Assembly (NCBI GenBank): GCA_006226425.1
Contig: SBGX01000031.1
Coordinates: 1 to 64,000 of the forward strand
Length of the DNA stretch: 64,000 bases
From: Bacteroidota bacterium
Lineage (GTDB): Bacteria; Bacteroidota; Bacteroidia; Flavobacteriales_D; Crocinitomicaceae
Direction: 5' to 3'
In this document: one piece after another, positions 1-64,000 of the stretch
How the letters are laid out: every line of letters begins with the position of its first letter
Numbering within the stretch: the stretch's first letter is position 1
The notes under the pieces: model-generated
What the model saw: the letters and a program-made list of their open reading frames with translations, nothing else
The model's database searches: none
What the model was told of the DNA's origin: nothing
Position numbers and translations under genes: made by a program

Positions 1-925
1 TCACAGATCTGTGATAAAACTTATCAGATGAAGGTGGCGTCCCTTTAAGTTCGGAATCGTAGTAAGCATAGATTAACTCATGATCCTCCAACGTTAAGAA
101 ACTTAACCCTGCACCGTCATCTTGTGTGTCCTGAAATATCTTGCTTTCAATGACTTCACCTTGTTTATCAATTGTGATGAACCTTGCTCTCGACCAATCT
201 TTTTCACCATCGAAAGGACTGTAACTCATAGTCTCATAAATAAACAATGATTGAAGCGAGTCGTTTAACCTTTTGTAATCTCCACGAATCCAATGGGGTC
301 TGGATGTTCCAGGAGCGAACCGAAATTTTTTGCTCCAAAGAACTTCACCAGAGTATTTTACTTTAAACAACAAACTTCCTACATCGTCAATTTGATCACC
401 TATTTTTTCGTCCGTGTAAGCAAAGCAGAGGTAGTAGGAACTATCCTCTAATGAATTTATAAGAGTTCCATTCGTGAAGAAAAAAAGAGTATCCGATCGA
501 AAATCATCTATTGGGATATCGGCAATTACATTGCCTTCTAAATCAAATTCTGTAATTCTCGGTTGTCCAATTGTTTGGCCTGGTTTGTCCATATGAACGT
601 AACCATACACCAAATTTCCTCTAAAATTGGTGTCCATATCCGTTTTGCTGAAGCCGGCAAACTGATAAAATGGAGAAATATCATTTTTTGTGGATTTCAA
701 TACATTTCCTTTTTGATCCAATCTTGTCAAATGAGCGTAAAACTCTTTGCCTCCAAAACCGACCATTCCTCCCACATAGATAGAAGTGTCCTTCAGATAG
801 AGATCGTGAAAAACGGACGTACTATCTCCCAACTTATAGATTTTCTGAAAATAGGACTGTGCCTGAATGCTCAATGCACACAGACACAGTCCAAAAATGA
901 TTCCTATTTTTTTTCGAATGAACAT
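1..925 (-). CDS. Secreted protein of unknown function, 3' end outside the window
   Basis: An open frame runs from ATG at 925 down to base 1 without a stop, giving about 308 residues of an incomplete protein. The first 18-20 residues (MFIRKKIGIIFGLCLCALS, then IQAQ) form a signal peptide. The rest repeats a loose motif of the form 'x-D-x-x-G-x-V-I/L' (DQKGNVLKS, DLEGNVIAD, KYSGEVLWS, DKQGEVIES) spaced 50-90 residues apart, as in beta-propeller surface proteins of Bacteroidota. The ATG shares one base with the TAA of the upstream gene (TAATG), so translation is probably coupled. A C-terminal T9SS sorting domain would be expected beyond the window, but this is inference. No enzyme motif is visible. 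Confidence 0.75.
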   Translation of the reverse strand, partial: MFIRKKIGIIFGLCLCALSIQAQSYFQKIYKLGDSTSVFHDLYLKDTSIYVGGMVGFGGKEFYAHLTRLDQKGNVLKSTKNDISPFYQFAGFSKTDMDTNFRGNLVYGYVHMDKPGQTIGQPRITEFDLEGNVIADIPIDDFRSDTLFFFTNGTLINSLEDSSYYLCFAYTDEKIGDQIDDVGSLLFKVKYSGEVLWSKKFRFAPGTSRPHWIRGDYKRLNDSLQSLFIYETMSYSPFDGEKDWSRARFITIDKQGEVIESKIFQDTQDDGAGLSFLTLEDHELIYAYYDSELKGTPPSSDKFYHRSV

Positions 926-3900
926 TATTCAATGATCAGTAATCGTTCTCGGTAACTTTGTTGATCCGAACAGCTAACTTCAATTAGGTAAATCCCTTTT
1001 CGTGGATTCTCCAGCTTAACCGTATGCAGATTCCCTTGATGATTGATTGCGTAAGGAACCTCCTGACCGGATGTATTGTATAATTTCAATGACTTTAATT
1101 CACAATACTCTGGAGTTTTAATTTCGAATTGGCCCTGATTTGGATTCGGTACAATTTTAACAGTGGAAGGTTGCTCAGTAATAGCTTCCACAGACAAGTT
1201 CTTGTCCTGCGCTTGCTGTGCTTTTGTTGTGGGAAGATTTAAAGAAACCGTTTCACAACGTCCCTCAAAGAAGCACAAGATATTTCGGGCCTGCTTCGCC
1301 CCCCGGCCAACAAAATGAGTTGCCATGTATTCCAAATCAGCTATTTCTGATTCAGTCAATGTTCGGATAGCTCCCTGATCATTCAACAGACTCATCACGT
1401 AGTTTTTAACTAAAACGTAATCTTCTGTTGAACGTTGGTTCCAAAGAGAATTCATGTTTTGTGCACTTGCTTCCAGAGCATTCAATCGTTGAGTGGCTTC
1501 ATCTTTGTTTGAGCGGCCTAATTGAAAATCCGTTTCTTCCATTTGAAGCAAAACATGATCACGATCTTTGAGTCTGTTTTCATAAGATAGCCAATCGATA
1601 TGATCCGGATGGGCCATTTCATGACTAAGAAGTCTGTTGGACAGGTTTTCCTTTTGTGTTTTGAGATTTAAAATCTCTAGCTCCATTCGACCTCTTTCCG
1701 TCAATTGTGAGCGTTTATTCATAATTTCCAAATACAAACCTTCTGGAAGAGCTTCCGGTTTATTTTTCAAAAATGCCATGAACCCATTGTTTCTAGCCAC
1801 CTCATTATTGGCGAGAACCACATCTTTGTACCAGGCATGAGGAAAAACAGATGACGGATGTTCCCCCAGTTCACGCAATAACTTCTCTGACAAAAACGGA
1901 CTAGCCGACATCAAAGCATTTTTAATCTCCAGACGATTGGTCTTATTCAAGGAAGAAACCAAATCATGTAATTCAGTCTGATCACCCAATTGTAACTGGA
2001 TATGAAGCAGTTTGTTTCGAAGTTTTATTTCATCCGTTACTACTTTAATCTCTGTAACTAGTCCTCCCAAGCCCAAACTATCTACAAATCCTGGATTGCC
2101 TTTTTCACTTCCAAGTTTTGAGTCGCATTTCCTAACATTATTTGTTTGAATAGTAAGAACCAAACCGCTAACTAATTCTGGAATTTCATCTGGCTTGTTT
2201 GAAGAGAAGTAAGTCAATATATTATTGTCAGTACTCGAAATATGAAAATCACCAGATTGTGCTCCTGGAGTTAGATTTTGGCTAAATACATTTGCCGCGA
2301 CTTGATCTCCAGATCCTTGAAAAGGTCTAACACCTTCTCCAAATTCCGGATTTAAATCATCAATGGTTACCATAAAATCGATGCGACCACCCTCATTTCT
2401 ATTACAATTCCATTCTAGGCCGCTGGACAATAAAATTTCCTCGGATTCATCGTTACCATTGACTCCTTGTGCGACGTTTCCTACATGAAGGTGTCTTAGA
2501 TGATTTCGATAGATCTGATTATCTTCTGTACCAGAATTAATTGTCAAAACTCCTGTTCGCTGATCCTTGAGTCCAGCACCAACAAATTCATTTCCCTCAA
2601 CATGGTAAGCTGTACAATTATCCATAAGAATACCGCCTCTCCAATTCAATTCGAATTTGTTGCGGCTTGCAAGCAAATTATCCACACTGGTTATTATTAA
2701 TCCATGGTGATTGTTTGCGAAGTGGCTTTGGTCAATTTTAGGTTGAGCTAATGATGTAGCATTGGAAGCTTCCACTCCTATACGAAGGTTCTTGAAAGTA
2801 CTTACGTTGTATTTGCCTTCGTCATACCAATCGGAGGGTATCTGATTAAGCGTTGGATTTTTCAAAGTTCCCTGAACGACAAAACTAGCATCTAAGCTAC
2901 CTATTCCGGAAGTTCCTAAAACAGGATTTTGAATCACCGAAATTCTTTGATCCTCAAAATGACAGGCATTAAATTGAACTCCATTGACATGATACATGGT
3001 GACGGCAGGAGCGATGCTATTTTCTCCTAAATAAGAATTATCCCAGGCAAATTCACAATTTGTGAAGAAGGACCGATTTTTAATCTCAACTCCTGGATCA
3101 GAAGTCGAAAAATCATGATAATAAATAAACTCTGCCGAACGCCAGTTATTGATGAATTTTGAATTTGTTGCAAAAACATATCCTCCTGTGGAAGCATAGT
3201 TGTTTGGTTCCCAGAAGCGAAGTGCTTCTTTGGCGTTTTCAATGGTCGTATTGTTCATTTGAACAAAGCCTTGATTGTTTTGATTTTGGGGCAGATTTGA
3301 ATTACCTTGAACAACAATACCTGCCCAAAAATCATCACAATAATTCGTCAAAGTCGCTCCCTCCAAGTTAAGCTTAGCCCCAGGCTCAACCGTGATTTTT
3401 CGATCTTTCTCAAAAAGTACAAATGATTTTATTGTCAACGTGTTTCCGGTTTTCACGACAATATCATTCGCAATTTGCCTGGGTTCATCCCAAGTAGTAT
3501 TTTCTGTTATATTTTCTTGAAATGAAGTTCCTGTCGCAAAAGGTACTGGAGTTTTCCAAAAACCACGACCGTAGGTTGAAGCCATCAATGTATTTGTACA
3601 ATAGTCAAATTTCAAAGCCGTGATTTCAACTTTCGGCAAGTTCTTCGAAAAACATTCCCATTGTGACATTGTATTGTCCCGATAATAAATTCCTACGCTT
3701 GTTGCGCAGAACACCAATTGTTGGTCGCTGTCAACAGTCAATAAGAAGTCAATTGGTAAGCCAGGAAGTCCTTGTGAGTAATCAATAAAGTTCTCGCCGC
3801 CATCGCTTGATTTGATTACCCTGAATCGTTCATTAATGACTTCCCCATTTTGCGAATAAACACCCCCAAGTCCGCAATAAATAAGATTCGAATCTATGTG

Positions 3901-5991
3901 ATCAACAGAAATGCTTTTGAGTATAAAGTCTGTCAATAAAAAATTCAAATCGTACTCTGATTCATTAGGTGCAAACTTAAATTTTGGAGTCATGGCCTCC
4001 CAATTGGAACCATCATCTTTTGATCTATAAAGTCTAAATGGAAAATCTAAATTAGCTTCCGAAGCGTAAATAAATGCCGGAAATTTTTCGCAAATTGCAA
4101 CTGCGTGAATTCCCTTTGCTTTATAGTATGGGTCTATGTTAGGGACGCCAATTTGAACTATTTTTTGAGTGTTTTCCAGAGCTTTTCTACATAACCCAAC
4201 CCGGCCATTATTGAGACCTACTATGAATTTTTCAGGATACTTTCTATACGTTTTGAATCTGCCAGTAAGAGCAACCCCATCTACAGCAAATGAACCTCCG
4301 GCAATTAATGGATTTAAGGTGCTTACATTATCTATAATAGGTTTACCTGTTGGGCCGGCCTGTCCGATATATGATGAGGGGTAGTGCTTTTGAATCATAA
4401 TTGCTTCTGTCTCACCCAACGATGAAATGATTCTTGAGATACCTGTATTTACGTCAGAGTATCGCACATCGTTATCTTGAAATCCATAGACTACTCGTTC
4501 TAATTTGGGGTAATAATCAAAATTATGAATCATTGAAATCGAAAGGTTTCCGTTTAAGGAAATAACTTTTGGTTCTGGATCTAGTCCGTTTTCAACGATT
4601 ACAATTCCCCCATCATTTCCGTAAATAAGTCTCTCTTTTCCATCTTGCGTCAAGATTAACTGAGCTGCTCGATAGTCATCATGAACTCCAGGACGATTTT
4701 TGTCTCCTCTCAACACTTCCCATGTTTTGTTATTAATGTTCCACCTTTCCAATGGAAGATTTCCCAAGTAAAAAATGTCGGGATTGGTGGCAGATACAAC
4801 AATTTGATTTTTGTCAAGATTCTCATCTACTGGAATGGGATTTTTTGGAGCTGGGTATCCATTACTAATATTTTCAAAACTGTCGCCAGAATCTTTGGTG
4901 ATATACGTTCTCTTATTTTGTCCTGACCTGACTTGGACTACAAATCGCCCATCTACTTGATTTGAGAAAAAAATGCTGCCAGGGGAAGTTGTTGGTTGAC
5001 CTATTATGTTATTAATATTGTTCGGTGCCCAAGCTACTGAAATCGAAGCGGAATTCACATCAATGCTTGCCTTAAAAAAGCTGCAATTTGGAGCGTAAAG
5101 ATCGTCTGAAATCATAAATAACCGATCTTCCAAAACCAAAATGCGATGCATAATGTTGTTTCCTGGAGGAAAGTCATTCGGTAAACCAGCAGATTCCCAA
5201 TGCAATCCGTAATCAGTACTGTACAACAATTCTTGCCATCCTGCAGCAAAAACTAAACCAGGAATGCTCGGATGAAAACAGAGCCAATTAATTTTTGTCC
5301 ATTGTTGATTAACTTCTTGCCACGTTTCTCCTGCATCATAACTAATAATCAATCCATTTCCAATATACTCTTTTTCGTAACCTGTAATGGCTAAAATTGT
5401 ATCTGGCTTGTCTGGCGGCGATACAATTTGTTTTATTCCCAAAATTGGGAAGTTAAGATTGTCGGTTACACTATACCAGTGTAATCCAGAATCAGTAGAT
5501 CGAAAAATACCTGACGTATAAGATCCACATAAAAAAACATTACTTTTTTGAGGATGATTATAAACACCATCAACCCGTCCACCAAAATGGCGACCGTTAG
5601 GGTACTTGGTTGAATCGTCGATGATATTTACTGGACCATTACTTATCCAATTTGAAGGGTCATTTTGGCCACATACCAATGAAGAATTATATATTCCCTT
5701 TAGGGAATTTTCAAATGGAGTCAGATCATAATTTGTTCCGCCTGTAATATGATATTTAGGGAGCCTATATCTCATCCATCTTTCTGCCTTTTTCTGTTCA
5801 TGCCAAAATGTCGAATCTGTTTCTCCCATTAGATCATTATAATTCTTATAGATTAGTGAGATAGGAATGTTTGACCGCAAATGTTCGGGCCAATCCTTAT
5901 ATAAATAATCTGGTGCACCGATTGGTCCATACTGTCCCAGTATAGTTGAACAAACAAAAAGTGCGATAAATGAATTAATCAGTTTTTTCAT
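925..5991 (-). CDS. Large T9SS-exported protein: sortilin/Asp-box propeller plus beta-helix
   Basis: This 1688-residue protein has a signal peptide (residues 1-19, ending ...CSTILGQ). It then has at least six Asp-box repeats of the S-x-D-x-G-x-x-W type (STDSGLHW at 165, then SYDAGETW, STDYGLHW, TKDSGDSF, SKDDGSNW, SSDGGENF), which mark a VPS10/sortilin-like ten-bladed propeller. From about residue 870 to 1250 it has short N- and G-rich repeats typical of a right-handed parallel beta-helix, then a charged helical stretch. The last 75 residues (VPNPNQGQFEI ... GIYLIEVS ... LLIIE) are a type A T9SS sorting domain. It is therefore probably exported across the outer membrane and anchored or released at the surface. 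Ligand and function are unknown. It is the first gene of a pair with the overlapping gene downstream. Confidence 0.9.
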   Translation of the reverse strand: MKKLINSFIALFVCSTILGQYGPIGAPDYLYKDWPEHLRSNIPISLIYKNYNDLMGETDSTFWHEQKKAERWMRYRLPKYHITGGTNYDLTPFENSLKGIYNSSLVCGQNDPSNWISNGPVNIIDDSTKYPNGRHFGGRVDGVYNHPQKSNVFLCGSYTSGIFRSTDSGLHWYSVTDNLNFPILGIKQIVSPPDKPDTILAITGYEKEYIGNGLIISYDAGETWQEVNQQWTKINWLCFHPSIPGLVFAAGWQELLYSTDYGLHWESAGLPNDFPPGNNIMHRILVLEDRLFMISDDLYAPNCSFFKASIDVNSASISVAWAPNNINNIIGQPTTSPGSIFFSNQVDGRFVVQVRSGQNKRTYITKDSGDSFENISNGYPAPKNPIPVDENLDKNQIVVSATNPDIFYLGNLPLERWNINNKTWEVLRGDKNRPGVHDDYRAAQLILTQDGKERLIYGNDGGIVIVENGLDPEPKVISLNGNLSISMIHNFDYYPKLERVVYGFQDNDVRYSDVNTGISRIISSLGETEAIMIQKHYPSSYIGQAGPTGKPIIDNVSTLNPLIAGGSFAVDGVALTGRFKTYRKYPEKFIVGLNNGRVGLCRKALENTQKIVQIGVPNIDPYYKAKGIHAVAICEKFPAFIYASEANLDFPFRLYRSKDDGSNWEAMTPKFKFAPNESEYDLNFLLTDFILKSISVDHIDSNLIYCGLGGVYSQNGEVINERFRVIKSSDGGENFIDYSQGLPGLPIDFLLTVDSDQQLVFCATSVGIYYRDNTMSQWECFSKNLPKVEITALKFDYCTNTLMASTYGRGFWKTPVPFATGTSFQENITENTTWDEPRQIANDIVVKTGNTLTIKSFVLFEKDRKITVEPGAKLNLEGATLTNYCDDFWAGIVVQGNSNLPQNQNNQGFVQMNNTTIENAKEALRFWEPNNYASTGGYVFATNSKFINNWRSAEFIYYHDFSTSDPGVEIKNRSFFTNCEFAWDNSYLGENSIAPAVTMYHVNGVQFNACHFEDQRISVIQNPVLGTSGIGSLDASFVVQGTLKNPTLNQIPSDWYDEGKYNVSTFKNLRIGVEASNATSLAQPKIDQSHFANNHHGLIITSVDNLLASRNKFELNWRGGILMDNCTAYHVEGNEFVGAGLKDQRTGVLTINSGTEDNQIYRNHLRHLHVGNVAQGVNGNDESEEILLSSGLEWNCNRNEGGRIDFMVTIDDLNPEFGEGVRPFQGSGDQVAANVFSQNLTPGAQSGDFHISSTDNNILTYFSSNKPDEIPELVSGLVLTIQTNNVRKCDSKLGSEKGNPGFVDSLGLGGLVTEIKVVTDEIKLRNKLLHIQLQLGDQTELHDLVSSLNKTNRLEIKNALMSASPFLSEKLLRELGEHPSSVFPHAWYKDVVLANNEVARNNGFMAFLKNKPEALPEGLYLEIMNKRSQLTERGRMELEILNLKTQKENLSNRLLSHEMAHPDHIDWLSYENRLKDRDHVLLQMEETDFQLGRSNKDEATQRLNALEASAQNMNSLWNQRSTEDYVLVKNYVMSLLNDQGAIRTLTESEIADLEYMATHFVGRGAKQARNILCFFEGRCETVSLNLPTTKAQQAQDKNLSVEAITEQPSTVKIVPNPNQGQFEIKTPEYCELKSLKLYNTSGQEVPYAINHQGNLHTVKLENPRKGIYLIEVSCSDQQSYRERLLIIE

Positions 5992-6237
5992 AGCTCGTAA
6001 TTTAAAATATTAGACAAAAGGAGCTTGATACCAAGATACAAAATAAAACACTGTCAGAAAGCTCCATTGATTTAAGTTGTCACAGACTGTAACCATCTGT
6101 TCCGTTTACAAATTTCGTTGTCGAAGGCGTAAGGTATTTACGTACCGTCGATTTTTGATAATAGTATCATAGTATTGGTTTTGATTTCAAAGTAAGGGAA
6201 CTATTTACAATATTTCAATCCCATGATTGTGGGATAT
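5992..6237. other. Intergenic region with small hairpins
   Basis: No coding potential is seen. Just after the stop of the response regulator lies a 6-bp hairpin (ATCCCA at 6218-6223, TGGGAT at 6230-6235) without a T-run, perhaps a weak terminator. A second small inverted repeat, CGTAA/TTACG, lies near 6130-6145. The promoter of the large T9SS gene should be here on the minus strand, but no clean TAnnTTTG box was found. Confidence 0.4.
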
Positions 6238-6888
6238 TTAGACCAAATTGTTTTGAATAGCATATTTAACGATTCCAACGGTACGATTGACTCCTATTTT
6301 TTCCATAACATTCTTGCGGTGACTCCGGACCGTATGAATACTAATTCCCATTATTCTTGAGATTTCGGTTTCGGATTTTTCTTGATAAATCAGTTTGATC
6401 AATTCCAACTCCCGTGCAGTTAGCTTTGTCTTTAAATCTCTTGGACTAAGTTGTTGTGCAAATTGAACCGAAAGTAATTTCTCTTTTTGATAAAATTCGT
6501 TGAAGTAAAATCCAGAATCATTTACTTCTTCGATTGCCTTGATTAATACGTTTGCATCTATGGACTTCGATATAAACCCGTTTGCACGATGTTCATAGGC
6601 TCTTTCTATTAGATAGTCCTCCTCAAAAGATGTCAAAAAGATAACTCGACATTGAGGATATTTGTCTCGAAGGAGTGCGGTGCATTCAAAACCGTCCATT
6701 CCAGGTAGAAATATGTCCATTAGGATGACTTCAGGAATATTCTCTTTAAGGTTGATTTCATCTAAGAATTCGTTACCGTTTTTAGCGATTACGGAAATTT
6801 CGAAGTGATTCACTTCTCCCAGTAAAAGGACAAGGCCATCTCTGAGTAATTCATGATCTTCAACAATTCCAATAGTGATTTTTTTCAT
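6238..6888 (-). CDS. NarL/FixJ-family response regulator
   Basis: A two-component response regulator of 216 residues. The receiver domain (about 1-120) has the acidic pair E10/D11, phosphoacceptor D58 (VILMDIFLPG), the conserved Thr/Ser (FLTS) and the Lys of FISKS. The C-terminal LuxR/GerE helix-turn-helix (about 155-215) reads LTARELELIKLIYQEKS ... ISIHTVRSHRKNV. The reading frame extends to 6921, but ATG at 6888 fits the family start (MKKITIGIVEDH) and has GGGAG just upstream, so I chose it. No histidine kinase is adjacent. Its partner is probably an unlinked 7TMR/TPR-type kinase, as is common in Bacteroidota. The leader contains the nested palindrome at 6926-7043. Confidence 0.93.
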   Translation of the reverse strand: MKKITIGIVEDHELLRDGLVLLLGEVNHFEISVIAKNGNEFLDEINLKENIPEVILMDIFLPGMDGFECTALLRDKYPQCRVIFLTSFEEDYLIERAYEHRANGFISKSIDANVLIKAIEEVNDSGFYFNEFYQKEKLLSVQFAQQLSPRDLKTKLTARELELIKLIYQEKSETEISRIMGISIHTVRSHRKNVMEKIGVNRTVGIVKYAIQNNLV

Positions 6889-6925
6889 AGCTCCCAAAAA
6901 AAAACGAGTGCGGAGCCTCATTCAC

Positions 6926-7043
6926 TGCCTACAAGGTATCGCCAGACACCCCACCGCAAATAAACAAAGCAACCGCACCCATATCGGGAGCGATAGCCCA
7001 TTCATTCTTGCGGTGAATTAAAAACTGGCGATTTTTGAAGGCA
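6926..7043. other. Nested inverted-repeat element (structured leader RNA or miniature mobile repeat)
   Basis: Three pairs of complementary arms are nested about one centre: TGCCT (6926-6930) with AGGCA (7039-7043); ATCGCCAG (6938-6945) with CTGGCGAT (7025-7032); and CACCGCAA (6952-6959) with TTGCGGTG (7008-7015). The 48-nt centre can fold further (GGGAGCGATAGCCC or CCCATATCGGG). Transcribed on the minus strand it would end about 37 nt before the response-regulator ATG. It has no coding potential and matches no riboswitch I recognise. It could be a cis-regulatory RNA, a small RNA, or a MITE/REP-like repeat. The sequence alone cannot separate these. Confidence 0.55.
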
Positions 7044-7177
7044 AGACAAATAGCTGCGCTACTCTATAATATGTACTTAATTTCTCCTTATAGTTGAGTT
7101 TTGTTCAAACTTAGGAAATTAACCTAGATCCGGCAAATTCACTTGAAAAAACGTATGTATTTCTGTATGTATAAAGC

Positions 7178-7214
7178 CAAAAAAGCCTCTAAAACTTTCG
7201 TTTTAAAGGCTTTG
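7178..7214 (-). terminator. Intrinsic terminator after tRNA-Lys
   Basis: A 13-bp stem (AAGCCTCTAAAAC at 7183-7195 against GTTTTAAAGGCTT at 7200-7212, one G-U pair) closes a four-base loop, GAAA on the minus strand. A TTTT run follows it on that strand. It sits 14 nt beyond the tRNA-Lys 3' end. Confidence 0.85.
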
Positions 7215-7227
7215 CTTTTTATTCTTG

Positions 7228-7300
7228 TGATCCCGCTGGGGCTCGAACCCAGGACCCATACATTAAAAGTGTATTGCTCTACCAGCTGAGCTACGGAATC
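7228..7300 (-). tRNA. tRNA-Lys (anticodon TTT)
   Basis: A 73-nt cloverleaf read on the minus strand. The acceptor pairs GATTCCG with CGGGATC (one T-G pair), with discriminator A. The D arm is GCTC/GAGC, the anticodon loop is CTTTTAA with anticodon TTT, and the T loop is GTTCGAGCC. CCA is not encoded. A TATATTTG box on the minus strand (7350-7357) lies about 50 bp upstream and may be its promoter -7 element. Confidence 0.97.
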
Positions 7301-7445
7301 TTGTCAAAAGATTGCGGGCCTCTGCCCTCAATCATCGCATTAGCGGGTGCAAATATAGCGGGATTAATTAAAAAATCCATGAAAAATTTATTCTTTTTTT
7401 CATTTTTTTCAAGCCAATTCACCTAACCCATTGATTGTTCAATCT

Positions 7446-9794
7446 TTAAAACTTATAGCTTATCCCTATACTGGGCAAAAACGGGAATTGATAAATCTCT
7501 TCATTCGTCACCCGATTCTTGTAAAAGATGTTTTTTCGGTCATACAGGTTTGTCACCGATGCGATCAACTCCAAATTTGTTTTGTTCTTAAATTGGAAGT
7601 TTTTCTTCACCGTCAAATCCATACGATGATAATACGGTAATCTCTGACTGTTAAAGTCTCCCAGCACCAGACTTACGTTGGAGCTATTACTTGTATTGAT
7701 ATTCGTTGAAATTCCATCTGAAAAATCTTCACTCTGGAATCCTCCCGCCGTTGGCGTAAATGGCAATCCGGACCCCAGGTTCCAGCGTAAACTCACTTCC
7801 AAAGTCTTCTTCTTTCCAAACAAGTAGGTCGTTACCATATTCACGTTGTGACGACGGTCAAACACCGGAAAATACGCATTCAAACCATCCCAACGATCCG
7901 AATACCCCAATGAATACACTCCCCAGATGAACCAGCGGTTGCGACTGTATTTCAACAACAAGTCAACCCCCATCGATTGTCCGGTCTCAATGATAAAATC
8001 CTTCTTATAGATATCGTCAATATCACTGAACTCTGCTACGTCATCGTAAATTTTGTTCTGGTTCAGGTTACTCAACTGTGTAAACCACTTCTGATAAGCT
8101 TCCAGGTTCAAACTCCAGTATTTTGTGATATCCAGCTCCATCCCCACAATGGCATGCCAGGAATACTGAAGGGCATTCCTTACGTCACGCACATTTCCGT
8201 TGCGATCCACAAATGATTCCTGGAAATTTGTTGGTGCAGACAGCAATCCGTTAAACAGGTTCACGATATCTCTATCCGAAGAAGCCGATGTGAAGTTCTG
8301 TGAGTAACGTCCTCCCGACAGTTTAAAGCGAAGTTTATCGGAAGCATTGTACTTCATTCCAAAACGTGGCTCCGCGGAAACTGCAGATTGGGAAGGATAG
8401 GCCTGCACCCGGAATCCTGGTTGAATCACAAAGCGGCCCTTGATCACCTTGTAATTCAGGTAACCTCCCATCTCGATATTGAAGTTATTGTCTTCAATTT
8501 TGTTTTCGGCTTCGTTATAAGTCAGGTACTTGGTGTTGAATCCGTTAATATTCAATCCCAGATCCAATTGTCCTTCGTTCTTCTGAAAATAGGTGAAATC
8601 AAATCCCAACTCAGCCCCTCCGATCGAACTTGTTCTTTCAGGTGCGTTCTGCTCCAGGAAACTAAGCGCATATTTCGACATATTCAAATGTCCCCGAATG
8701 AATACTGGTGAACCGGCAGGAATCAAGACAAAGTTCATCCCTCCTCCTGATTGTGTCCAGTTTAGATCAGCCAGGTTCACATAATTGACCTGGTCACGGT
8801 TGCTAAATCCAAAAGCGCTAAACTTAGATCCTCCATCCGCGTTAAACGTCAGTTTTCCATACAAATCCGTAAAAGAGAATGGCATTCCGTCTCCATTATT
8901 TACGTTCGGGTACAATGGTTTTGAGGTGTAATCCAGCAAGGAGTGTTTGGAAGAAAAAACATAGGATGCCGTGCTTGGCTTTCCGTCTTTTCGTTTGCCA
9001 ATAGGTCCCTCCAGCACCAATTTTGCCAGAAATGGGCTTACAGAAACTTTTCCCCCGTTCTTCTTACGGTTTCCATCCCGATAAGTAATGTCCATCACCG
9101 AAGAAATTCTCCCTCCATATTTGGAATCGAATCCCCCTGTATAAATATCTACGTTCTTCACCAACTCAGTTTCAAAAATGGAGAAGAAACCAATCGAGTG
9201 GAAAGGCGTGTATATCGTCATTCCATCCAACAAAATCTTATTCTGAATCGGTGTACCACCCCGGACATACAACTGCCCGCCCTGGTCACCAGTCGTTACA
9301 ACCCCTGGAGTCACACTAAAGGCCCCAATCACGTCGTTCTCAGCCCCCACACTCGGAATTCGCTCCAATCCTTTTTTGTCCAGTTTGATCTTGGACATGT
9401 TGACCTGATTGCGCTTTCGCTTTGCCTCGGCAGAAACTTCCACCTCCCCCAAATCAACGATGGACTTCGCTTTTTTCAGGTTAAATTTCACATCAATGAT
9501 CTGATTGTCCCGCTCAATTTTGACTCCTTTGGTAATCGTATCATATCCGCTACTTTCAATACGAAGTTCGTATTGCCCAACAGCCAGCTTCGGAACCGAA
9601 AAGAAACCGTTGACATCCGTCACTGCCCCGTAGATGTTACCCGTTCGGGAAGAAACCACTTTTACTTTCTGGTACAGGACAGGCTCTCCTGTTTCATCTT
9701 CATAAACGAATCCACGAACTGTTGCGGACTGTGCACGCAAAGCTGTGACTCCCAACAACATCACCAGGACTAAAGTCAACTGTTTCAATTTCAT
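7446..9794 (-). CDS. TonB-dependent receptor with N-terminal carboxypeptidase-like domain
   Basis: A 782-residue outer-membrane receptor. It has a signal peptide (1-21, ending ALRAQ), then a carboxypeptidase-regulatory-like domain (about 24-105: GFVYEDETGEPVLYQKV ... GFFSVPKLAVGQYELRI). The plug domain (about 130-240) includes GGQLYVRGGTPIQNKILLDG and is followed by a 22-strand barrel ending in the usual terminal Phe (GISYKF). It imports or binds a large ligand at the expense of TonB/ExbBD energy. No SusD partner is adjacent, so it is not a standard polysaccharide-utilisation pair and the substrate is unknown. It is monocistronic by spacing and lies 108 bp after mazG on the same strand. Confidence 0.93.
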   Translation of the reverse strand: MKLKQLTLVLVMLLGVTALRAQSATVRGFVYEDETGEPVLYQKVKVVSSRTGNIYGAVTDVNGFFSVPKLAVGQYELRIESSGYDTITKGVKIERDNQIIDVKFNLKKAKSIVDLGEVEVSAEAKRKRNQVNMSKIKLDKKGLERIPSVGAENDVIGAFSVTPGVVTTGDQGGQLYVRGGTPIQNKILLDGMTIYTPFHSIGFFSIFETELVKNVDIYTGGFDSKYGGRISSVMDITYRDGNRKKNGGKVSVSPFLAKLVLEGPIGKRKDGKPSTASYVFSSKHSLLDYTSKPLYPNVNNGDGMPFSFTDLYGKLTFNADGGSKFSAFGFSNRDQVNYVNLADLNWTQSGGGMNFVLIPAGSPVFIRGHLNMSKYALSFLEQNAPERTSSIGGAELGFDFTYFQKNEGQLDLGLNINGFNTKYLTYNEAENKIEDNNFNIEMGGYLNYKVIKGRFVIQPGFRVQAYPSQSAVSAEPRFGMKYNASDKLRFKLSGGRYSQNFTSASSDRDIVNLFNGLLSAPTNFQESFVDRNGNVRDVRNALQYSWHAIVGMELDITKYWSLNLEAYQKWFTQLSNLNQNKIYDDVAEFSDIDDIYKKDFIIETGQSMGVDLLLKYSRNRWFIWGVYSLGYSDRWDGLNAYFPVFDRRHNVNMVTTYLFGKKKTLEVSLRWNLGSGLPFTPTAGGFQSEDFSDGISTNINTSNSSNVSLVLGDFNSQRLPYYHRMDLTVKKNFQFKNKTNLELIASVTNLYDRKNIFYKNRVTNEEIYQFPFLPSIGISYKF

Positions 9795-9902
9795 AGAATG
9801 ATCTTATTTAAGGCTCCGAAAATACGAATATTTTCGATCTTTAAACCCCGGAAGTCCAATTTCTGAGGGAAGCCTGTCATCCGTTGATTAAACGGTTCGA
9901 GC

Positions 9903-10682
9903 TTAATCTTTTTCGCGAAGTTCGAGTTTGGCCTGCTCCCAATAGCGATCCATCTCCTCCAGCTTCATTTCGGACAATTTCAAATCTTGTTCGGAACAGA
10001 GTTCTTCCATACGCATAAAGCGCTTGATGAACTTCTGATTGGTCCGCTCCAGCGCATTTTCCGGATTCACATCCAGGTAGCGGCTAATATTCACCAATGA
10101 AAACAAAACGTCCCCAAATTCCAGTTCCGTTTCATCCTTTCCTTTACGCTCAAAAGCCTCTCTTAACTCCCCTATTTCTTCGTCCAACTTATCCCAAACC
10201 TGCCCTACTTCATCCCAATCAAAACCAATTCCTTTCACTTTGTCCTGAATCCGATTTGCCTTTACCAAAGCCGGCAAGGATTTTGGGACTCCTTCCAAAA
10301 CGGAACGCTTTCCTTCCTTTAATTTCAATTTTTCCCAATTCGCTTTAACTTCTTCTTCGTCCTTCACCTGAACATCTCCATAAATGTGCGGATGGCGGTG
10401 GATTAATTTCTCACAAACCCCATTCAATACACTGGTCACATCAAAAGTTCCTCGCTCACTCCCGATTTTCGAGTAGAACACCAGGTGCAAAAACAAATCT
10501 CCCAGTTCAGAGGCTATTTGCTGGTCATCCCGGTCCAAAATAGCATCGGCCAGTTCATAAGTTTCTTCGATCGTCAGGGTCCGAAGGCTCTCCAGGGTTT
10601 GTTTTTTATCCCAGGGACATTGTTCCCGGAGTTCATCCATGATTGTCAGGAGTCGTTCAAATGCAGCAAGCCTCGGATCCAT
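9903..10682 (-). CDS. mazG: Nucleoside triphosphate pyrophosphohydrolase MazG
   Basis: This protein hydrolyses NTPs/dNTPs to the monophosphate and pyrophosphate and so cleans up or regulates nucleotide pools. It contains two MazG domains: the first (about 10-110) has CPWDKKQT, EETYELADAI and the metal-binding ELGDLFLHLVFYSKI, and the second (about 150-240) has EEIGELREA ... EFGDVLFSLVNI. I chose ATG at 10682 (MDPRLAAFERLL), giving 260 residues as in other MazG proteins. The 34 extra residues of the longest frame would overlap the divergent gene and look non-coding. Confidence 0.95.
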   Translation of the reverse strand: MDPRLAAFERLLTIMDELREQCPWDKKQTLESLRTLTIEETYELADAILDRDDQQIASELGDLFLHLVFYSKIGSERGTFDVTSVLNGVCEKLIHRHPHIYGDVQVKDEEEVKANWEKLKLKEGKRSVLEGVPKSLPALVKANRIQDKVKGIGFDWDEVGQVWDKLDEEIGELREAFERKGKDETELEFGDVLFSLVNISRYLDVNPENALERTNQKFIKRFMRMEELCSEQDLKLSEMKLEEMDRYWEQAKLELREKD

Positions 10683-10730
10683 ATTTTCAGATTTATCATT
10701 GCGAAAATAAGCACAAATTGCATTTATAGC

Positions 10731-10738
10731 TATTTTTG
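10731..10738 (+). promoter_or_regulatory. Candidate promoter -7 box for the PagL-like gene
   Basis: TATTTTTG fits the Bacteroidota -7 element (TAnnTTTG) and lies 5 bp before the GTG start, predicting a leaderless mRNA. No TTG lies at the right distance for a -33 box, so support is partial. Confidence 0.4.
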
Positions 10739-10743
10739 GACTC

Positions 10744-11805
10744 GTGGCTCGTTTCCTGACCCTCATATCTCTCCTTTTATTCACGAACTGTGCTCTGGCG
10801 CAGCATCGAAATGTTTACCTCGGAGTCCGATACAAACGTGGTTTTCTGATCGCACACCGCCCGATTATGAATCATTTGCCACGCGAGCATACCAATGCCG
10901 TTGAAGTGAATGCCATTTTCACGAGCGACGGTCATCGTAACTGGCATGAACCAATGAAACACCCCTATTGGGGCGTCACAGCTTTGTGGACCACTTCTGG
11001 AAATAACGCCATTCTTGGATCGCATTTTGCTTCCTATACCTACCTCATGTACCCTTTCATCCGGCTTGGAAAATCAAGTCTGCTGGGACGTATTGGTACA
11101 GGAGCCTCCTTTTCCCCCAAGGTTTTTGACCAACAAAACAACCCCAAAAACATTGCTATTGGCTCACATGTCAATGCCCTGGTGAATTTTGCTTTGCTCT
11201 ACCAATTCACAGGAGACAAACACCTTTGGAATTTCGGACTGGATTTCACCCACTTGAGCAACGGGGCTTCCAAATTTCCAAACCTGGGGATCAATCTTCC
11301 CTACCTGAGTCTCGGTTATGCGTATCGAATCAAATCGCTAAGCGATCGTGAAATCGCTACACCCGGATATTCCAGTGACTGGAAGTTTCAATTGATCGGG
11401 ATCACTTCCATCAAAGACATTAATCCCATTGGCAGCAGACGAACTCCTGTTTTTGCACTCAATGCCTCCACCCAACGCATATATAAAGTTGGAGCCGGAT
11501 TGGAAAGTGGGCTGGACATCAGCTACAAACCAGCCATCGATTCTTACAAACCTGTTGTCTACAAAGAGAAACAGTCCTTGATTCAACTGGGTCTATATAG
11601 CGCTTACCTTCTCACCCTGGACCGACTGCAATTTGTTCTTGGGATGGGATTCTACATTCGAGATGAGTACAATCCAGATGATCATACCTATCATCGGATC
11701 GGCTTACGTTATCGCGTGAAAGATCATGTCAAACTTAATCTAACGCTGAAGTCTCACTGGGGAAAAGCGGATTTTATGGAATATGGAATAGCTTATGAGT
11801 TTTAG
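10744..11805 (+). CDS. PagL-like acyloxyacyl hydrolase (lipid A deacylase family)
   Basis: A 353-residue outer-membrane protein starting at GTG, with a signal peptide (1-19, ending CALAQ). The family signature H170-L-S172-N-G is the His/Ser part of the PagL active site. Pseudomonas PagL (LpxR-unrelated) trims the 3-position acyl chain of lipid A. In PagL the third catalytic residue is a Glu 12 residues after the Ser, in a 'PNPGIE' context. Here the aligned stretch is PNLGIN, so Asn184 replaces it. Alternating hydrophobic strands and a C-terminal ...YEF support a beta-barrel. Its last 11 bases overlap the next gene, so the two are probably cotranslated. Deacylase activity is inferred and uncertain. 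Confidence 0.8.
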   Translation: MARFLTLISLLLFTNCALAQHRNVYLGVRYKRGFLIAHRPIMNHLPREHTNAVEVNAIFTSDGHRNWHEPMKHPYWGVTALWTTSGNNAILGSHFASYTYLMYPFIRLGKSSLLGRIGTGASFSPKVFDQQNNPKNIAIGSHVNALVNFALLYQFTGDKHLWNFGLDFTHLSNGASKFPNLGINLPYLSLGYAYRIKSLSDREIATPGYSSDWKFQLIGITSIKDINPIGSRRTPVFALNASTQRIYKVGAGLESGLDISYKPAIDSYKPVVYKEKQSLIQLGLYSAYLLTLDRLQFVLGMGFYIRDEYNPDDHTYHRIGLRYRVKDHVKLNLTLKSHWGKADFMEYGIAYEF

Positions 11806-12550
11806 TCGGACATACATAATGATCTGCTCTGCCATTTTCATTGGACTGAGCGTATCCTGCAAGAAGCAGGAGGATCGTCGTTGCTTCAAAACACTAGGAG
11901 AAGAAAGCCAGATCAGTTTTTCCCTCCCTGACCCCGGAAGATTAAATTTAAAAAGTGGCCTGCGCTTTTTGCTTGTCCAGGATGACAGTAATTATGCCAT
12001 CGTCCGGGGTGGAAAAAACATCATCGGACAGGTCAAATGGCAAAAGGCGGAGAATGGCTACCTGGAAATCTTTACCGAAGATAAATGTCGTTTCCTGAGA
12101 GATCAAAACGAACTCCCCAGCGTTGAAATTCATCTTAAGGATGTATGGGACCTACGCTACGAGGGATCGGACGTTCTGGAAACACAAGATACCCTCCACC
12201 TCGATTTCCTGGACTTTGTCATTCTGGACGCCTGTGGAACGATGAACCTAACACTCAACATAGATACCTTAAGCGGAACAGTCGCTTATGGTTGGGGAGA
12301 TTACAAACTTCGTGGACAGGCCAATCGTGTTTCATTGGGAATCAGAAGCAATGGCTACTGTGACCTACGTGATTTTCGGGTGAAGCAGCTTTACGAAGTC
12401 AAGCAGCAATCAGTTGGGGACATGCACATATTTGTGGATCAGGTTCCACTTAGCGGATACATTACCGGAAGCGGAAATATCTATTATAGCGGGATACCAA
12501 GTAGCATCAATATCACCTCTTATTCAGAAGGACAAATTATTAAAGAATAG
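11795..12550 (+). CDS. Lipoprotein with GIN (DUF2807) adhesin-head domain
   Basis: A 251-residue protein with a lipoprotein signal peptide (lipidation Cys22 in LSVSCKK). It carries a repetitive beta-solenoid domain of the DUF2807/GIN type, common in Bacteroidota, whose end motif GSGNIYYSG...SSIN is clear. Such domains are thought to sit on the cell surface or periplasmic face and their function is not settled. The start overlaps the PagL-like gene by 11 bp, which suggests a two-gene envelope operon. It ends directly against the stop of the convergent gene. Confidence 0.85.
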   Translation: MSFSRTYIMICSAIFIGLSVSCKKQEDRRCFKTLGEESQISFSLPDPGRLNLKSGLRFLLVQDDSNYAIVRGGKNIIGQVKWQKAENGYLEIFTEDKCRFLRDQNELPSVEIHLKDVWDLRYEGSDVLETQDTLHLDFLDFVILDACGTMNLTLNIDTLSGTVAYGWGDYKLRGQANRVSLGIRSNGYCDLRDFRVKQLYEVKQQSVGDMHIFVDQVPLSGYITGSGNIYYSGIPSSINITSYSEGQIIKE

Positions 12551-13216
12551 CTAGTTATCGCTTTTGATTTGCATCAACACATGAAATGCATGATCCACGT
12601 CTTCCTGGTTAAAAATAACGGTGAATTCATTCGCCGTGGAGATGATGTCAACGATATTTAATCCTTCCCAGGCCAACTGTTTCAGTAAGTAATAATAGAC
12701 TCCGTAAACTTCTGTATTGAGTGACGGCAATTGAACCGTTATGGATGCCAAATTCACATCCATGGAGCGCAGGCGTTCTCCGCGAAACAAATCGGTAATC
12801 ACGGAAGTTTCGTACAGGTTTGTCACAATACTTGTTTCCGTTACCCCCTTACTAATGGTGTAAAAAGCCTTTTGTTGATCTTTGTCCAGAAGACGAATCA
12901 ACTCAGACTGTTTGGCGCTAATGGTTGGCGAATTTTCGTAGGTAAAGCTGGTCAAACTGCTCCGGATCAAAAAATCACCCAATTCCTTCACAATACTTTC
13001 AATCTTAATATTCAGACGGTGATAAGTTCCAGGAGACATCCGCTTAATGGCCATAATAATCGCTCCCTCTTTGATGTCCTTATCAAAATAGCGATCCAAT
13101 TCAGGCTTAATTTTCCTGGCCAATGCAGAAACGTTAATCAAGTTGTCTGTAAGTGCCTCTCTGAGGAAGGGACTGCGATTGATAATATCTTCGGCAACTT
13201 TACTTAAAGAGCTCAT
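12551..13216 (-). CDS. ACT-domain-like protein related to aspartokinase C-termini
   Basis: A soluble protein of 221 residues of a type widespread in Bacteroidota and usually labelled 'aspartate kinase', although it has no kinase domain. The N-terminal 60 residues look like a small helical domain (INVSALARKIKPELD). The C-terminal half (about 145-215) reads like a regulatory ACT fold (VNLASITVQLPS ... YYYLLKQLAWEGLNIVDIISTANEFTVIF). It may sense an amino acid, but no ligand or partner is evident here. The assignment rests on resemblance of the C-terminal half only. Confidence 0.75.
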   Translation of the reverse strand: MSSLSKVAEDIINRSPFLREALTDNLINVSALARKIKPELDRYFDKDIKEGAIIMAIKRMSPGTYHRLNIKIESIVKELGDFLIRSSLTSFTYENSPTISAKQSELIRLLDKDQQKAFYTISKGVTETSIVTNLYETSVITDLFRGERLRSMDVNLASITVQLPSLNTEVYGVYYYLLKQLAWEGLNIVDIISTANEFTVIFNQEDVDHAFHVLMQIKSDN

Positions 13217-13323
13217 TTTTACCTTTGATTGCTTTCAATGTTAAAAATAAGTATTATTTGTTAAAAATTTAATCCTTAATCGAAAGATAATCTATCCGAA
13301 AAAGATAAACTTCTGAAAACGAA

Positions 13324-14025
13324 CTATTTTTCCAATTGAGACAAGGCGTCTTGAACCAGACCCAATGCCACTTTCAATTGACCTTCCTGCGTTAATTCGC
13401 TGTTGTCAATCACAATAGCATCATCCGTTTGAATGAGTGGCCCTTCTTCCCGGGTCGAATCCAAATGATCACGCTCCTGAAGGTTTTTAAGTACATCTTC
13501 CAGTTTCAGATTCGGATCATTTAATTCCAGCAAACGACGCTTCGCACGTATCTGAGGGTCAGCTGTAATAAACAACTTCAATTCGGCATTTGGAAATACC
13601 ACCGAAGCGATATCCCGTCCATCCATCACCACTCCACCTTCACTTCCCATTCTACGTTGCTCATCAACCAATTTCACCCGAACTTCGCGAATTGCCGCTA
13701 CTTTGCTCACCAGCGAACTGACTTCCATTCCACGAATCTCTTTTTCCACATTGACTCCGTTCAGTTCGACTTCCCGTTTCCCTGAATCCGGATTAAACAC
13801 AAAGCTGATCCGTACTCCATCCAGTCCCTGAATGAAAGCATCCTGATCCAAATGATCCCTGGACACCCATCCTTTCTTCCATCCATGGTAGGCTACTGCC
13901 CGATACATGGCACCAGTATCTATAAATGTATAATTCAGTTCTTTTGCCAATGCCTTTGCCAGGGTACTTTTTCCGCAGGAAGAATATCCGTCGATTGCAA
14001 TTGTGATTTTTCTGTGGTCAGCCAT
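13324..14025 (-). CDS. cmk: (d)CMP kinase
   Basis: Cytidylate kinase phosphorylates CMP and dCMP with ATP in pyrimidine salvage and supply. At 233 residues it has the normal length. The P-loop GYSSCGKST is at residues 13-21, the NMP-binding segment DTGAMYRAVAY follows, and the MDGRDIASVVFPNAELK motif and lid RAKRRLLEL are intact. It diverges from efp, with about 94 bp between the starts. Confidence 0.97.
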   Translation of the reverse strand: MADHRKITIAIDGYSSCGKSTLAKALAKELNYTFIDTGAMYRAVAYHGWKKGWVSRDHLDQDAFIQGLDGVRISFVFNPDSGKREVELNGVNVEKEIRGMEVSSLVSKVAAIREVRVKLVDEQRRMGSEGGVVMDGRDIASVVFPNAELKLFITADPQIRAKRRLLELNDPNLKLEDVLKNLQERDHLDSTREEGPLIQTDDAIVIDNSELTQEGQLKVALGLVQDALSQLEK

Positions 14026-14090
14026 GCGTCAAAAAAACGCAATTTATTTCAAAATCGGAGTCCGATATTTTATTTTTTTGGCAAAAAGAC

Positions 14091-14098
14091 TAAATTTG
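14091..14098 (+). promoter_or_regulatory. Candidate promoter -7 box for efp
   Basis: TAAATTTG matches TAnnTTTG and lies 21 bp before the efp ATG. A TTG at the expected distance upstream is missing. Confidence 0.45.
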
Positions 14099-14119
14099 AG
14101 CGCATTTATTTAGAATTAT

Positions 14120-14686
14120 ATGGCAACAACCTCTGATATCCGAAATGGACTTTGTATTAAACTCAATGAGAAATTGTTTCAGATCATTGAATTCCAACAT
14201 GTAAAACCAGGAAAGGGACCTGCTTTCGTTCGTACGAAAATGAGACAGATCGAATCTGGTAAAGTGCTGGATCACACCTTTTCGGCCGGACATAAAATTG
14301 AAACTGTTCGAATTGAAAACAGAGATTACCAATACCTTTATCAGGAAGGGGAAGACTATGTATTTATGAATTCCGAGACCTTTGAACAGGTTAACATCCC
14401 TGCTAACATGATTGACAAACCCCTGTTTTTACAAGAGGGAATGATTTGCAACATCCTGTTCCATGCAGACGAAGAGATTCCCTTGGTACTGGAATTGCCT
14501 ATGCATATCATTGCAACAATCACCTACACGGAGCCTGGAATCAAAGGAGATACGGCTACCAACTCGATGAAGCCCGCAACCATTGAAGGTGGAGCCGAAG
14601 TGCGCGTTCCTCTTTTCATAGACAACGGTGAAACGATTAAAATTGATACCCGAACGGGTGCTTACGTGGAGCGCGTCAAGAACTAG
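14120..14686 (+). CDS. efp: Translation elongation factor P
   Basis: EF-P binds ribosomes stalled on polyproline and helps form the peptide bond. All three beta-barrel domains are present in 188 residues. The domain I tip loop is HVKPGKGPAFVR, with Lys32 at the position that is modified in many bacteria. The EF-P signature near the C-terminus (IKGDTATNSMKPATIEGG) is intact. No EpmA/EpmB or arginine-rhamnosyl enzymes are next to it, and the tip residue is Lys rather than Arg. A strong intrinsic terminator follows. Confidence 0.98.
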   Translation: MATTSDIRNGLCIKLNEKLFQIIEFQHVKPGKGPAFVRTKMRQIESGKVLDHTFSAGHKIETVRIENRDYQYLYQEGEDYVFMNSETFEQVNIPANMIDKPLFLQEGMICNILFHADEEIPLVLELPMHIIATITYTEPGIKGDTATNSMKPATIEGGAEVRVPLFIDNGETIKIDTRTGAYVERVKN

Positions 14687-14710
14687 ACTGGTATTTATAG
14701 CATATATTGG

Positions 14711-14743
14711 AAGCGGAATTTCTTAGGAGGTTCCGCTTTTTTT
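14711..14743 (+). terminator. Intrinsic terminator of efp, overlapping the end of the convergent gene
   Basis: An 8-bp stem (AAGCGGAA 14711-14718 with TTCCGCTT 14731-14738) is followed by a T-run to 14743. The stop codon of the convergent minus-strand gene (14723-14725) lies inside the loop. Confidence 0.85.
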
Positions 14744-15769
14744 ACCGGCGATTCGAAATCCTCCCACCAGTCGGATGGTATAGAAGGTCTGGCGAAAGCT
14801 CAAATCCTGAAACCAAACTGATTTGCTATCAAATTCACTGACTAGATTCAGGAAGTAATTCGATACATGATATCCCAGTAAAATTCGGGTATCCATCCTC
14901 GGTGCAATTCCTAGAAACCTGTTAGATTTTTGATCCAGGTAATAAAATTTGGACTGCAGGGCCATCCCTGCACCAAACATACAGGCATACTGCCATCGAT
15001 TCTTGCGATCCACAAAGACCACCCCAGGTACAAAAGCCACGTCAAAAGCTGATATGGTTGTTGCTCCCGTCCGGGCAATATGCTTATTGACGACATGATC
15101 CGGAACCAGGGAACCATTATTGGAAACTCCGAAAAGGTTGAAACTGGTTTTCAGGTAATAGGCCATTTTTCGTTTGTGGTACACCCCTCTTCTCCCGGCC
15201 AGCGCAGACATATTTACTTGTTTATCAAAAAAACGCCAGTTGTTGAAGGACAAACTCAGTGCTGCAGTATTCGGACGAATCAAATGTGGATTCTGTATTG
15301 TTGAGGTCGTGTCCCAGTCTACAGCATTTTTGATCGCATAGCCCTTGTAATTATGCAAACTCACTTCCATGTAGCGCTTCTTGGTCTTAAAACGAAAGCC
15401 CAAATCGAAGTTATTGCTTTTTCCAAAACGATCTACTGAACGAAATGGAATCGGTAATCCGAAACCTATTCTCAGGGAAGCCCATTTATAAGAAAAACCA
15501 AAGCCCAAAGAGGGGCGACTATTATTCCTGAAATAGAGTCGCTTTCCATTTCCCAGACTGTCCGTGTATTTCAAACTAAATGGAGCCGTACTGAATCCTA
15601 CGTCGCTATACCACACCCAATGGTCGCGGAAATAAGTATAAACAGAACTATCTGGCACATCGACATCATCCTGAGCCAATCCCTGAAAAGCAGCTAAAAC
15701 AAAAAGGAAAACCAGCTTAAGCTTCCTGTACTTCCAGTTGCTTTTTGTAATCCCGGATAACCTGCTCAT
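14723..15769 (-). CDS. DUF4421-type outer-membrane beta-barrel protein
   Basis: The hydrophobic stretch LKLVFLFVLAAFQGLAQ is a signal peptide, followed by alternating strands typical of an outer-membrane barrel (for example YMEVSLHNYKGYAI, LSLSFNNWRFFDK). It resembles the Bacteroidota DUF4421 family, whose role is unknown. The frame is open to 15862, but the longer start would overlap bshA by 146 bp. ATG at 15769 gives a 53-bp overlap and a reasonable signal peptide, so I use it. The true start may be even closer to the signal sequence. It lies downstream of bshA and is probably cotranscribed. Confidence 0.75.
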   Translation of the reverse strand: MSRLSGITKSNWKYRKLKLVFLFVLAAFQGLAQDDVDVPDSSVYTYFRDHWVWYSDVGFSTAPFSLKYTDSLGNGKRLYFRNNSRPSLGFGFSYKWASLRIGFGLPIPFRSVDRFGKSNNFDLGFRFKTKKRYMEVSLHNYKGYAIKNAVDWDTTSTIQNPHLIRPNTAALSLSFNNWRFFDKQVNMSALAGRRGVYHKRKMAYYLKTSFNLFGVSNNGSLVPDHVVNKHIARTGATTISAFDVAFVPGVVFVDRKNRWQYACMFGAGMALQSKFYYLDQKSNRFLGIAPRMDTRILLGYHVSNYFLNLVSEFDSKSVWFQDLSFRQTFYTIRLVGGFRIAGKKSGTS

Positions 15770-16871
15770 AGAGCTGCTCATATTGCGGCAAAATGTTTCC
15801 GATCGAAAAGGTCTTCGCACGATCATAGGCCTGTTTACGGAATTGCTGTAATAAAGATTCATCTTTTAAGAGTGCAATCGAATTTCGTGCCATATCCTCC
15901 ACATCTCCCACATAAGAAAGAAAGCCTGTCTCCCTGTGAATATTTACTTCTGGAATCCCCCCTGTATTGGAAGAAATTACGGGTACTCCGCAAGCCATTG
16001 CCTCCAATGCGGCAAGTCCAAAACTTTCTGTTTCGGATGGCAATAAGAAAAGATCACTTAGTTCTAGCAGTTGCCCGGTTCTTCTCACTTTCCCCAAAAA
16101 GACCACCCGATCACAAATTTCCAGTTCACGCGCCATGTGTTCCGCCATACTTCGCTCCGGACCATCACCCGCCAATAGTAGTTTACTCGGTACTTCCCGC
16201 TGAATCAGCTCAAAAATCCGAACAACATCCTCAATCCGCTTCACCTTTCGGAAGTTAGAGGTATGCGTGATAATCTTCTCATCGTCCGTGGCATAGCGTC
16301 TCCTGGTTTCCAAATTCTTTTCTGGTAATTTAGCAGCCGTCTCCACAAAGTTGGGGATCACGTGAATTTCCCGCTCTGTATCGAAATGATTGTAAGTATC
16401 TTTTTTTAGACTTTCGGAAACTGCCGTTATTGCGTTGGATTCATTCAAACAAAATGTAATCACGGGCTCAAAAGACTGATCTTTTCCCACCAAGGTAATG
16501 TCCGTCCCATGCAGCGTGGTGATGAATGGGATATGAATTCCTTCCTTCTTCAAAATTTGCTGGGCCATATACGCCGCTGAAGCATGCGGAATCGCATAAT
16601 GTACATGTAAAATATCCAATTTTTCATATTTTACGACGTCTACCAATTTACTCGCCAGCACTGTTTCGTAGGGCTGAAATTCAAAAAGCGGATAATCACT
16701 CACCATGACTTCATGGTAGTAGACATTTTCACGAAAGCTTCCCAGGCGAACCGGCTCTGAGTAGGTCACAAAATGGACCTGATGCCCCTTTTCTGCCAGG
16801 GCCTTCCCCAATTCGGTAGCCACCACTCCACTTCCTCCATAGGTCGGGTATAACACAATCCCTATTCTCAT
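15717..16871 (-). CDS. bshA: N-acetyl-alpha-D-glucosaminyl L-malate synthase BshA
   Basis: A GT4 glycosyltransferase of 384 residues that joins GlcNAc from UDP-GlcNAc to L-malate, the first step of bacillithiol synthesis. BshA hallmarks are seen: the N-terminus MRIGIVLYPTYGGSGVVATELG, the motif LHVHYAIPHASAAYMAQQ, the acceptor-site stretch TTLHGTDITLVG, and the donor-site ETESFGLAALEAMACG. The gene sits beside the GH3/beta-lactamase fusion, a neighbour often seen with it in Bacteroidota. bshB and bshC are not in the window. Confidence 0.95.
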   Translation of the reverse strand: MRIGIVLYPTYGGSGVVATELGKALAEKGHQVHFVTYSEPVRLGSFRENVYYHEVMVSDYPLFEFQPYETVLASKLVDVVKYEKLDILHVHYAIPHASAAYMAQQILKKEGIHIPFITTLHGTDITLVGKDQSFEPVITFCLNESNAITAVSESLKKDTYNHFDTEREIHVIPNFVETAAKLPEKNLETRRRYATDDEKIITHTSNFRKVKRIEDVVRIFELIQREVPSKLLLAGDGPERSMAEHMARELEICDRVVFLGKVRRTGQLLELSDLFLLPSETESFGLAALEAMACGVPVISSNTGGIPEVNIHRETGFLSYVGDVEDMARNSIALLKDESLLQQFRKQAYDRAKTFSIGNILPQYEQLYEQVIRDYKKQLEVQEA

Positions 16872-16899
16872 ATTTTCTTTTTCTTATAACAAGTTTATT

Positions 16900-19842
16900 C
16901 TACTTATGTTCTTTTCCCGACTCCAACAGAATATCATACATTTTTCGCTGAATTCGGGTACGAATACTCAGTTGATTGATCTTTTGATTCGCTGCATCCG
17001 GGTACACCCGATTGGAGAGAAACACGTAATTCAGTCCATAACTCGGATCTGCCCAGGTAAAAGTTCCGGTAAATCCGGAGTGGCCAAAACTTTGGTCTGA
17101 GGCCATCGAACAACAAGGACTTCTCCTTTTTCCTGTCGGACGATCAAATCCGGCGCCCCTCCGATTTCCTTTCAACTGTTGACTCGTATATTCCTTAATA
17201 ACAGATTGATCGATATACCGATGATTCCCATATACTCCTCCGTTTAAAAAGAGCTGCATCATGGCTGCCAAATCATGTGAATTTGAAAAAATTCCGGCAT
17301 GTCCACCGATCCCGCCCAGCATCGCTGCTCCCGGGTCATGGACGTAACCATGTACGACCTGCTCTCTGAACATGGTATCATTTTCGGTGGGTACAATTCG
17401 CTCTAGGGGAAAATACAAATGGGGTAAATAGCGGATATTTCTCAAGCCCATTGGCCCGTAAAACTCTTCATACAAGAACTCATCTTGTCGACAGCCAGCC
17501 TCCTTTTCCACTATTCGTCTCGTAAAGTAATAGCCCAGATCAGAGTATTTGTATCTCGGATTTCGCTTGAGTGGACTATTCAGCATGCGCTTAAACATGT
17601 AGTCCTCATAATCGTTCCGAATCCAAAGGTCTTCCGCTACTTGTATGTCGTAGCCCTCACAACGCACTTTGGAGTAGATACTTGGATCTGGGTGACCATC
17701 CTTCACTGTTTCCAGGAAAAAGGGAATCCAGGGCCTTAACCCTGCCTGATGCGCCAACATGTTGCGTAATTGGATATTCCCTACATCCGATTTCGAGGTC
17801 AAAGTCGGGAGGTAGTCTTTGACTCGATTTTGCAGGCTAAACTTACTCAAGCTCTGCAAACGCATCATGGCGGCTGTGGATCCCACGACCTTACTAATCG
17901 ACGCAATATCATAGACGTGATCATTTCGGATGGGCACTTTATTCTTGTACGTTTTACTTCCGAAGGATTTTTGATAGATGATTTTTCCTTCCAGAGCAAA
18001 AAGCACCTGACATCCCGGATATGCTCCAGCATTGATTCCCTCTAGCACCAGACTGTCGATTTGATTCATTTTTTCAGAGGCAATTCCTACTTCTTCCGGC
18101 AAACTGTACTTCAGGCGTTTTCCCCACTCCAGTTTCTGACCTGCCCCCCTCGCAATACTTTCCGACACCTTAAAATTCAATTTCCCATTTATTTCGGACG
18201 CTCCAAAGACACTTTGTACTGCGGCCTCCTGGGCATAATGATGATTTTCATAGGCAATCACCAAAGCATCCAGACGTTCCAGATCCAAATCATGCAGTCC
18301 TTTGGGATTCCCGAAGTGCACCAGGATATGATCCTTTTGACGAGGAACAGCCTCCAACCAGGATGTCAAATTTCCAGGTATACTAAAATTCTTTCGGGCC
18401 AAAACACTCGTGGGATGTACTGTCGTCAGAATCACATCATAATCATCAAAGCGACCTTTCATTCGATCCACTGCTTCCTCAAAAGAGAAGAAATGGAATT
18501 GCTCAATCCTATGAAAACGACTTGCCATCCCTGAGAAAGATTCCGAATGGACTCCAATTCGAACAATTGCAACCCGCTTATATTGCTGAACAAGCGGCAA
18601 GACTCCATTGTTCTTGACCATACACATCGCTTTTTCGTAACATTGTCTTCTGGCCCATTCTCGTTGTGTAGGAGTCGTTTTTTTCTCCAACACTTTCTTT
18701 TCCGGATGAAGGACATGGTATTTAGCCTGTAACAATCGTTTGCATCGCCGATCCAGTTCCGCCTGGGAGATTTCTCCCGAATTGACTTTTTCCGTCAGGA
18801 TTCGAATCGCATCTTTGACGTTTTCGGGAAACAGCAAAATATCCGTCCCCGCCTGAAATGCCTTTACCACCACTTCAGCCTTCCCATATCGACCGGCCAC
18901 CGCTTTCATGTTCAGTGCATCACTCACTACCAATCCCTTAAAATTTAATTGCTTTCGCAGCACTCCCTGTATCACCTGATCTGAAAGCGAAGCAGGAGTT
19001 CCGCTCGAATCGATCGCCGGAACACTCAAATGCCCCATCATGACCGTTGATACGCCTGCCTGAATTCCTTCCGCAAAAGGACGTAACTCGGATTCTTGTA
19101 GTTGCTCTTTCGATTGTTTAATCACCGGAAGTTCATAATGCGAATCATGTCGCGTATCTCCATGTCCAGGGAAGTGCTTGATACTACTCAAAATCCCCTG
19201 ACGCTCCATTCCTTTCAACATGGCGCGTGTGTGCACTCCACATTCGTCCGGATTTTCAGAAAAGGAACGGAAACCAATCACTGGATTTTCAGGATTACTA
19301 TTCACATCTGCTACCGGAGCAAAATTGAGGTGAATTCCTAATTCCCGGCACTCTTCTCCTATCATCTCACCAATTCTCCCGCTCAATTCAGGGTCATTCG
19401 CCGCTCCGATGGTATAGGCGTAAGGAAATCGTTCCTCTCCATTCAATCGCATTCCAAGTCCCCACTCCGCATCGATGGCGATCATCAATGGAATTTTCGA
19501 CGCTTTTTGCATTCGGGTGATGCTTTTTCTCGTACTTGCCCGATCCCCCTGAAAATAGATCAGTCCTCCAATTCCATGCTCTTTGACATACGATTCGATC
19601 TCTTTTTGATGATCCTCTCCTTTATTTGACCAGGTGGCCAGCATAAAAAACTGTCCGATCTTTTCTTCCAGGGACATTGCTTTTAGCTTTTCTTCCGCCC
19701 ATTGCTCACCTCTCGACAAGAATAGAGGAGCGGAATGACCGTCTTTTAAGGAATCTTTTCTTTTCAGCGACTTTTCCTGGTAAGTCCAGGCAAAAAGAAT
19801 ACTGATTAATCCCAACAAAAATCCGAATCGCAAGTGTCTCAT
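16900..19842 (-). CDS. Fusion of GH3 beta-N-acetylhexosaminidase-like domain and serine beta-lactamase-like domain
   Basis: This 980-residue exported protein has an N-terminal signal/anchor (1-20). A GH3 catalytic domain (about 50-390) has the NagZ-type loop K222-HFPGHGDTRHDSH with the Asp233/His235 dyad and nucleophile Asp308 (VVSDALNMKAV). A GH3 C-terminal domain follows (about 400-580). The class C/esterase-like beta-lactamase fold (about 600-970) has S648-I-S-K651, a Tyr motif in YSDLGYYF and GHSGFTGT near the end. The GH3 half should cleave GlcNAc-MurNAc muropeptide bonds. The second half may act on peptide stems or esters. A complete promoter lies upstream. It probably serves cell-wall turnover in the periplasm. 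Confidence 0.93.
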   Translation of the reverse strand: MRHLRFGFLLGLISILFAWTYQEKSLKRKDSLKDGHSAPLFLSRGEQWAEEKLKAMSLEEKIGQFFMLATWSNKGEDHQKEIESYVKEHGIGGLIYFQGDRASTRKSITRMQKASKIPLMIAIDAEWGLGMRLNGEERFPYAYTIGAANDPELSGRIGEMIGEECRELGIHLNFAPVADVNSNPENPVIGFRSFSENPDECGVHTRAMLKGMERQGILSSIKHFPGHGDTRHDSHYELPVIKQSKEQLQESELRPFAEGIQAGVSTVMMGHLSVPAIDSSGTPASLSDQVIQGVLRKQLNFKGLVVSDALNMKAVAGRYGKAEVVVKAFQAGTDILLFPENVKDAIRILTEKVNSGEISQAELDRRCKRLLQAKYHVLHPEKKVLEKKTTPTQREWARRQCYEKAMCMVKNNGVLPLVQQYKRVAIVRIGVHSESFSGMASRFHRIEQFHFFSFEEAVDRMKGRFDDYDVILTTVHPTSVLARKNFSIPGNLTSWLEAVPRQKDHILVHFGNPKGLHDLDLERLDALVIAYENHHYAQEAAVQSVFGASEINGKLNFKVSESIARGAGQKLEWGKRLKYSLPEEVGIASEKMNQIDSLVLEGINAGAYPGCQVLFALEGKIIYQKSFGSKTYKNKVPIRNDHVYDIASISKVVGSTAAMMRLQSLSKFSLQNRVKDYLPTLTSKSDVGNIQLRNMLAHQAGLRPWIPFFLETVKDGHPDPSIYSKVRCEGYDIQVAEDLWIRNDYEDYMFKRMLNSPLKRNPRYKYSDLGYYFTRRIVEKEAGCRQDEFLYEEFYGPMGLRNIRYLPHLYFPLERIVPTENDTMFREQVVHGYVHDPGAAMLGGIGGHAGIFSNSHDLAAMMQLFLNGGVYGNHRYIDQSVIKEYTSQQLKGNRRGAGFDRPTGKRRSPCCSMASDQSFGHSGFTGTFTWADPSYGLNYVFLSNRVYPDAANQKINQLSIRTRIQRKMYDILLESGKEHK

Positions 19843-19862
19843 GTCTCAAAAAAGAATTTCAA

Positions 19863-19893
19863 CAAAATTAAGCCTTTCAGGAGCAAAAGCCAA
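19863..19893 (-). promoter_or_regulatory. Promoter of the GH3/beta-lactamase gene
   Basis: On the minus strand TTG (19893-19891), a 20-bp spacer and TAATTTTG (19870-19863) match both Bacteroidota promoter boxes. The start codon at 19842 would give a leader of about 15 nt. Confidence 0.65.
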
Positions 19894-19989
19894 TTGAAAT
19901 CAGGGCTTTGATTGAATACCTATGAACGTTCCAATGTTGAAAACAGAAAAAACCAAAACACATCTTCTTCTCAAATTCAAGCCCCCTCA

Positions 19990-20023
19990 TTGCGTCTGAA
20001 AACCAGCTTTTATCTTATTTTTG
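19990..20023 (+). promoter_or_regulatory. Candidate promoter inside the long GT4 frame
   Basis: TTG (19990-19992), a 23-bp spacer and TATTTTTG (20016-20023). Its position inside the longest reading frame supports the downstream GTG start at 20068. The spacer is at the long end of the accepted range. Confidence 0.4.
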
Positions 20024-20067
20024 ATCAAATTTCGGACCAGATTTCGGTCGTCAAACAAGTCCTTTCG

Positions 20068-21153
20068 GTGAAAATACTCATGTTAGCAGATTCGAACAGT
20101 AGCCACACTTTTAAGTGGGTACAGGCACTTTCCGAAAAGGGGGTGGAAATTTGTCTGTTCGGTCTCAGCGCGCCTAAATTGGATTACTCCGACATGAAAG
20201 GGGTTCAGGTGCATTCCGGGGACTTATCTGTGAAACGAACTATTGGTGCCTTATCCAAAGCTAAGTACCTGAAAAGTGTTCCTTATCTCAAGAAATTACT
20301 CCGTGAATTTCAACCGGATATCGTTCATGCTCATTTTGCTACCAGCTATGGCTTGCTGGCTTCCCGGCTCAAACACCCAGTTTTATTTATTTCCGTTTGG
20401 GGAACAGACGTTTATCGCTTTCCGAAACAATCCATCCTGCATCGATCTATTTTCAAGCACATCCTGAAGAAAGCGAATTTCCTATTAAGCACCTCCAAAG
20501 ACATGGCCAGGGAATTGGCACTCTATACGAATCAGCACATTCAGATACTCCCATTTGGTGTTGACACGAAAAAATTTTGTCCTTCGGAATCGAAACAAAG
20601 GGAAACAATTACGATCGGCTGTATCAAGTGGATTGAGGAGAACTACGGAATTCAATATTTGTTTCAGGCTTTTGCCAAGCTAAAAAACGAGGCTTTTTAT
20701 CCTCAACTCAAACTGCTGATTGTCGGAGACGGCAGCTACCTCAACGAATTAAAGAGGCTTTGTCAGCAGCTAGCCATTGAAGGACAGGTCTCATTTGCAG
20801 GCAGGGTTGATCACTCTCAAGTCGTTGAATACCATCAACAAATGGATATCGAGGTGTATCTGTCGCACTTTGAAAGTTTTGGAGTTTCAGCCGTCGAAGC
20901 GGCTGCATGTGGAAATCCGCTCATTGTCTCACGAGTCGGTGGTTTGCCGGAAGTCGTCGAAGATGGAAACACCGGATTTATTGTCGCGTCAAAGGATGTT
21001 GATCAGCTTAAGCAAAAATTGGAGGTACTGATCAATGATTCGGCGCTAAGAAGCCAACTAGGACAAGCCGGACGAACAAAAGTATTGCAGGAATATTCCT
21101 GGGAACAAAATGTCGAGCAGATGCTTGACATCTATCGACGAGCTCTTTCTTAA
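20068..21153 (+). CDS. GT4-family glycosyltransferase
   Basis: A cytoplasmic GT-B fold glycosyltransferase of about 361 residues, with family 4 donor-site motif HFESFGVSAVEAAACGNPLI and GGLPEVVEDG. The N-terminal acceptor domain holds VHAHFATSYGLLA and VWGTDVYRFP. The frame is open 52 codons further upstream, but those residues are low-complexity and contain a promoter-like sequence. The GTG at 20068 starts the normal Rossmann strand (VKILMLADSNS). The acceptor is unknown; cell-surface glycan synthesis is the likely role. It converges with another GT4 gene 11 bp away. Confidence 0.88.
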   Translation: MKILMLADSNSSHTFKWVQALSEKGVEICLFGLSAPKLDYSDMKGVQVHSGDLSVKRTIGALSKAKYLKSVPYLKKLLREFQPDIVHAHFATSYGLLASRLKHPVLFISVWGTDVYRFPKQSILHRSIFKHILKKANFLLSTSKDMARELALYTNQHIQILPFGVDTKKFCPSESKQRETITIGCIKWIEENYGIQYLFQAFAKLKNEAFYPQLKLLIVGDGSYLNELKRLCQQLAIEGQVSFAGRVDHSQVVEYHQQMDIEVYLSHFESFGVSAVEAAACGNPLIVSRVGGLPEVVEDGNTGFIVASKDVDQLKQKLEVLINDSALRSQLGQAGRTKVLQEYSWEQNVEQMLDIYRRALS

Positions 21154-21164
21154 TTGAATCAAGA

Positions 21165-22391
21165 TTAATATTTTGCCACCTTCTCCAGTTCGGAAATAAA
21201 GTCCTGGGCAATAGCATCCCGGTTAAATACCTTCTGCACATACGCTCTCCCCTTCACTCCCATTTCTTTCATTTCCAAACGATTTTCTGACAAAAATTCC
21301 ATGCCAGCCACCAATTCGTTCAGATTTTCCGGTTCAAAAAAGAGACCTGCTTCAGCACGCTCAATGAAATGCGTCCGGGCCTCTCCATCTACCCCAAGCA
21401 ACAGTGCTTTCCGCATGGAAAGTGCCTCGAAGATTTTCGAAGGAATTGCCCCCATGAAAATATCCAGTTTTCTCAATGGAACCAGGGCTACGTCCACCTC
21501 GCAAAGGATTCCCGGCATCTTATCTTTACTAACGGGCGGTAGAAATAAAACATTTTTGTTCCCCAGCCGTTGATTCAGTTCAACAAGTTCATCCTTCTCC
21601 GGTCCTGACCCTTGCAGAACGATCGTTATTTGATCGTTTTTTACTTTGGATGCCGCCTCAATCACCAAAGAAAGTCCCTGAGCGTGTCCCAATATTCCAC
21701 CATAAAATAATACTAGCTTCTCTTCTGCAATTCCGTTTCTTTGTCGAAAACCTGATGAAGTGGTCTTTTCAGGGTCGTAAAACCCCAGATCCACCCCATT
21801 TGGTAACCAATAAGTTCGTACCTCTGGAAAACGTTTGTTGATATTATCGACGATTCCCTGGGTTTGACCAGTCACCAAAGCCGCTCGCTTGTAACATTTT
21901 TCCTCCAGACGATAGGCCATTTTCAGCAGGCGCTGATTGTTCACAACTCCCATTTTCTCGGCACTTTCCGGCCATAAATCAGACACGTTGAAGATGAGTT
22001 TTGCCTGCATCTTTTTAGCCAATCTCATCGCCGAATAGCCTAAAAATAATGGTGGGGATTCCACCAGGAGGAAATCGTAGCGTCCCAATTTTCTTCCTCG
22101 AAAATAGGAGGTCCAGACAAAGCTGAAGTAATTGAGTAATCTCGGAAGAATGTTTTTGGAGGTGGAGACAAAAATCTTAGATCGATATACCTTGATTCCA
22201 TCGATCACCTCTTCTCTGATCTTCCCACTTCGGTAGGCTTCATGAATTTCCATCGAGGGATAATTGGGCATCGCCGTCAAAACCTCCACATCAATTCCAT
22301 AGCGTTTCATTCGCACAGCAAGTTCATGTAGCCGATTTTGAGGAGCCCCCACTTCCGGAGGATAATATTGAGTCAGAAATAATATTCTCAT
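21165..22391 (-). CDS. GT4-family glycosyltransferase (WbuB/WcaI-like)
   Basis: A GT-B glycosyltransferase of about 408 residues resembling those of O-antigen and exopolysaccharide clusters: MRILFLTQYYPPEVGAPQNR at the N-terminus, FNVSDLWPESAEKMG in the middle, and LPNGVDLGFY with a C-terminal donor domain (FYGGILGHAQGL, VPLRKLDIFMGAIPSKIFEAL). The frame can begin with TTG at 22397, but ATG at 22391 fits the family. No polymerase, flippase or other capsule genes are adjacent, so the product is unclear. Confidence 0.9.
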   Translation of the reverse strand: MRILFLTQYYPPEVGAPQNRLHELAVRMKRYGIDVEVLTAMPNYPSMEIHEAYRSGKIREEVIDGIKVYRSKIFVSTSKNILPRLLNYFSFVWTSYFRGRKLGRYDFLLVESPPLFLGYSAMRLAKKMQAKLIFNVSDLWPESAEKMGVVNNQRLLKMAYRLEEKCYKRAALVTGQTQGIVDNINKRFPEVRTYWLPNGVDLGFYDPEKTTSSGFRQRNGIAEEKLVLFYGGILGHAQGLSLVIEAASKVKNDQITIVLQGSGPEKDELVELNQRLGNKNVLFLPPVSKDKMPGILCEVDVALVPLRKLDIFMGAIPSKIFEALSMRKALLLGVDGEARTHFIERAEAGLFFEPENLNELVAGMEFLSENRLEMKEMGVKGRAYVQKVFNRDAIAQDFISELEKVAKY

Positions 22392-22489
22392 GGTCAATCA
22401 GATATCCGAAAACTACTCTTTCCAAATTCCGGGCGCAAGTTAGTAATTTCTTGGTGTTGATTGCGAAAGAAGTCATCGGGACAAGCGCT

Positions 22490-22520
22490 AAAATAAAAGG
22501 TCAGCCACAAGGGCCGACCT
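22490..22520 (-). terminator. Intrinsic terminator after the T9SS type B gene
   Basis: A 9-bp stem (AGGTCAGCC 22498-22506 with GGCCGACCT 22512-22520, one G-U pair) is followed on the minus strand by TTTTATTT. A second hairpin (ACAACGG 22528-22534 with CCGTTGT 22551-22557) lies between it and the stop codon. Confidence 0.8.
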
Positions 22521-22563
22521 CTTACCTACAACGGTCCATTGCCTCATTTCCCGTTGTGATGAA

Positions 22564-23724
22564 TCATCGTAAAAGATGTACAAAGCCTTGATAAAGCACT
22601 TTTTCCTGAGATTTAAGAACGTAGAAGTAGATTCCATCAACTAAATCTTCCCCCGACCAGTTATTTTGATAGTTTTTTTGACTGAACACCGAGTTTCCCC
22701 ATCTGTTAAACACCTGTAATTCGTTCTCTGGCAGCTGCTCCAATTGATCAATGACGAAAAATTCATTAATACCATCCTGATTCGGGGTAATGATATTTGG
22801 AAGACTCAATTCCGTACCTCTGCATCCTTTTTGATCCGCCAGGACAGTCACGGTCCCCATATCTAACCCATACTGTGTTTCTCCATCATAAAAACTCAGC
22901 CATACTTGATATCTTCCGGTATCCGAGTAACATATTCCCATGGGGTTCATATTCACCGGGGTATCCTCCACCGCTCCTTCAAAAGTCCAGGTAATATTCT
23001 GCGGATTGTTTACTTGCGGAAGATTCGGAAAATAAAAATCCATACATGGGTTCGCCAGACAAATTGTATCCTGATACTGGATCTCATTTTCCAAGGTCGT
23101 CATATTCTCTTCCGCCACCGAAAAGTGAAGAACCTCGTGATGATGTTCAAGCGACTTCCAAGAATTAAAAGGCTGAAAAGAAAAGCGATGATTTCCAGCC
23201 GGTATGTGAATAACCACCGGATGCCACTGTCCATCAAAAGGAATATAGGGGCCTTTCAGACGAAGACTGTCAAGCGTAAAATCTTCCAATCCGTATTCAG
23301 GCACCGTCGTTTGTGCAGACGAATTTGCACCGCTATTATAAAAACCAGCCAAATACAATTTTACCAATGCCGGAGAATTGATAGACAAGTCCGTATAAAT
23401 TCCTTCCTCATCAATAGTTCCGGCGTAATTTGTATAAATGGACCCCTGACTTGCTGCCACCCAGGATTGATCTCCCTCCGGAGTCGCAGGAACAGGGCTA
23501 ATCAGAGGCCCATTCGGAGAAGTTTGATAGGTAATTCCAAAAATCCAACTGATCGTATTGGCAATATCCGGAGAGCTTTGAGGTACAATGAAGTTCCATC
23601 CGTTGGGCACACACACTTCACAGGGAGAAATTGAGTGAGTGGTCGGGGGCAATTGAGAATAAGCGGATCTTCCGAATCCTATCAGAAATAGAATAAATAA
23701 ACGATATGTACCGAAGCGAGTCAT
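22564..23724 (-). CDS. Secreted protein with gliding-motility (CHU_C, T9SS type B) C-terminus
   Basis: A protein of 386 residues with a signal peptide (MTRFGTYRLFILFLIGFGRSAYSQ). A region of about 230 residues of unknown fold is followed by a PKD-like segment (GICYSDTGRYQVWLSFYDG). The C-terminal 85 residues are the type B sorting domain (LPNIITPNQDGINEFFVI ... VFNRWGNSVF ... DGIYFYVLK). Type B cargo is exported by T9SS and usually handled by a PorP/SprF partner, which is not seen here. ATG at 23724 overlaps the upstream stop as ATGA, which fixes the start and shows translational coupling. Confidence 0.9.
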   Translation of the reverse strand: MTRFGTYRLFILFLIGFGRSAYSQLPPTTHSISPCEVCVPNGWNFIVPQSSPDIANTISWIFGITYQTSPNGPLISPVPATPEGDQSWVAASQGSIYTNYAGTIDEEGIYTDLSINSPALVKLYLAGFYNSGANSSAQTTVPEYGLEDFTLDSLRLKGPYIPFDGQWHPVVIHIPAGNHRFSFQPFNSWKSLEHHHEVLHFSVAEENMTTLENEIQYQDTICLANPCMDFYFPNLPQVNNPQNITWTFEGAVEDTPVNMNPMGICYSDTGRYQVWLSFYDGETQYGLDMGTVTVLADQKGCRGTELSLPNIITPNQDGINEFFVIDQLEQLPENELQVFNRWGNSVFSQKNYQNNWSGEDLVDGIYFYVLKSQEKVLYQGFVHLLR

Positions 23725-24911
23725 TCCCATCCCTGAATCAAAAAGCTCTGACAAAGATTTCCACAATGCAGGTAATAGACACCTTCACCGCACGGAGCTA
23801 AGGAAATAAGATTATGTCCCTTATTCAAAAAACCTGTGTGAACCAGCTCTCCATTGGAACTAACTATGCTGAATGGAATTTTGTGCACCGGTAATTCCAA
23901 TCGCACATCCAATTGTCTTTCATTCGGAATGGGACAAACAGAAAGTCCTTCAATTTCTTTCTCAACGATGGACGTTGACGGATCGGAAACTGCATAAACC
24001 CCATCTTCCAGGCAAACATGAAAGGTTCCCTGACTACTCAAAGCAAAGCCATCTACCCTTCCGGAAAACGTTTTGGGTGCATTGGCATTCACGAAATTCG
24101 ATCCGTCGAACACATAGCTGGCTCCCTGAAACATGGAAATCCAAACATTTCCGTTCATGTCTTCTCCAATTGCTCCGACCTTCGTTGCAAAAGGATCAGG
24201 AAAGTTATTGACTTTACTCCACGAACTGCCATCATAACGATACAAGGCGTCTCCTCCGACCCAGACATTTCCTTTACTATCCGCAAAAGAACAGCTTATT
24301 TCTGTCATCTGAATCCCATCACTCTTTCCATAGGAAGTCCAGGTACTCCCGTCAAAATGATTGATTACCGCCTCGTTTTGAACGGGAGCCTGGTTAAAGA
24401 TAAGCGCTGTCAACCAAATCTTTTTGTTTTGGTCGCTTGAAACTGATGTAAAGTAATCTCCTTTCAATCCATCGTTTGCAGTATAAAACACCCAACTCTG
24501 ACCATCGTACTTTGTAGCGCCTTCGTTTTCCATTGCTAACCAAAGATCCTGACCATTTAATTCCGTATCGTAGACGGAATAACCATTCAGACTGTCGGGT
24601 GAATAATTTGTGTAATTGCTTCCATCATAGGCCGTCATACCACCATAACCACCTCCCCAAATAAGCCCCTGATGATCCAGGAGTAGATTCACCATATTGG
24701 TTGAAATCCAGTTTGAAGAATGATCTGTTACTGTTCCCTGCCCGTCTACCGAGCTAATTTCGCTCTGATTAACCATCCATAGATTATCTGATTGATCAAA
24801 ACTGATTCCAACGGGATACTGAACATCATGAACTTTTGTCCAGTTAAATTGCCCTACTACGATAATTGGTGCCAGAATTAAAGCTAACGTTAAGCTTCTT
24901 TTTGTTCTCAT
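23721..24911 (-). CDS. Secreted beta-propeller protein with C-terminal sorting-like domain
   Basis: A 396-residue protein with a signal peptide (ending PIIVVGQ). Repeats of the two-component-regulator propeller type follow (DQSDNLWMVNQ, DHQGLIWGGGYGGMTAYDG, DQNKKIWLTAL, DSKGNVWVGGDALYRYDG, DMNGNVWISMFQG), spaced about 45 residues as in a seven-bladed propeller. The last 75 residues (CPIPNERQLDVRLEL ... GEVYYLHCG-like end) resemble a type A T9SS sorting domain. It is the first gene of a pair with the T9SS type B gene. The propeller motif usually occurs in sensor kinases; here it stands alone at the surface. Confidence 0.85.
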   Translation of the reverse strand: MRTKRSLTLALILAPIIVVGQFNWTKVHDVQYPVGISFDQSDNLWMVNQSEISSVDGQGTVTDHSSNWISTNMVNLLLDHQGLIWGGGYGGMTAYDGSNYTNYSPDSLNGYSVYDTELNGQDLWLAMENEGATKYDGQSWVFYTANDGLKGDYFTSVSSDQNKKIWLTALIFNQAPVQNEAVINHFDGSTWTSYGKSDGIQMTEISCSFADSKGNVWVGGDALYRYDGSSWSKVNNFPDPFATKVGAIGEDMNGNVWISMFQGASYVFDGSNFVNANAPKTFSGRVDGFALSSQGTFHVCLEDGVYAVSDPSTSIVEKEIEGLSVCPIPNERQLDVRLELPVHKIPFSIVSSNGELVHTGFLNKGHNLISLAPCGEGVYYLHCGNLCQSFLIQGWE

Positions 24912-25004
24912 TTTTTTTGCGTTTCATCAAAGAACGCGTTAAGTTCAAAAAGGGCAAAAATCTAAACCTCTACATCATCTCTACACCTTCTGTAACTACC
25001 AACT

Positions 25005-26663
25005 TTACAGGTTCATCAAGAAATCTCTTAAAGGAAGATCCGATTCTATTTTTAATTTTTTTCGCAATCTATAGCGGGCCATATCCACCGATTTGGACTC
25101 AATATTTTGCATGGCAGCAATTTCTTTCGAAGTCAAGTCCAGTAGGATTAATTCACAAAGCTGTACATCTCTATTCGACAACTCAGGAAAACGCTCTCTT
25201 AAACGAATACTGAACTCGCTGCTATACCCTTTCATTTTCTCTTCCAGCACTTTGTTTTCCGAAGCGTTGTTTTGAAACGATTTAATTACATGAATGACAT
25301 CATTCAGTTCCTCTTTCCCGATCAAATCAGGTAATTTTCGCTCCATATTCCTCAGATCCACGGTCAATTGATCCAACACTTGATTCCTTTGGGAAATGAA
25401 AATGGCATAGTTCTGAATTTCTTCATTTAACATCTTCTTTTCCCGTTCTTTTAACAATAGCAACTCTTTGGTCTTATTCAGGTTCCGAAGCAACAAATAG
25501 AAAATAAAAAAAGCTGAAAGCAACAAGATGAAAATTCCGATCAGAGCCATTCTCTTTTCACGTTCTACCTGATCCTTCCTGATTTTGAGCTGTTCCAACT
25601 CCTGTTTTCTTTTATATCTTTCAAATTCATTCTCGATGTTCGCTATATTTTCACGATGGAGCCTGTTAATGCGCTCTTCCTGATCTTCATTGGCCAATTC
25701 TATCAGCTCAAAACCCTGTTGATAATTCTTCTTTTGATAAAATGTTTTTGCCAAATCCATCTGTGAATTTCTCCTCATCTGATACGAATCGATCTTTTTA
25801 GCCAGTTTGATCGACTCTTTTAATGAGGCTTCCGAATTCTGATAGTCTCCAACTCTTCGATAGTAATTCCCCAGATTATTATTCGTCGCGCTTAAAAAAT
25901 AGTCATCTCCTAATTCAATGCTTGCTTTCATCGCTTCATCCAACGCCTTCTTAGCCTGAGAAAACTTTCCAACCTTTTGATAAATGACTCCCAAATTATT
26001 GTAACACAGCACTTTGTTATAGGTTCTCCCTCCTACCTTTGAGCTGAGCATTTCCTTCAAATGTGTAATGGCCTGTTCGAAATATGTACTCGATACCTCG
26101 TAATTGTTGGATTCTAGGAAGCCGACCCCCAAATTGATATAGGACTGGGTGTATTCATTCGTTAGTTTCGCCTTCTTCCTATGATCCAATGCTTTTTGAA
26201 AATTGACAATGGAACGGTCCAAATCTTTCATTGACAGATATACAGACCCTTTCTTGTCATAGAGCTCTGCGATAAGTGATTCATTCTTCATGGGAAGAGC
26301 ATCTTGCAACACCTCATCATATTCTCTAATGGCCCTTTTGAACAACTCCATCCGTCTATAATTCTTGGCCAAACCAAAACACGCTTTCCTTTTTATTGCC
26401 GTATCCTTTTCTTGATAAGCCCGCTTTTTTAGGACTTCCAACACCTGGTTGGAGTGAACAAATTTTCCGCTTGCATAAAGTTGATTGGCTGAATCGATCA
26501 ATTGTTCATTCCCCAGTCCCAACAGCGGCTTTTCATAGGAATAAATTAAATCGGACGTTTCTCTCGAAGTTCCACTAAAAAATTGTGTTAATATGAATGT
26601 CCCGATCGCTACAAATACCGCAATCGTCAAATAGAATGGAATGTATTTTTTTTCCCTTATCAT
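25005..26663 (-). CDS. Membrane-anchored TPR protein with LuxR-type HTH
   Basis: A 552-residue regulator. A hydrophobic segment at about 10-28 anchors the N-terminus. Six or more TPR units follow (SLIAELYDKKGSVYLSMKDL, SYINLGVGFLESNNYEVSS, LCYNNLGVIYQKVGKFSQAK and others, about 75-320). A coiled coil and second membrane segment (MALIGIFILLLSAFFIFYLL, about 375-397) lead to a cytoplasmic coiled coil and a C-terminal HTH of the LuxR class (LSNRDVQLCELILLDLTSKEIA...). Such proteins are common in Bacteroidota and probably pass an envelope signal straight to DNA. A TATCTTTG -7 box (26671-26678) lies 7 bp before the ATG. Confidence 0.88.
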   Translation of the reverse strand: MIREKKYIPFYLTIAVFVAIGTFILTQFFSGTSRETSDLIYSYEKPLLGLGNEQLIDSANQLYASGKFVHSNQVLEVLKKRAYQEKDTAIKRKACFGLAKNYRRMELFKRAIREYDEVLQDALPMKNESLIAELYDKKGSVYLSMKDLDRSIVNFQKALDHRKKAKLTNEYTQSYINLGVGFLESNNYEVSSTYFEQAITHLKEMLSSKVGGRTYNKVLCYNNLGVIYQKVGKFSQAKKALDEAMKASIELGDDYFLSATNNNLGNYYRRVGDYQNSEASLKESIKLAKKIDSYQMRRNSQMDLAKTFYQKKNYQQGFELIELANEDQEERINRLHRENIANIENEFERYKRKQELEQLKIRKDQVEREKRMALIGIFILLLSAFFIFYLLLRNLNKTKELLLLKEREKKMLNEEIQNYAIFISQRNQVLDQLTVDLRNMERKLPDLIGKEELNDVIHVIKSFQNNASENKVLEEKMKGYSSEFSIRLRERFPELSNRDVQLCELILLDLTSKEIAAMQNIESKSVDMARYRLRKKLKIESDLPLRDFLMNL

Positions 26664-26670
26664 TGAAGCA

Positions 26671-26678
26671 CAAAGATA
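26671..26678 (-). promoter_or_regulatory. Candidate promoter -7 box for the TPR/LuxR gene
   Basis: TATCTTTG on the minus strand, 7 bp before the ATG, predicting a leader of only a few nucleotides. There is no clear -33 TTG. Confidence 0.4.
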
Positions 26679-26888
26679 AGAGACAAATAAAATTCGGATA
26701 GGTTGCCTGGTTTATAATTCAGTGAAATGGAAAACATGGATTTTGGCTCGTCCTCTATTCATTTTCAATATCGAGCCATTGGATTTGTCCATGATTCACC
26801 TACGATTGATTCTATCAGATCACAAAAACCTTCAATACTTGACCAAAAAATATTATTCTCTAATCAAATTGTGTTATCCTCCTCTCAA

Positions 26889-27470
26889 CTAATCCTTCAC
26901 ACACCTGACATACATTCCCATTGCATGATGAGAACTCCCTTTTGATATGGAAGATTCTTTGTCACTAAATAACTGTCGATTAAACGACATAAAACTAAAA
27001 TCTACAGTTGCAGTCCAAAACAATGCACTCCATCCCCCACCTGAAAACTCTCCTTCTACATCTCTAAATCCTCCGGGAACGAACTTAAAGCCATTATTTG
27101 CTAATTTGTAATTCGCTTTTTGATTTCCACCAAGACTGTCAATTAAAATTTTCCATTCTTCATCCGTAGCAACATGCCAACCTTCTGGAGCCAAACCTCG
27201 AGAATCCCTTACTGCATAGAAATTATAAAGTTTCCCATACTTTTCATTATTGCTTTCATCATTATCAAAATAGCAATAAGCTGGTGTTTGATTGTCAAAA
27301 GCTTCCATCCATTCTTTGTTCGATTTTGCATGCGAGATCTCATCTCCATTCCTGAATTTTGAAACAGTAAGATTCTTCGAGGTCCAAATGGCTCCATTGC
27401 CATCAACAAATTCATCCGAATCAACATTCAGAATTAATAAAAGTGACGAAATAAAAAAGAGAGTTTTCAT
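26889..27470 (-). CDS. FISUMP-domain secreted protein
   Basis: A 193-residue protein with a short hydrophobic signal (1-16, MKTLFFISSLLLILNV) and a single Fibrobacter-succinogenes-major-paralogous (FISUMP) domain. The domain features are clear: GAIWTSKNLTVSKFRNGDEI, YGKLYNFYAV, RGLAPEGWHVATDEEWKILID, WTAT and YVRCVKD at the end. These domains occur in surface or periplasmic proteins of Bacteroidota with no settled function. A TATCTTTG -7 box (27491-27498, minus) lies 20 bp before the ATG. No sorting domain is present, so it may stay in the periplasm. Confidence 0.88.
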   Translation of the reverse strand: MKTLFFISSLLLILNVDSDEFVDGNGAIWTSKNLTVSKFRNGDEISHAKSNKEWMEAFDNQTPAYCYFDNDESNNEKYGKLYNFYAVRDSRGLAPEGWHVATDEEWKILIDSLGGNQKANYKLANNGFKFVPGGFRDVEGEFSGGGWSALFWTATVDFSFMSFNRQLFSDKESSISKGSSHHAMGMYVRCVKD

Positions 27471-27596
27471 AAAGTAGAATTTTTCAGATTCAAAGATAGA
27501 AATATTTCATTTTCAACACTTCACAAAGCGAGACCAAATACAAGCCTGATTATTCAATACCAATAGCGCTAAAAATACATTTTGAATCAGGAATAT

Positions 27597-27629
27597 CTGT
27601 AGATACCCCAAAAATTGGGGTATCTACAG
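27597..27629. repeat. Perfect 15-bp inverted repeat after the LytTR gene
   Basis: CTGTAGATACCCCAA (27597-27611) is followed after AAA by its exact reverse complement (27615-27629). It lies 9 bp beyond the LytTR stop codon. No T-run follows on either strand, so it is not a standard intrinsic terminator. It may be an mRNA-stabilising hairpin, a terminator of another kind, or an operator. Confidence 0.8.
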
Positions 27630-27638
27630 TGTTACCCT

Positions 27639-28130
27639 CTAAATTAAATTGGAAATGTCCTTTTTATATACTCTCCCAATAGGAATTTTGTCATCACCCA
27701 ACATGATAAACTGTGAGTGTTTGGCACTAATTTTACCTCTGTTGATTATGTACGAACGATGCACCTGAAGAAAATCATCTGAAAGTTTATTTAGTTCTTT
27801 CAAAACGACTTTGAGCGTTATGCGTGACTCTACGCATTGACCATCCTCCAGATGAACAATAATATGATTGTTATCCGATCTGAGATATTGTATAGAAGAA
27901 ATAGGAACGTTTACTAAACTTCCATCTCTTATATTTTTGACTTGAATTTTTTTGGTTTGTTTAAGCTTTGAAATGAGTAGTAGAATGAATTTTCGAGTTA
28001 CATCTTTGTTGTAGGACAGGACGTTTACTTTGAAGAATAGAAAGGCTAATAAGCATATAATTCCAATAATAATTAGCTTAAAATAGATGGTTTGGACAAA
28101 AAACGGTTCAATCAGGAAAGATTTCGTCAC
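27639..28130 (-). CDS. Membrane-anchored LytTR DNA-binding protein
   Basis: A 163-residue protein starting at GTG. One membrane segment (about 15-35, IYFKLIIIGIICLLAFLFF) is followed by a linker and a LytTR domain (about 62-163): IQYLRSDNNHIIVHLEDG, ESRITLKVVLKEL, FLQVHRSYIINRGKI, IPIGRVYKKDI. LytTR domains bind DNA through beta-strands. Here there is no receiver domain, so the protein is not a phospho-response regulator, and the membrane anchor implies another input. A candidate promoter (TAACTTTG 28202-28209, with TTG 16 bp further, minus strand) gives a leader of about 70 nt. Confidence 0.87.
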   Translation of the reverse strand: MTKSFLIEPFFVQTIYFKLIIIGIICLLAFLFFKVNVLSYNKDVTRKFILLLISKLKQTKKIQVKNIRDGSLVNVPISSIQYLRSDNNHIIVHLEDGQCVESRITLKVVLKELNKLSDDFLQVHRSYIINRGKISAKHSQFIMLGDDKIPIGRVYKKDISNLI

Positions 28131-28379
28131 ACGAACAGGGACATCAATTTACATCATTTTCCTTACCAATCCTGTCTTTTGGAAACGAAAAATCAAAATT
28201 TCAAAGTTATTTGTAGTATGAGACGCAATACTGATACAAAGAACTATAAAACCTTAAGCCTTTACTATATAGCAGGGTACTCTTTCCGAGCATTCAAACA
28301 GAAAAATTAGAGGAAACACTCAAAGCTAAAAACAATTGGATTATGAAAAGTTAATTAAACAAGAAAGGAGATGTTAAGT
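28131..28379. other. Divergent intergenic region between LytTR and HTH genes
   Basis: About 250 AT-rich bases carrying the candidate LytTR promoter (minus, 28202-28228). Next to the HTH gene is a strong ribosome-binding site, AAAGGAG at 28364-28370. A very short ORF (ATGAAAAGTTAA) starts at about 28343. No TAnnTTTG box is seen for the plus-strand gene. Confidence 0.5.
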
Positions 28380-28667
28380 ATGGATATTATCGTTTTTGAA
28401 AAAGAGAGCTTTTACAAGCTGATCGATGAATTGAGCGTTCGGATATACAAGAACGCTGAACGTTACTTCAAACATGAGGAATGGATCAATGAACAAGAAG
28501 CCAAAAGGCTTCTTGGGATCAAAAGTAGAGGCAAACTACAACAATTGCGGGACGACTTACAAATTGAATTCAGCCAATTTGGGAAGATCATTCGGTATAG
28601 TCGTTCAAGTATATTAAGGTTCCTCGAAATGAATCGACGCACCCTAAATAGCATGTTTCATAAGTAG
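28380..28667 (+). CDS. Small HTH protein, excisionase/MerR-like
   Basis: A 95-residue protein (MDIIVFEKESFYKLIDEL...). The HTH_17-type DNA-binding part is EEWINEQEAKRLLGIKSRGKLQQLRDDL followed by the wing IEFSQFGKIIRYSRSSILRFLE. Such proteins accompany integrative elements of Bacteroidota as excisionases or small regulators. AAAGGAG lies 9 bp before ATG 28380, an unusually strong Shine-Dalgarno for this phylum. The ATG at 28371 abuts it and is unlikely to be used. No integrase or mobilisation gene is nearby, so it may be the remnant of an element inserted beside the tRNA cluster. Confidence 0.8.
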   Translation: MDIIVFEKESFYKLIDELSVRIYKNAERYFKHEEWINEQEAKRLLGIKSRGKLQQLRDDLQIEFSQFGKIIRYSRSSILRFLEMNRRTLNSMFHK

Positions 28668-28697
28668 TAAAATACACGCAAAAAACACGCAATTAAA

Positions 28698-28737
28698 CAA
28701 AACAAGGCTTCCAGAATTCTCTGAAAGCCTTGTTTTT
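28698..28737. terminator. Bidirectional terminator between HTH gene and tRNA-Arg
   Basis: A 9-bp stem (ACAAGGCTT 28701-28709 with AAGCCTTGT 28724-28732) encloses an AGAATTCT palindrome. TTTTTT follows on the plus strand and TTTTGTTT on the minus strand, so it can serve both flanking units. Confidence 0.85.
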
Positions 28738-28743
28738 TCTGGG

Positions 28744-28817
28744 TGATCGCGATAGGATTCGAACCTATGACCGTCTGCTTAGAAGGCAGATGCTCTATCC
28801 AGCTGAGCTACGCGACC
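28744..28817 (-). tRNA. tRNA-Arg (anticodon TCT)
   Basis: A 74-nt cloverleaf. Acceptor GGTCGCG pairs with CGCGATC, discriminator A. The anticodon loop is CTTCTAA with anticodon TCT, and the T loop is GTTCGAATC. CCA is not encoded. The 5' end is only 9 bp after the T-run of the terminator that follows tRNA-Pro. Confidence 0.97.
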
Positions 28818-28826
28818 GGTCGTACT

Positions 28827-28862
28827 AAAAAAAAGCCACCACCTTAAAAAGATGGTGGCTTT
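28827..28862 (-). terminator. Terminator-like hairpin between tRNA-Pro and tRNA-Arg
   Basis: A 14-bp stem (AAAGCCACCACCTT 28832-28845 with AAGATGGTGGCTTT 28849-28862, one mismatch-like G-U) is followed on the minus strand by an eight-base T-run. It starts right after the tRNA-Pro 3' end. Confidence 0.85.
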
Positions 28863-28863
28863 G

Positions 28864-28938
28864 TCGGGGTGGCAGGATTCGAACCTGCGACCTCCTGCTC
28901 CCAAAGCAGGCGCGATAACCGGGCTACGCTACACCCCG
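28864..28938 (-). tRNA. tRNA-Pro (anticodon TGG)
   Basis: A 75-nt cloverleaf. Acceptor CGGGGTG pairs with CACCCCG, discriminator A. The anticodon loop is TTTGGGA with anticodon TGG, and the T loop is GTTCGAATC. The CGGGG 5' end is typical of tRNA-Pro. CCA is not encoded. Confidence 0.97.
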
Positions 28939-28966
28939 AACCCGATAACTCCTTAAAAGGAGTCCG

Positions 28967-28997
28967 CAAAACTACAGGTTTTATTTTATTAAAACAA
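28967..28997 (-). promoter_or_regulatory. Promoter of tRNA-Pro (and perhaps tRNA-Arg)
   Basis: On the minus strand TTG (28997-28995), a 20-bp spacer and TAGTTTTG (28974-28967) match both Bacteroidota boxes, 28 bp before the tRNA-Pro 5' end. Confidence 0.65.
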
Positions 28998-29019
28998 CTG
29001 TTCGTTTTATTTTTTCTCG

Positions 29020-29106
29020 CGGTGAGAGGGGGATTCGAACCCCCGGTACGGTTACCCGTACGACAGTTTAGCAAACTGTTGGTTTCAGCCACTCACCCAT
29101 CTCACC
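29020..29106 (-). tRNA. tRNA-Ser (anticodon GCT)
   Basis: An 87-nt class II tRNA with a long variable arm (GTACGGGTAACCGTAC). Acceptor GGTGAGA pairs with TCTCACC, discriminator G. The anticodon loop is TTGCTAA with anticodon GCT. A TATTTTTG box (29126-29133, minus) 19 bp upstream is a candidate -7 element. Confidence 0.97.
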
Positions 29107-29273
29107 GGTTCAAAGAACTAGGGCGCAAAAATAACAATTTCCTGAATTAAAAAAGTGATTTTCCAAAAAAAATAAATTCGTGTAAACGATTCCTACTATT
29201 TTTGGTCTGGAACACGTTATTTTACTGTGCGTGCATTATTTTTCATATCTTAGCTAATAACGATCACCTAACG

Positions 29274-29726
29274 ATGGATAAATCTCAAAGAATCACCATT
29301 GATTTTTATATCAGACAGAACTGGCATAAGCTTCAACGAATGTATAATCAAAAGTCTCAGAACTACGATATTTCGATCTCGGTTGGCTATATCTTATTGA
29401 TGATTACCAAAGAAGGAATTCCAAGTACGCAATTGGGGCCGAAAATGGGGATGGAACCTACCAGTCTGTCCAGAACTTTAAAAACCATGGAAGAAGACGG
29501 ACTCATCCGTAGGGAAATGGACAAAAAGGACAAAAGGAAAGTCCTCATCTTCCTGACTCCACTCGGAGTGGATAAACGAAGAATTGCCCGGGATGTCGTA
29601 CTGGATTTTGACGATCGTTTGGTCTCCTCTATCCCTAAGAATAAACTGAAGGTTTACTTTGAAGTCATGCAAAAGGTAGATGAATTCATCGAATCGGAAC
29701 TAGAAAATATGGAAAAACAAGCGTAA
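29274..29726 (+). CDS. MarR-family transcriptional regulator of the fad operon
   Basis: A winged-helix regulator of 150 residues: ISVGYILLMITKEGIPSTQLGPKMGMEPTSLSRTLKTMEEDGLIRREMDKKDKRKVLIFLTPLG holds the recognition helix and wing. I chose ATG at 29274 (MDKSQRIT); the longer frame begins at the promoter-like TATTTTTG box (29197-29204). It is followed at one base by a FadN-type gene, so it probably controls beta-oxidation, perhaps in response to acyl-CoA. That last point is inference from context. Confidence 0.93.
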   Translation: MDKSQRITIDFYIRQNWHKLQRMYNQKSQNYDISISVGYILLMITKEGIPSTQLGPKMGMEPTSLSRTLKTMEEDGLIRREMDKKDKRKVLIFLTPLGVDKRRIARDVVLDFDDRLVSSIPKNKLKVYFEVMQKVDEFIESELENMEKQA

Positions 29727-29727
29727 T

Positions 29728-32133
29728 ATGGCTCGAAATATTCAAAAAGTGGCTGTCATAGGATCCGGAGTCATGGGCTCCCGAATTGCCTGTCATTTGG
29801 CCAATGCCGGATGTGAAGTAATTTTGCTGGACATCCAACCCAAAGAACTGAACGAAAAAGAAGTGGCTCTGGGAATGAGTCAGGACGACCCACGTTTCAA
29901 GCAACGCATTGTTCGGGACGCTTTCGAAGCAACGCTGAAATCTTCTCCTTCCCCACTTTATCACAAGGAACTCTCTTCGCTCGTTCGTCTGGGAACCATT
30001 GAAGAAGATTTGGGCTCTATCTCAGATTGTGACTGGATCATTGAAGCGATCATCGAAAATCTTGATATCAAGAAAGGACTCTTTGAAAAGATCGAAACTC
30101 ATCGGCGACCAGGAACCTTAATCAGTTCCAACACTTCTGGAATCCCTATGATGGCCATGTGTGCCGGTAGAAGCGAAGACTTTCAGCAGCATTTTTTCGG
30201 TTCCCATTTTTTCAATCCCCCCAGATATTTACCTCTTTTGGAGCTGATTCCCGGACCAACTACCAATCCGGAGATTATTTCCTTCATGGAAGACTTTGGA
30301 AGTCGCTTCCTGGGAAAAATGACCGTCGTGTGTAAAGATACACCGGCATTTATTGCCAACCGAATAGGAGTCTATGCCATCATGTCCCTGTTCCATCTGA
30401 CAACTGAAATGGAGCTAAGTGTTGAGGAAGTTGATAAACTCACCGGACCTGTATTGGGGAGACCTAAATCAGCTACGTTCAGAACCTGTGATGTCGTTGG
30501 ACTTGATACGCTGGTACACGTGGCCAATGGCCTGCAAAAGGCCTGTCCAAATGATGAAGCAAACCAGCTCTTTCAGGTTCCAGCCTACATCAACAAAATG
30601 ATTGAGAACAAGTGGTTGGGTTCAAAAAGCAAGCAGGGATTCTATAAAAAAATAAAGAACGAAGCGGGTAAATCTGAAATTCTAAGCCTGGACCTTGATT
30701 CCATGGAATATCGTTCCAAGAACAAAGTTCACTTCCCGATTCTCGATCAGGTAAAAGCGGTTGACAATCTGAAGGAACGCACCAAATTGCTCCTAAACAG
30801 TCCGGGAAAAGCGGGAGATTTTTATCGAAAATTCTTCGGTGGTCTTTTTGCCTATGTGAGTAATCGGGTCCCGGAAATTAGCGATGAAATCTATAAAATC
30901 GACGATGCGATCAAAGCTGGTTTTGGTTGGGAAATGGGAGCGTTCGAGACCTGGGACATCCTGGGACTGGAAAAAGGACTTGACTTAATTAAGTCTTCCG
31001 GCAATCAGGCTGCTGAATGGATTCAAAGTATGATTCAGTCCGGTACTACTCATTTTTATGAATTCCGTGCAGAAGGAAAATTCTTCTACAATCAGCAAAC
31101 TTCCGGTTTTGAGCTAATCCCTGGACAACAGCGGTTCATTTCCCTGGATCAATTCGATCACCAGGAAAAACTCTGGGAAAACCAGGATTGCAGCCTCGTT
31201 CACCTTGGAGACGGTATTTTGAACCTCGAATTCCAAACCAAAATGAACACCATTGGTGGCGGAGTGCTTGCCGGGATCAATAAAGCCATTGATTTGGCCG
31301 AAAAGTCTTATTCAGGACTGGTCATCTCTAATCGGGGACAGAATTTTTCTGCTGGAGCCAATGTCGGGATGATCTTTATGATGGCTGCCGAACAGGACTA
31401 CGACGAACTTAATTTCGCCATTCGAAGCTTCCAAAACACCATGATGAGGCTTCGTTACAGTTCCATTCCGGTCGTGGTTGCCCCACACAATATGTGTCTG
31501 GGTGGTGGTTGTGAAATGGCCATGCACGCTGACAAAGTCGTTGCCCACGCCGAATTATACATGGGACTGGTTGAATTTGGCGTCGGCTTGATCCCGGGTG
31601 GTGGAGGTACCAAGGAATTTGCCAAGCGTCTTTCTGAGGAATTACATGACGGCGACATCCGAATCAATCGTTTTAGAGACCGCTTCCTGACTATCGGGCA
31701 GGCGAAAGTATCTACCTCTGCTGCAGAAGCCTTTGAATTAGGTTATTTAAGAGCAGGAACCGATGAATTTGTGATGAGTCGACAGCATCAATTGCAAAGA
31801 GCGAAACAAGCTTGTCTGGAACTTGCCGAAAAAGGCTATCAAATGCCCATCAAGCAGCGAAACATTACTGTCCTGGGACAGGAAGCATTGGGAATCGTTT
31901 ATGTTGGCGCCAATTCCATGTTTTCGGGAAACTATATTTCTGATCATGACAAATTCATGTCAGAAAAACTTGGAAATGTGTTGGCCGGAGGAGATCTCTC
32001 TGAGCCAAGCATGGTATCCGAACAATATTTGCTGGACCTGGAACGGAGGACTTTTCTGGAACTTTGTCAACAGCGAAAAACACTGGAAAGACTACAAAGC
32101 CTGGTGAAAACAGGAAAAATACTGAGAAATTAA
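29728..32133 (+). CDS. fadN: 3-hydroxyacyl-CoA dehydrogenase/enoyl-CoA hydratase (FadN type)
   Basis: An 801-residue bifunctional beta-oxidation enzyme with the domain order of Bacillus FadN: NAD-dependent 3-hydroxyacyl-CoA dehydrogenase first (GSGVMGSRIACHLANAG dinucleotide site at 12-28; HFFNPPRYLPLLELI), enoyl-CoA hydratase/crotonase last. The crotonase part has an oxyanion-hole region NRGQNFSAGANVGMIF and the second motif GGGCEMAMHADKVVAHAELYMGLVEFGVGLIPGGGG, with the Glu residues of the active site present. It hydrates enoyl-CoA and oxidises the 3-hydroxy product in the cytoplasm. It starts one base after the MarR stop and precedes the thiolase by 18 bp. Confidence 0.95.
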   Translation: MARNIQKVAVIGSGVMGSRIACHLANAGCEVILLDIQPKELNEKEVALGMSQDDPRFKQRIVRDAFEATLKSSPSPLYHKELSSLVRLGTIEEDLGSISDCDWIIEAIIENLDIKKGLFEKIETHRRPGTLISSNTSGIPMMAMCAGRSEDFQQHFFGSHFFNPPRYLPLLELIPGPTTNPEIISFMEDFGSRFLGKMTVVCKDTPAFIANRIGVYAIMSLFHLTTEMELSVEEVDKLTGPVLGRPKSATFRTCDVVGLDTLVHVANGLQKACPNDEANQLFQVPAYINKMIENKWLGSKSKQGFYKKIKNEAGKSEILSLDLDSMEYRSKNKVHFPILDQVKAVDNLKERTKLLLNSPGKAGDFYRKFFGGLFAYVSNRVPEISDEIYKIDDAIKAGFGWEMGAFETWDILGLEKGLDLIKSSGNQAAEWIQSMIQSGTTHFYEFRAEGKFFYNQQTSGFELIPGQQRFISLDQFDHQEKLWENQDCSLVHLGDGILNLEFQTKMNTIGGGVLAGINKAIDLAEKSYSGLVISNRGQNFSAGANVGMIFMMAAEQDYDELNFAIRSFQNTMMRLRYSSIPVVVAPHNMCLGGGCEMAMHADKVVAHAELYMGLVEFGVGLIPGGGGTKEFAKRLSEELHDGDIRINRFRDRFLTIGQAKVSTSAAEAFELGYLRAGTDEFVMSRQHQLQRAKQACLELAEKGYQMPIKQRNITVLGQEALGIVYVGANSMFSGNYISDHDKFMSEKLGNVLAGGDLSEPSMVSEQYLLDLERRTFLELCQQRKTLERLQSLVKTGKILRN

Positions 32134-32151
32134 TCGAATTAAGAAGCGTAT

Positions 32152-33330
32152 ATGAAGCAGGAAGCTTATATCATTAATGGTTTTAGAAGTGCCGTAGGAA
32201 AGGCAGGCAAAGGTAGTTTTCGTTTTACCAGACCAGACGACCTCGCTGCAGCGGTCATTAGACATCTCATGGAACAAACTCCAGGACTAAGCCCCGAAAT
32301 GGTGGACGATGTGATCGTTGGGAACGCCACTCCGGAAGCGGAACAGGGACTGAATATTGGACGTATGATCTCGCTCATGGGACTAAATACGGACAAAGTG
32401 CCGGGAATGACGGTCAATCGTTATTGTTCTTCCGGATTGGAAACAATTGCCATTGCCAAAGCTAAAATTGAAGCCGGACTGGCCGACTGTATCATTGCCG
32501 GAGGAGTCGAATCCATGTCTGTCATGGCCATGGGAGGATGGCGAATAGTCCCCAATGCGAAAGTTGGTAAGGAGAATCCGGACTGGTATTGGGGTATGGG
32601 ACTCACGGCTGAAGCTGTCGCCAAACAGTTTGAAGTCAGTCGGGATGATCAGGACGCATTTGCTTTAAACTCACACGAAAAAGCACTCAAGGCTATTTCA
32701 GAGGGGCGTTTCAAAGAAGATATTGTCCCCATCAAAGTGGAGCACATCTACCTGGATGAGAACGAGAAACGCCAGGTCAAAGAGTTTGTCATGGACACGG
32801 ATGAAGGCCCCAGAAAAAGTACCCTGGAAGGACTGGCACGTCTCCGACCTGTATTTGCACAAGGAGGAAGTGTTACTGCAGGTAACTCTTCTCAAACATC
32901 TGATGGTGCAGCATTTACGATTGTCATGTCAGAAAAACTGATGAAACAATTAGGACTTCAACCTAAGGCGCAACTACGCAGTTATGCGGTCGTTGGAGTG
33001 GAACCAAGAATCATGGGGATCGGACCCGTAGACGCCATTCCCAAGGCACTTCAAATGGCCGGACTTAGCTTGAAAGACATTGAACAAATCGAATTGAATG
33101 AAGCCTTTGCATCTCAGAGCCTTGCCGTGTGTCGTCAATTGAACATTAATCCAGAAATTCTAAACGTTAATGGCGGAGCGATTGCCCTCGGACATCCGTT
33201 GGGTTGTTCTGGAGCCAAGTTAACGGTACAGTTAATGAATGAGATGAAAAAGCGGAATCAACGTTACGGACTGGTAACCATGTGTGTTGGGGCTGGTCAG
33301 GGTGCTGCCGGGGTGATTGAACTTCTTTAA
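32152..33330 (+). CDS. fadA: Acetyl-CoA C-acyltransferase (3-ketoacyl-CoA thiolase)
   Basis: A thiolase of 392 residues that splits 3-ketoacyl-CoA with CoA, releasing acetyl-CoA. The nucleophilic Cys lies in [15 protein letters not shown], the His in [19 protein letters not shown], and the second Cys in [13 protein letters not shown]. It is the last gene of the MarR-fadN-fadA operon. An acyl-CoA dehydrogenase gene, which usually follows in this phylum, is absent here. Its stop touches the stop of the convergent gene. Confidence 0.96.
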
Positions 33331-34359
33331 TTAATCTGCATCGCAAGCCCTCCCCTTGGAGACTCCTTTTTGAAACTCAGCATCCAGTTCCTTGATCTCA
33401 CGAAGTAATTCTTCGGAAGCAGGAGTGTGCTGCAACTGATTCAAATCGGGCTGCCCGGCATCTACCCAGGCGGTATACCAAAATGAACCTACAGCCAGAA
33501 TAGCTGCTCTTAAGCGACGTTCTACCATCCCGTTCAGGCGTTCATGATAAGCCTGAGAAAATTCTTTGGAATAGGTCTTAACTGTGACATTTCCACGCTG
33601 CTCATAACTATACTTTCGATCACTTGGCATGGATTTGGTCAATTCCTTTTCATAATTAAACACAGAATCCAACGCATAATGAGACTGCTTAACGGCATCC
33701 CAGGTAAAATCCAGAGGTCTTTTTAGATAAGACGCCTTTCCAATAAAATAATCATAGTTCTCCGCGTTGATTTCGACCAGTCGGCTTTCCCACAAACCAT
33801 GAATCCCTTTCTGTCCGGTCATTTGACCGTTGTAATTCTCCGTGGTATGCAATGGCACATGAGCATCTCCAATGTAGTGTCCCAAATCTGCTGAGTACTT
33901 TAAAATCAGGTCCACATTCTTATTCTCGAAAGCACGCTGCAATTTTCTTTTGACAAACTGAATATTCCAGGGTACAATCCCATAGGCATGTAAGGTATCT
34001 TCTCCAAACTTTTCGACCGCCTTACCCCAGGTTCTGGGGACGATATCGAAAATATCCTGTCCGGGCAAAGCATAGTGATCGATATCGATGTAATGGCACT
34101 CCGCCTCCCCTTTCACCGCATACCTCCTTTTATCTGGATCCACGGCGTGCTCCGTGATGTATTCAATGTGTTCCTTGTAGAAGCCGAACATCTCAGGAGG
34201 CAAAGTAAATATCGCTACCCGATTGATTCGCTTGTGGCCAAAAAATCCCCATGCTGCTGATTTAGCAGCATGCTCCTGTCCCCATTGCATCGAACTCAGC
34301 AATAAGGCAAGCAACATACCAATGGGTATGTAAATTCTATAATTTAACCAGTTTCCCAT
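33331..34359 (-). CDS. S1/P1-nuclease / zinc phospholipase C-like protein
   Basis: A 342-residue protein with a signal peptide (about 1-30). The zinc-fold features are WGFFGHKRINRVAIFTLP near the mature N-terminus, AECHYIDIDHYA, HYIGDAHVPLHTTENYNG and GIHGLWESRL, with His and Asp residues spaced as in the S1/P1-phospholipase C fold that binds three zinc ions. It probably works in the periplasm or outside on phosphodiesters. Substrate is not evident. The start overlaps the end of comB by 23 bp, so the pair is cotranscribed. Confidence 0.85.
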   Translation of the reverse strand: MGNWLNYRIYIPIGMLLALLLSSMQWGQEHAAKSAAWGFFGHKRINRVAIFTLPPEMFGFYKEHIEYITEHAVDPDKRRYAVKGEAECHYIDIDHYALPGQDIFDIVPRTWGKAVEKFGEDTLHAYGIVPWNIQFVKRKLQRAFENKNVDLILKYSADLGHYIGDAHVPLHTTENYNGQMTGQKGIHGLWESRLVEINAENYDYFIGKASYLKRPLDFTWDAVKQSHYALDSVFNYEKELTKSMPSDRKYSYEQRGNVTVKTYSKEFSQAYHERLNGMVERRLRAAILAVGSFWYTAWVDAGQPDLNQLQHTPASEELLREIKELDAEFQKGVSKGRACDAD

Positions 34360-35056
34360 CCTTTAGAATTGGTATCACCGATGCCTGATTAGGGGTCAGG
34401 CAATATTTAATGTCTTCGTTGAGGTTCAAATTCTTTAATCTCCTGCGATGCGAACTCGATTTCAAATACCCCAGATAATTGTCTTTGGCCGATAAGTACA
34501 AATACTTTGCCGCAATGGAGGAATCTTCATTCGATGTAAATCTTCCCGTATTGATCAAATACTCTGAAATAGCTCCGGCGCAAATCGTGTCTTCCAGATT
34601 AAATTTGTCCTGCCACCCAGAACAAAGACACAATACATTCTTATGCTGCTCCGATAACCATTCACTCAAAGCCTGTAAGTTCAACAAGGACCCCACCACC
34701 ACCACTTCGGCGTCTTTGGCCACATCCAATGACTTAGTTCCGTTGGTGGTCGTCAGCACGATTTCCTTCCCCTCAAAATCTGCATTCATGTAGGTATAAG
34801 GAGAATTTCCAAAGTCAAAGCCTTCCACAATTTGTCCTTTTCGTTCAGCACCTGCCAAATAGCCTTGCTTCTTATATTCCATTGCCTCCTCAACGGTAGG
34901 AACAGGAATAATGGCTTTTACCCCATGTTCAAAGGCTGCACAAATAGCCGAGGTAGCTCGCAACACATCGATTACTACGACAATTTCAAACTCATCCTTA
35001 AAGTACTGATACTCTCCAGGTGTAAAACACACCTCAATTCGCTTCCGCTTATCCAT
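34337..35056 (-). CDS. comB: ComB-family 2-phosphosulfolactate phosphatase
   Basis: A ComB-fold phosphatase of 239 residues. ComB removes phosphate from 2-phosphosulfolactate in coenzyme M and sulfolactate pathways of archaea and some bacteria. The motifs VVVIDVLRATSAICAAFEHG, GNSPYTYMN, VLTTTNGTKSL and CSGWQDKFNLEDTICAGAI are clear. No other sulfolactate genes are in the window, so the substrate in this organism may differ. It is the promoter-proximal gene of a pair with the S1/P1-like gene. Confidence 0.88.
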   Translation of the reverse strand: MDKRKRIEVCFTPGEYQYFKDEFEIVVVIDVLRATSAICAAFEHGVKAIIPVPTVEEAMEYKKQGYLAGAERKGQIVEGFDFGNSPYTYMNADFEGKEIVLTTTNGTKSLDVAKDAEVVVVGSLLNLQALSEWLSEQHKNVLCLCSGWQDKFNLEDTICAGAISEYLINTGRFTSNEDSSIAAKYLYLSAKDNYLGYLKSSSHRRRLKNLNLNEDIKYCLTPNQASVIPILKDGKLVKL

Positions 35057-35124
35057 TGCGCCTAAGTTAACAAAATCCCATGAATAAACAGGAAGCCGTC
35101 ACCCCAGGCAAAATATTTCAGTCT

Positions 35125-37743
35125 CTAATTCTTAATGATTTTAAAAATTCCCAACTGTTCATTACCACGGAAAACTCGGGCCATGTACAAGCCGCCTTTC
35201 AATGTTTCCAGTTCGACGAAATTGGACTCAATTTTTCGGCTACAGACTAACTTTCCGTCCAAACTCCAAACTTCTACAAAATCAGGAATTTCATCTCCCT
35301 TAAAGAAAAGTCGCTCATCAATTGGATTCGGATAAAGCGTGATGTTCGTCTCAGATTCTGTCAATTCCTGCAAAGAAAGCACATTCTCTCCGTAAAAATT
35401 AACCAAATAATCATATGTTGTTCCGGTACAACCAGCTAAGCCTCCTCCACCATTGACGCAGATTCGCATTCTATAATTTTTTGATTTATGAAGGTTAAAG
35501 TTTGGGATGATTACCTTAAAAGTATCTTCCGCTAGCCCTTCATACTTGTCAAATGGTTTTGTCTCTCCCGTAAAAACTAATTCATTCAATTCACCAAAGG
35601 TCCCTGAACAGTTTCGATCCAACCATACTCTGACCTTTGCTCCTTCCCAATAATTCGAATCAATTGACTTGCCTGCCGTTACCAAGAGTTGAAATTCCTC
35701 ATCCGTCGGCAATAATTGCTGTACACATGTCTCACCTTGCCCCGCTTCATCATACCATAGATTTCCATACAATTCTAAGAAACTCATTCTTTCATCTTGA
35801 AGATGAGGGTTTATTGTCGCGGCACAATTAACGGATGAACAGTAAAAATCACCCACCCCACCAATTGATTCTGTCGTTTTGGAATTACATACTCCATAAT
35901 GGGCGGTTAGATTTGCTGTCAGAGGGCCTTCGTATGCATAAATAACTGTGTCCTCTGTAAACTTTTCCAGGACACCATTACTTACAAAAGTCCACTTCAA
36001 AGAATCTATATCCGGGGACGTATGCGTGAAAAAAATGACTTCATTGCATTCTTCTGCCAAAACGAATTCAATCCGAACTTCACGATCAATCTGCGGCAAT
36101 ACTACTGCCTCGACTAATTGCGGACAACCGTTCCACAAAAATTTAGCGGAGACTTTCAAACTGTCTGAACTAACTAAATCATAAGTCGAAACTTCTTCAT
36201 CGGACACCGTTCCGTCTGGGAAAAACCACTGAAGAGAATTAATCCCATTTGCTATATCAAGGCGAAAATCAATACTCCGGCACGACGAGTCAACTTCAGC
36301 CAAAATTAGCTCTGGATTGCTTTCGGGGTAAACTTCTATCCTTTTTCGGAGATAAACATTTCCTCCCGGCGTATTTAGTCTTACTGTCACCATATAGGCT
36401 CCATAGTTTCCATAGACATGCGTTGCCGTGCGCCCATTTGCAGTAGCTCCATCTCCAAAATCCCATAAATAATCCAAAGCAAACTCGTCATCTTCATCAA
36501 ATGAACATGTAAACGCAAGCTCAGCACTGCAGGAGTCCAAAAGAATGATGCTGTGTCCTATTAGATTTTCAGCATCAAAAGAAAGACTATCCTGAAATAG
36601 TTCTTGACTATACTCAAGCAGATTTTTTTCGTTCTCTGAAATATGCTCCCCATCATAAAGATAATCCTTCATCTCTATCAATCCTATTCCTTCCGTCTTC
36701 ATTTCTTCCATAGAAAGAGTACTTTCAGCGCACTTCCTCGTTTTTAAATGCTTTTTCCCTGCTTCCCAATAATTTGCAATGTATCCATACATATCCCTTT
36801 CTCCTCTTGAGACCTCAATTGAATTATCATATGATTCCTTAACTATTTTGGTAGATTTTATGGGATTTATTTCGCCCCAAAGATTCTCAACTCCCTCTTG
36901 ATCAATACAAACCAAATAAGACGATTTGTTTTCGTACTCCTTTTTTGCAAGAATATATTTCTTTTCAATCAAACTTCGCGTAATACTCTCATCACCTGAG
37001 AGCTTATAACTGATCGAATAACGAAAATAATCTCCTACGTTAAAATTATATAATTCTCTTTCTGACAAGGGATGATCTCCCTGTGATGCATCAAGCCCGA
37101 TCAAATCGCAATAAGTCGTATCATGCGGAAAAGAGAAAAAGGAAAAACTCTTGATTAATCCAAAATCCTGGGAAAGAGCAAACTTTCTGTTATTAAAGAT
37201 GTGCGGCACCAGCACTCCACTTCCATCCTTACAAATGAGTGTTACTTCCTTGATTATCTGTCCCTTTCCAAAAACAGTATCCTGAAGTTCATTCGTCACC
37301 GACGCGACAAAATGCGTATCCGACGCCGGCCCATAGAATACCCAACTCTCTCCTTTTTGAGCTTGATTCTGCACCCAAATCGAATCGCTCTCTCCATTAA
37401 TTATGCAAGTCTTTCCATCTGCTGAGACAACAGCACTTTTACCCAACCAATTTCCTTCTCTAAAAAGATTATCTGTACTTCCAAACCAGCAACTTAAGTT
37501 CAGGTACTCATTTGCGCTTTCGTATGGTACAATTGGCTGGTACGAGCCTGCAACACTATAAATCGAATCACTACCTACAACTGAAAGGCTATCCCATTTC
37601 ACAGTCTGATAAACCTTTGAAGTAGCCAGACTATTTACATAGTGACTTTCCGAACCAAATTTTGTCAGGGAAAAATCCTGAGCTCTAGCGTTAAAAAAAA
37701 TAAATAGAAATGAGGCAAGTATAAGTCGTTTAGTGTAATGCAT
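35125..37743 (-). CDS. Large T9SS cell-surface protein with PKD and GEVED domains
   Basis: A protein of about 872 residues: signal peptide (MHYTKRLILASFLFIFFNARAQ), a long N-terminal part of unknown fold, a PKD domain (about 400-470, LDYLWDFGDGATANGRTATHVYGNYGAYMVTV), a second PKD-like part with many Cys, a GEVED domain (about 640-780, KVRVWLDRNCSGTFGELNELV ... YRMRICVNGGG), and a type A sorting domain (TLYPNPIDERLFF ... GGLYMARVF ... KIIKN). It should be exported by T9SS. The longest frame starts with TTG; I prefer ATG at 37743. No enzyme motif is seen; it may be an adhesin. Confidence 0.9.
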   Translation of the reverse strand: MHYTKRLILASFLFIFFNARAQDFSLTKFGSESHYVNSLATSKVYQTVKWDSLSVVGSDSIYSVAGSYQPIVPYESANEYLNLSCWFGSTDNLFREGNWLGKSAVVSADGKTCIINGESDSIWVQNQAQKGESWVFYGPASDTHFVASVTNELQDTVFGKGQIIKEVTLICKDGSGVLVPHIFNNRKFALSQDFGLIKSFSFFSFPHDTTYCDLIGLDASQGDHPLSERELYNFNVGDYFRYSISYKLSGDESITRSLIEKKYILAKKEYENKSSYLVCIDQEGVENLWGEINPIKSTKIVKESYDNSIEVSRGERDMYGYIANYWEAGKKHLKTRKCAESTLSMEEMKTEGIGLIEMKDYLYDGEHISENEKNLLEYSQELFQDSLSFDAENLIGHSIILLDSCSAELAFTCSFDEDDEFALDYLWDFGDGATANGRTATHVYGNYGAYMVTVRLNTPGGNVYLRKRIEVYPESNPELILAEVDSSCRSIDFRLDIANGINSLQWFFPDGTVSDEEVSTYDLVSSDSLKVSAKFLWNGCPQLVEAVVLPQIDREVRIEFVLAEECNEVIFFTHTSPDIDSLKWTFVSNGVLEKFTEDTVIYAYEGPLTANLTAHYGVCNSKTTESIGGVGDFYCSSVNCAATINPHLQDERMSFLELYGNLWYDEAGQGETCVQQLLPTDEEFQLLVTAGKSIDSNYWEGAKVRVWLDRNCSGTFGELNELVFTGETKPFDKYEGLAEDTFKVIIPNFNLHKSKNYRMRICVNGGGGLAGCTGTTYDYLVNFYGENVLSLQELTESETNITLYPNPIDERLFFKGDEIPDFVEVWSLDGKLVCSRKIESNFVELETLKGGLYMARVFRGNEQLGIFKIIKN

Positions 37744-37790
37744 TGAACTCAAAAAATTAGATGTTCTCTATTACAATGACAGATAAGTAC

Positions 37791-38102
37791 CTATTTCCCC
37801 CCTAAATCATTTTCGTATTTTTTAAAAATCCGGTGATCGACCACAAAAGTGGCAATAGGCAGCAAAGAAGCCAGATAAGCCCAAAATTGTTCTGTCAAAG
37901 GCCATTTATGCTCGCGACTAACCACAAACACCATCAGTACGTATGCAATGAATAAAAAGCCATGAATCATCCCTACAACCATATTCGGCCCCGGCATATC
38001 ATACATATACTTTAAAGGCATCGTGATCGCAAACAATAGATAGGAAATTCCTTCCAGGATCGCCGAAAGTCTCAAAATCCCCAGGGTACTCTTCAAATTC
38101 AT
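37791..38102 (-). CDS. DUF3817 inner-membrane protein
   Basis: A 103-residue protein with three predicted membrane helices (LRLSAILEGISYLLFAITMPL, MVVGMIHGFLFIAYVLMVFVV, WAYLASLLPIATFVVDH), matching the small DUF3817 family of unknown role. The GxHG-like MIHGFLF segment and FVVDHRIFKK end are typical. Its start codon lies 2 bp after the uvrB stop, so the two are an operon. Confidence 0.88.
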   Translation of the reverse strand: MNLKSTLGILRLSAILEGISYLLFAITMPLKYMYDMPGPNMVVGMIHGFLFIAYVLMVFVVSREHKWPLTEQFWAYLASLLPIATFVVDHRIFKKYENDLGGK

Positions 38103-38104
38103 CT

Positions 38105-40129
38105 TTATTTTTTCTTTAATTGTTCTTCATAGGCACGCATTTCATCGCGCAATCTGGCGGCTTCCATGAAATCCAATTCTTTCGCTGCGGCTTCCATCTT
38201 TTTACGGGTTTGTTCTACCAGCAACTTTAACTGTTCTTCACTCAAATAGGCCACCAACGGATCTGCCACCATGTTTTGTCTGGCCTCTTCCCGTTCATCC
38301 AGACGTTTTGCATGAATATCTCCATCCGCCACCTTGGTCGATTCCATGATCTTATCACGCGATTTCATCAAAGGCTGCGGGGTCTGTCCGTGCTCCTCAT
38401 TATAAGTTTCCTGGATGGATCGTCGTCGATTCGTTTCGTCGATTGTTCGCTGCATTGATTGCGTGATCTTATCTGCATACATCAACACTTTTCCACGCAC
38501 ATTTCGCGCAGCCCGTCCCACCGTTTGCACTAAAGAACGTTCATCTCTCAAAAAACCTTCTTTATCTGCATCCAAGATGGCCACCAATGAAACCTCTGGC
38601 AAATCCAGCCCCTCGCGGAGTAAGTTTACTCCAATAAGCACATCAAAATCCCCCAATCTCAGTTGTCGCAGGATTTCTACTCGTTCAATCGTATCTACAT
38701 CGCTGTGAATATAGCGGCAGGGCACCCCGATTTTATCCAGGTATTTTTGCAGCTCTTCCGCCATCCTTTTCGTCAATGTCGTTACTAGCGTCCGTTCATC
38801 CCGCTCCCTTCTGATATGTATTTCTTCAATGAGGTCATCTATCTGATTCAAACTTGGACGTACCTCGATCTCAGGATCCAACAGTCCTGTCGGGCGAATC
38901 ACCTGTTCTACCACAACCCCCTCCGATCTCTCCAATTCATAATCTGCCGGTGTGGCCGATACATAAATTACCTGATTCATCAGTGATTCAAATTCTTCAA
39001 ATTTCAGCGGACGGTTATCCAATGCTGCCTGTAAGCGAAAGCCAAACTCCACCAGATTCACTTTTCGAGAACGATCTCCCCCATACATGGCTCTGATTTG
39101 CGGAATGGTCACATGACTTTCATCGACAATCAACAAGAAATCATCCGGAAAGTAGTCGATCAAACAGAAAGGCCGACTTCCCGGCTCACGTTGGTCAAAA
39201 TAGCGAGAATAGTTCTCAATACCGCTACAATAGCCCAGTTCACGGATCATTTCCATATCGTAACTAACCCGCTCTTCCAAACGCTTGCTCTCTTCCAACT
39301 TGCCCTCCGACTTAAAGGCCGCTACCTGCTTCACCATGTCCTCCCCAATTTGCTGAATCGCAATTTGCTGCGTTTCTGGGCTGGATACGAAGATGTTTGC
39401 CGGATAAATATTGATGTCCTTTAACTTCTCAATTCGCGAATTGTTCAGGGGATCAATCGTACTGATTGATTCAATATCATCTCCCCAAAACTCAACGCGT
39501 AAGGCGTAATCCGCATAAGCCAGAAAGATATCAATCGTATCTCCTTTCACCCTGAAAGTTCCGCGTTTGAAATCGTCATGCGCCCTGGAATATAGATTCT
39601 CCACCAGGCGGTGTAGAAACTTGTTCCGGCTGATGCTCATTCCCTCGTGAATCGAGATAATACTCTCCGAAAAAGCGGTCGGATTCCCGATTCCATAAAT
39701 GCAGGAAACAGATGACACGACAATCACATCACTCCTTCCTGACAACAGCGCTGATGTAGCAGACAAACGCAGACGCTCCAATTCGTCATTAATAGACAAA
39801 TCCTTCTCAATATAAGTATCCGTAACTGGCAAATAGGCTTCTGGCTGATAATAATCGTAGTAAGAAACAAAATATTCCACGGCATTTTCCGGAAAGAACT
39901 GCTTGAACTCCCCGTAAAGTTGCGCCGCCAGCGTTTTGTTGTGAGACAGGATCAATGTTGGCTTTTTGCACTCCTTGATCACATTGGCCATGGTGAATGT
40001 TTTCCCACTTCCAGTCACTCCCAACAAGGTTTGAAAGTCCTGTCCACTCTTCAATCCCTTTACTAGTTGATCAATTGCCTCCGGCTGGTCTCCGGTGGGT
40101 TCAAATTCGGCTTGCAGCTTAAAATCCAT
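38105..40129 (-). CDS. uvrB: Excinuclease ABC subunit B
   Basis: UvrB, the damage-verifying helicase-like subunit of nucleotide excision repair. The 674-residue length is normal. Walker A GVTGSGKT is at 37-44, the beta-hairpin that probes the lesion is YYDYYQPEAYLPVTDTYIEKD, motifs VDESHVTIPQ and LREGLDLPEVSLVAILDADK are intact, and the C-terminal UVR domain that recruits UvrC is present (LDFMEAARLRDEM). It is divergent from rpe. Confidence 0.98.
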   Translation of the reverse strand: MDFKLQAEFEPTGDQPEAIDQLVKGLKSGQDFQTLLGVTGSGKTFTMANVIKECKKPTLILSHNKTLAAQLYGEFKQFFPENAVEYFVSYYDYYQPEAYLPVTDTYIEKDLSINDELERLRLSATSALLSGRSDVIVVSSVSCIYGIGNPTAFSESIISIHEGMSISRNKFLHRLVENLYSRAHDDFKRGTFRVKGDTIDIFLAYADYALRVEFWGDDIESISTIDPLNNSRIEKLKDINIYPANIFVSSPETQQIAIQQIGEDMVKQVAAFKSEGKLEESKRLEERVSYDMEMIRELGYCSGIENYSRYFDQREPGSRPFCLIDYFPDDFLLIVDESHVTIPQIRAMYGGDRSRKVNLVEFGFRLQAALDNRPLKFEEFESLMNQVIYVSATPADYELERSEGVVVEQVIRPTGLLDPEIEVRPSLNQIDDLIEEIHIRRERDERTLVTTLTKRMAEELQKYLDKIGVPCRYIHSDVDTIERVEILRQLRLGDFDVLIGVNLLREGLDLPEVSLVAILDADKEGFLRDERSLVQTVGRAARNVRGKVLMYADKITQSMQRTIDETNRRRSIQETYNEEHGQTPQPLMKSRDKIMESTKVADGDIHAKRLDEREEARQNMVADPLVAYLSEEQLKLLVEQTRKKMEAAAKELDFMEAARLRDEMRAYEEQLKKK

Positions 40130-40157
40130 GGGCCATAAAAGTACTAAAAAATTGTGC

Positions 40158-40165
40158 TAATTTTG
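40158..40165 (+). promoter_or_regulatory. Candidate promoter -7 box for rpe
   Basis: TAATTTTG matches TAnnTTTG, 13 bp before the rpe ATG, in the 49-bp gap between uvrB and rpe. No TTG lies at the standard distance. Confidence 0.4.
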
Positions 40166-40178
40166 TCGAAAACAACTT

Positions 40179-40829
40179 ATGTCTGTACGCATCGCCCCCT
40201 CTATTTTGTCCTGTGATTTTGGAAACCTGCAACGGGATTTTGAATTAATCAACGAGAGCCAGGCCGACTGGTTTCATGTGGACATCATGGACGGTGTTTT
40301 TGTCCCAAATATTTCATTTGGATTTCCAGTCATGGAAGCCCTGCAAAAAACGGCCAAAAAACCATTGGACGTGCACCTTATGATCCAAAACCCGGATGCC
40401 TACATTCAACATTTCGCTGCCCTGGGAACAGAGGTTTTAACTGTTCATTACGAGGCATGTACCCATTTACATCGGACAATTCAAGCGATCCAACAGGCTG
40501 GCATGAAAGCTGGAGTCGCTCTGAATCCGCACACTCCCGTTGCACTGATCGAAAATGTAATCGAATCCCTTGACCTGGTTCTGGTCATGTCAGTGAATCC
40601 CGGTTTTGGTGGTCAAAAATTCATCGAACAGGCCGTCGAAAAAGTCAGACAGTGCCGTCAATTGATTGATCGTATTAATTCTAAGGCATTGATTGAAGTT
40701 GACGGAGGCGTCAACCTGGATACCGGAAAGCGCCTGGTGGATGCTGGGGCTGATGTTTTGGTTGCCGGAAGTTTTGTCTTCGGATCGGAGTCTCCAACTC
40801 AAACAATAGCAGCTCTCAAGCAACTCTAA
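40179..40829 (+). CDS. rpe: Ribulose-phosphate 3-epimerase
   Basis: A TIM-barrel enzyme of 216 residues that interconverts ribulose 5-phosphate and xylulose 5-phosphate in the pentose phosphate pathway. The signatures are APSILSCDFGNL, the metal-site HVDIMDGVFVPNISFG, LDVHLMI, VMSVNPGFGGQKF and the second acid site IEVDGGVNLDTG. All metal ligands (two His, two Asp) are in place. The next gene starts 2 bp later. Confidence 0.97.
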   Translation: MSVRIAPSILSCDFGNLQRDFELINESQADWFHVDIMDGVFVPNISFGFPVMEALQKTAKKPLDVHLMIQNPDAYIQHFAALGTEVLTVHYEACTHLHRTIQAIQQAGMKAGVALNPHTPVALIENVIESLDLVLVMSVNPGFGGQKFIEQAVEKVRQCRQLIDRINSKALIEVDGGVNLDTGKRLVDAGADVLVAGSFVFGSESPTQTIAALKQL

Positions 40830-40831
40830 AA

Positions 40832-41275
40832 GTGAATCTACAAGCACTTTTTTTCAAGTACTTCGAACAGGATCTGGAAGCCAACTTACACTTGCTTCGG
40901 AGTCTGGAAACACATGAAAATCAAATTGATCAGGAAATTCTAAAGCAATTTTCACATCTCCTCAACGCTCATCACATCTGGAATTGTCGCCTATATCAGC
41001 AAATTGAAGAATCTGGCTGGTGGGACTCCCATTCCCCCTATCACTTTGAGCGCCTGGCCCGTGACAATTATCAACAAACACTCAACTACCTGGAACATCA
41101 GGCTCCTTTCAATCAGGTTCATTACTACCTGGAAGACGAAGTCCAAACCGAGGGACTAAGCGCCGATATTTTGATGCAAATTTTATTTCACTCGAACTAT
41201 CACCGGGCACAGATCATTCAGTTACTGAAGAGGCAGAGCATCCAGGCAGGCTCTTTCCGACCGAATTTTGGATAA
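40832..41275 (+). CDS. DinB-like four-helix protein
   Basis: A protein of 147 residues starting at GTG. The DinB/YfiT-like bundle is suggested by a first His in HLLNAHHIWNCRLYQ and a HSNYHRAQII motif near the C-terminus, which together form the usual three-His metal site. Family members are thiol-dependent transferases or have no known function. Placed with bshA elsewhere in the window, a bacillithiol-linked role is possible but speculative. It is cotranscribed with rpe by spacing and meets the beta-mannosidase gene tail to tail. Confidence 0.82.
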   Translation: MNLQALFFKYFEQDLEANLHLLRSLETHENQIDQEILKQFSHLLNAHHIWNCRLYQQIEESGWWDSHSPYHFERLARDNYQQTLNYLEHQAPFNQVHYYLEDEVQTEGLSADILMQILFHSNYHRAQIIQLLKRQSIQAGSFRPNFG

Positions 41276-41278
41276 TGA

Positions 41279-43783
41279 CTATCTCCAAATCGCCTGAAAA
41301 TCTTTCAAATCAGGTTTTTCCTGAAAATGAATTTCAATCTTGTATTCCCCGGGCAAATAGGATTCAAAATTCTCGGAAAAGCGAATTCCTCCCTGCTGGG
41401 AATAAATCCAGCAATCTGCCAGAAAGGCACTTGTCTTCAATACCAGATTTGCTTTGTCATTCTGTACATCTTCCAGCAGAATTTCCACCTGGGATTCGGA
41501 TGCGCGTTCAAAGTTTTCCCGTTCATGAAAGAACTTCCGGCACTGAATTTCTCCCAGTTCATTCATCCAGTTGATCTCCAATACAAAATTTTGCTCCCTA
41601 AAGGCATCGTCTTTCGATTTCATAGCCACTTCCTGAAGCCAGGGTCCATCAATCTGAATGCTTTCTTCTCCCTTAAAAAGTTCTTTCCCATTCAGGTCAT
41701 GTGCCACATAGCTTATTTCACTAACAAAAGAGGCCTTTCCGTCATACACCAACAAGTATTGTCCTTCTCCCAACTTCCGAACACGCTCAATCACTGCTAC
41801 GTCGGCATAATCCTTTTTCATTTCATACTGGAGTGCTTTCCAGTTGCCGAAATAGTCAATTCCTGACCATGTTGGTGCCGGCCAGCAATCATTAAACTGC
41901 CAGTAGAGCGTGCCCATACATCTCGGTGCATCCGAACGATGGCCTGCCACCGCAATTCCCACCGCTTTGGCCTGAGTCAACTGAGAGTAATAGACAAACC
42001 GGCGAAAATCATCTGTCTGTCCATAAAGAATATCCGAGTGCTTTTTAATCATCCCGTTTCCTACGTAACTCTTCTGATGATGCTTCATCACGTCAGACTT
42101 AAGTCGCCAATCTTTTTCTTCACTAAAAGACTCCAAGGTAGCATATTCAGGAAATGACTGGAAGCCGTACTCTGCGTTAAAACGCCCTGTTTTGAGCCCA
42201 AAATCCTCTATGGGATCTCGTCCGTGCCAGACTCCCCAGTAATGCATGGTCCCATGATTGAAATTCTCCGCCTTTCCCCAATTGCTTAGTGGCGATGTAT
42301 GCACGTACGGTAAATACGTGTATTGTTCGACCTGTTCGGGAGCCAGCTTTTTAAAAATAGCCTCATAAGCAGCTTCTATTTTCTTCTGTTTCCTCCGACC
42401 AATGGCATAGCGGATTTGAAAGCCCCAATGTTTCCAGGCCACAGCTACCTCGTTATTCCCATTGATATACACTACGGAAGGGTGTCCGGCCATGCGGGGC
42501 AACTCTTCCGACAGCTCTTTGCGAACAAGCCCCAGAAAATGTTCGTCCCCCGGATACATCGCGCAGGCAAACATAAGATCTTGCCATACCAGGATTCCCA
42601 TTTCGTCACAAGCCTGATAAAATGCCTCGGACTGGTAGTATCCTCCTCCCCAAACACGAATCATGTTGAAGTTGGATTCTTTCATCATTTCCACCTGATG
42701 CCTGGTTTGTTCCTCGGTCACATGCTCTGGAAATACATCCTGCGGAATAAAATTAGCTCCCTTACAAAAAACAGCATGGCCATTTATTTTAAAATAAAAA
42801 CTGGTCCCCCACTGATCATCTTCCTGCACCAATTCAGTCGTTCTCACCCCAAATATCAAAGGCCATGAGTCTATGACATTCCCCGAATCATCATGTATTA
42901 TCACCGTGTCGCGATAGAGATGCTGCTCCCCATACCCTCGTGGCCACCACAAATTAGGATCGCTAATTTCAAATTCCAGGCGGTTCTCCTTTTTCCCAAT
43001 GCGGATCCCTTCCTTTCCCAGATGGCTCATGGATACCTTGTAATCCTTCTCCGGCAGATGTTCCAGACGAACAAAGAGTTCCATCGTCGCCTTATTTGTT
43101 TTTAAACTCTTGGTTTCCACTTTTGCCAAGCGGATGCGGTTCTCGTTGTAACATTTCAGACTCGCGGCCTTCCAGAGTCCCATCGTATTGATTCGAAGCG
43201 CCCAATCCCACCCAAACTGGTATTGAGGTTTTCTGCACAAGGGTGCCACCATTAATTCACCAGCATCATTCGGAGCAGGGTACTTATATCCCTTGCGGTA
43301 AGCACTCGCATGAAACATCACCGGAGGGGTAAACACCAGCTTCAATTGATTCAAACCAATTCTGGCTAGTTTTTTTATTCCCAGATGATGTGGGTGGAAG
43401 GCATTCTCAGTTCGGGCCAATTCCTTCCCATTCAGATAAATCGTCACATAAGTATCCAGCGAAGGGAAATGTAATTCCACATGATCCTTCGTCATCTGGA
43501 CGGAATCTAGCATGAATTCGCTGTAAAACTCCCAGGCATGCCCTTCTACCCACTGATACTCCTTTTCATTTTCCCCATAAAAAGGATCCGCCTGATAATT
43601 GTGTTTCTGCAAAGTAGACTGCACCGTACCAGATGTCCCAACTTCCAACAGTTGCCCCGAAACAGCATGTTTCATCTTCCAAGTGAGCACCTGACCAATC
43701 ATTGTTGAACTCATTGACATGACTATTATCAATAGAAATACGTGCAAATATCTGACCAAAATCAAGCTACCATTTGCGATCAT
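41279..43783 (-). CDS. GH2 beta-mannosidase
   Basis: A secreted beta-mannosidase of about 834 residues, signal peptide at 1-31. The sugar-binding domain (HAWEFYSEFMLD ... TYVTIYLNGKELARTENAFHPH), immunoglobulin-like domain and TIM barrel follow in GH2 order. The acid/base Glu is E445 in INGNNEVAVAWKHW and the nucleophile is E538 in FNAEYGFQSFP; WGGGYYQSEAFYQACDEMGILVWQD is the family-typical strand. It removes beta-1,4-linked mannose, as in the N-glycan core (Man-beta-GlcNAc). ATG 43783 is used rather than TTG 43795. It overlaps the glycosylasparaginase gene by 17 bp and is the last of a five-gene operon. Confidence 0.93.
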   Translation of the reverse strand: MIANGSLILVRYLHVFLLIIVMSMSSTMIGQVLTWKMKHAVSGQLLEVGTSGTVQSTLQKHNYQADPFYGENEKEYQWVEGHAWEFYSEFMLDSVQMTKDHVELHFPSLDTYVTIYLNGKELARTENAFHPHHLGIKKLARIGLNQLKLVFTPPVMFHASAYRKGYKYPAPNDAGELMVAPLCRKPQYQFGWDWALRINTMGLWKAASLKCYNENRIRLAKVETKSLKTNKATMELFVRLEHLPEKDYKVSMSHLGKEGIRIGKKENRLEFEISDPNLWWPRGYGEQHLYRDTVIIHDDSGNVIDSWPLIFGVRTTELVQEDDQWGTSFYFKINGHAVFCKGANFIPQDVFPEHVTEEQTRHQVEMMKESNFNMIRVWGGGYYQSEAFYQACDEMGILVWQDLMFACAMYPGDEHFLGLVRKELSEELPRMAGHPSVVYINGNNEVAVAWKHWGFQIRYAIGRRKQKKIEAAYEAIFKKLAPEQVEQYTYLPYVHTSPLSNWGKAENFNHGTMHYWGVWHGRDPIEDFGLKTGRFNAEYGFQSFPEYATLESFSEEKDWRLKSDVMKHHQKSYVGNGMIKKHSDILYGQTDDFRRFVYYSQLTQAKAVGIAVAGHRSDAPRCMGTLYWQFNDCWPAPTWSGIDYFGNWKALQYEMKKDYADVAVIERVRKLGEGQYLLVYDGKASFVSEISYVAHDLNGKELFKGEESIQIDGPWLQEVAMKSKDDAFREQNFVLEINWMNELGEIQCRKFFHERENFERASESQVEILLEDVQNDKANLVLKTSAFLADCWIYSQQGGIRFSENFESYLPGEYKIEIHFQEKPDLKDFQAIWR

Positions 43784-44750
43784 GCGCTGCGTCAATCAAT
43801 GCGTGTTTTTTCTCATCTGTATAGGCAAAATTGAAGCCATTATACACCGAATAGGCTCCTACAGTCCCCTTTTTATTGATTGCCAAAAAGCCACACTGTA
43901 ATCCTTCCATATCCGAATGTTTTGAAATAATTCGGTTTACTGCCTCTTTGCACGCCTCCTGTGGACTACAGCCTTGTCTCATTAACTCAACCACTGTATG
44001 ACTTCCAGCCACTCGAATGATCGCTTCACCCAGGCCTGTGGCTACCGCTCCTCCGACCTCATTATCGATGAACAATCCGGCCCCAATGATTGGCGAATCT
44101 CCTACACGTCCGGGCATCTTATATGCCCAACCACTGGTCGTACAGCCTCCATAGATATTTCCCTGTGCGTCCCGGATGAGCATTCCAATCGTATCGTGAT
44201 TTTCATGGTTAATCTCTGGCTTCTTTGCTTGCTGTTCCTTCAACCATTCCTCATATTTCTCCTGTACTTCAGGAAGCGGTGCCTGCATTTGCTCCATTCC
44301 CTTACTAATTGCATACTTCCTTGCCCCTTCTCCTACCAGCATGACGTGTGGGGTGTGTTCCATAATACTTCGGGCTACTGAAATCGGATGAGCGATCCCC
44401 TCCAAATAAGCAACTGCTCCACAACGACTATCCGAGTTCATTATGCAGGCATCCAGGGTGACATGTCCTTCTGCGTCCGGCATCCCACCAATCCCGACGC
44501 TGCGATTGCTTCGGTCAGATTCCGTAATTTTCAAACCCGCTTCAATGGCATCCAATCCCTCTCCTCCATTCTTTAGAGACTTCCATGCCCCCTGATTTGC
44601 TTCCATACCATGTTTCCAGGTAGAAATAATCTGGGCTCCCTGCACTTCTCGTTCTCCAGATAACCAATTGCCCGCTCGAGCTGTTCCTGAAGGAAATGCT
44701 CCCGCAACTACTCCCAATGCACTCAGCTTAATCCAATTTCTTCTTTTCAT
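43767..44750 (-). CDS. Glycosylasparaginase (N4-(beta-N-acetylglucosaminyl)-L-asparaginase)
   Basis: An Ntn-hydrolase of 327 residues that splits the GlcNAc-Asn bond left after glycoproteins are degraded. Autocleavage should occur before Thr187 in NHENHDTIGMLIRDAQGNIYG, and T187 becomes the nucleophile. Substrate-site motifs GRVGDSPIIGAGLFIDN and GGAVATGLGE are present. A twin-arginine-like signal (MKRRNWIKLSALGVVAGAF) suggests export after folding. The gene lies between beta-mannosidase (17-bp overlap) and a metallo-beta-lactamase (23-bp overlap). Elizabethkingia glycosylasparaginase is a well-studied relative. Confidence 0.95.
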   Translation of the reverse strand: MKRRNWIKLSALGVVAGAFPSGTARAGNWLSGEREVQGAQIISTWKHGMEANQGAWKSLKNGGEGLDAIEAGLKITESDRSNRSVGIGGMPDAEGHVTLDACIMNSDSRCGAVAYLEGIAHPISVARSIMEHTPHVMLVGEGARKYAISKGMEQMQAPLPEVQEKYEEWLKEQQAKKPEINHENHDTIGMLIRDAQGNIYGGCTTSGWAYKMPGRVGDSPIIGAGLFIDNEVGGAVATGLGEAIIRVAGSHTVVELMRQGCSPQEACKEAVNRIISKHSDMEGLQCGFLAINKKGTVGAYSVYNGFNFAYTDEKKHALIDAAHDRKW

Positions 44751-45483
44751 TTTTTTGTTTTCTAATTTCTTCCTGAATCAAATTCAAACTATGATCCAGA
44801 TTCTCAGGTCCGGAAACGGCATAATGTCCCGGGACAACCAGACGATAATTCCCGTATTTTCTTTTGGTCCACTTCATCGCCTTCTTCCATGATTTCAAGT
44901 TGGCGTCTGACAAATTACCAATTCCTTTGGATTCCAGGCTTTTGACAAAACAGCCGCCATACAAAATCCCGATCGGTTCTATCGCTGCAATAAGGTTGTC
45001 AGGACTGTGTCCGGCCCCTGGAAAACGCACATCAACCCTTAGATTTCCCAAATTAAAAGTCGTATCTCCTCGAAAAAAGTATTCTGCCATTTCTTCCCCC
45101 TGCGCTTTACAGTAGGCCCTCGTGAGTTCGCTCGAGTAGGTCTTGACTCCTGCTTTTTTCATTTCGGCCAGGCCTCCTGTTCGATCATCATGAAAATGGG
45201 TCGCCACGGCATATTTCACCTGTTTCCTGTGTCGATGCCAAATAATTTCCAAAAGCCCCTCACACTGTTTCTGATCCCAAGGTGTATCTATCAAAAGAAC
45301 TCCAGAATCTCCCACAAGGTACAAGCCATTGGCTGGGATCTTTCCCCATTTTGGAAGCTCTTTGTAAGTCGTGAACATGTGTACATTCGGGCTCAATTCA
45401 CGTAACTCCATTTGTGATTCCACATGCAAAATATGAGAAACGCAAACAGCTAAAAAACAATATTTTAAACTAGATAAACTCAA
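44728..45483 (-). CDS. Subclass B1 metallo-beta-lactamase
   Basis: A 251-residue secreted zinc hydrolase. All B1 ligands are present: H96-x-H98-x-D100 (THFHDDRTGG; standard 116/118/120), H159 (GAGHSPDN; 196), C178 (GGCFVK; 221) and H220 (VPGH; 263). Substrate-binding Lys181 (224) and Asn190 in GIGNLSDA (233) are also kept. This pattern belongs to BlaB/CcrA/IND-type enzymes that hydrolyse penicillins, cephalosporins and carbapenems. The only start giving the signal peptide is TTG at 45483, in frame with and 3 bases after the previous stop. It is embedded in a glycoprotein-degradation operon, so a native non-antibiotic role is possible. Confidence 0.92.
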   Translation of the reverse strand: MSLSSLKYCFLAVCVSHILHVESQMELRELSPNVHMFTTYKELPKWGKIPANGLYLVGDSGVLLIDTPWDQKQCEGLLEIIWHRHRKQVKYAVATHFHDDRTGGLAEMKKAGVKTYSSELTRAYCKAQGEEMAEYFFRGDTTFNLGNLRVDVRFPGAGHSPDNLIAAIEPIGILYGGCFVKSLESKGIGNLSDANLKSWKKAMKWTKRKYGNYRLVVPGHYAVSGPENLDHSLNLIQEEIRKQKNEKKKLD

Positions 45484-45486
45484 CTT

Positions 45487-46050
45487 TTAATCCAACTTAA
45501 TAAACACACCAATACGATAAATAAACGGCAACAACATTCCATTTGAATTTTTGGCTACATAATTTAAGCGGAAGGGGCTATTTGGACTATTCACCAAATC
45601 ATAGAACATCCCGGCGTTCAATCGAATTCTTGTTGGCTCAAACAAGCGTGAAAAACCACCACCAACGAAAAACGTTGGGACCCAATTAGTGATTGAATTG
45701 GAGATTGTAAAATTCAACGGACTTTTTAACACTTCAAACTCCCCTCCAGCGAAAAGCAAATTCCGAAAACGATAATGCGCAAAGAAACCTCCCCCATAAA
45801 TATTGAAACTTGTTCGTACTCCCGCATAATTACTCCAACTACGATGATACCTCAACGAAGGGCCAAAAGCAAAATCCTTGTTCCGGACGAATGCATACTT
45901 CAAGCCGAAACCAAATGTTCCTCCCTGAGTAGACGCATGCACAAAGCCATCTATCCCCAATTCATTCACATCCAGGCTATCTCCTTTTTCCTGCCCCCAA
46001 GCTCTTAGTATCAGCAAGCCAAATAGCAATAGCAAAAGTCCCTTTCTCAT
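45487..46050 (-). CDS. Small outer-membrane beta-barrel protein
   Basis: A protein of 187 residues with a signal peptide (MRKGLLLLLFGLLILRAWGQ). The rest is made of alternating strands rich in Gly, Tyr and Phe (GTFGFGLKYAFV, FNIYGGGFFAHYRF, LRLNAGMFYDLV, YRIGVFIKLD), matching OmpW/OprF-like eight-stranded barrels. Function is unknown. The start overlaps the alpha/beta hydrolase stop as ATGA, and its stop is directly followed by the metallo-beta-lactamase frame, so it lies inside the operon. Confidence 0.82.
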   Translation of the reverse strand: MRKGLLLLLFGLLILRAWGQEKGDSLDVNELGIDGFVHASTQGGTFGFGLKYAFVRNKDFAFGPSLRYHRSWSNYAGVRTSFNIYGGGFFAHYRFRNLLFAGGEFEVLKSPLNFTISNSITNWVPTFFVGGGFSRLFEPTRIRLNAGMFYDLVNSPNSPFRLNYVAKNSNGMLLPFIYRIGVFIKLD

Positions 46051-46682
46051 TGTTCAACTATTTTTTTCAGTGTTTCGGGGTCCACATTATGTGTTCCTTC
46101 ATATAAAAGTATGGAAAATTTCAAGCCTTCATAGTAGGCACACAATTCTTTCCCTTGTTGCTCATTGTAATATTCGTCCTCACTTCCCAGTACAAAGGTC
46201 TTTCGCCCTGAAAAATTCGAATCTTCCTGAAAATGTTTGTTCATGTCATCTGGAAAGACACAGGCCCATAGAATCAAGTGATCTATCTCATTCATTTGTT
46301 GACCGAACCATCTGGCCGCTGTGGCTCCCCCTTGTGAAAACCCCAATAAGCTAACGCTTTCAAATGTTCTTTGCTCCGTTATGTGGCGATGCAACTGATC
46401 CAAATAAACCAGGTTATCCTCGATATCGGTCAGGCGATCTTCTTTGGTCATCCAGGAAGCTCCTACCCGTCCACTACTTCCCTGGAGATAAAACCGATGC
46501 ATCCCCTCAGGTGCTACCACATAGTAACCCAGCTCCTCCAAAAGCTGAAACTTTCGAATAAAAAAATGAGCTAATTGCCCGTATCCGTGCAACACATATA
46601 TCAAATGTTTTGCCTTTTCCGACCCCATGGTGCTATAACGAACCCTTTTAGTGATTGGTAATTTATTTTGAGTCTGTGGCAT
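46047..46682 (-). CDS. Alpha/beta hydrolase (carboxylesterase/phospholipase type)
   Basis: A cytoplasmic esterase of 211 residues. The catalytic triad is Ser116 (LLGFSQGG), Asp169 (GSEDEYY) and His198 (EGTHNV), and an oxyanion region YVLHGYGQ lies at about 29-36. It resembles the carboxylesterase/lysophospholipase family related to YpfH/EstB. There is no signal peptide. It is the first gene of the operon with the barrel protein, metallo-beta-lactamase, glycosylasparaginase and beta-mannosidase. Substrate is unknown. Confidence 0.88.
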   Translation of the reverse strand: MPQTQNKLPITKRVRYSTMGSEKAKHLIYVLHGYGQLAHFFIRKFQLLEELGYYVVAPEGMHRFYLQGSSGRVGASWMTKEDRLTDIEDNLVYLDQLHRHITEQRTFESVSLLGFSQGGATAARWFGQQMNEIDHLILWACVFPDDMNKHFQEDSNFSGRKTFVLGSEDEYYNEQQGKELCAYYEGLKFSILLYEGTHNVDPETLKKIVEQ

Positions 46683-46703
46683 CCGAAAACTGAATTAAAT
46701 CTC

Positions 46704-46711
46704 TATTTTTG
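46704..46711 (+). promoter_or_regulatory. Candidate -7 box for the 46716 gene
   Basis: TATTTTTG lies 4 bp before ATG 46716, predicting a leaderless mRNA. No -33 TTG is seen. Confidence 0.4.
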
Positions 46712-46715
46712 AAAT

Positions 46716-47252
46716 ATGTTTCGTCGCGGTTCAGCTTTCATCTTATTGAGTCTGCTTATAGTACAGATTCTGGGCTTTACCGTCTTTTATCAATTTGAAC
46801 AAACGAAGATACGAAAACAACTGAAAACCTATATAAAGCATGGGGTTTCGGAATCACAACTTCGGGTTTTCGAATTCGATCAACGAAGCTATTCCAAGCT
46901 ACAATGGTGTAAGAAAAATGAATTCAAACGCCAGGGACACTTTTTCGACGTCATTCGAAGAAGAAAACTTCCCCACGGAGGTTGGAAATTATACTGCATT
47001 GACGACGTTCAGGAGAGTATGCTCTTTGCCAATCTGAATCGTTTTGTAGATAGCAACCTGGGAAATTCTGGCAAAGAGAATCCGGTTGGAACCGTTTTTT
47101 CCATTTTGAACCTACCAATCATTTGCCAATCAGCCTCCTTGTCGATAGAACAGCCATTTCATGGAGATTCCGATCCAATTCATCATGATTTCGAAAATTT
47201 CCGAACGAAAACCGGTCATTTACACACCGATTCTCTGCCTCCAGAAGCGTAA
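46716..47252 (+). CDS. Small single-pass membrane protein of unknown function
   Basis: A protein of 178 residues with one N-terminal membrane segment (FILLSLLIVQILGFTVFYQF, about 8-27) and a basic then acidic periplasmic part (SYSKLQWCKKNEFKRQGHFFDVIRRRK). The C-terminal half is polar and rich in His and Asp (HGDSDPIHHDFENFRTKTGHLHTDS), which could bind metal. I do not recognise the family. It lies 69 bp before the heme-type TonB receptor on the same strand, so a role in the same uptake process is possible. Confidence 0.75.
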   Translation: MFRRGSAFILLSLLIVQILGFTVFYQFEQTKIRKQLKTYIKHGVSESQLRVFEFDQRSYSKLQWCKKNEFKRQGHFFDVIRRRKLPHGGWKLYCIDDVQESMLFANLNRFVDSNLGNSGKENPVGTVFSILNLPIICQSASLSIEQPFHGDSDPIHHDFENFRTKTGHLHTDSLPPEA

Positions 47253-47321
47253 TTCATTTTAGAGATACAGATAATGGTATCTCGCTCGCACTCTTATTGA
47301 ATTACGTAACTAAATTACAAC

Positions 47322-49751
47322 ATGATTAAATTAAAACTCATGTGTCTGGGCTTGTTCTTATCTGGCCTGGTCACGTCGCATATATATGCACAAAAAGAAC
47401 TTCGTTTCCAGAACCTAATCTCACTAGAGCAAATTGCAGGGGTGGAAACGACCATTAAACCCGGAAATGTCATCTTAAAAAGTGATGAATCCGGTCGTTT
47501 AACGATACCGGAACTGACAAACAACCAAAGTCTGTTCATTAGCCATCCGGAATATAGTCCCCTGGTGATTCCAGCTTCGGAACTCAAAAACTATCCGGGC
47601 GGAATTATTTATCTGAATGAAAAAAGCATCCACATCACCTATGCTGAAATGACAGTGAGTTCCAAGCGTTTTGAGGACAAGCTAGTAAATTCTTCCCAGG
47701 ACGTTGAGAAATTGCGAGCTCACGACATCGAGCGGATGAATCAATATTCGACAGCTGATGTGCTTGCGCAAAGCGGACGCGTTATGGTGCAAAAAAGCCA
47801 GTTGGGAGGTGGCTCCCCCATCATCCGGGGGTTTGAGACCAATAAGGTTTTACTCGTTGTGGATGGGGTTCGAATGAACAATGCGATTTATCGGGGCGGA
47901 CACCTTCAAAATGTCATCACCCTGGATAATTCTGTGCTGGATGAGGTTGAAATCATCTTCGGTCCCGGCTCCGTCATCTACGGAAGTGATGCCCTCGGAG
48001 GAGTCATGCATTTCAGAACGCGATCGCCTCAATTTTCAAGTAGTGAAACAATGCTAGTGAAAACGGCAGCGTATACCCGTTACAGCTCGGCCAGTGAAGC
48101 TTTTGGAGCCAATGCGCAACTGATGCTAGGCTCACAAAAATGGGCTTCCTACACCGCATTTACGTACAATGATATTGGAGATCTCAGACAAGGAGCCCTT
48201 CGAAATCCTTTTTATGGAGATTTCGGGAAGCGTGAATTCTATGTCAAACGGGTCAATAATCAGGATAGTACCTTCAAAAATGAGGACGTCAACGTACAGG
48301 TTGGTTCGGGCTACAAACAATACGATCTGCTTCAGAAACTGGCCTTTCGTGGAGAAAATATTCAGCACGTCATCAACTTTCAGTATTCAACCAGTTCGGA
48401 TATCCCCAGGTATGACAGACTCACGCAAATGAGCGGCAGTGATCCCAAATACGGAGACTGGTACTATGGGCCTCAAAAAAGAATGCTTGCTTCATATCAC
48501 ATTGATTTCGACAATAAAACGAGACTTTACGACCATGCCCGACTTATTCTGGCCTATCAGGACGTCGAGGAAAGTAGAAATACCCGGAGATATCAAAAAG
48601 ACTTTTTGAGCAGTCGTACGGAGCATCTAAACATTGCTTCCCTCAACTATGACCTCGAAAAGCAAATCGGAAATCACGATCTGATTTATGGCTTGGAATA
48701 CTATGGCAACTGGGTCAATTCAAGTGCCGTATCGACCAATATTCTCACTTCGGAGAGCTTTGCCTTAGATACGCGATATCCAGATGGTGGTTCTCAGGTC
48801 CAAAACGGAGCACTTTTCGTTACACATAGCTGGAGATTTCATGAAAAATGGTTATTGAATGACGGAATCAGGTTTAATTACAACGACCTGCAAGCAAAAT
48901 TCATAGACAAAAGCTTCTTTCCCTTTCCTTTCAATGATATCCAGCAAAGAAACATGGCAATGAATGGTCAGCTGGCACTGATTTACGGTCCATACAAGAA
49001 CTGGCGAATCCGAACTACCCTGTCCACAGGATATCGAACTCCGAATGTAGATGACCTCAGCAAAGTCTTCGATTCTTCCCCCGGAACAATCGTTGTCCCT
49101 AATCCGGATATTAAACCGGAATACACCTATAATGCTGAATTGGGCATCAGCAAGGAATTCCACGGAAATTCCCTGTTGAGCGTAACAGGCTACTACACCA
49201 TTTACGATCAGGCGATCACCACCTTACCAGATCAATTCAATGGGAGCGACTCCATCTTATATGACGGTGTCATGAGCCGGGTGGTCAAAGCCCAAAATGC
49301 GAAACAAGCCTACCTCTGGGGAATCGAAGCTAACTTCAAAGCGAATATCGGGCGACGCGTTACATTGAATAGCTCTCTGACTTATACGTATGCCCGAATT
49401 AAAACAGATTCGACAGCCTATCCATTAGATCACATCCCACCACTCTTCGGAAGAACAGGATTGGAACTGAAATTGAAACGCTTTAGAAGCGAGTTCTTTG
49501 TGATGTACAATGGATGGAAAAGGCTGAAGGATTATAACCAGGTATCTGGAGAAGATAACCTGAGTAATGCAACGGCCTATGGAATGCCGGCCTGGTATAC
49601 GCTGAATTTACGCATGGAATATTCACTTTCCAGTAAGTATAGCGTGAACCTGGCCTGTGAAAATATCCTCGACCAAAACTATCGGGTATTTTCATCAAAC
49701 ATCAGCGCCCCGGGAAGGAATTTTATCCTTACGTTAAGAAAAAAATTCTAG
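47322..49751 (+). CDS. TonB-dependent receptor, hemoglobin/heme-type
   Basis: An 809-residue outer-membrane receptor with a signal peptide (MIKLKLMCLGLFLSGLVTSHIYA). A short N-terminal extension precedes the plug (about 110-245), which reads SGRVMVQKSQLGGGSPIIRGF, VLLVVDGVRMNNAIYRGGHLQN and SVIYGSDALGGVMHF, close to HmuR/HemR-type heme receptors. The barrel includes a NPDIKPEYTYNAELG segment like the NPNL/NPDL box of heme receptors and ends FILTLRKKF. It probably imports heme or another iron complex. No HmuY-like hemophore is adjacent. Confidence 0.9.
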   Translation: MIKLKLMCLGLFLSGLVTSHIYAQKELRFQNLISLEQIAGVETTIKPGNVILKSDESGRLTIPELTNNQSLFISHPEYSPLVIPASELKNYPGGIIYLNEKSIHITYAEMTVSSKRFEDKLVNSSQDVEKLRAHDIERMNQYSTADVLAQSGRVMVQKSQLGGGSPIIRGFETNKVLLVVDGVRMNNAIYRGGHLQNVITLDNSVLDEVEIIFGPGSVIYGSDALGGVMHFRTRSPQFSSSETMLVKTAAYTRYSSASEAFGANAQLMLGSQKWASYTAFTYNDIGDLRQGALRNPFYGDFGKREFYVKRVNNQDSTFKNEDVNVQVGSGYKQYDLLQKLAFRGENIQHVINFQYSTSSDIPRYDRLTQMSGSDPKYGDWYYGPQKRMLASYHIDFDNKTRLYDHARLILAYQDVEESRNTRRYQKDFLSSRTEHLNIASLNYDLEKQIGNHDLIYGLEYYGNWVNSSAVSTNILTSESFALDTRYPDGGSQVQNGALFVTHSWRFHEKWLLNDGIRFNYNDLQAKFIDKSFFPFPFNDIQQRNMAMNGQLALIYGPYKNWRIRTTLSTGYRTPNVDDLSKVFDSSPGTIVVPNPDIKPEYTYNAELGISKEFHGNSLLSVTGYYTIYDQAITTLPDQFNGSDSILYDGVMSRVVKAQNAKQAYLWGIEANFKANIGRRVTLNSSLTYTYARIKTDSTAYPLDHIPPLFGRTGLELKLKRFRSEFFVMYNGWKRLKDYNQVSGEDNLSNATAYGMPAWYTLNLRMEYSLSSKYSVNLACENILDQNYRVFSSNISAPGRNFILTLRKKF

Positions 49752-49811
49752 CTCCGGAAGCTATTTTGAACTGAGTAAAATAATTGCGTTCTTTGCAGCG
49801 TTAGAGAGTAC

Positions 49812-51206
49812 ATGAGAGGATTTCGAACCGTATTGATTTGTTTCATTTTAGGAATCATTGTCCTGGGTGGACAAGGCTGTAAAAAGCCTCTGACGCTCTC
49901 CCAGGGTCACCTAGAATTCTCCGTTGACACGCTCTTATTTGACACCGTTTTTACAAGTATTGGATCGACCACCCTTCATTTTAAGATTTACAACCGGGAG
50001 AATAAACTCCTGAAAATCGATGAAGTCCAATTAATGGGGGGTGGTTTATCCCCTTTTCGCATTAACCTTGACGGACTGTCCGGGACCCAGTTTCAAGACA
50101 TTGAAATCCCTGGTGGTGACAGCCTTTTTGTATTTGCGGAAGTAACACTCGATCCAAATGGCAGTAATTTACCGCTGATCATCGAAGATTCGGTACGATT
50201 TAGAAGCAACGGCCTGGATCAATATGTCAAGTTAGCGGCCTGGGGACAGGATGCTTACTTTCATCACCTGGATGAAAATGACGGTGTTTGGTTAGCAGAC
50301 AAACCTCACGTCGTGTATGATGCATCCTTTGTACTGGAAGACAAAACGCTCACGATCGAAGCGGGCGCCAAAGTCCACTTTCATAAGAACAGCCTGCTTT
50401 TTGTCAAAAGAGGGCGTTTGATTGTGAACGGTGAAAAGGGCAAGGAAGTCGAATTTCTAGGAGATCGCCTGGAAAGTTTCTACGATGACGTGGCCGGACA
50501 ATGGTATGGTATCTACCTGGATAGTTGCCTCCCTTCTCAGATTGATCATGCTCTAATCAAAAACGGAACTGCCGGAATCCATGTAACAGGAAACAATCCT
50601 GCCAATGCTCCCGGAGAATTTTCCCTGACCCTGACTAATTCCAGGCTATTTAACCATGCCAGCTATGGGGTATTTAGTTATGCCGGCGCCAAAATCAATA
50701 TGGAAAATACGTTGATTGCAAAAAATGGACGACACGCATTCTTCTCGCTGGCAGGAGGAAGTTTTAGCATTCGTCATTGTGATCTTTTGAGTTATGCCAA
50801 CTCCAATGAAGAACAGATTGCCTTTGCGGTCAAGAATTATTTCAACACAGATGGAATCACATTGGCAGGAGATGTGGATGGAAAGATCTATAACTCCGTA
50901 ATTTACGGTTACCAGGAACATGAATTTGTACTTGACACGATCGGATTGGAACAGGGTATTTCACTCAATTTTGAGGTAAAGAACTGCGTCCTGAAAAATG
51001 AAAGCATCAGTAGTGGCAGCATTTTCGAGCAGATCAGCTGGAATGCGGACCCACTGTTTACGGATATTACAGCCTACGACTTCCACTTTCTGACTTCATC
51101 CCCCCTAAGTAATAAAGGGAATAGTCTTTACAGTACCCCTTTGGATCTGGAAGGCAATACCAGATCAGTGAACACCCCGGACATTGGGGTTTATGAAATC
51201 GACTAA
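49812..51206 (+). CDS. Lipoprotein with right-handed beta-helix
   Basis: A 464-residue protein with a lipoprotein signal (Cys23 in GGQGCKK). An immunoglobulin-like N-terminal half (about 30-150) is followed by a parallel beta-helix (about 170-450: LTIEAGAKVHFHKNSLLFVKRG, IYNSVIYGYQEHEF) and the end motif PDIGVYEID. Similar proteins are often annotated as 'right-handed parallel beta-helix' lipoproteins and may bind or modify polysaccharide. No polysaccharide-lyase signature is apparent. It follows the TonB receptor by 61 bp. Confidence 0.88.
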   Translation: MRGFRTVLICFILGIIVLGGQGCKKPLTLSQGHLEFSVDTLLFDTVFTSIGSTTLHFKIYNRENKLLKIDEVQLMGGGLSPFRINLDGLSGTQFQDIEIPGGDSLFVFAEVTLDPNGSNLPLIIEDSVRFRSNGLDQYVKLAAWGQDAYFHHLDENDGVWLADKPHVVYDASFVLEDKTLTIEAGAKVHFHKNSLLFVKRGRLIVNGEKGKEVEFLGDRLESFYDDVAGQWYGIYLDSCLPSQIDHALIKNGTAGIHVTGNNPANAPGEFSLTLTNSRLFNHASYGVFSYAGAKINMENTLIAKNGRHAFFSLAGGSFSIRHCDLLSYANSNEEQIAFAVKNYFNTDGITLAGDVDGKIYNSVIYGYQEHEFVLDTIGLEQGISLNFEVKNCVLKNESISSGSIFEQISWNADPLFTDITAYDFHFLTSSPLSNKGNSLYSTPLDLEGNTRSVNTPDIGVYEID

Positions 51207-51215
51207 AGTATCAAC

Positions 51216-51800
51216 ATGAAATTCAATCTTTCCGAAGTAACCGATTTAATCAGATCCCGAAGGACCGTCTATCCGGAAAACTACAGTGAACGGCAAATTC
51301 AACGCGATCAACTGGAGCAAATCCTGAACAATGCACTTTGGGCTCCCACACACGGAAATACACAACCCTGGCGTTTCGTTGTCTTTCAGGGAGACAGTCG
51401 GGAAGAACTCGCTGATTTTCTGGCTAAAACTTATCTTAAAATCACTCCAAAAGAACAGCAAAAGGACAGCAAACTAGCTAAAATGCTGAATCGTCCAAAA
51501 CAAGCACCGGTTGTCGTCGCTGTTTGTATGAAACGTGATCCCAACAGAAAAATTCGGGAAATCGAAGAAATCGAAGCGGTCGCCTGTGCTATTCACAATA
51601 TGCACCTCACTTGCACCGCCTATGGAATTGGTGGTTTTTGGTCAACTCCAGGGCCGATTTACAGTGAGGATGTCCTTCCCTTCCTTGGTCTGGAGGAAGA
51701 AGACAGATGTTTAGGACTCTTTTACATGGGGTATCCTAAATCAGAATGGCCCGACGGACAGCGAAAACCGCTGGAATACCTAACAGAATGGAAAAATTAA
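51216..51800 (+). CDS. Nitroreductase-family FMN protein
   Basis: A soluble flavoprotein of 194 residues. FMN-binding features are RSRRTVYPENYSE at the N-terminus, LWAPTHGNTQPWRFVVFQG and GIGGFWSTPGPIYSEDVLPFLG. It probably reduces nitro or quinone compounds with NAD(P)H; the physiological substrate is unknown. It starts 10 bp after the lipoprotein gene. Confidence 0.93.
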   Translation: MKFNLSEVTDLIRSRRTVYPENYSERQIQRDQLEQILNNALWAPTHGNTQPWRFVVFQGDSREELADFLAKTYLKITPKEQQKDSKLAKMLNRPKQAPVVVAVCMKRDPNRKIREIEEIEAVACAIHNMHLTCTAYGIGGFWSTPGPIYSEDVLPFLGLEEEDRCLGLFYMGYPKSEWPDGQRKPLEYLTEWKN

Positions 51801-51813
51801 ATTAAGAAACTTC

Positions 51814-52590
51814 GTGCGGTCCTTCTTTTTGAACATTAGCTGTTGTTTAGGCATCCTATTTATTGTCGGAAGTACGCTGTACGCTCAAAGCACCCGCAAA
51901 CAATTCCCTTCTTATTTCGGGATTCAGTTTAAACCTATTGTTCCCGGAGATTTTCTGAGTAAATCTTCCATCACGGTCAACGACAGCGGATTTGTGGGTG
52001 TTTTTAATCAACGTCCCTCCTATTCCTTCGGAGGAATTGTCCGTGTTGGACTCAGCAAACTGATTAGTCTCGAAACAGGAATCAATCAGGTGAAACGGAA
52101 TTACCGAATTGATTTTGAGCTTCCTGACTCCAGCTTACAGGCTGAAAATGATTTAAGCATTATCAGTTACGACATTCCGATTACTGCCATGATTTACATT
52201 CAGCTTTCGGAACAAATATTCACCAACGCTTCCCTGGGAACCTCACTGGTCTTCTACCCTTCCAATGTAGGTTCAAGTGTGATTGCTCAGGACAAACACC
52301 TGTTCATAGCGGAAGGAAGAAGAAACCGTCAATTTGACCTGGAAGTGAATGCCAATCTCGGTTTCGAATGGCGAAGCAAGAAAAGTGGATTTTATTATGT
52401 TGGGATTTCCGGAAAAGTTCCGTTTGCCCCGATATATACGGTTGCAGCTGTGTATGAACATGTTAACGCAAGTAAAAAAATAGGATTAGGGGAACTTAGC
52501 GGAGGATATTTATCCGTAGATTTGAGGTACTTTTTCCCGAATGTGGCCAACAAAGGTATCCAGTTCAACAAAGGCCCCATTGATCAATAA
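51814..52590 (+). CDS. Outer-membrane beta-barrel protein
   Basis: A protein of 258 residues starting at GTG, with a signal peptide (MRSFFLNISCCLGILFIVGSTLYAQ). Beta-strands alternate throughout (YSFGGIVRVGLSKLISLETGIN, YDIPITAMIYIQLSEQIFTNASLGTSLVFY, YLSVDLRYFFP), as in PorT/OmpA-like Bacteroidota barrels. The function is unknown. It is 14 bp behind the nitroreductase gene. Confidence 0.85.
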   Translation: MRSFFLNISCCLGILFIVGSTLYAQSTRKQFPSYFGIQFKPIVPGDFLSKSSITVNDSGFVGVFNQRPSYSFGGIVRVGLSKLISLETGINQVKRNYRIDFELPDSSLQAENDLSIISYDIPITAMIYIQLSEQIFTNASLGTSLVFYPSNVGSSVIAQDKHLFIAEGRRNRQFDLEVNANLGFEWRSKKSGFYYVGISGKVPFAPIYTVAAVYEHVNASKKIGLGELSGGYLSVDLRYFFPNVANKGIQFNKGPIDQ

Positions 52591-52602
52591 TCATTCTCAA
52601 CT

Positions 52603-53094
52603 ATGGATAGTCGCAAGCAAAAAGAAATGGAAAAACTGGTCAAACTCCTTGACCTGCAACCGCATCCGGAAGGAGGATTTTACCGGGAAACATACCGATC
52701 CGAAGAAATGATCCGGGGAGGAAAACGTTCCATTCTAACCTCCATCTATTTCCTGCTGACTTCCGAAAGTATCTCTCACTTTCATCGCATCAAAAGTGAT
52801 GAACATTGGTATTATCATGGAGGAAGTCCGTTGATTGTTCATACCCTGGACATGATGGGGCACCACCAACACATTGTCGGAAATGATATCGAAGCTGGTT
52901 ATTATCCTTACTTTATGGTTCCAAAAGACACTATCTTCGGTTCGACCGTGATGGACGCAGACGGCTTTTCCCTCGTTTCCTGTGCCGTTGCTCCCGGATT
53001 TGATTTCTCTGATTTTGAACTGATGAATAAAGAGGATCTTGCCAGTTCTTACCCGGATCAATTGGAAATTATCGAAAAGCTCTGTATTTCTTAG
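52603..53094 (+). CDS. Cupin (DUF985) domain protein
   Basis: A cupin of 163 residues: LDLQPHPEGGFYRETYRS at the start, TSIYFLLTSESISHFHRIKSDEHWYYHGG with metal-type His residues, and DGFSLVSCAVAPGFDFSDFEL at the end match the DUF985 family. These small barrels are probably sugar- or metal-binding; no enzyme role is certain. Its last 4 bases overlap the end of the convergent M16 peptidase. Confidence 0.92.
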   Translation: MDSRKQKEMEKLVKLLDLQPHPEGGFYRETYRSEEMIRGGKRSILTSIYFLLTSESISHFHRIKSDEHWYYHGGSPLIVHTLDMMGHHQHIVGNDIEAGYYPYFMVPKDTIFGSTVMDADGFSLVSCAVAPGFDFSDFELMNKEDLASSYPDQLEIIEKLCIS

Positions 53095-54323
53095 GAAATT
53101 TCGTAAATCAACTCGGAAATTTTTGCCTCATCGAAGTAGTCCTGAGCTATCTCTTGTAGTTCTTCTGCTGTGATCCGATCGATTTCCTCGTACATTTCCG
53201 TGATCGTATCAATCTGATCAAAAAGAAGCAGACTTTTCCCAAGTCCCTGCATCAATCCCGAATTATTTTCCAGAGAGAGCGCCAAATGTCCTTTGAGTTG
53301 ATCCTTGGCCCCTTTCAGTTGTCCCGGAGTTAACTGTTTTTCCCGCAGTAATCTCAACTCCCGGTAAACCAGGCTGAGTGTTTTTTTTAGATACTTCTGA
53401 TCAGTTCCAAAATAAACACTCCAGTACCCTGTATCCGCATAAGGGGAATAGTTCGCCTCAATATTGTATGAGTAACCATATTTTTCACGGATTGACAAAA
53501 TCAAACGGGCGTTGAGGGCAGGCCCTCCCAAAAGATTACACAACAGCGTCATTCCCCTCCGACGATCATCCCGGTATCCCGGAGCAAGACTCCCAATGAC
53601 CACATGCGCCTGAAAATTGGCCTCCTTAGATCTTTTCTTACTGGGTCTGTAATTTTCAAAAGTTCTCGGATCAGGTCTCCCGGCACCTTTTTGTATCGTT
53701 CCAAAATCCTTCTCCAAACGTCGGACCAGCTGATTCAAGGGAATGCTTCCAACAAAGGAAATCACCATGTTCTCTGCCCGGAAATGCTTGTTGACATATT
53801 CAAGCAGGTGCTGTTGGGTAAAACCAGAAACACTTTCTTTGGTTCCCAAAATATTATTGCCCAATGGATGATTTTGAAAAATCTGTGCTTCAAACTCGTC
53901 AAAAATTCGGTCAGCCGGGGCATCCAGGTATGAGTTGATTTCATCCAGAACAATCTCCTTTTCCTTAATCAATTCCTTTTCCGGGAAAGTAGCCTGCTGA
54001 ATAATATCCGAGATCAAATCCGATGCTCGATGCAAGTGCTCCTTCATGAAAGAGGCATAGATACAAATCTCTTCTTTGGTTGTAAACGCATTTAATTCTC
54101 CTCCCACAGAATCCAGGCGGGAAAGAACATGAAAGGCGCGTCTTTTACTCGTTCCTTTGAAGATACAGTGCTCCAGGAAATGTGCCAGTCCCTCTTCGTG
54201 GTCTTCTTCATAACGGGAACCGGCCAGAATAGTCACTCCCAGATGTGCCACGATGGAATCTACATGGACATAAGCAATTCTGATCCCATTACTGAGACGG
54301 ACAATTTTTGTTTCCTGATCCAA
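53091..54323 (-). CDS. M16-family zinc peptidase
   Basis: A 410-residue M16B peptidase related to mitochondrial processing peptidase. The inverted zinc motif is H48-F-L-E51-H52 (HFLEHCIFKGT), and the third ligand is a Glu in the EKEIVLDEINSYLDAP segment. Domain 2 with the ARLILSIREKYGYSYNIEA stretch is intact. There is no signal peptide, so it probably works in the cytoplasm. The only start between the previous stop and the domain is TTG at 54323. That codon is in the same frame as pdxH, four codons after its TAA. Confidence 0.9.
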   Translation of the reverse strand: MDQETKIVRLSNGIRIAYVHVDSIVAHLGVTILAGSRYEEDHEEGLAHFLEHCIFKGTSKRRAFHVLSRLDSVGGELNAFTTKEEICIYASFMKEHLHRASDLISDIIQQATFPEKELIKEKEIVLDEINSYLDAPADRIFDEFEAQIFQNHPLGNNILGTKESVSGFTQQHLLEYVNKHFRAENMVISFVGSIPLNQLVRRLEKDFGTIQKGAGRPDPRTFENYRPSKKRSKEANFQAHVVIGSLAPGYRDDRRRGMTLLCNLLGGPALNARLILSIREKYGYSYNIEANYSPYADTGYWSVYFGTDQKYLKKTLSLVYRELRLLREKQLTPGQLKGAKDQLKGHLALSLENNSGLMQGLGKSLLLFDQIDTITEMYEEIDRITAEELQEIAQDYFDEAKISELIYEIS

Positions 54324-54335
54324 TTTGTACCTGGT

Positions 54336-54980
54336 TTATGGATTTAAACGACAGACATCCCAACTACTTCCTTTTCGTTCGAAATAGATTCGATCGTGCA
54401 GACGAGATGCTCTTCCCTGCCAGAATTCCAGACTTTCGGGACTCAGTGCATAGCCACCCCAATGAGGTGGACGAGGTACTTCACCCGTATATTGTTTTTC
54501 TAATTCCGCAATGCGATCTTCCAACTCCTGACGAGAAGTAAGCAGTTGACTTTGTTGAGAAGCCCAGGCTCCGATCTGACTTCCACGCGGACGTGAAGCA
54601 AAGTAAGCGTCACTTAAGGAATCAGCGACTCTGGTCACTTTTCCTTCTATCCTGATTTGGCGTTGTAACTCAGGCCAGAAAAAAAGCATGGATGCCTGTG
54701 AATTAGCAGCTAATTCTTCTCCTTTTCTACTTTGATAATTGGTATAAAAAACAAATTCTTCCTGATCCAACTCCTTTAAATACAGAATTCGGGAACTCGG
54801 TAAGCCCTCTGAATTAACTGTCGCCAGAGCAAATGCGTTAGCTTCAAGAACCTCTCCGTGCTGTGCCTCATCATACCATTGTTGAAACAGCTCATAGGGA
54901 TTCTTTCCGTATTGATCTTCCAGTTGACCCCGGTCAAACTCATGGTGATCGTCACGCATCTTTTTCAGGAAATCATTCAT
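54336..54980 (-). CDS. pdxH: Pyridoxamine 5'-phosphate oxidase
   Basis: An FMN enzyme of 214 residues that oxidises pyridoxamine/pyridoxine 5'-phosphate to pyridoxal 5'-phosphate. Typical stretches are ANAFALATVNSEGLPSSRILYLKELDQEEFVFYTNYQSRKG, FFWPELQRQIRIEGKV, ASRPRGSQIGAWASQQSQ and PPHWGGYALSPESLEFWQG, all FMN- or PLP-binding in this family. It follows the DUF4494 gene by 11 bp and is cotranscribed with it and the M16 peptidase. Confidence 0.97.
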   Translation of the reverse strand: MNDFLKKMRDDHHEFDRGQLEDQYGKNPYELFQQWYDEAQHGEVLEANAFALATVNSEGLPSSRILYLKELDQEEFVFYTNYQSRKGEELAANSQASMLFFWPELQRQIRIEGKVTRVADSLSDAYFASRPRGSQIGAWASQQSQLLTSRQELEDRIAELEKQYTGEVPRPPHWGGYALSPESLEFWQGRASRLHDRIYFERKGSSWDVCRLNP

Positions 54981-54991
54981 TTGGTTCCGAA

Positions 54992-55588
54992 TTAGTTCTC
55001 GAAATCGTCTTCCAGTTCGCTATCTGCTTCTTCCAATTCCTCCTCTTCATCTTCGTCGTCAACATCACTTCCTGAAGCTGAGAAAACGACTCCTTTCCCT
55101 TCCTGATAGGACTCCTCCTCTTCTTCAGTCATTGGACGACGGGAAATCTCCTTGTCCATCTCTTCTCTGAACGGAAAGATGTCCACGATGGGAGTGGATG
55201 TAATCGAAGGGATATCATAATCAGCCATGAGGCTTTGCAAGTTTTCCTGCAATCTTTCATAGGCTTCTTTAACAGAATGTGCTGTTACCAGGAAATTCTG
55301 AGATACTTTTTTCTTCTTTTCAGAATCCGCATCCTCCGCAACGTAGGACATTTTACATTTGTACCAGGTATCGCTGTCCTCATAATGGAAAATATCGTGG
55401 TACTCAGTTCGGGCAATGTTTGTCACAATGAACTCTCCTCTGATCACCGAACCCAACTCTTCATAAATCTTAGCCTCCGCATCCGTAAAGGTCATGGCTG
55501 CCAAAAGATAAGGCTCCGAAACCCGCTTAAACGTTCCGTTTTCCAACTGCTTCGTATATTTTACTTTAACCGTAAACCAATTGTTCAT
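54992..55588 (-). CDS. DUF4494 protein with acidic tail
   Basis: A 198-residue protein of a Bacteroidota-specific family (MNNWFTVKVKYTKQLENGTFKRVSEPYLLAAMTFTDAEAKIYEEL...). A folded N-terminal part of about 150 residues is followed by a strongly acidic tail (SDVDDEDEEEELEEADSE). Role is unknown. It starts a three-gene unit with pdxH and the M16 peptidase. A TATTTTTG -7 box (55611-55618, minus) lies 22 bp before the ATG. Confidence 0.85.
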   Translation of the reverse strand: MNNWFTVKVKYTKQLENGTFKRVSEPYLLAAMTFTDAEAKIYEELGSVIRGEFIVTNIARTEYHDIFHYEDSDTWYKCKMSYVAEDADSEKKKKVSQNFLVTAHSVKEAYERLQENLQSLMADYDIPSITSTPIVDIFPFREEMDKEISRRPMTEEEEESYQEGKGVVFSASGSDVDDEDEEEELEEADSELEDDFEN

Positions 55589-55701
55589 TTTGTCTTTGTT
55601 TTTAGGACTACAAAAATACGAATTCAGGGCGATTCCAGCCCGAAAGTGATCAAATTGTTAATAAGTCACCACTCCATCCAAAGGGGTCCTGAGGAAATCA
55701 T

Positions 55702-55709
55702 TACCTTTG
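55702..55709 (+). promoter_or_regulatory. Candidate promoter -7 box for the SulP gene
   Basis: TACCTTTG matches TAnnTTTG, 46 bp before the SulP ATG. No -33 TTG is visible. Confidence 0.35.
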
Positions 55710-55755
55710 TGCCTTTTTTAACGGGTGTACAAGCCCTTAAACTGGACTTATTGAG

Positions 55756-57327
55756 ATGAGAAAATACTTCAACCTGTTTGATCTTCAGCAAAAAGTAGAC
55801 TATAAAAATGAAATTCTTTCCGGACTGACGGTTGCCCTGGCGCTCGTTCCGGAAGCAATTGCCTTTGCTTTGATTGCAGGACTTTCTCCGATCACGGGTC
55901 TGTATGCCGCCTTTACGATTGGATTTGTGACTTCCATTCTGGGAGGTCGTCCCGGGATGATTTCGGGTGCCACTGGTGCCATTGCCGTCGTTTATGTCGG
56001 AATGATCGCCATCATTCGCAAAGCACATCCGGAAATTAGTGTCGATGAAATTACTCAGTATGTTTTTGCAACTGTCATCCTGGCTGGAATCATCCAAATC
56101 ATTGTAGGATTGCTCCGCCTTGGAAAATTCATTCGCCTTGTTCCTCATCCGGTCATGTTTGGCTTTGTGAACGGCCTGGCCATTGTCATCTTTATGGCGC
56201 AGTTGGATTCCTTTAAAATTGAAGGAAACTGGATGCAAGGCTATGATCTGATGATCATGCTTGGACTGGTTTTGCTCACCATGCTCATTATTTGGGGACT
56301 ACCCCGCATTACAAAGGCCATTCCTTCCTCTTTAGTAGCTATCCTGGTCGTTTCAGCCATCGTGCTGGGATTCGGAATCGAAACCAAAGTGGTCGCTGAC
56401 ACCCTTGGAAACGGGGAAACGATGGCTGCAGGCTTTCCTATTCCACAAATCCCCTCCATCCCATGGAACTGGGAAACTTTTTCGATCATTCTTCCCTATG
56501 CCTTCATCGTAGCCGGTGTCGGACTCATTGAAAGCCTCCTTACCCTGAACCTCATTGATGAAATCACCCAAACGAGAGGAAGTGGAAATAAAGAATGTGT
56601 TGCGCAGGGAGCAGCTAATATTTCCTCTGGCTTTCTACTTGGAATGGGAGGTTGTGCCATGATTGGACAAAGTTTAATCAATATTTCTTCAGGGGCACGT
56701 GCACGCCTGTCAGGGATTGTCGCATCACTTGGATTACTCAGTTTTATTCTTTGGGGCGCTCCGATCATCGAGCAATTGCCGATGGCCGCTTTAACCGGAG
56801 TGATGTTCATGGTCGCCATAGGAACTTTTGAATGGGCCAGTCTTAAAACGTTCAAGCGCATGCCCAACTCAGACATCTTCGTTATGCTGACGGTGATGTT
56901 TGTGACTGTCCTACTTCACAATCTGGCGCTTGCCGTCCTTTGTGGCGTCATTATTTCTGCCCTTGTATTTGCCTGGGAAAATGCCAAGCGTATTCGCGCC
57001 CGTAAGCATGTAGACGAAAATGGAGTCAAGCACTACGAAATATACGGTCCGCTCTTTTTCGGGTCGGTAACTGCTTTCCAGGAAAAATTCGATGTAGCCA
57101 ATGATCCGGAAGAAGTGATTATCGACTTCTCAGAAAGCAAAATTGTGGATATGTCCGGAATTGAATGCGTCAATAAAATTACCGAACGTTACCTGAAAGT
57201 TGGAAAAAAGGTACATTTAAGGCACCTGAGTTCGGATTGTCGCCAATTGCTCAAAAATGCGGACGACCTGATCGAAGTCAACATTTTGGAAGATCCGACC
57301 TATAAAGTGGTTGTGGACAAAATATAG
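55756..57327 (+). CDS. SulP-family anion transporter with STAS domain
   Basis: An inner-membrane carrier of 523 residues. SulP marks are the N-terminal EILSGLTVALALVPEAIAFALIAGLSPITGLYAAF, GMISGATGAIAVV, the NGLAIVIFMAQL region and about 12 membrane segments. A C-terminal STAS domain (about 425-523; FDVANDPEEVIIDFSESKIVDMSGIECVNKITE) has the DxSG-type Ser common to regulation. Substrate could be sulfate, bicarbonate or another anion; sequence does not decide. The next gene starts 2 bp later. Confidence 0.95.
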   Translation: MRKYFNLFDLQQKVDYKNEILSGLTVALALVPEAIAFALIAGLSPITGLYAAFTIGFVTSILGGRPGMISGATGAIAVVYVGMIAIIRKAHPEISVDEITQYVFATVILAGIIQIIVGLLRLGKFIRLVPHPVMFGFVNGLAIVIFMAQLDSFKIEGNWMQGYDLMIMLGLVLLTMLIIWGLPRITKAIPSSLVAILVVSAIVLGFGIETKVVADTLGNGETMAAGFPIPQIPSIPWNWETFSIILPYAFIVAGVGLIESLLTLNLIDEITQTRGSGNKECVAQGAANISSGFLLGMGGCAMIGQSLINISSGARARLSGIVASLGLLSFILWGAPIIEQLPMAALTGVMFMVAIGTFEWASLKTFKRMPNSDIFVMLTVMFVTVLLHNLALAVLCGVIISALVFAWENAKRIRARKHVDENGVKHYEIYGPLFFGSVTAFQEKFDVANDPEEVIIDFSESKIVDMSGIECVNKITERYLKVGKKVHLRHLSSDCRQLLKNADDLIEVNILEDPTYKVVVDKI

Positions 57328-57329
57328 TT

Positions 57330-58202
57330 ATGAAAGTCAGTGGATTCAGTTTTATTCGGAACGCGATTACCTACGATTATCCAATTGTAGAGGCAATCCA
57401 ATCGATTCTTCCCCTCTGTGACGAAGTCGTAATTGCCGTTGGAAAATCGGATGATGCCACCCGTGAACTGATAGCCTCCATTGACCCGAAAGTAAGGATC
57501 ATTGACACCCTTTGGGACGATTCTCTACGGGAAGGTGGTCGAGTCCTGGCCGTTGAAACAGACAAGGCTTTTGCAGAAATTTCCCAGGATAGTGACTGGG
57601 CCTTTTACATCCAGGGAGATGAGGTGATCCATGAAAAATACCATGACGCCATTCGTGCCGGAATGCAGGAACACCTGGATAATCCCCAGGTGGACGGACT
57701 CCTTTTCAATTACCTCCACTTCTATGGATCCTACGATTATGTAGGTACCTCCACCAAATGGTATCATAGTGAAATACGCATTGTCCGCAAGCGGGACGAT
57801 ATTTTTTCATTTCGGGATGCCCAGGGATTCAGAAAACGTCCAGATGATCTGCTTCGCGTAAAAGCCCTGGATGCTTATGTTTACCATTATGGCTGGGTCA
57901 AAGCTCCAGAAGCCATGCAAAAAAAACAGGAAAGCTTTCACAAGTTGTGGCACGACGACCAGTGGATGGAGCAAAATATTGCACAGGCCGAAAGTTTCGA
58001 CTACCTCGCGCACATTAAGGAATTAGGGAAATTTGATGGAACCCACCCAAAAGTTATGCAAGCGCGAATCGACGAAAAAAACTGGAAATTTGATTACGAC
58101 ATTTCCTACAATCGTACTAGTCTGAAAGATCGCTTTAAAAAGGCAGTCAAAAAATACGCTGGTTTGGATTTCAGTTACCAGAATTATAAACTCCTGAAAT
58201 AA
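57330..58202 (+). CDS. GT2-like glycosyltransferase
   Basis: A protein of 290 residues with a GT-A fold start: KVSGFSFIRNAITYDYPIVEAIQSILPLCDEVVIAVGKSDDATRE, then a metal-site-like WAFYIQGDEVIHE in place of DxD (QGDE). The rest holds acceptor-side strands and a basic C-terminus. It resembles family 2 enzymes of lipopolysaccharide clusters; acceptor unknown. It follows the SulP gene by 2 bp, an unusual pairing. A short hairpin (CCTGAA/TTCAGG, 58193-58213) marks the convergent junction with pcm. Confidence 0.87.
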   Translation: MKVSGFSFIRNAITYDYPIVEAIQSILPLCDEVVIAVGKSDDATRELIASIDPKVRIIDTLWDDSLREGGRVLAVETDKAFAEISQDSDWAFYIQGDEVIHEKYHDAIRAGMQEHLDNPQVDGLLFNYLHFYGSYDYVGTSTKWYHSEIRIVRKRDDIFSFRDAQGFRKRPDDLLRVKALDAYVYHYGWVKAPEAMQKKQESFHKLWHDDQWMEQNIAQAESFDYLAHIKELGKFDGTHPKVMQARIDEKNWKFDYDISYNRTSLKDRFKKAVKKYAGLDFSYQNYKLLK

Positions 58203-58216
58203 ATCACTTCAGGTAA

Positions 58217-58861
58217 CTACTTGTTGACATTTTCCAGCATCGGAACAAAACTGAAATCTCCGAAAGTTTCTTCCGTCAGACTTCCATCCTCCCCTTTCGT
58301 AATTCGGTACATTTCCTGTTTTTCCAATGAACCAATCGGAACAACCAGTACACCTCCGGGTTTGAGCTGGTCCAATAATGCATCCGGGACAAAAGGTGCC
58401 CCGCAGGTAATCAGAATGCGATCATAGGGAGCAAAAGACTCATTTCCCTTGTAACCGTCTCCGAAAATCAACCTGGGATTGAAGTTGAAATGATGAATGA
58501 TTTGCTTGGCCTTTAGAAAAAGTTCGCGCTGGCGTTCAATACTGACCACTTTAACTCCCATCTGACACAAAATGCACGTTTGAAAGCCGGAACCTGTTCC
58601 TATTTCCAGAACTTTCATTCCTTTCTTTAAACCTAACAATTGCGTCTGAAAAGCTACCGTGTAGGGATGTGAAATAGTTTGACCAGCACCGATTTGAAAA
58701 GCCATGTTGGAGTATGCCTGTTGCTCAAATGCAAGGTCCAGGAAAAAATGCCTTGGGATCGCATCAAAGGCTTTCAATACTTCATCCTGTACAATGCCCT
58801 TCTCCCCCAACTCGGTGATCAGGCGCCTTCGCATTCCCTTATGTTTGAATGTATCAATCAC
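58217..58861 (-). CDS. pcm: Protein-L-isoaspartate O-methyltransferase
   Basis: A SAM-dependent methyltransferase of 214 residues that repairs isoaspartyl residues in aged proteins. The family-specific QIGAGQTISHPYTVAFQTQLL and SAM motif VLEIGTGSGFQTCIL are present, with the RILITCGAPFVPDALLDQLKPGG end motif. It starts at GTG. A complete promoter lies 4 bp upstream, so its mRNA should be leaderless. Confidence 0.96.
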   Translation of the reverse strand: MIDTFKHKGMRRRLITELGEKGIVQDEVLKAFDAIPRHFFLDLAFEQQAYSNMAFQIGAGQTISHPYTVAFQTQLLGLKKGMKVLEIGTGSGFQTCILCQMGVKVVSIERQRELFLKAKQIIHHFNFNPRLIFGDGYKGNESFAPYDRILITCGAPFVPDALLDQLKPGGVLVVPIGSLEKQEMYRITKGEDGSLTEETFGDFSFVPMLENVNK

Positions 58862-58865
58862 GGGA

Positions 58866-58896
58866 CAAAAATACGGGCTAATCTCATGCGATGCAA
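58866..58896 (-). promoter_or_regulatory. Promoter of pcm
   Basis: On the minus strand TTG (58896-58894), a 20-bp spacer and TATTTTTG (58873-58866) form a full Bacteroidota promoter. The GTG start is 4 bp downstream, predicting a leaderless transcript. Confidence 0.7.
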
Positions 58897-58927
58897 TGGA
58901 AAACTTTGAACACGGAACTGTTCATTC

Positions 58928-59491
58928 TTATTTCTCCTTGATGCAAGTGTATACAAATGCCGGAGGAAAGTTCAACGGTGTAAAAGATAAATGAACCGAT
59001 TGAAAGAACACATCCAGTACTTTTTTGGAAACCAAGGAGTATTGAAACTGGATATACTTTCCGTGATTCTTTAAAATATTGTATGATTCCTGAATGATCT
59101 TCTCACAAATTTTTCGGGACATATTTGCTAATGGAAGTGAGGACACCACATAATCGGCACAGAGATAACCAGCTTCCTGAACGTATTTGGATACGTTCTC
59201 CGCACTATCATGTATGAGTACCACCCGAGGATCATCTAGTTCTTTCTTAAGCAGTTCGTAAAAATGTACGTTTAACTCAAAGATCATCAGACAGGCATCT
59301 TCCGGAAGCTGTTCCAGAATTTTTCTAGTAAAAACGCCATTCCCGGGCCCCAACTCAACGATCAGTTTACAATGCTTAAAATCAATGTTTTTCAGCATTT
59401 TTTCTGCTAAAAACTTCGAACTGGGGGTCATCGACCCAACCATTTTTTTCTCCTGCCAGAAGTGACTAATAAATGATTTTTTATTCGACAT
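58928..59491 (-). CDS. SAM-dependent methyltransferase, PmtA/KsgA-like
   Basis: A 187-residue methyltransferase. The SAM motif is IVELGPGNGVFTRKILEQL, followed by LMIFELNVHFYELLKKEL and a VVSSLPLANM segment where rRNA dimethylases have N-L/I-P-Y and phospholipid N-methyltransferases SSLPL. The short length and the VGSMTPSSKFLAEKML start fit PmtA-like phosphatidylethanolamine methyltransferases. Substrate is inferred. It starts 5 bp after the dihydroorotase homologue. Confidence 0.8.
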   Translation of the reverse strand: MSNKKSFISHFWQEKKMVGSMTPSSKFLAEKMLKNIDFKHCKLIVELGPGNGVFTRKILEQLPEDACLMIFELNVHFYELLKKELDDPRVVLIHDSAENVSKYVQEAGYLCADYVVSSLPLANMSRKICEKIIQESYNILKNHGKYIQFQYSLVSKKVLDVFFQSVHLSFTPLNFPPAFVYTCIKEK

Positions 59492-59496
59492 TACTC

Positions 59497-60756
59497 TTAT
59501 TCTACTAGGGCCAATTTACGATTATTGATTACCCCCACTACTTTCCCTTTCATTTCTTTTCCACAATAAGGTGTGCAGGGATAAGATGATCTTAAATTCT
59601 GCTGGTCAGGAATCCATTTTTCATCCGGGCAAAACAAACTCAGGTCAGCCACCATTCCTTTTTTGATTTCTCCACGCTCTCCCAACAATAGTTGACGATT
59701 CCGCCCAGCAACTACCTCTAGCCATTCTTCGGTCGATAAGATCTGGTTTGTCTGAACAGCCGAATACATCAACTGCAGGGTAATATTCCCTGGTTTGACA
59801 TCATCAAAAGCCACTAATTTATCTTCCTGATCCGAGGGTCTGTGGTTCGAAACAATGCTATCAATTGTTCCTTTCTTAACGCCTTCAATCAAGGCAAGGC
59901 GATCCTCTTCTCTTCTCAACACAGGCTTTAATTTGTAGTGATGATCGAATTCGAATACTGCTTCTTCATTGAACAGCAACTGCTCAACATGAACGTCTGC
60001 TGTTACATTGAGCCCTTTTGATTTCGCCTGTTCGATCAAGGGAAGTGCCTCCGCTGAAGAAATTCCGGTCAAATGAAGCGCTGATTCACTATACTCCAAT
60101 AAACGGAGATTCCGGTCAATTTGAATCAACTCGGAGATAAAAGGATCTCCTTTTAAACCTGTTCGAACAGATGCTTCTCCTTCATTTACCTGTGCCCCAT
60201 GAGCCAGAGAAGGATCGCTGTTAAAGAGCATAATCCTAGCTCCTAAATTCCGGGAATACAAAAGAGCCCGATGAGCGAGCCCAGCAGAAACAGGGTGGTC
60301 ATCATCTGTAAAGAACCGCACTCCTGACTGACTCATATCGTACAATTCCGCTAGTTCTTCTCCTTTGCACCGGACACTGATGGCCCCTGCTGGATGAAGT
60401 TGACAAACCTCTTGGCTTGCCCGGGACAACAGATACTCTACCTGTGTTTTTCCATCAATTGGAGGCATGGTGGTCGGAACTGTTTGAACATGCGTAAAGC
60501 CTCCGAAAGCTGCCGCTTGCAAACCTCCCTGAATGGTCTCCTTATATTCATGTCCTGGATCACAAAAATCTGCCTTAAGGTCAGTCCATCCCAAAGACAC
60601 GCAAAGCCCAGGACGTTCAATTAAAACAGCATCCGCAATTTCCCCGATCTGACCAATTTCAGAAATTTCCCCGTCCTGAATCAACAAATCCTGTTGAGTT
60701 CCGTGGTACTCTGAATTTCGATCCAGTATTCTGGCTTGTTTAATCAGTATTTTCAT
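59497..60756 (-). CDS. Dihydroorotase homologue lacking the metal-binding His residues
   Basis: A 419-residue amidohydrolase of the dihydroorotase family. The usual D-x-H-x-H-x-R-x-P-G metal and substrate motif is here D59-L-K-A-D-F-C-D-P-G: both His are replaced (Lys61, Asp63) and the Arg by Cys65. The usual T-D-H-A-P-H is S-N-H-R-P-S, losing the catalytic Asp. Flavobacterial homologues of this type are known and often sit next to BatA genes. It may be a non-catalytic partner of aspartate carbamoyltransferase, as PyrC' is in Pseudomonas, or may have another role. I start at ATG 60756, 2 bp after the BatA stop. Confidence 0.88.
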   Translation of the reverse strand: MKILIKQARILDRNSEYHGTQQDLLIQDGEISEIGQIGEIADAVLIERPGLCVSLGWTDLKADFCDPGHEYKETIQGGLQAAAFGGFTHVQTVPTTMPPIDGKTQVEYLLSRASQEVCQLHPAGAISVRCKGEELAELYDMSQSGVRFFTDDDHPVSAGLAHRALLYSRNLGARIMLFNSDPSLAHGAQVNEGEASVRTGLKGDPFISELIQIDRNLRLLEYSESALHLTGISSAEALPLIEQAKSKGLNVTADVHVEQLLFNEEAVFEFDHHYKLKPVLRREEDRLALIEGVKKGTIDSIVSNHRPSDQEDKLVAFDDVKPGNITLQLMYSAVQTNQILSTEEWLEVVAGRNRQLLLGERGEIKKGMVADLSLFCPDEKWIPDQQNLRSSYPCTPYCGKEMKGKVVGVINNRKLALVE

Positions 60757-60758
60757 AA

Positions 60759-62789
60759 CTAAGCTTTCATCCATTTTAATAAGGCCATTTCTATCAGTAA
60801 AAACAGAATCGCCAACAAGATCGCAAGACGCCAAAATTCCCTGTCTTTGCTCAATTTAATAAAGCCTGCACGACTTTCATCACTGAACAATGCGTAATTA
60901 ATCTGTCGGATTCCCTGTTCCCGAAAAGCCGTCAGAAGCTCTTCCTTTTGCATGGCTCTGGTGTCTGATTCACTTCGCTCATAATTCAGGGCCATATACC
61001 CTAATTTTTCTCCCTTACTTACTTCAAACAATCCGGCTTTCAGATTGCTATTCATTGAATTTTTTCGAACCGCGATCAAAATTTTATCATTCTCCACCTT
61101 GTTTTCTGGAATAAACTCCAATTCTTCCGATTTCAGACGTACTGGCACTTCATTATCAGGCACCTTGTAGATCGGGAACCAGGCTTCCTCCCCGATAGTC
61201 ACAGCAACCGGGTATTTTCGCTGACTCAATTCCGCCGATCTTAGTAGCAAAGATGAGAAAAGGGCGTTCGCCGTGAAATTTCCGAAACTTTCATCCAGGG
61301 ACCCCATGAAACAATAACACCTGTATGGATCATCGGAACGAAGTAACAGCGGCATACCGTTCTGCATTCGGATCAACTCCGTAAATGTTGCATTTCCTCC
61401 CGAAGTTTCATAGGCCTTCTTCATACTTGGCATATTCAAGCGGTCCGGACGGCGATCAAACATTCCTTTGAAGAATGGATCTTCGTAGTTAATCCACTTG
61501 ATCCGCGTATTTTTGGCCCCCTGTCTCAATATTTTCGGGCCTCCCAAACGACTAACAAAGGCGTTGTATTCAGAAAAATTGAGGTTTTTTCCCGGAAACA
61601 CAAGCAAACTTCCACCATTTTTAACAAAGCGGATTAATGATTCGGCGGAACCGCTACTGAATCGATTCCAGCCATTTAAAACGACCAAATCCTTGTTTCG
61701 AAAAGCAGCGGACGTAAGTGCACTGAGTGGAACCTGTTCCGATTGATAATAGCTATCCAATCGATAAACCATCGAGATATTGGGAACGGCATCTTCTCCG
61801 TCCACGATCAAAATTCCAGATGAAGGGCTGACTTCATAGGAAAAGTAAAAATCATCATCAAAATGGACCTGTTTGTCGTTAATTCGCACCAGGCCTTTTT
61901 TTATTCCCGCTTCCTGGTCTGTATAATTAATCGTGACCACCTTTTCTTCCATTGGTGCGAGGTCTACAAACACGTCCCGTTTGGTTTCGTTGACGTTCAG
62001 TTGCAACTCCAGGTTCACCAATTCTTCATTCTGGTGATTTTTTAGTCGAATATTTAATTCATTCTTCACACCGATTTTAAAATTCGGATCGGCAAACCAA
62101 ATAGAGTCCACACTTACATTTTCACTAACCTGTGGCACCAACTGGATCGGATAGTACATTCCGAGGGTATCTTTGGGCAAGGTCTTCAGTTGAAAGCGAT
62201 TTCGCTGAAAGTCGGAAAGCATGATATATTGCCCCCCTTCTTCTCCCGCATTTTGGACTCCTTCATTCATCCATTTGACGATTTCACCCATGGATTTATT
62301 TAGGGGAGAAAAATCGATGCGATCCAATTGATCCAGTGCATTTTCTTTTGTCAACAAACGTTGTTCAAAGGCTTCCAGATTATTGGTTAACACCATGAAT
62401 TTGCTATCCGGTTCCGCCTGATCGATCAGTTTTCGAGCCTGTTCCTTGGCCATGGAGAGCAAGCTTCCATCCGCTCCTTTTTGAGACATGGAAAATGAAT
62501 TATCAACATAGATGGCCAGCACGGCATTTCCTCGATCTGTCTCACTGGAAAGCGGAATATATGGCTGTGCAAAGGCCAGTACCAAAAAGGTGATGGCCAG
62601 CAATCTGGAAATCAAGACCAACAGGTGCTTTAGTTTTCTGGTGGATTTACTTTCTTCTTCAAGCTGTCTCACAAATTGTAAGCTCGAAAAATAAAGTACT
62701 TTGTAACGGCGGAAATTGAATAAATGAATGATAATCGGAATACTCAGCAGCAGCAATGCATATAAGAAAGCCGGATATTCAAATTTCAT
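60759..62789 (-). CDS. BatA/VWA-domain membrane protein
   Basis: A protein of 676 residues: two N-terminal membrane helices of the BatA type (YPAFLYALLLLSIPIIIHLFNFRRYKVL and LLVLISRLLAITFLVLAFAQPYIPL), a von Willebrand A domain with metal-site IYVDNSFSMSQKG, a middle periplasmic part, and a last helix (FWRLAILLAILFLLIEMALLKWM). It resembles Bacteroidota aerotolerance-type membrane proteins of unsettled function. A full promoter lies 4 bp before the ATG. It leads the operon with the dihydroorotase homologue and the methyltransferase. Confidence 0.92.
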   Translation of the reverse strand: MKFEYPAFLYALLLLSIPIIIHLFNFRRYKVLYFSSLQFVRQLEEESKSTRKLKHLLVLISRLLAITFLVLAFAQPYIPLSSETDRGNAVLAIYVDNSFSMSQKGADGSLLSMAKEQARKLIDQAEPDSKFMVLTNNLEAFEQRLLTKENALDQLDRIDFSPLNKSMGEIVKWMNEGVQNAGEEGGQYIMLSDFQRNRFQLKTLPKDTLGMYYPIQLVPQVSENVSVDSIWFADPNFKIGVKNELNIRLKNHQNEELVNLELQLNVNETKRDVFVDLAPMEEKVVTINYTDQEAGIKKGLVRINDKQVHFDDDFYFSYEVSPSSGILIVDGEDAVPNISMVYRLDSYYQSEQVPLSALTSAAFRNKDLVVLNGWNRFSSGSAESLIRFVKNGGSLLVFPGKNLNFSEYNAFVSRLGGPKILRQGAKNTRIKWINYEDPFFKGMFDRRPDRLNMPSMKKAYETSGGNATFTELIRMQNGMPLLLRSDDPYRCYCFMGSLDESFGNFTANALFSSLLLRSAELSQRKYPVAVTIGEEAWFPIYKVPDNEVPVRLKSEELEFIPENKVENDKILIAVRKNSMNSNLKAGLFEVSKGEKLGYMALNYERSESDTRAMQKEELLTAFREQGIRQINYALFSDESRAGFIKLSKDREFWRLAILLAILFLLIEMALLKWMKA

Positions 62790-62793
62790 ATTT

Positions 62794-62822
62794 CAAAGAT
62801 ACGAGTATCCGCCAAATAACAA
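62794..62822 (-). promoter_or_regulatory. Promoter of the BatA-dihydroorotase operon
   Basis: On the minus strand TTG (62822-62820), an 18-bp spacer and TATCTTTG (62801-62794) match both boxes. The ATG at 62789 is 4 bp downstream, so the mRNA should be leaderless. Confidence 0.65.
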
Positions 62823-62857
62823 GTTTAGCCAGTCAATATTTTAAAGAATATCAAGGA

Positions 62858-63607
62858 TTAAAAGTCCTCAAAGGCACCTAAACCAAAAAGTGCAAAATCA
62901 AACCTGGCCGGATCTTTGGGATCAAAGACCCTCAAACTTTCTTGAATTTCCTCCAGAGCTTTCCAGTCATTTTGCTTTCTCTTCAGTAATCCCAGTTTCC
63001 TGGAAATATTCCCCGTATGCACATCCAATGGAAGCATTAATTCGGAAGTGGGGATGGTATCCCAAATCCCAAAATCTACTCCCCGACCATCCTTCCGTAC
63101 CATCCACCTTAAAAACATATTGATTCTCTTCGCAGCAGAACCTCTGGACGGGTCCGACAAATGTTTTTCGCTTCGTTGCTCATGTTCGACGGACAAGAAA
63201 GCTTCTCTAAAGGCTATGATCCGTTCTTTCATCGCTCCTTCTTCTACCGAAAACGCTTTCTCCAATCCGCCCTGCTCATATAGGTTCTTCAAGGATCTGA
63301 AAAAGAAGTCAAGATCGGTCGCATTGAATGTCCGATGAACGAAGTCAATTTTACGACCGGATTCATAATTCATGACATACTCGTATGGGGCTGCACCCAT
63401 TACAGTCATTAGTTTCTCTCCACTGCGAATGATACTCTTCCGATTCCCCCAGGCAATAGTTGCTACCAGAAACGCACTGATCTCAATATCTTCTTTGCGG
63501 GTAAATGAATGAGGTATTTGGATGGGGTCGCTCTGAACAAAATCGGGATGATTGTATTTATCTGCCTTTTCTTCCAGAAATTCTTTCAGAAGTTCCTCGG
63601 TCATCAT
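62858..63607 (-). CDS. TIGR02757-family protein
   Basis: A 249-residue soluble protein of a conserved but uncharacterised family, with the signatures ISAFLVATIAWGNRKSI, AAKRINMFLRWMVRKDGRGVDFGIW and LMLPLDVHTGNISRKLGL. The last stretch resembles HhH-GPD base-excision glycosylases, so a DNA-repair-like fold is possible. Start ATGATG directly follows the lolD stop (TAGATGATG); the two are cotranscribed. Confidence 0.9.
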   Translation of the reverse strand: MMTEELLKEFLEEKADKYNHPDFVQSDPIQIPHSFTRKEDIEISAFLVATIAWGNRKSIIRSGEKLMTVMGAAPYEYVMNYESGRKIDFVHRTFNATDLDFFFRSLKNLYEQGGLEKAFSVEEGAMKERIIAFREAFLSVEHEQRSEKHLSDPSRGSAAKRINMFLRWMVRKDGRGVDFGIWDTIPTSELMLPLDVHTGNISRKLGLLKRKQNDWKALEEIQESLRVFDPKDPARFDFALFGLGAFEDF

Positions 63608-64000
63608 CTAGGCCAGCAGTTTTCCATCCTTCATCACGAGTTTACGGTCAGCCATATTGGCCAAACTTTCATTATGAGTCACAATGACAAATGTCTGTCC
63701 AAAACGGTCTCTTAAATCGAAAAACAAGCGATGCAATTCTTCTGAATTTTTTGAATCCAAATTCCCCGAAGGTTCATCCGCAAATACAACCGCTGGCCGA
63801 TTGATCAGTGAGCGCGCCACTGCTACTCGCTGTTGCTCTCCTCCTGAAAGTTCTTTCGGACGGTGTCCAGATCTTGCCGAGATTCCCAGCAAGTCAAAAA
63901 GTTCACCTGCTCTCTTCTGAGCTTCCGGCAAACTATCTCCTTTGATAAGTGCAGGCAAGACCGCGTTCTCCAATGCCGTAAATTCCGGCAATAATTGGTG
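63608..64000 (-). CDS. lolD: LolD-like lipoprotein-release ABC transporter ATPase, 5' end outside the window
   Basis: The last 131 residues of an ABC ATPase enter from the right edge. The first visible residues [16 protein letters not shown] are typical of LolD/MacB-type proteins. The signature [15 protein letters not shown], Walker [13 protein letters not shown] and switch His in VTHNE are intact, so it is functional in this part. LolD drives release of lipoproteins from the inner membrane for transfer by LolA. Walker A and the true start lie beyond the window. Confidence 0.88.

Follow-up and report, generated by a model that had tools for sequence, protein, structure and literature searches.

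A palindrome preceding a response regulator gene of a Crocinitomicaceae bacterium was found to belong to a covarying family of elements in Bacteroidota. We lean, with moderate confidence, toward the view that the element belongs to an undescribed class of cis-acting, switch-like 5'-leader RNAs; its transcription, the occurrence of both states, the direction in which it acts, and any ligand were inferred. The family itself, the covariation of helices P2-P5 and P1, pseudoknots PK1 and PK2, and hairpin P7, the position before open reading frames (ORFs), and the promoter box were shown. A conserved and covarying RNA that lies directly before ORFs, in fixed orientation and linked to a promoter, is best read as a cis-acting leader, and a common tail with two covarying, exclusive partners suggests a switch.

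The element in the window and its copies in the same genome

The window comprised 64,000 nt (positions 1 to 64,000 of the forward strand of contig SBGX01000031.1; GCA_006226425.1, Bacteroidota bacterium, Crocinitomicaceae). The original prediction, made from the sequence alone, had described a 118-bp palindrome with three nested, perfect arm pairs of 5, 8, and 8 bp, which ended 37 nt before the regulator ATG and was not attributable to chance. These claims held: all three arm pairs were present and perfect (Table 1), the inner end of the palindrome preceded the minus-strand ATG (6888-6886) by 37 nt, and no shuffle folded equally well. The z score against shuffles was -4.75 for the fold of minus strand 6880-7080, and -5.70 for that of minus strand 6898-7064 (-70.8 kcal/mol).

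The element was longer than the 118 bp originally described. It also includes the outer helix formed by 7057-7064 and 6905-6912, the apical hairpin, and a downstream stretch that extends to the start codon. In the alignment of the copies from the same genome, it begins at GAGTAGCG (7064) and finishes in the T-run (6896-6904). The palindrome is the core of a larger and conserved element of about 170 bases, read as a knotted 5'-leader RNA that extends to the start codon and whose transcription is inferred.

Table 1. Features of the element and the following gene in the window.
Feature	Position	Strand	Basis or remark
Arm pair, 5 bp	6926-6930/7039-7043		sequence
Arm pair, 8 bp	6938-6945/7025-7032		sequence
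Arm pair, 8 bp	6952-6959/7008-7015		sequence
Structured leader RNA (model match, 167 nt; transcription inferred)	6898..7064	-	covariance model E 2.8e-35 (copy belongs to the training set); fold z -5.7
Promoter box TAAGTTTG, fitting the Bacteroidota -7 TAnnTTTG	7106..7113	-	about 41 nt upstream of the element; sequence
5' hairpin P0 (TAGC-GCA-GCTA)	7051..7061	-	overlaps the P1 5' strand; compensatory variants in other copies
P1 5' strand GAGTAGCG	7057..7064	-	partner is the 3' tail (6905-6912) in one putative state
P2 5' strand	7035..7044	-	partner 6926-6934; includes the 5-bp arm of the original prediction
P2 3' strand	6926..6934	-	sequence and family covariation
P3 5' strand ATCGCCAG	7025..7032	-	partner 6938-6945
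P3 3' strand CTGGCGAT	6938..6945	-	sequence and family covariation
P4 5' strand	7008..7017	-	partner 6952-6960
P4 3' strand TTTGCGGTG	6952..6960	-	sequence and family covariation
Apical hairpin P5	6973..6999	-	3' strand GGGTGCGG (6973-6980) doubles as tail partner in PK1
3' tail GGCTCCGCAC	6908..6917	-	GGCTCC with GGAGCT at the ATG (PK2); CCGCAC with the apical strand (PK1); or tail with the 5' end (P1)
U9 run	6896..6904	-	immediately 3' of the tail; sequence
Possible P7 hairpin	6879..6903	-	U-run with the A-run after the ATG; loop GGGAGCUAUG (6886-6895); sequence
Following gene: response regulator (Response_reg + GerE), 216 aa, complete	6238..6888	-	domain search

In the window copy, the register of P1 was shifted by 2 nt. 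The P7 loop GGGAGCUAUG contained the PK2 partner, the Shine-Dalgarno-like GGAG, and the start codon, and the GGAG is predicted to pair with the tail. This placement of P7 around the ATG is a possible arrangement for the window copy; most copies have P7 before the ATG. The best match of the regulator among the same-genus genomes examined was 36% identical. With an in-frame ATG within the leader tail (6919-6921, minus strand) as its start, the regulator would be 227 aa long, but the domain start is better matched by the ATG at 6888.

A BLAST search of the element against its own genome identified three places, namely the window, C32:24355-24494, and C10:24477-24619. The copies outside the window were approximately 75% identical to the window copy, and all three were located directly upstream of a gene encoding a GerE (LuxR-type) domain. 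Each also lay just after a tRNA gene on the same strand: Lys-TTT (window 7228-7300), Arg-ACG (L011 5714-5788), and Arg-CCT (L012 5864-5937). A link to tRNA genes as such was rejected, being seen in 3/3 copies of this genome and in none of 57 other loci scanned.

Covariation of the long helix, the pseudoknots, and the competing helices

A covariance model (R1) was constructed from an alignment of seven copies of the order, and a second model (R2) from 100 copies. Covariation was evaluated with 100 non-redundant copies, filtered at about 82% identity with closer copies removed. For P2, P3, P4, P5a, and PK1 together, 93.4% of cells were paired (62.0 ± 0.6% when shuffled), double changes were found in 34 of the 36 pairs, and the covariation score was 0.757 versus 0.188 for shuffled alignments, a signal that was lost on sliding by 1-3 columns. 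Double changes were present in all eight pairs of P2 (96.2% paired), P3 (98.1%), and P4 (95.3%). Since P2-P5 were built into R1, the alignment is biased towards them; PK1, PK2, and P7 were absent from R1. Despite the identity filter, shuffles and the swap tests described below remove kinship only in part.

A chance palindrome, or a cruciform at the DNA level without RNA function, might be proposed instead, as the plus strand of the element also folds (-58.2 kcal/mol, z -6.8). Any palindrome folds on both strands, which accounts for this, and the minus strand is the more stable of the two (-70.8 kcal/mol). The explanation is contradicted by the family-wide covariation, and also by the pseudoknots and the linkage to promoter and ORF, and can be all but excluded.

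PK1 was formed by the apical 3' strand (GGCGTGG in most copies) and the complementary 3' tail (CCACGC). In a swap test, own tails scored 21.2, compared with 18.0 ± 0.24 for swapped tails (0/300), and for the 16 copies whose tails were unusual, the score was 21.0 with their own apical strand versus 14.4 with other apical strands. PK1 was kept despite tail changes, in types such as GCATGG/CCATGC, GGGGTGG/CCACCCC, GTGCGG/CCGCAC (the window), and GCGCGG/CCGCGC. PK2 joins the part of the tail immediately 5' of the PK1 strand to a segment located about 25 nt past that strand (49 distinct tails; 13.3 versus 11.2 ± 0.31 when swapped, 0/1000). P7 is a small hairpin whose loop contains the PK2 partner segment; it mostly lies shortly before the start codon, and the P7 stems of other copies were likewise supported (12.1 versus 9.7 ± 0.24, 0/1000). 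Some copies were without clear PK2 and P7, for instance those whose downstream gene encodes a small protein and has its ATG 10-20 nt past the T-run.

The tail also pairs with the 5' end of the element to form P1; examples identified by eye were ATCAGCG/CGCTGAT, AATAAAGCG/CGCTTTATT, and AGAAAAGTG/CACTTTTCT. P1 covaried according to pair counts and an anchored swap test (own 5.04, swapped tails 3.81 ± 0.12, 0/1000), as did its outer part alone (1.88 versus 1.13 ± 0.12 swapped, 0/1000); this test depends on an alignment fitted to P1. Because both need the same tail bases, P1 and PK1 are mutually exclusive. The 5' strand of P1 can form a local hairpin, P0, for which compensatory variants were seen by eye (AGGC-GTAA-GCCT and TAGT-GTAA-ACTA) and the count was weak, only modestly above the shuffled value (76/100 versus 59). 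The apical strand also pairs locally, forming P5b. Summed helix energies were near-equal, with medians of -17.5 kcal/mol for P5b plus P1 and -16.9 kcal/mol for PK1 plus P0. As these sums include neither loop nor pseudoknot costs, they show plausibility only. The case for two exclusive folds rests on the covariation of both P1 and PK1, their common tail bases, and the near-equal summed energies, without solution data.

Genomic context and distribution

A same-strand ORF was present downstream in 87 of the 88 copies of the first set, and the lone exception was cut by the end of its locus. The distance from element to ORF peaked at 40-50 nt, and a T-run followed the tail in nearly all copies. TAnnTTTG is the known -7 consensus of Bacteroidota. 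The motif string, which occurs in PMC4747536 and PMC7366714, was found within 120 nt upstream of 69 of the 100 non-redundant copies, compared with 7.4% of background windows. In L024 and L029, dyads differing per copy were observed near the promoter box, upstream of 1501 (CGTATCATT...AATGATACG; GTACTAT...ATAGTAC), and these are possibly operators.

The RNA might alternatively be a stand-alone, trans-acting small RNA that ends at the U-run, with the downstream ORF as a separate unit. The own promoter box, the compact fold closed by P1, and the helix followed immediately by the T-run, as in an intrinsic terminator, are in line with this. On the other hand, the narrow distance to the ORF was retained in nearly all copies while the identity of the ORF changed, and PK2 and P7, which covary with the tail, lie beyond the T-run, arguing against a small RNA as the only product. 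We consider this alternative unlikely.

The proteins encoded downstream were diverse, including LamG and Por-secretion-tail (T9SS-type) proteins, GerE and response regulators, a type III methylase, a receiver-only regulator, LytTR, a TonB-dependent receptor, a sigma-70 region 2 protein, an endonuclease, and phage cargo. The downstream genes lacked the functional coherence expected of a riboswitch. Signal-peptide-like starts, called by a simple rule, were enriched downstream (49/95 versus 24/160 in the background). Specificity for response regulators was rejected, as the downstream genes vary, and so was a link to defence genes, since 60 downstream proteins, when scanned with PADLOC, yielded mainly a single methyltransferase.

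Small proteins of one recurrent family (54-87 aa) were encoded directly downstream in Pedobacter/Mucilaginibacter and in the family of the present genome (L138, L143, L148, L154, L049, L050, L063, L074, L076, L089, and L132). This family weakly resembled the C-terminal domain of the RNA polymerase alpha subunit (Pfam E 0.0005-0.03, below the curated cut-off). In a further subgroup (L188, L191, L192, L207, L212, and L213), the RNA was located 220-290 nt upstream of an ORF for a TonB-dependent receptor or receptor-like protein, a spacing far longer than elsewhere.

In the family, R1 matched 48 of the 240 genomes searched; the corresponding counts were 54 of 399 for the order, 91 of 395 for the class, and 51 of 395 for the phylum, with 11 of these last lying outside the class. 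With R2, 41 of 149 class genomes matched, with 1-8 copies per genome (maximum 8). The RNA was missing from most genomes of the sampled groups. The specificity of the models is judged from E-values and from the large number of genomes lacking a match, without a negative control outside the phylum. Hosts named in a pattern scan were Chryseobacterium, Pedobacter, Mucilaginibacter, Sporocytophaga, Spirosoma, Flavobacterium, Faecalibacter, Chishuiella, and Soonwooa. A collection scan yielded 12 viral contigs carrying the RNA, although BLASTN against plasmids and phages gave no match.

On the phage-like contig L163, a copy (8353-8534) followed tail genes and a DNA methyltransferase gene; on L171, a copy (11421-11585) was placed between a preceding endolysin gene and a following HSDR_N endonuclease gene (PHROG 4225). 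In these two contigs, the element lies 3' of structural or lysis genes and 5' of cargo-like genes. On a third, L165, a copy (5667-5813) was found beside a thymidylate synthase gene. Two tandem copies on the same strand, approximately 125 nt apart, were observed in L195 (1775-1933 and 2058-2220).

The patchy spread, the unrelated downstream genes, the phage-gene neighbors, and the tandem copies of L195 would suit a MITE/REP-like mobile element or portable cassette, moving at the DNA level and with a structure that serves transposition. The original prediction had named many copies in one genome as the mark of such a repeat. That check was run and does not support it: there were only three divergent copies, about 75% identical, in the genome itself and at most eight in any genome seen, so near-identical dispersed copies were not found. 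Further, the single orientation to the ORF, the own promoter box, and the compensatory changes and pseudoknots suit an RNA, although no empty-site comparison was available. A mobile element is very unlikely.

Comparison with known RNAs and proposed mechanism

The element matched none of the 4227 families of Rfam 15 at the gathering score in scans of the whole window, 13 homologues, and 20 further loci, and permissive thresholds gave no match to the element in the element region and 6 homologues. Flavo-1 (RF01705), 6S-Flavo (RF01685), Bacteroidales-1 (RF01693), and Pedo-repair (RF01715) are likewise structured RNAs of Bacteroidota from comparative genomics (PMC2864571); neither these nor other Bacteroidota motifs of that work were matched by the element in the Rfam scans. 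One Flavo-1 match, in L040 at 1025-1112, was apart from the element at 1501-1668. The GUCCY-hairpin motif (PMC2864571), which is not in Rfam, has been reported in Bacteroidetes with unclear RNA status and is not listed as a switch. Many tails of the present RNA contain a GUCC reminiscent of the motif's name; identity of the two is unlikely but not excluded, the alignments not having been compared. No description of the RNA was found in the literature searched, in which large candidate sets (e.g., the supplements of PMC8040213) were not compared in detail, and it may already have been described under another name.

The original prediction had preferred a cis-acting structured leader without a recognizable riboswitch core, and had proposed an Rfam search, Flavo-1 and other Bacteroidota motifs included, and a search for compensatory changes in homologues. 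Both were run. No Rfam match was obtained, and compensatory changes were abundant; together with the position before genes, these results support the preferred reading. Two points differed from it: the RNA is not confined to response regulators, and it belongs to a family spread across the phylum, with pseudoknots and a competing helix.

Riboswitches with pseudoknots include the preQ1, SAM-II, and SAM-V classes. Like these, the present RNA is a conserved structured 5' leader before ORFs, with pseudoknots of the 3' tail, a competing helix that shares a strand, and expression signals at its end. In terms of structure and position, it meets the riboswitch criterion of a conserved structured RNA in 5' leader position, with transcription inferred. 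Unlike them, it matches no such family, is larger, precedes functionally incoherent genes, and has no known ligand. Leader attenuators with an intrinsic terminator consist of a helix and then a U-run upstream of an ORF. The present RNA similarly has a helix directly before a U-run upstream of an ORF, but both of its alternative helices, PK1 and P1, precede the run, and another interaction showing covariation is located 3' of the run. The U-run may terminate transcription or serve as a linker; as both helices precede it, the sequence alone does not decide.

As the best explanation, we propose that the RNA would be transcribed from its own promoter and fold into the long helix P2-P5, with the 3' tail as a strand shared by two exclusive partners. 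In putative state A, the tail would close the molecule with the 5' end (P1), leaving the apical hairpin P5b intact. In putative state B, the 5' end would form P0 and the tail would dock on the apical strand (PK1), opening P5b. Through PK2, the adjacent tail segment could also kiss the loop of P7, the small hairpin located at the start codon or ahead of it. A signal, whether ligand, protein, or folding rate, would probably shift this balance and set the output of the next gene, either through termination at the U-run or through access to the start site. Weighing against this scheme, incoherent downstream genes are unusual for a metabolite riboswitch, and termination alone does not separate the states, as PK1 and P1 both precede the U-run. 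Given the incoherent genes, a global signal or a protein is favored.

As a variant of this explanation, the signal could be a protein: an RNA-binding protein conserved in Bacteroidota would hold one fold and thereby repress or activate a regulon. The unrelated downstream genes, the several copies per genome, and the enrichment of exported proteins suit a regulon over a metabolite sensor. In contrast, the absence of the RNA from most genomes of the sampled groups speaks against it. This variant remains possible but is less likely than not, and no protein partner has been identified.

The switch-like leader can also be read more boldly, as a phylum-wide class in which one tail would choose between P1 and PK1 and report through the PK2 kissing contact at the start codon, providing a portable control module for accessory genes such as those for surface proteins, regulators, and phage cargo. 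We hold this extension tentatively, as slightly more doubtful than not. Hundreds of loci, culturable hosts (Chryseobacterium, Pedobacter, and Flavobacterium), and precise arm mutations are ready for testing. The contrast between a conserved RNA and unrelated downstream genes raises the question of which global signal unites these genes. If true, a strongly covarying structured leader in roughly one-quarter of the sampled class genomes (R2), without an Rfam entry, would represent a substantial gap in what is known of bacterial RNA regulation.
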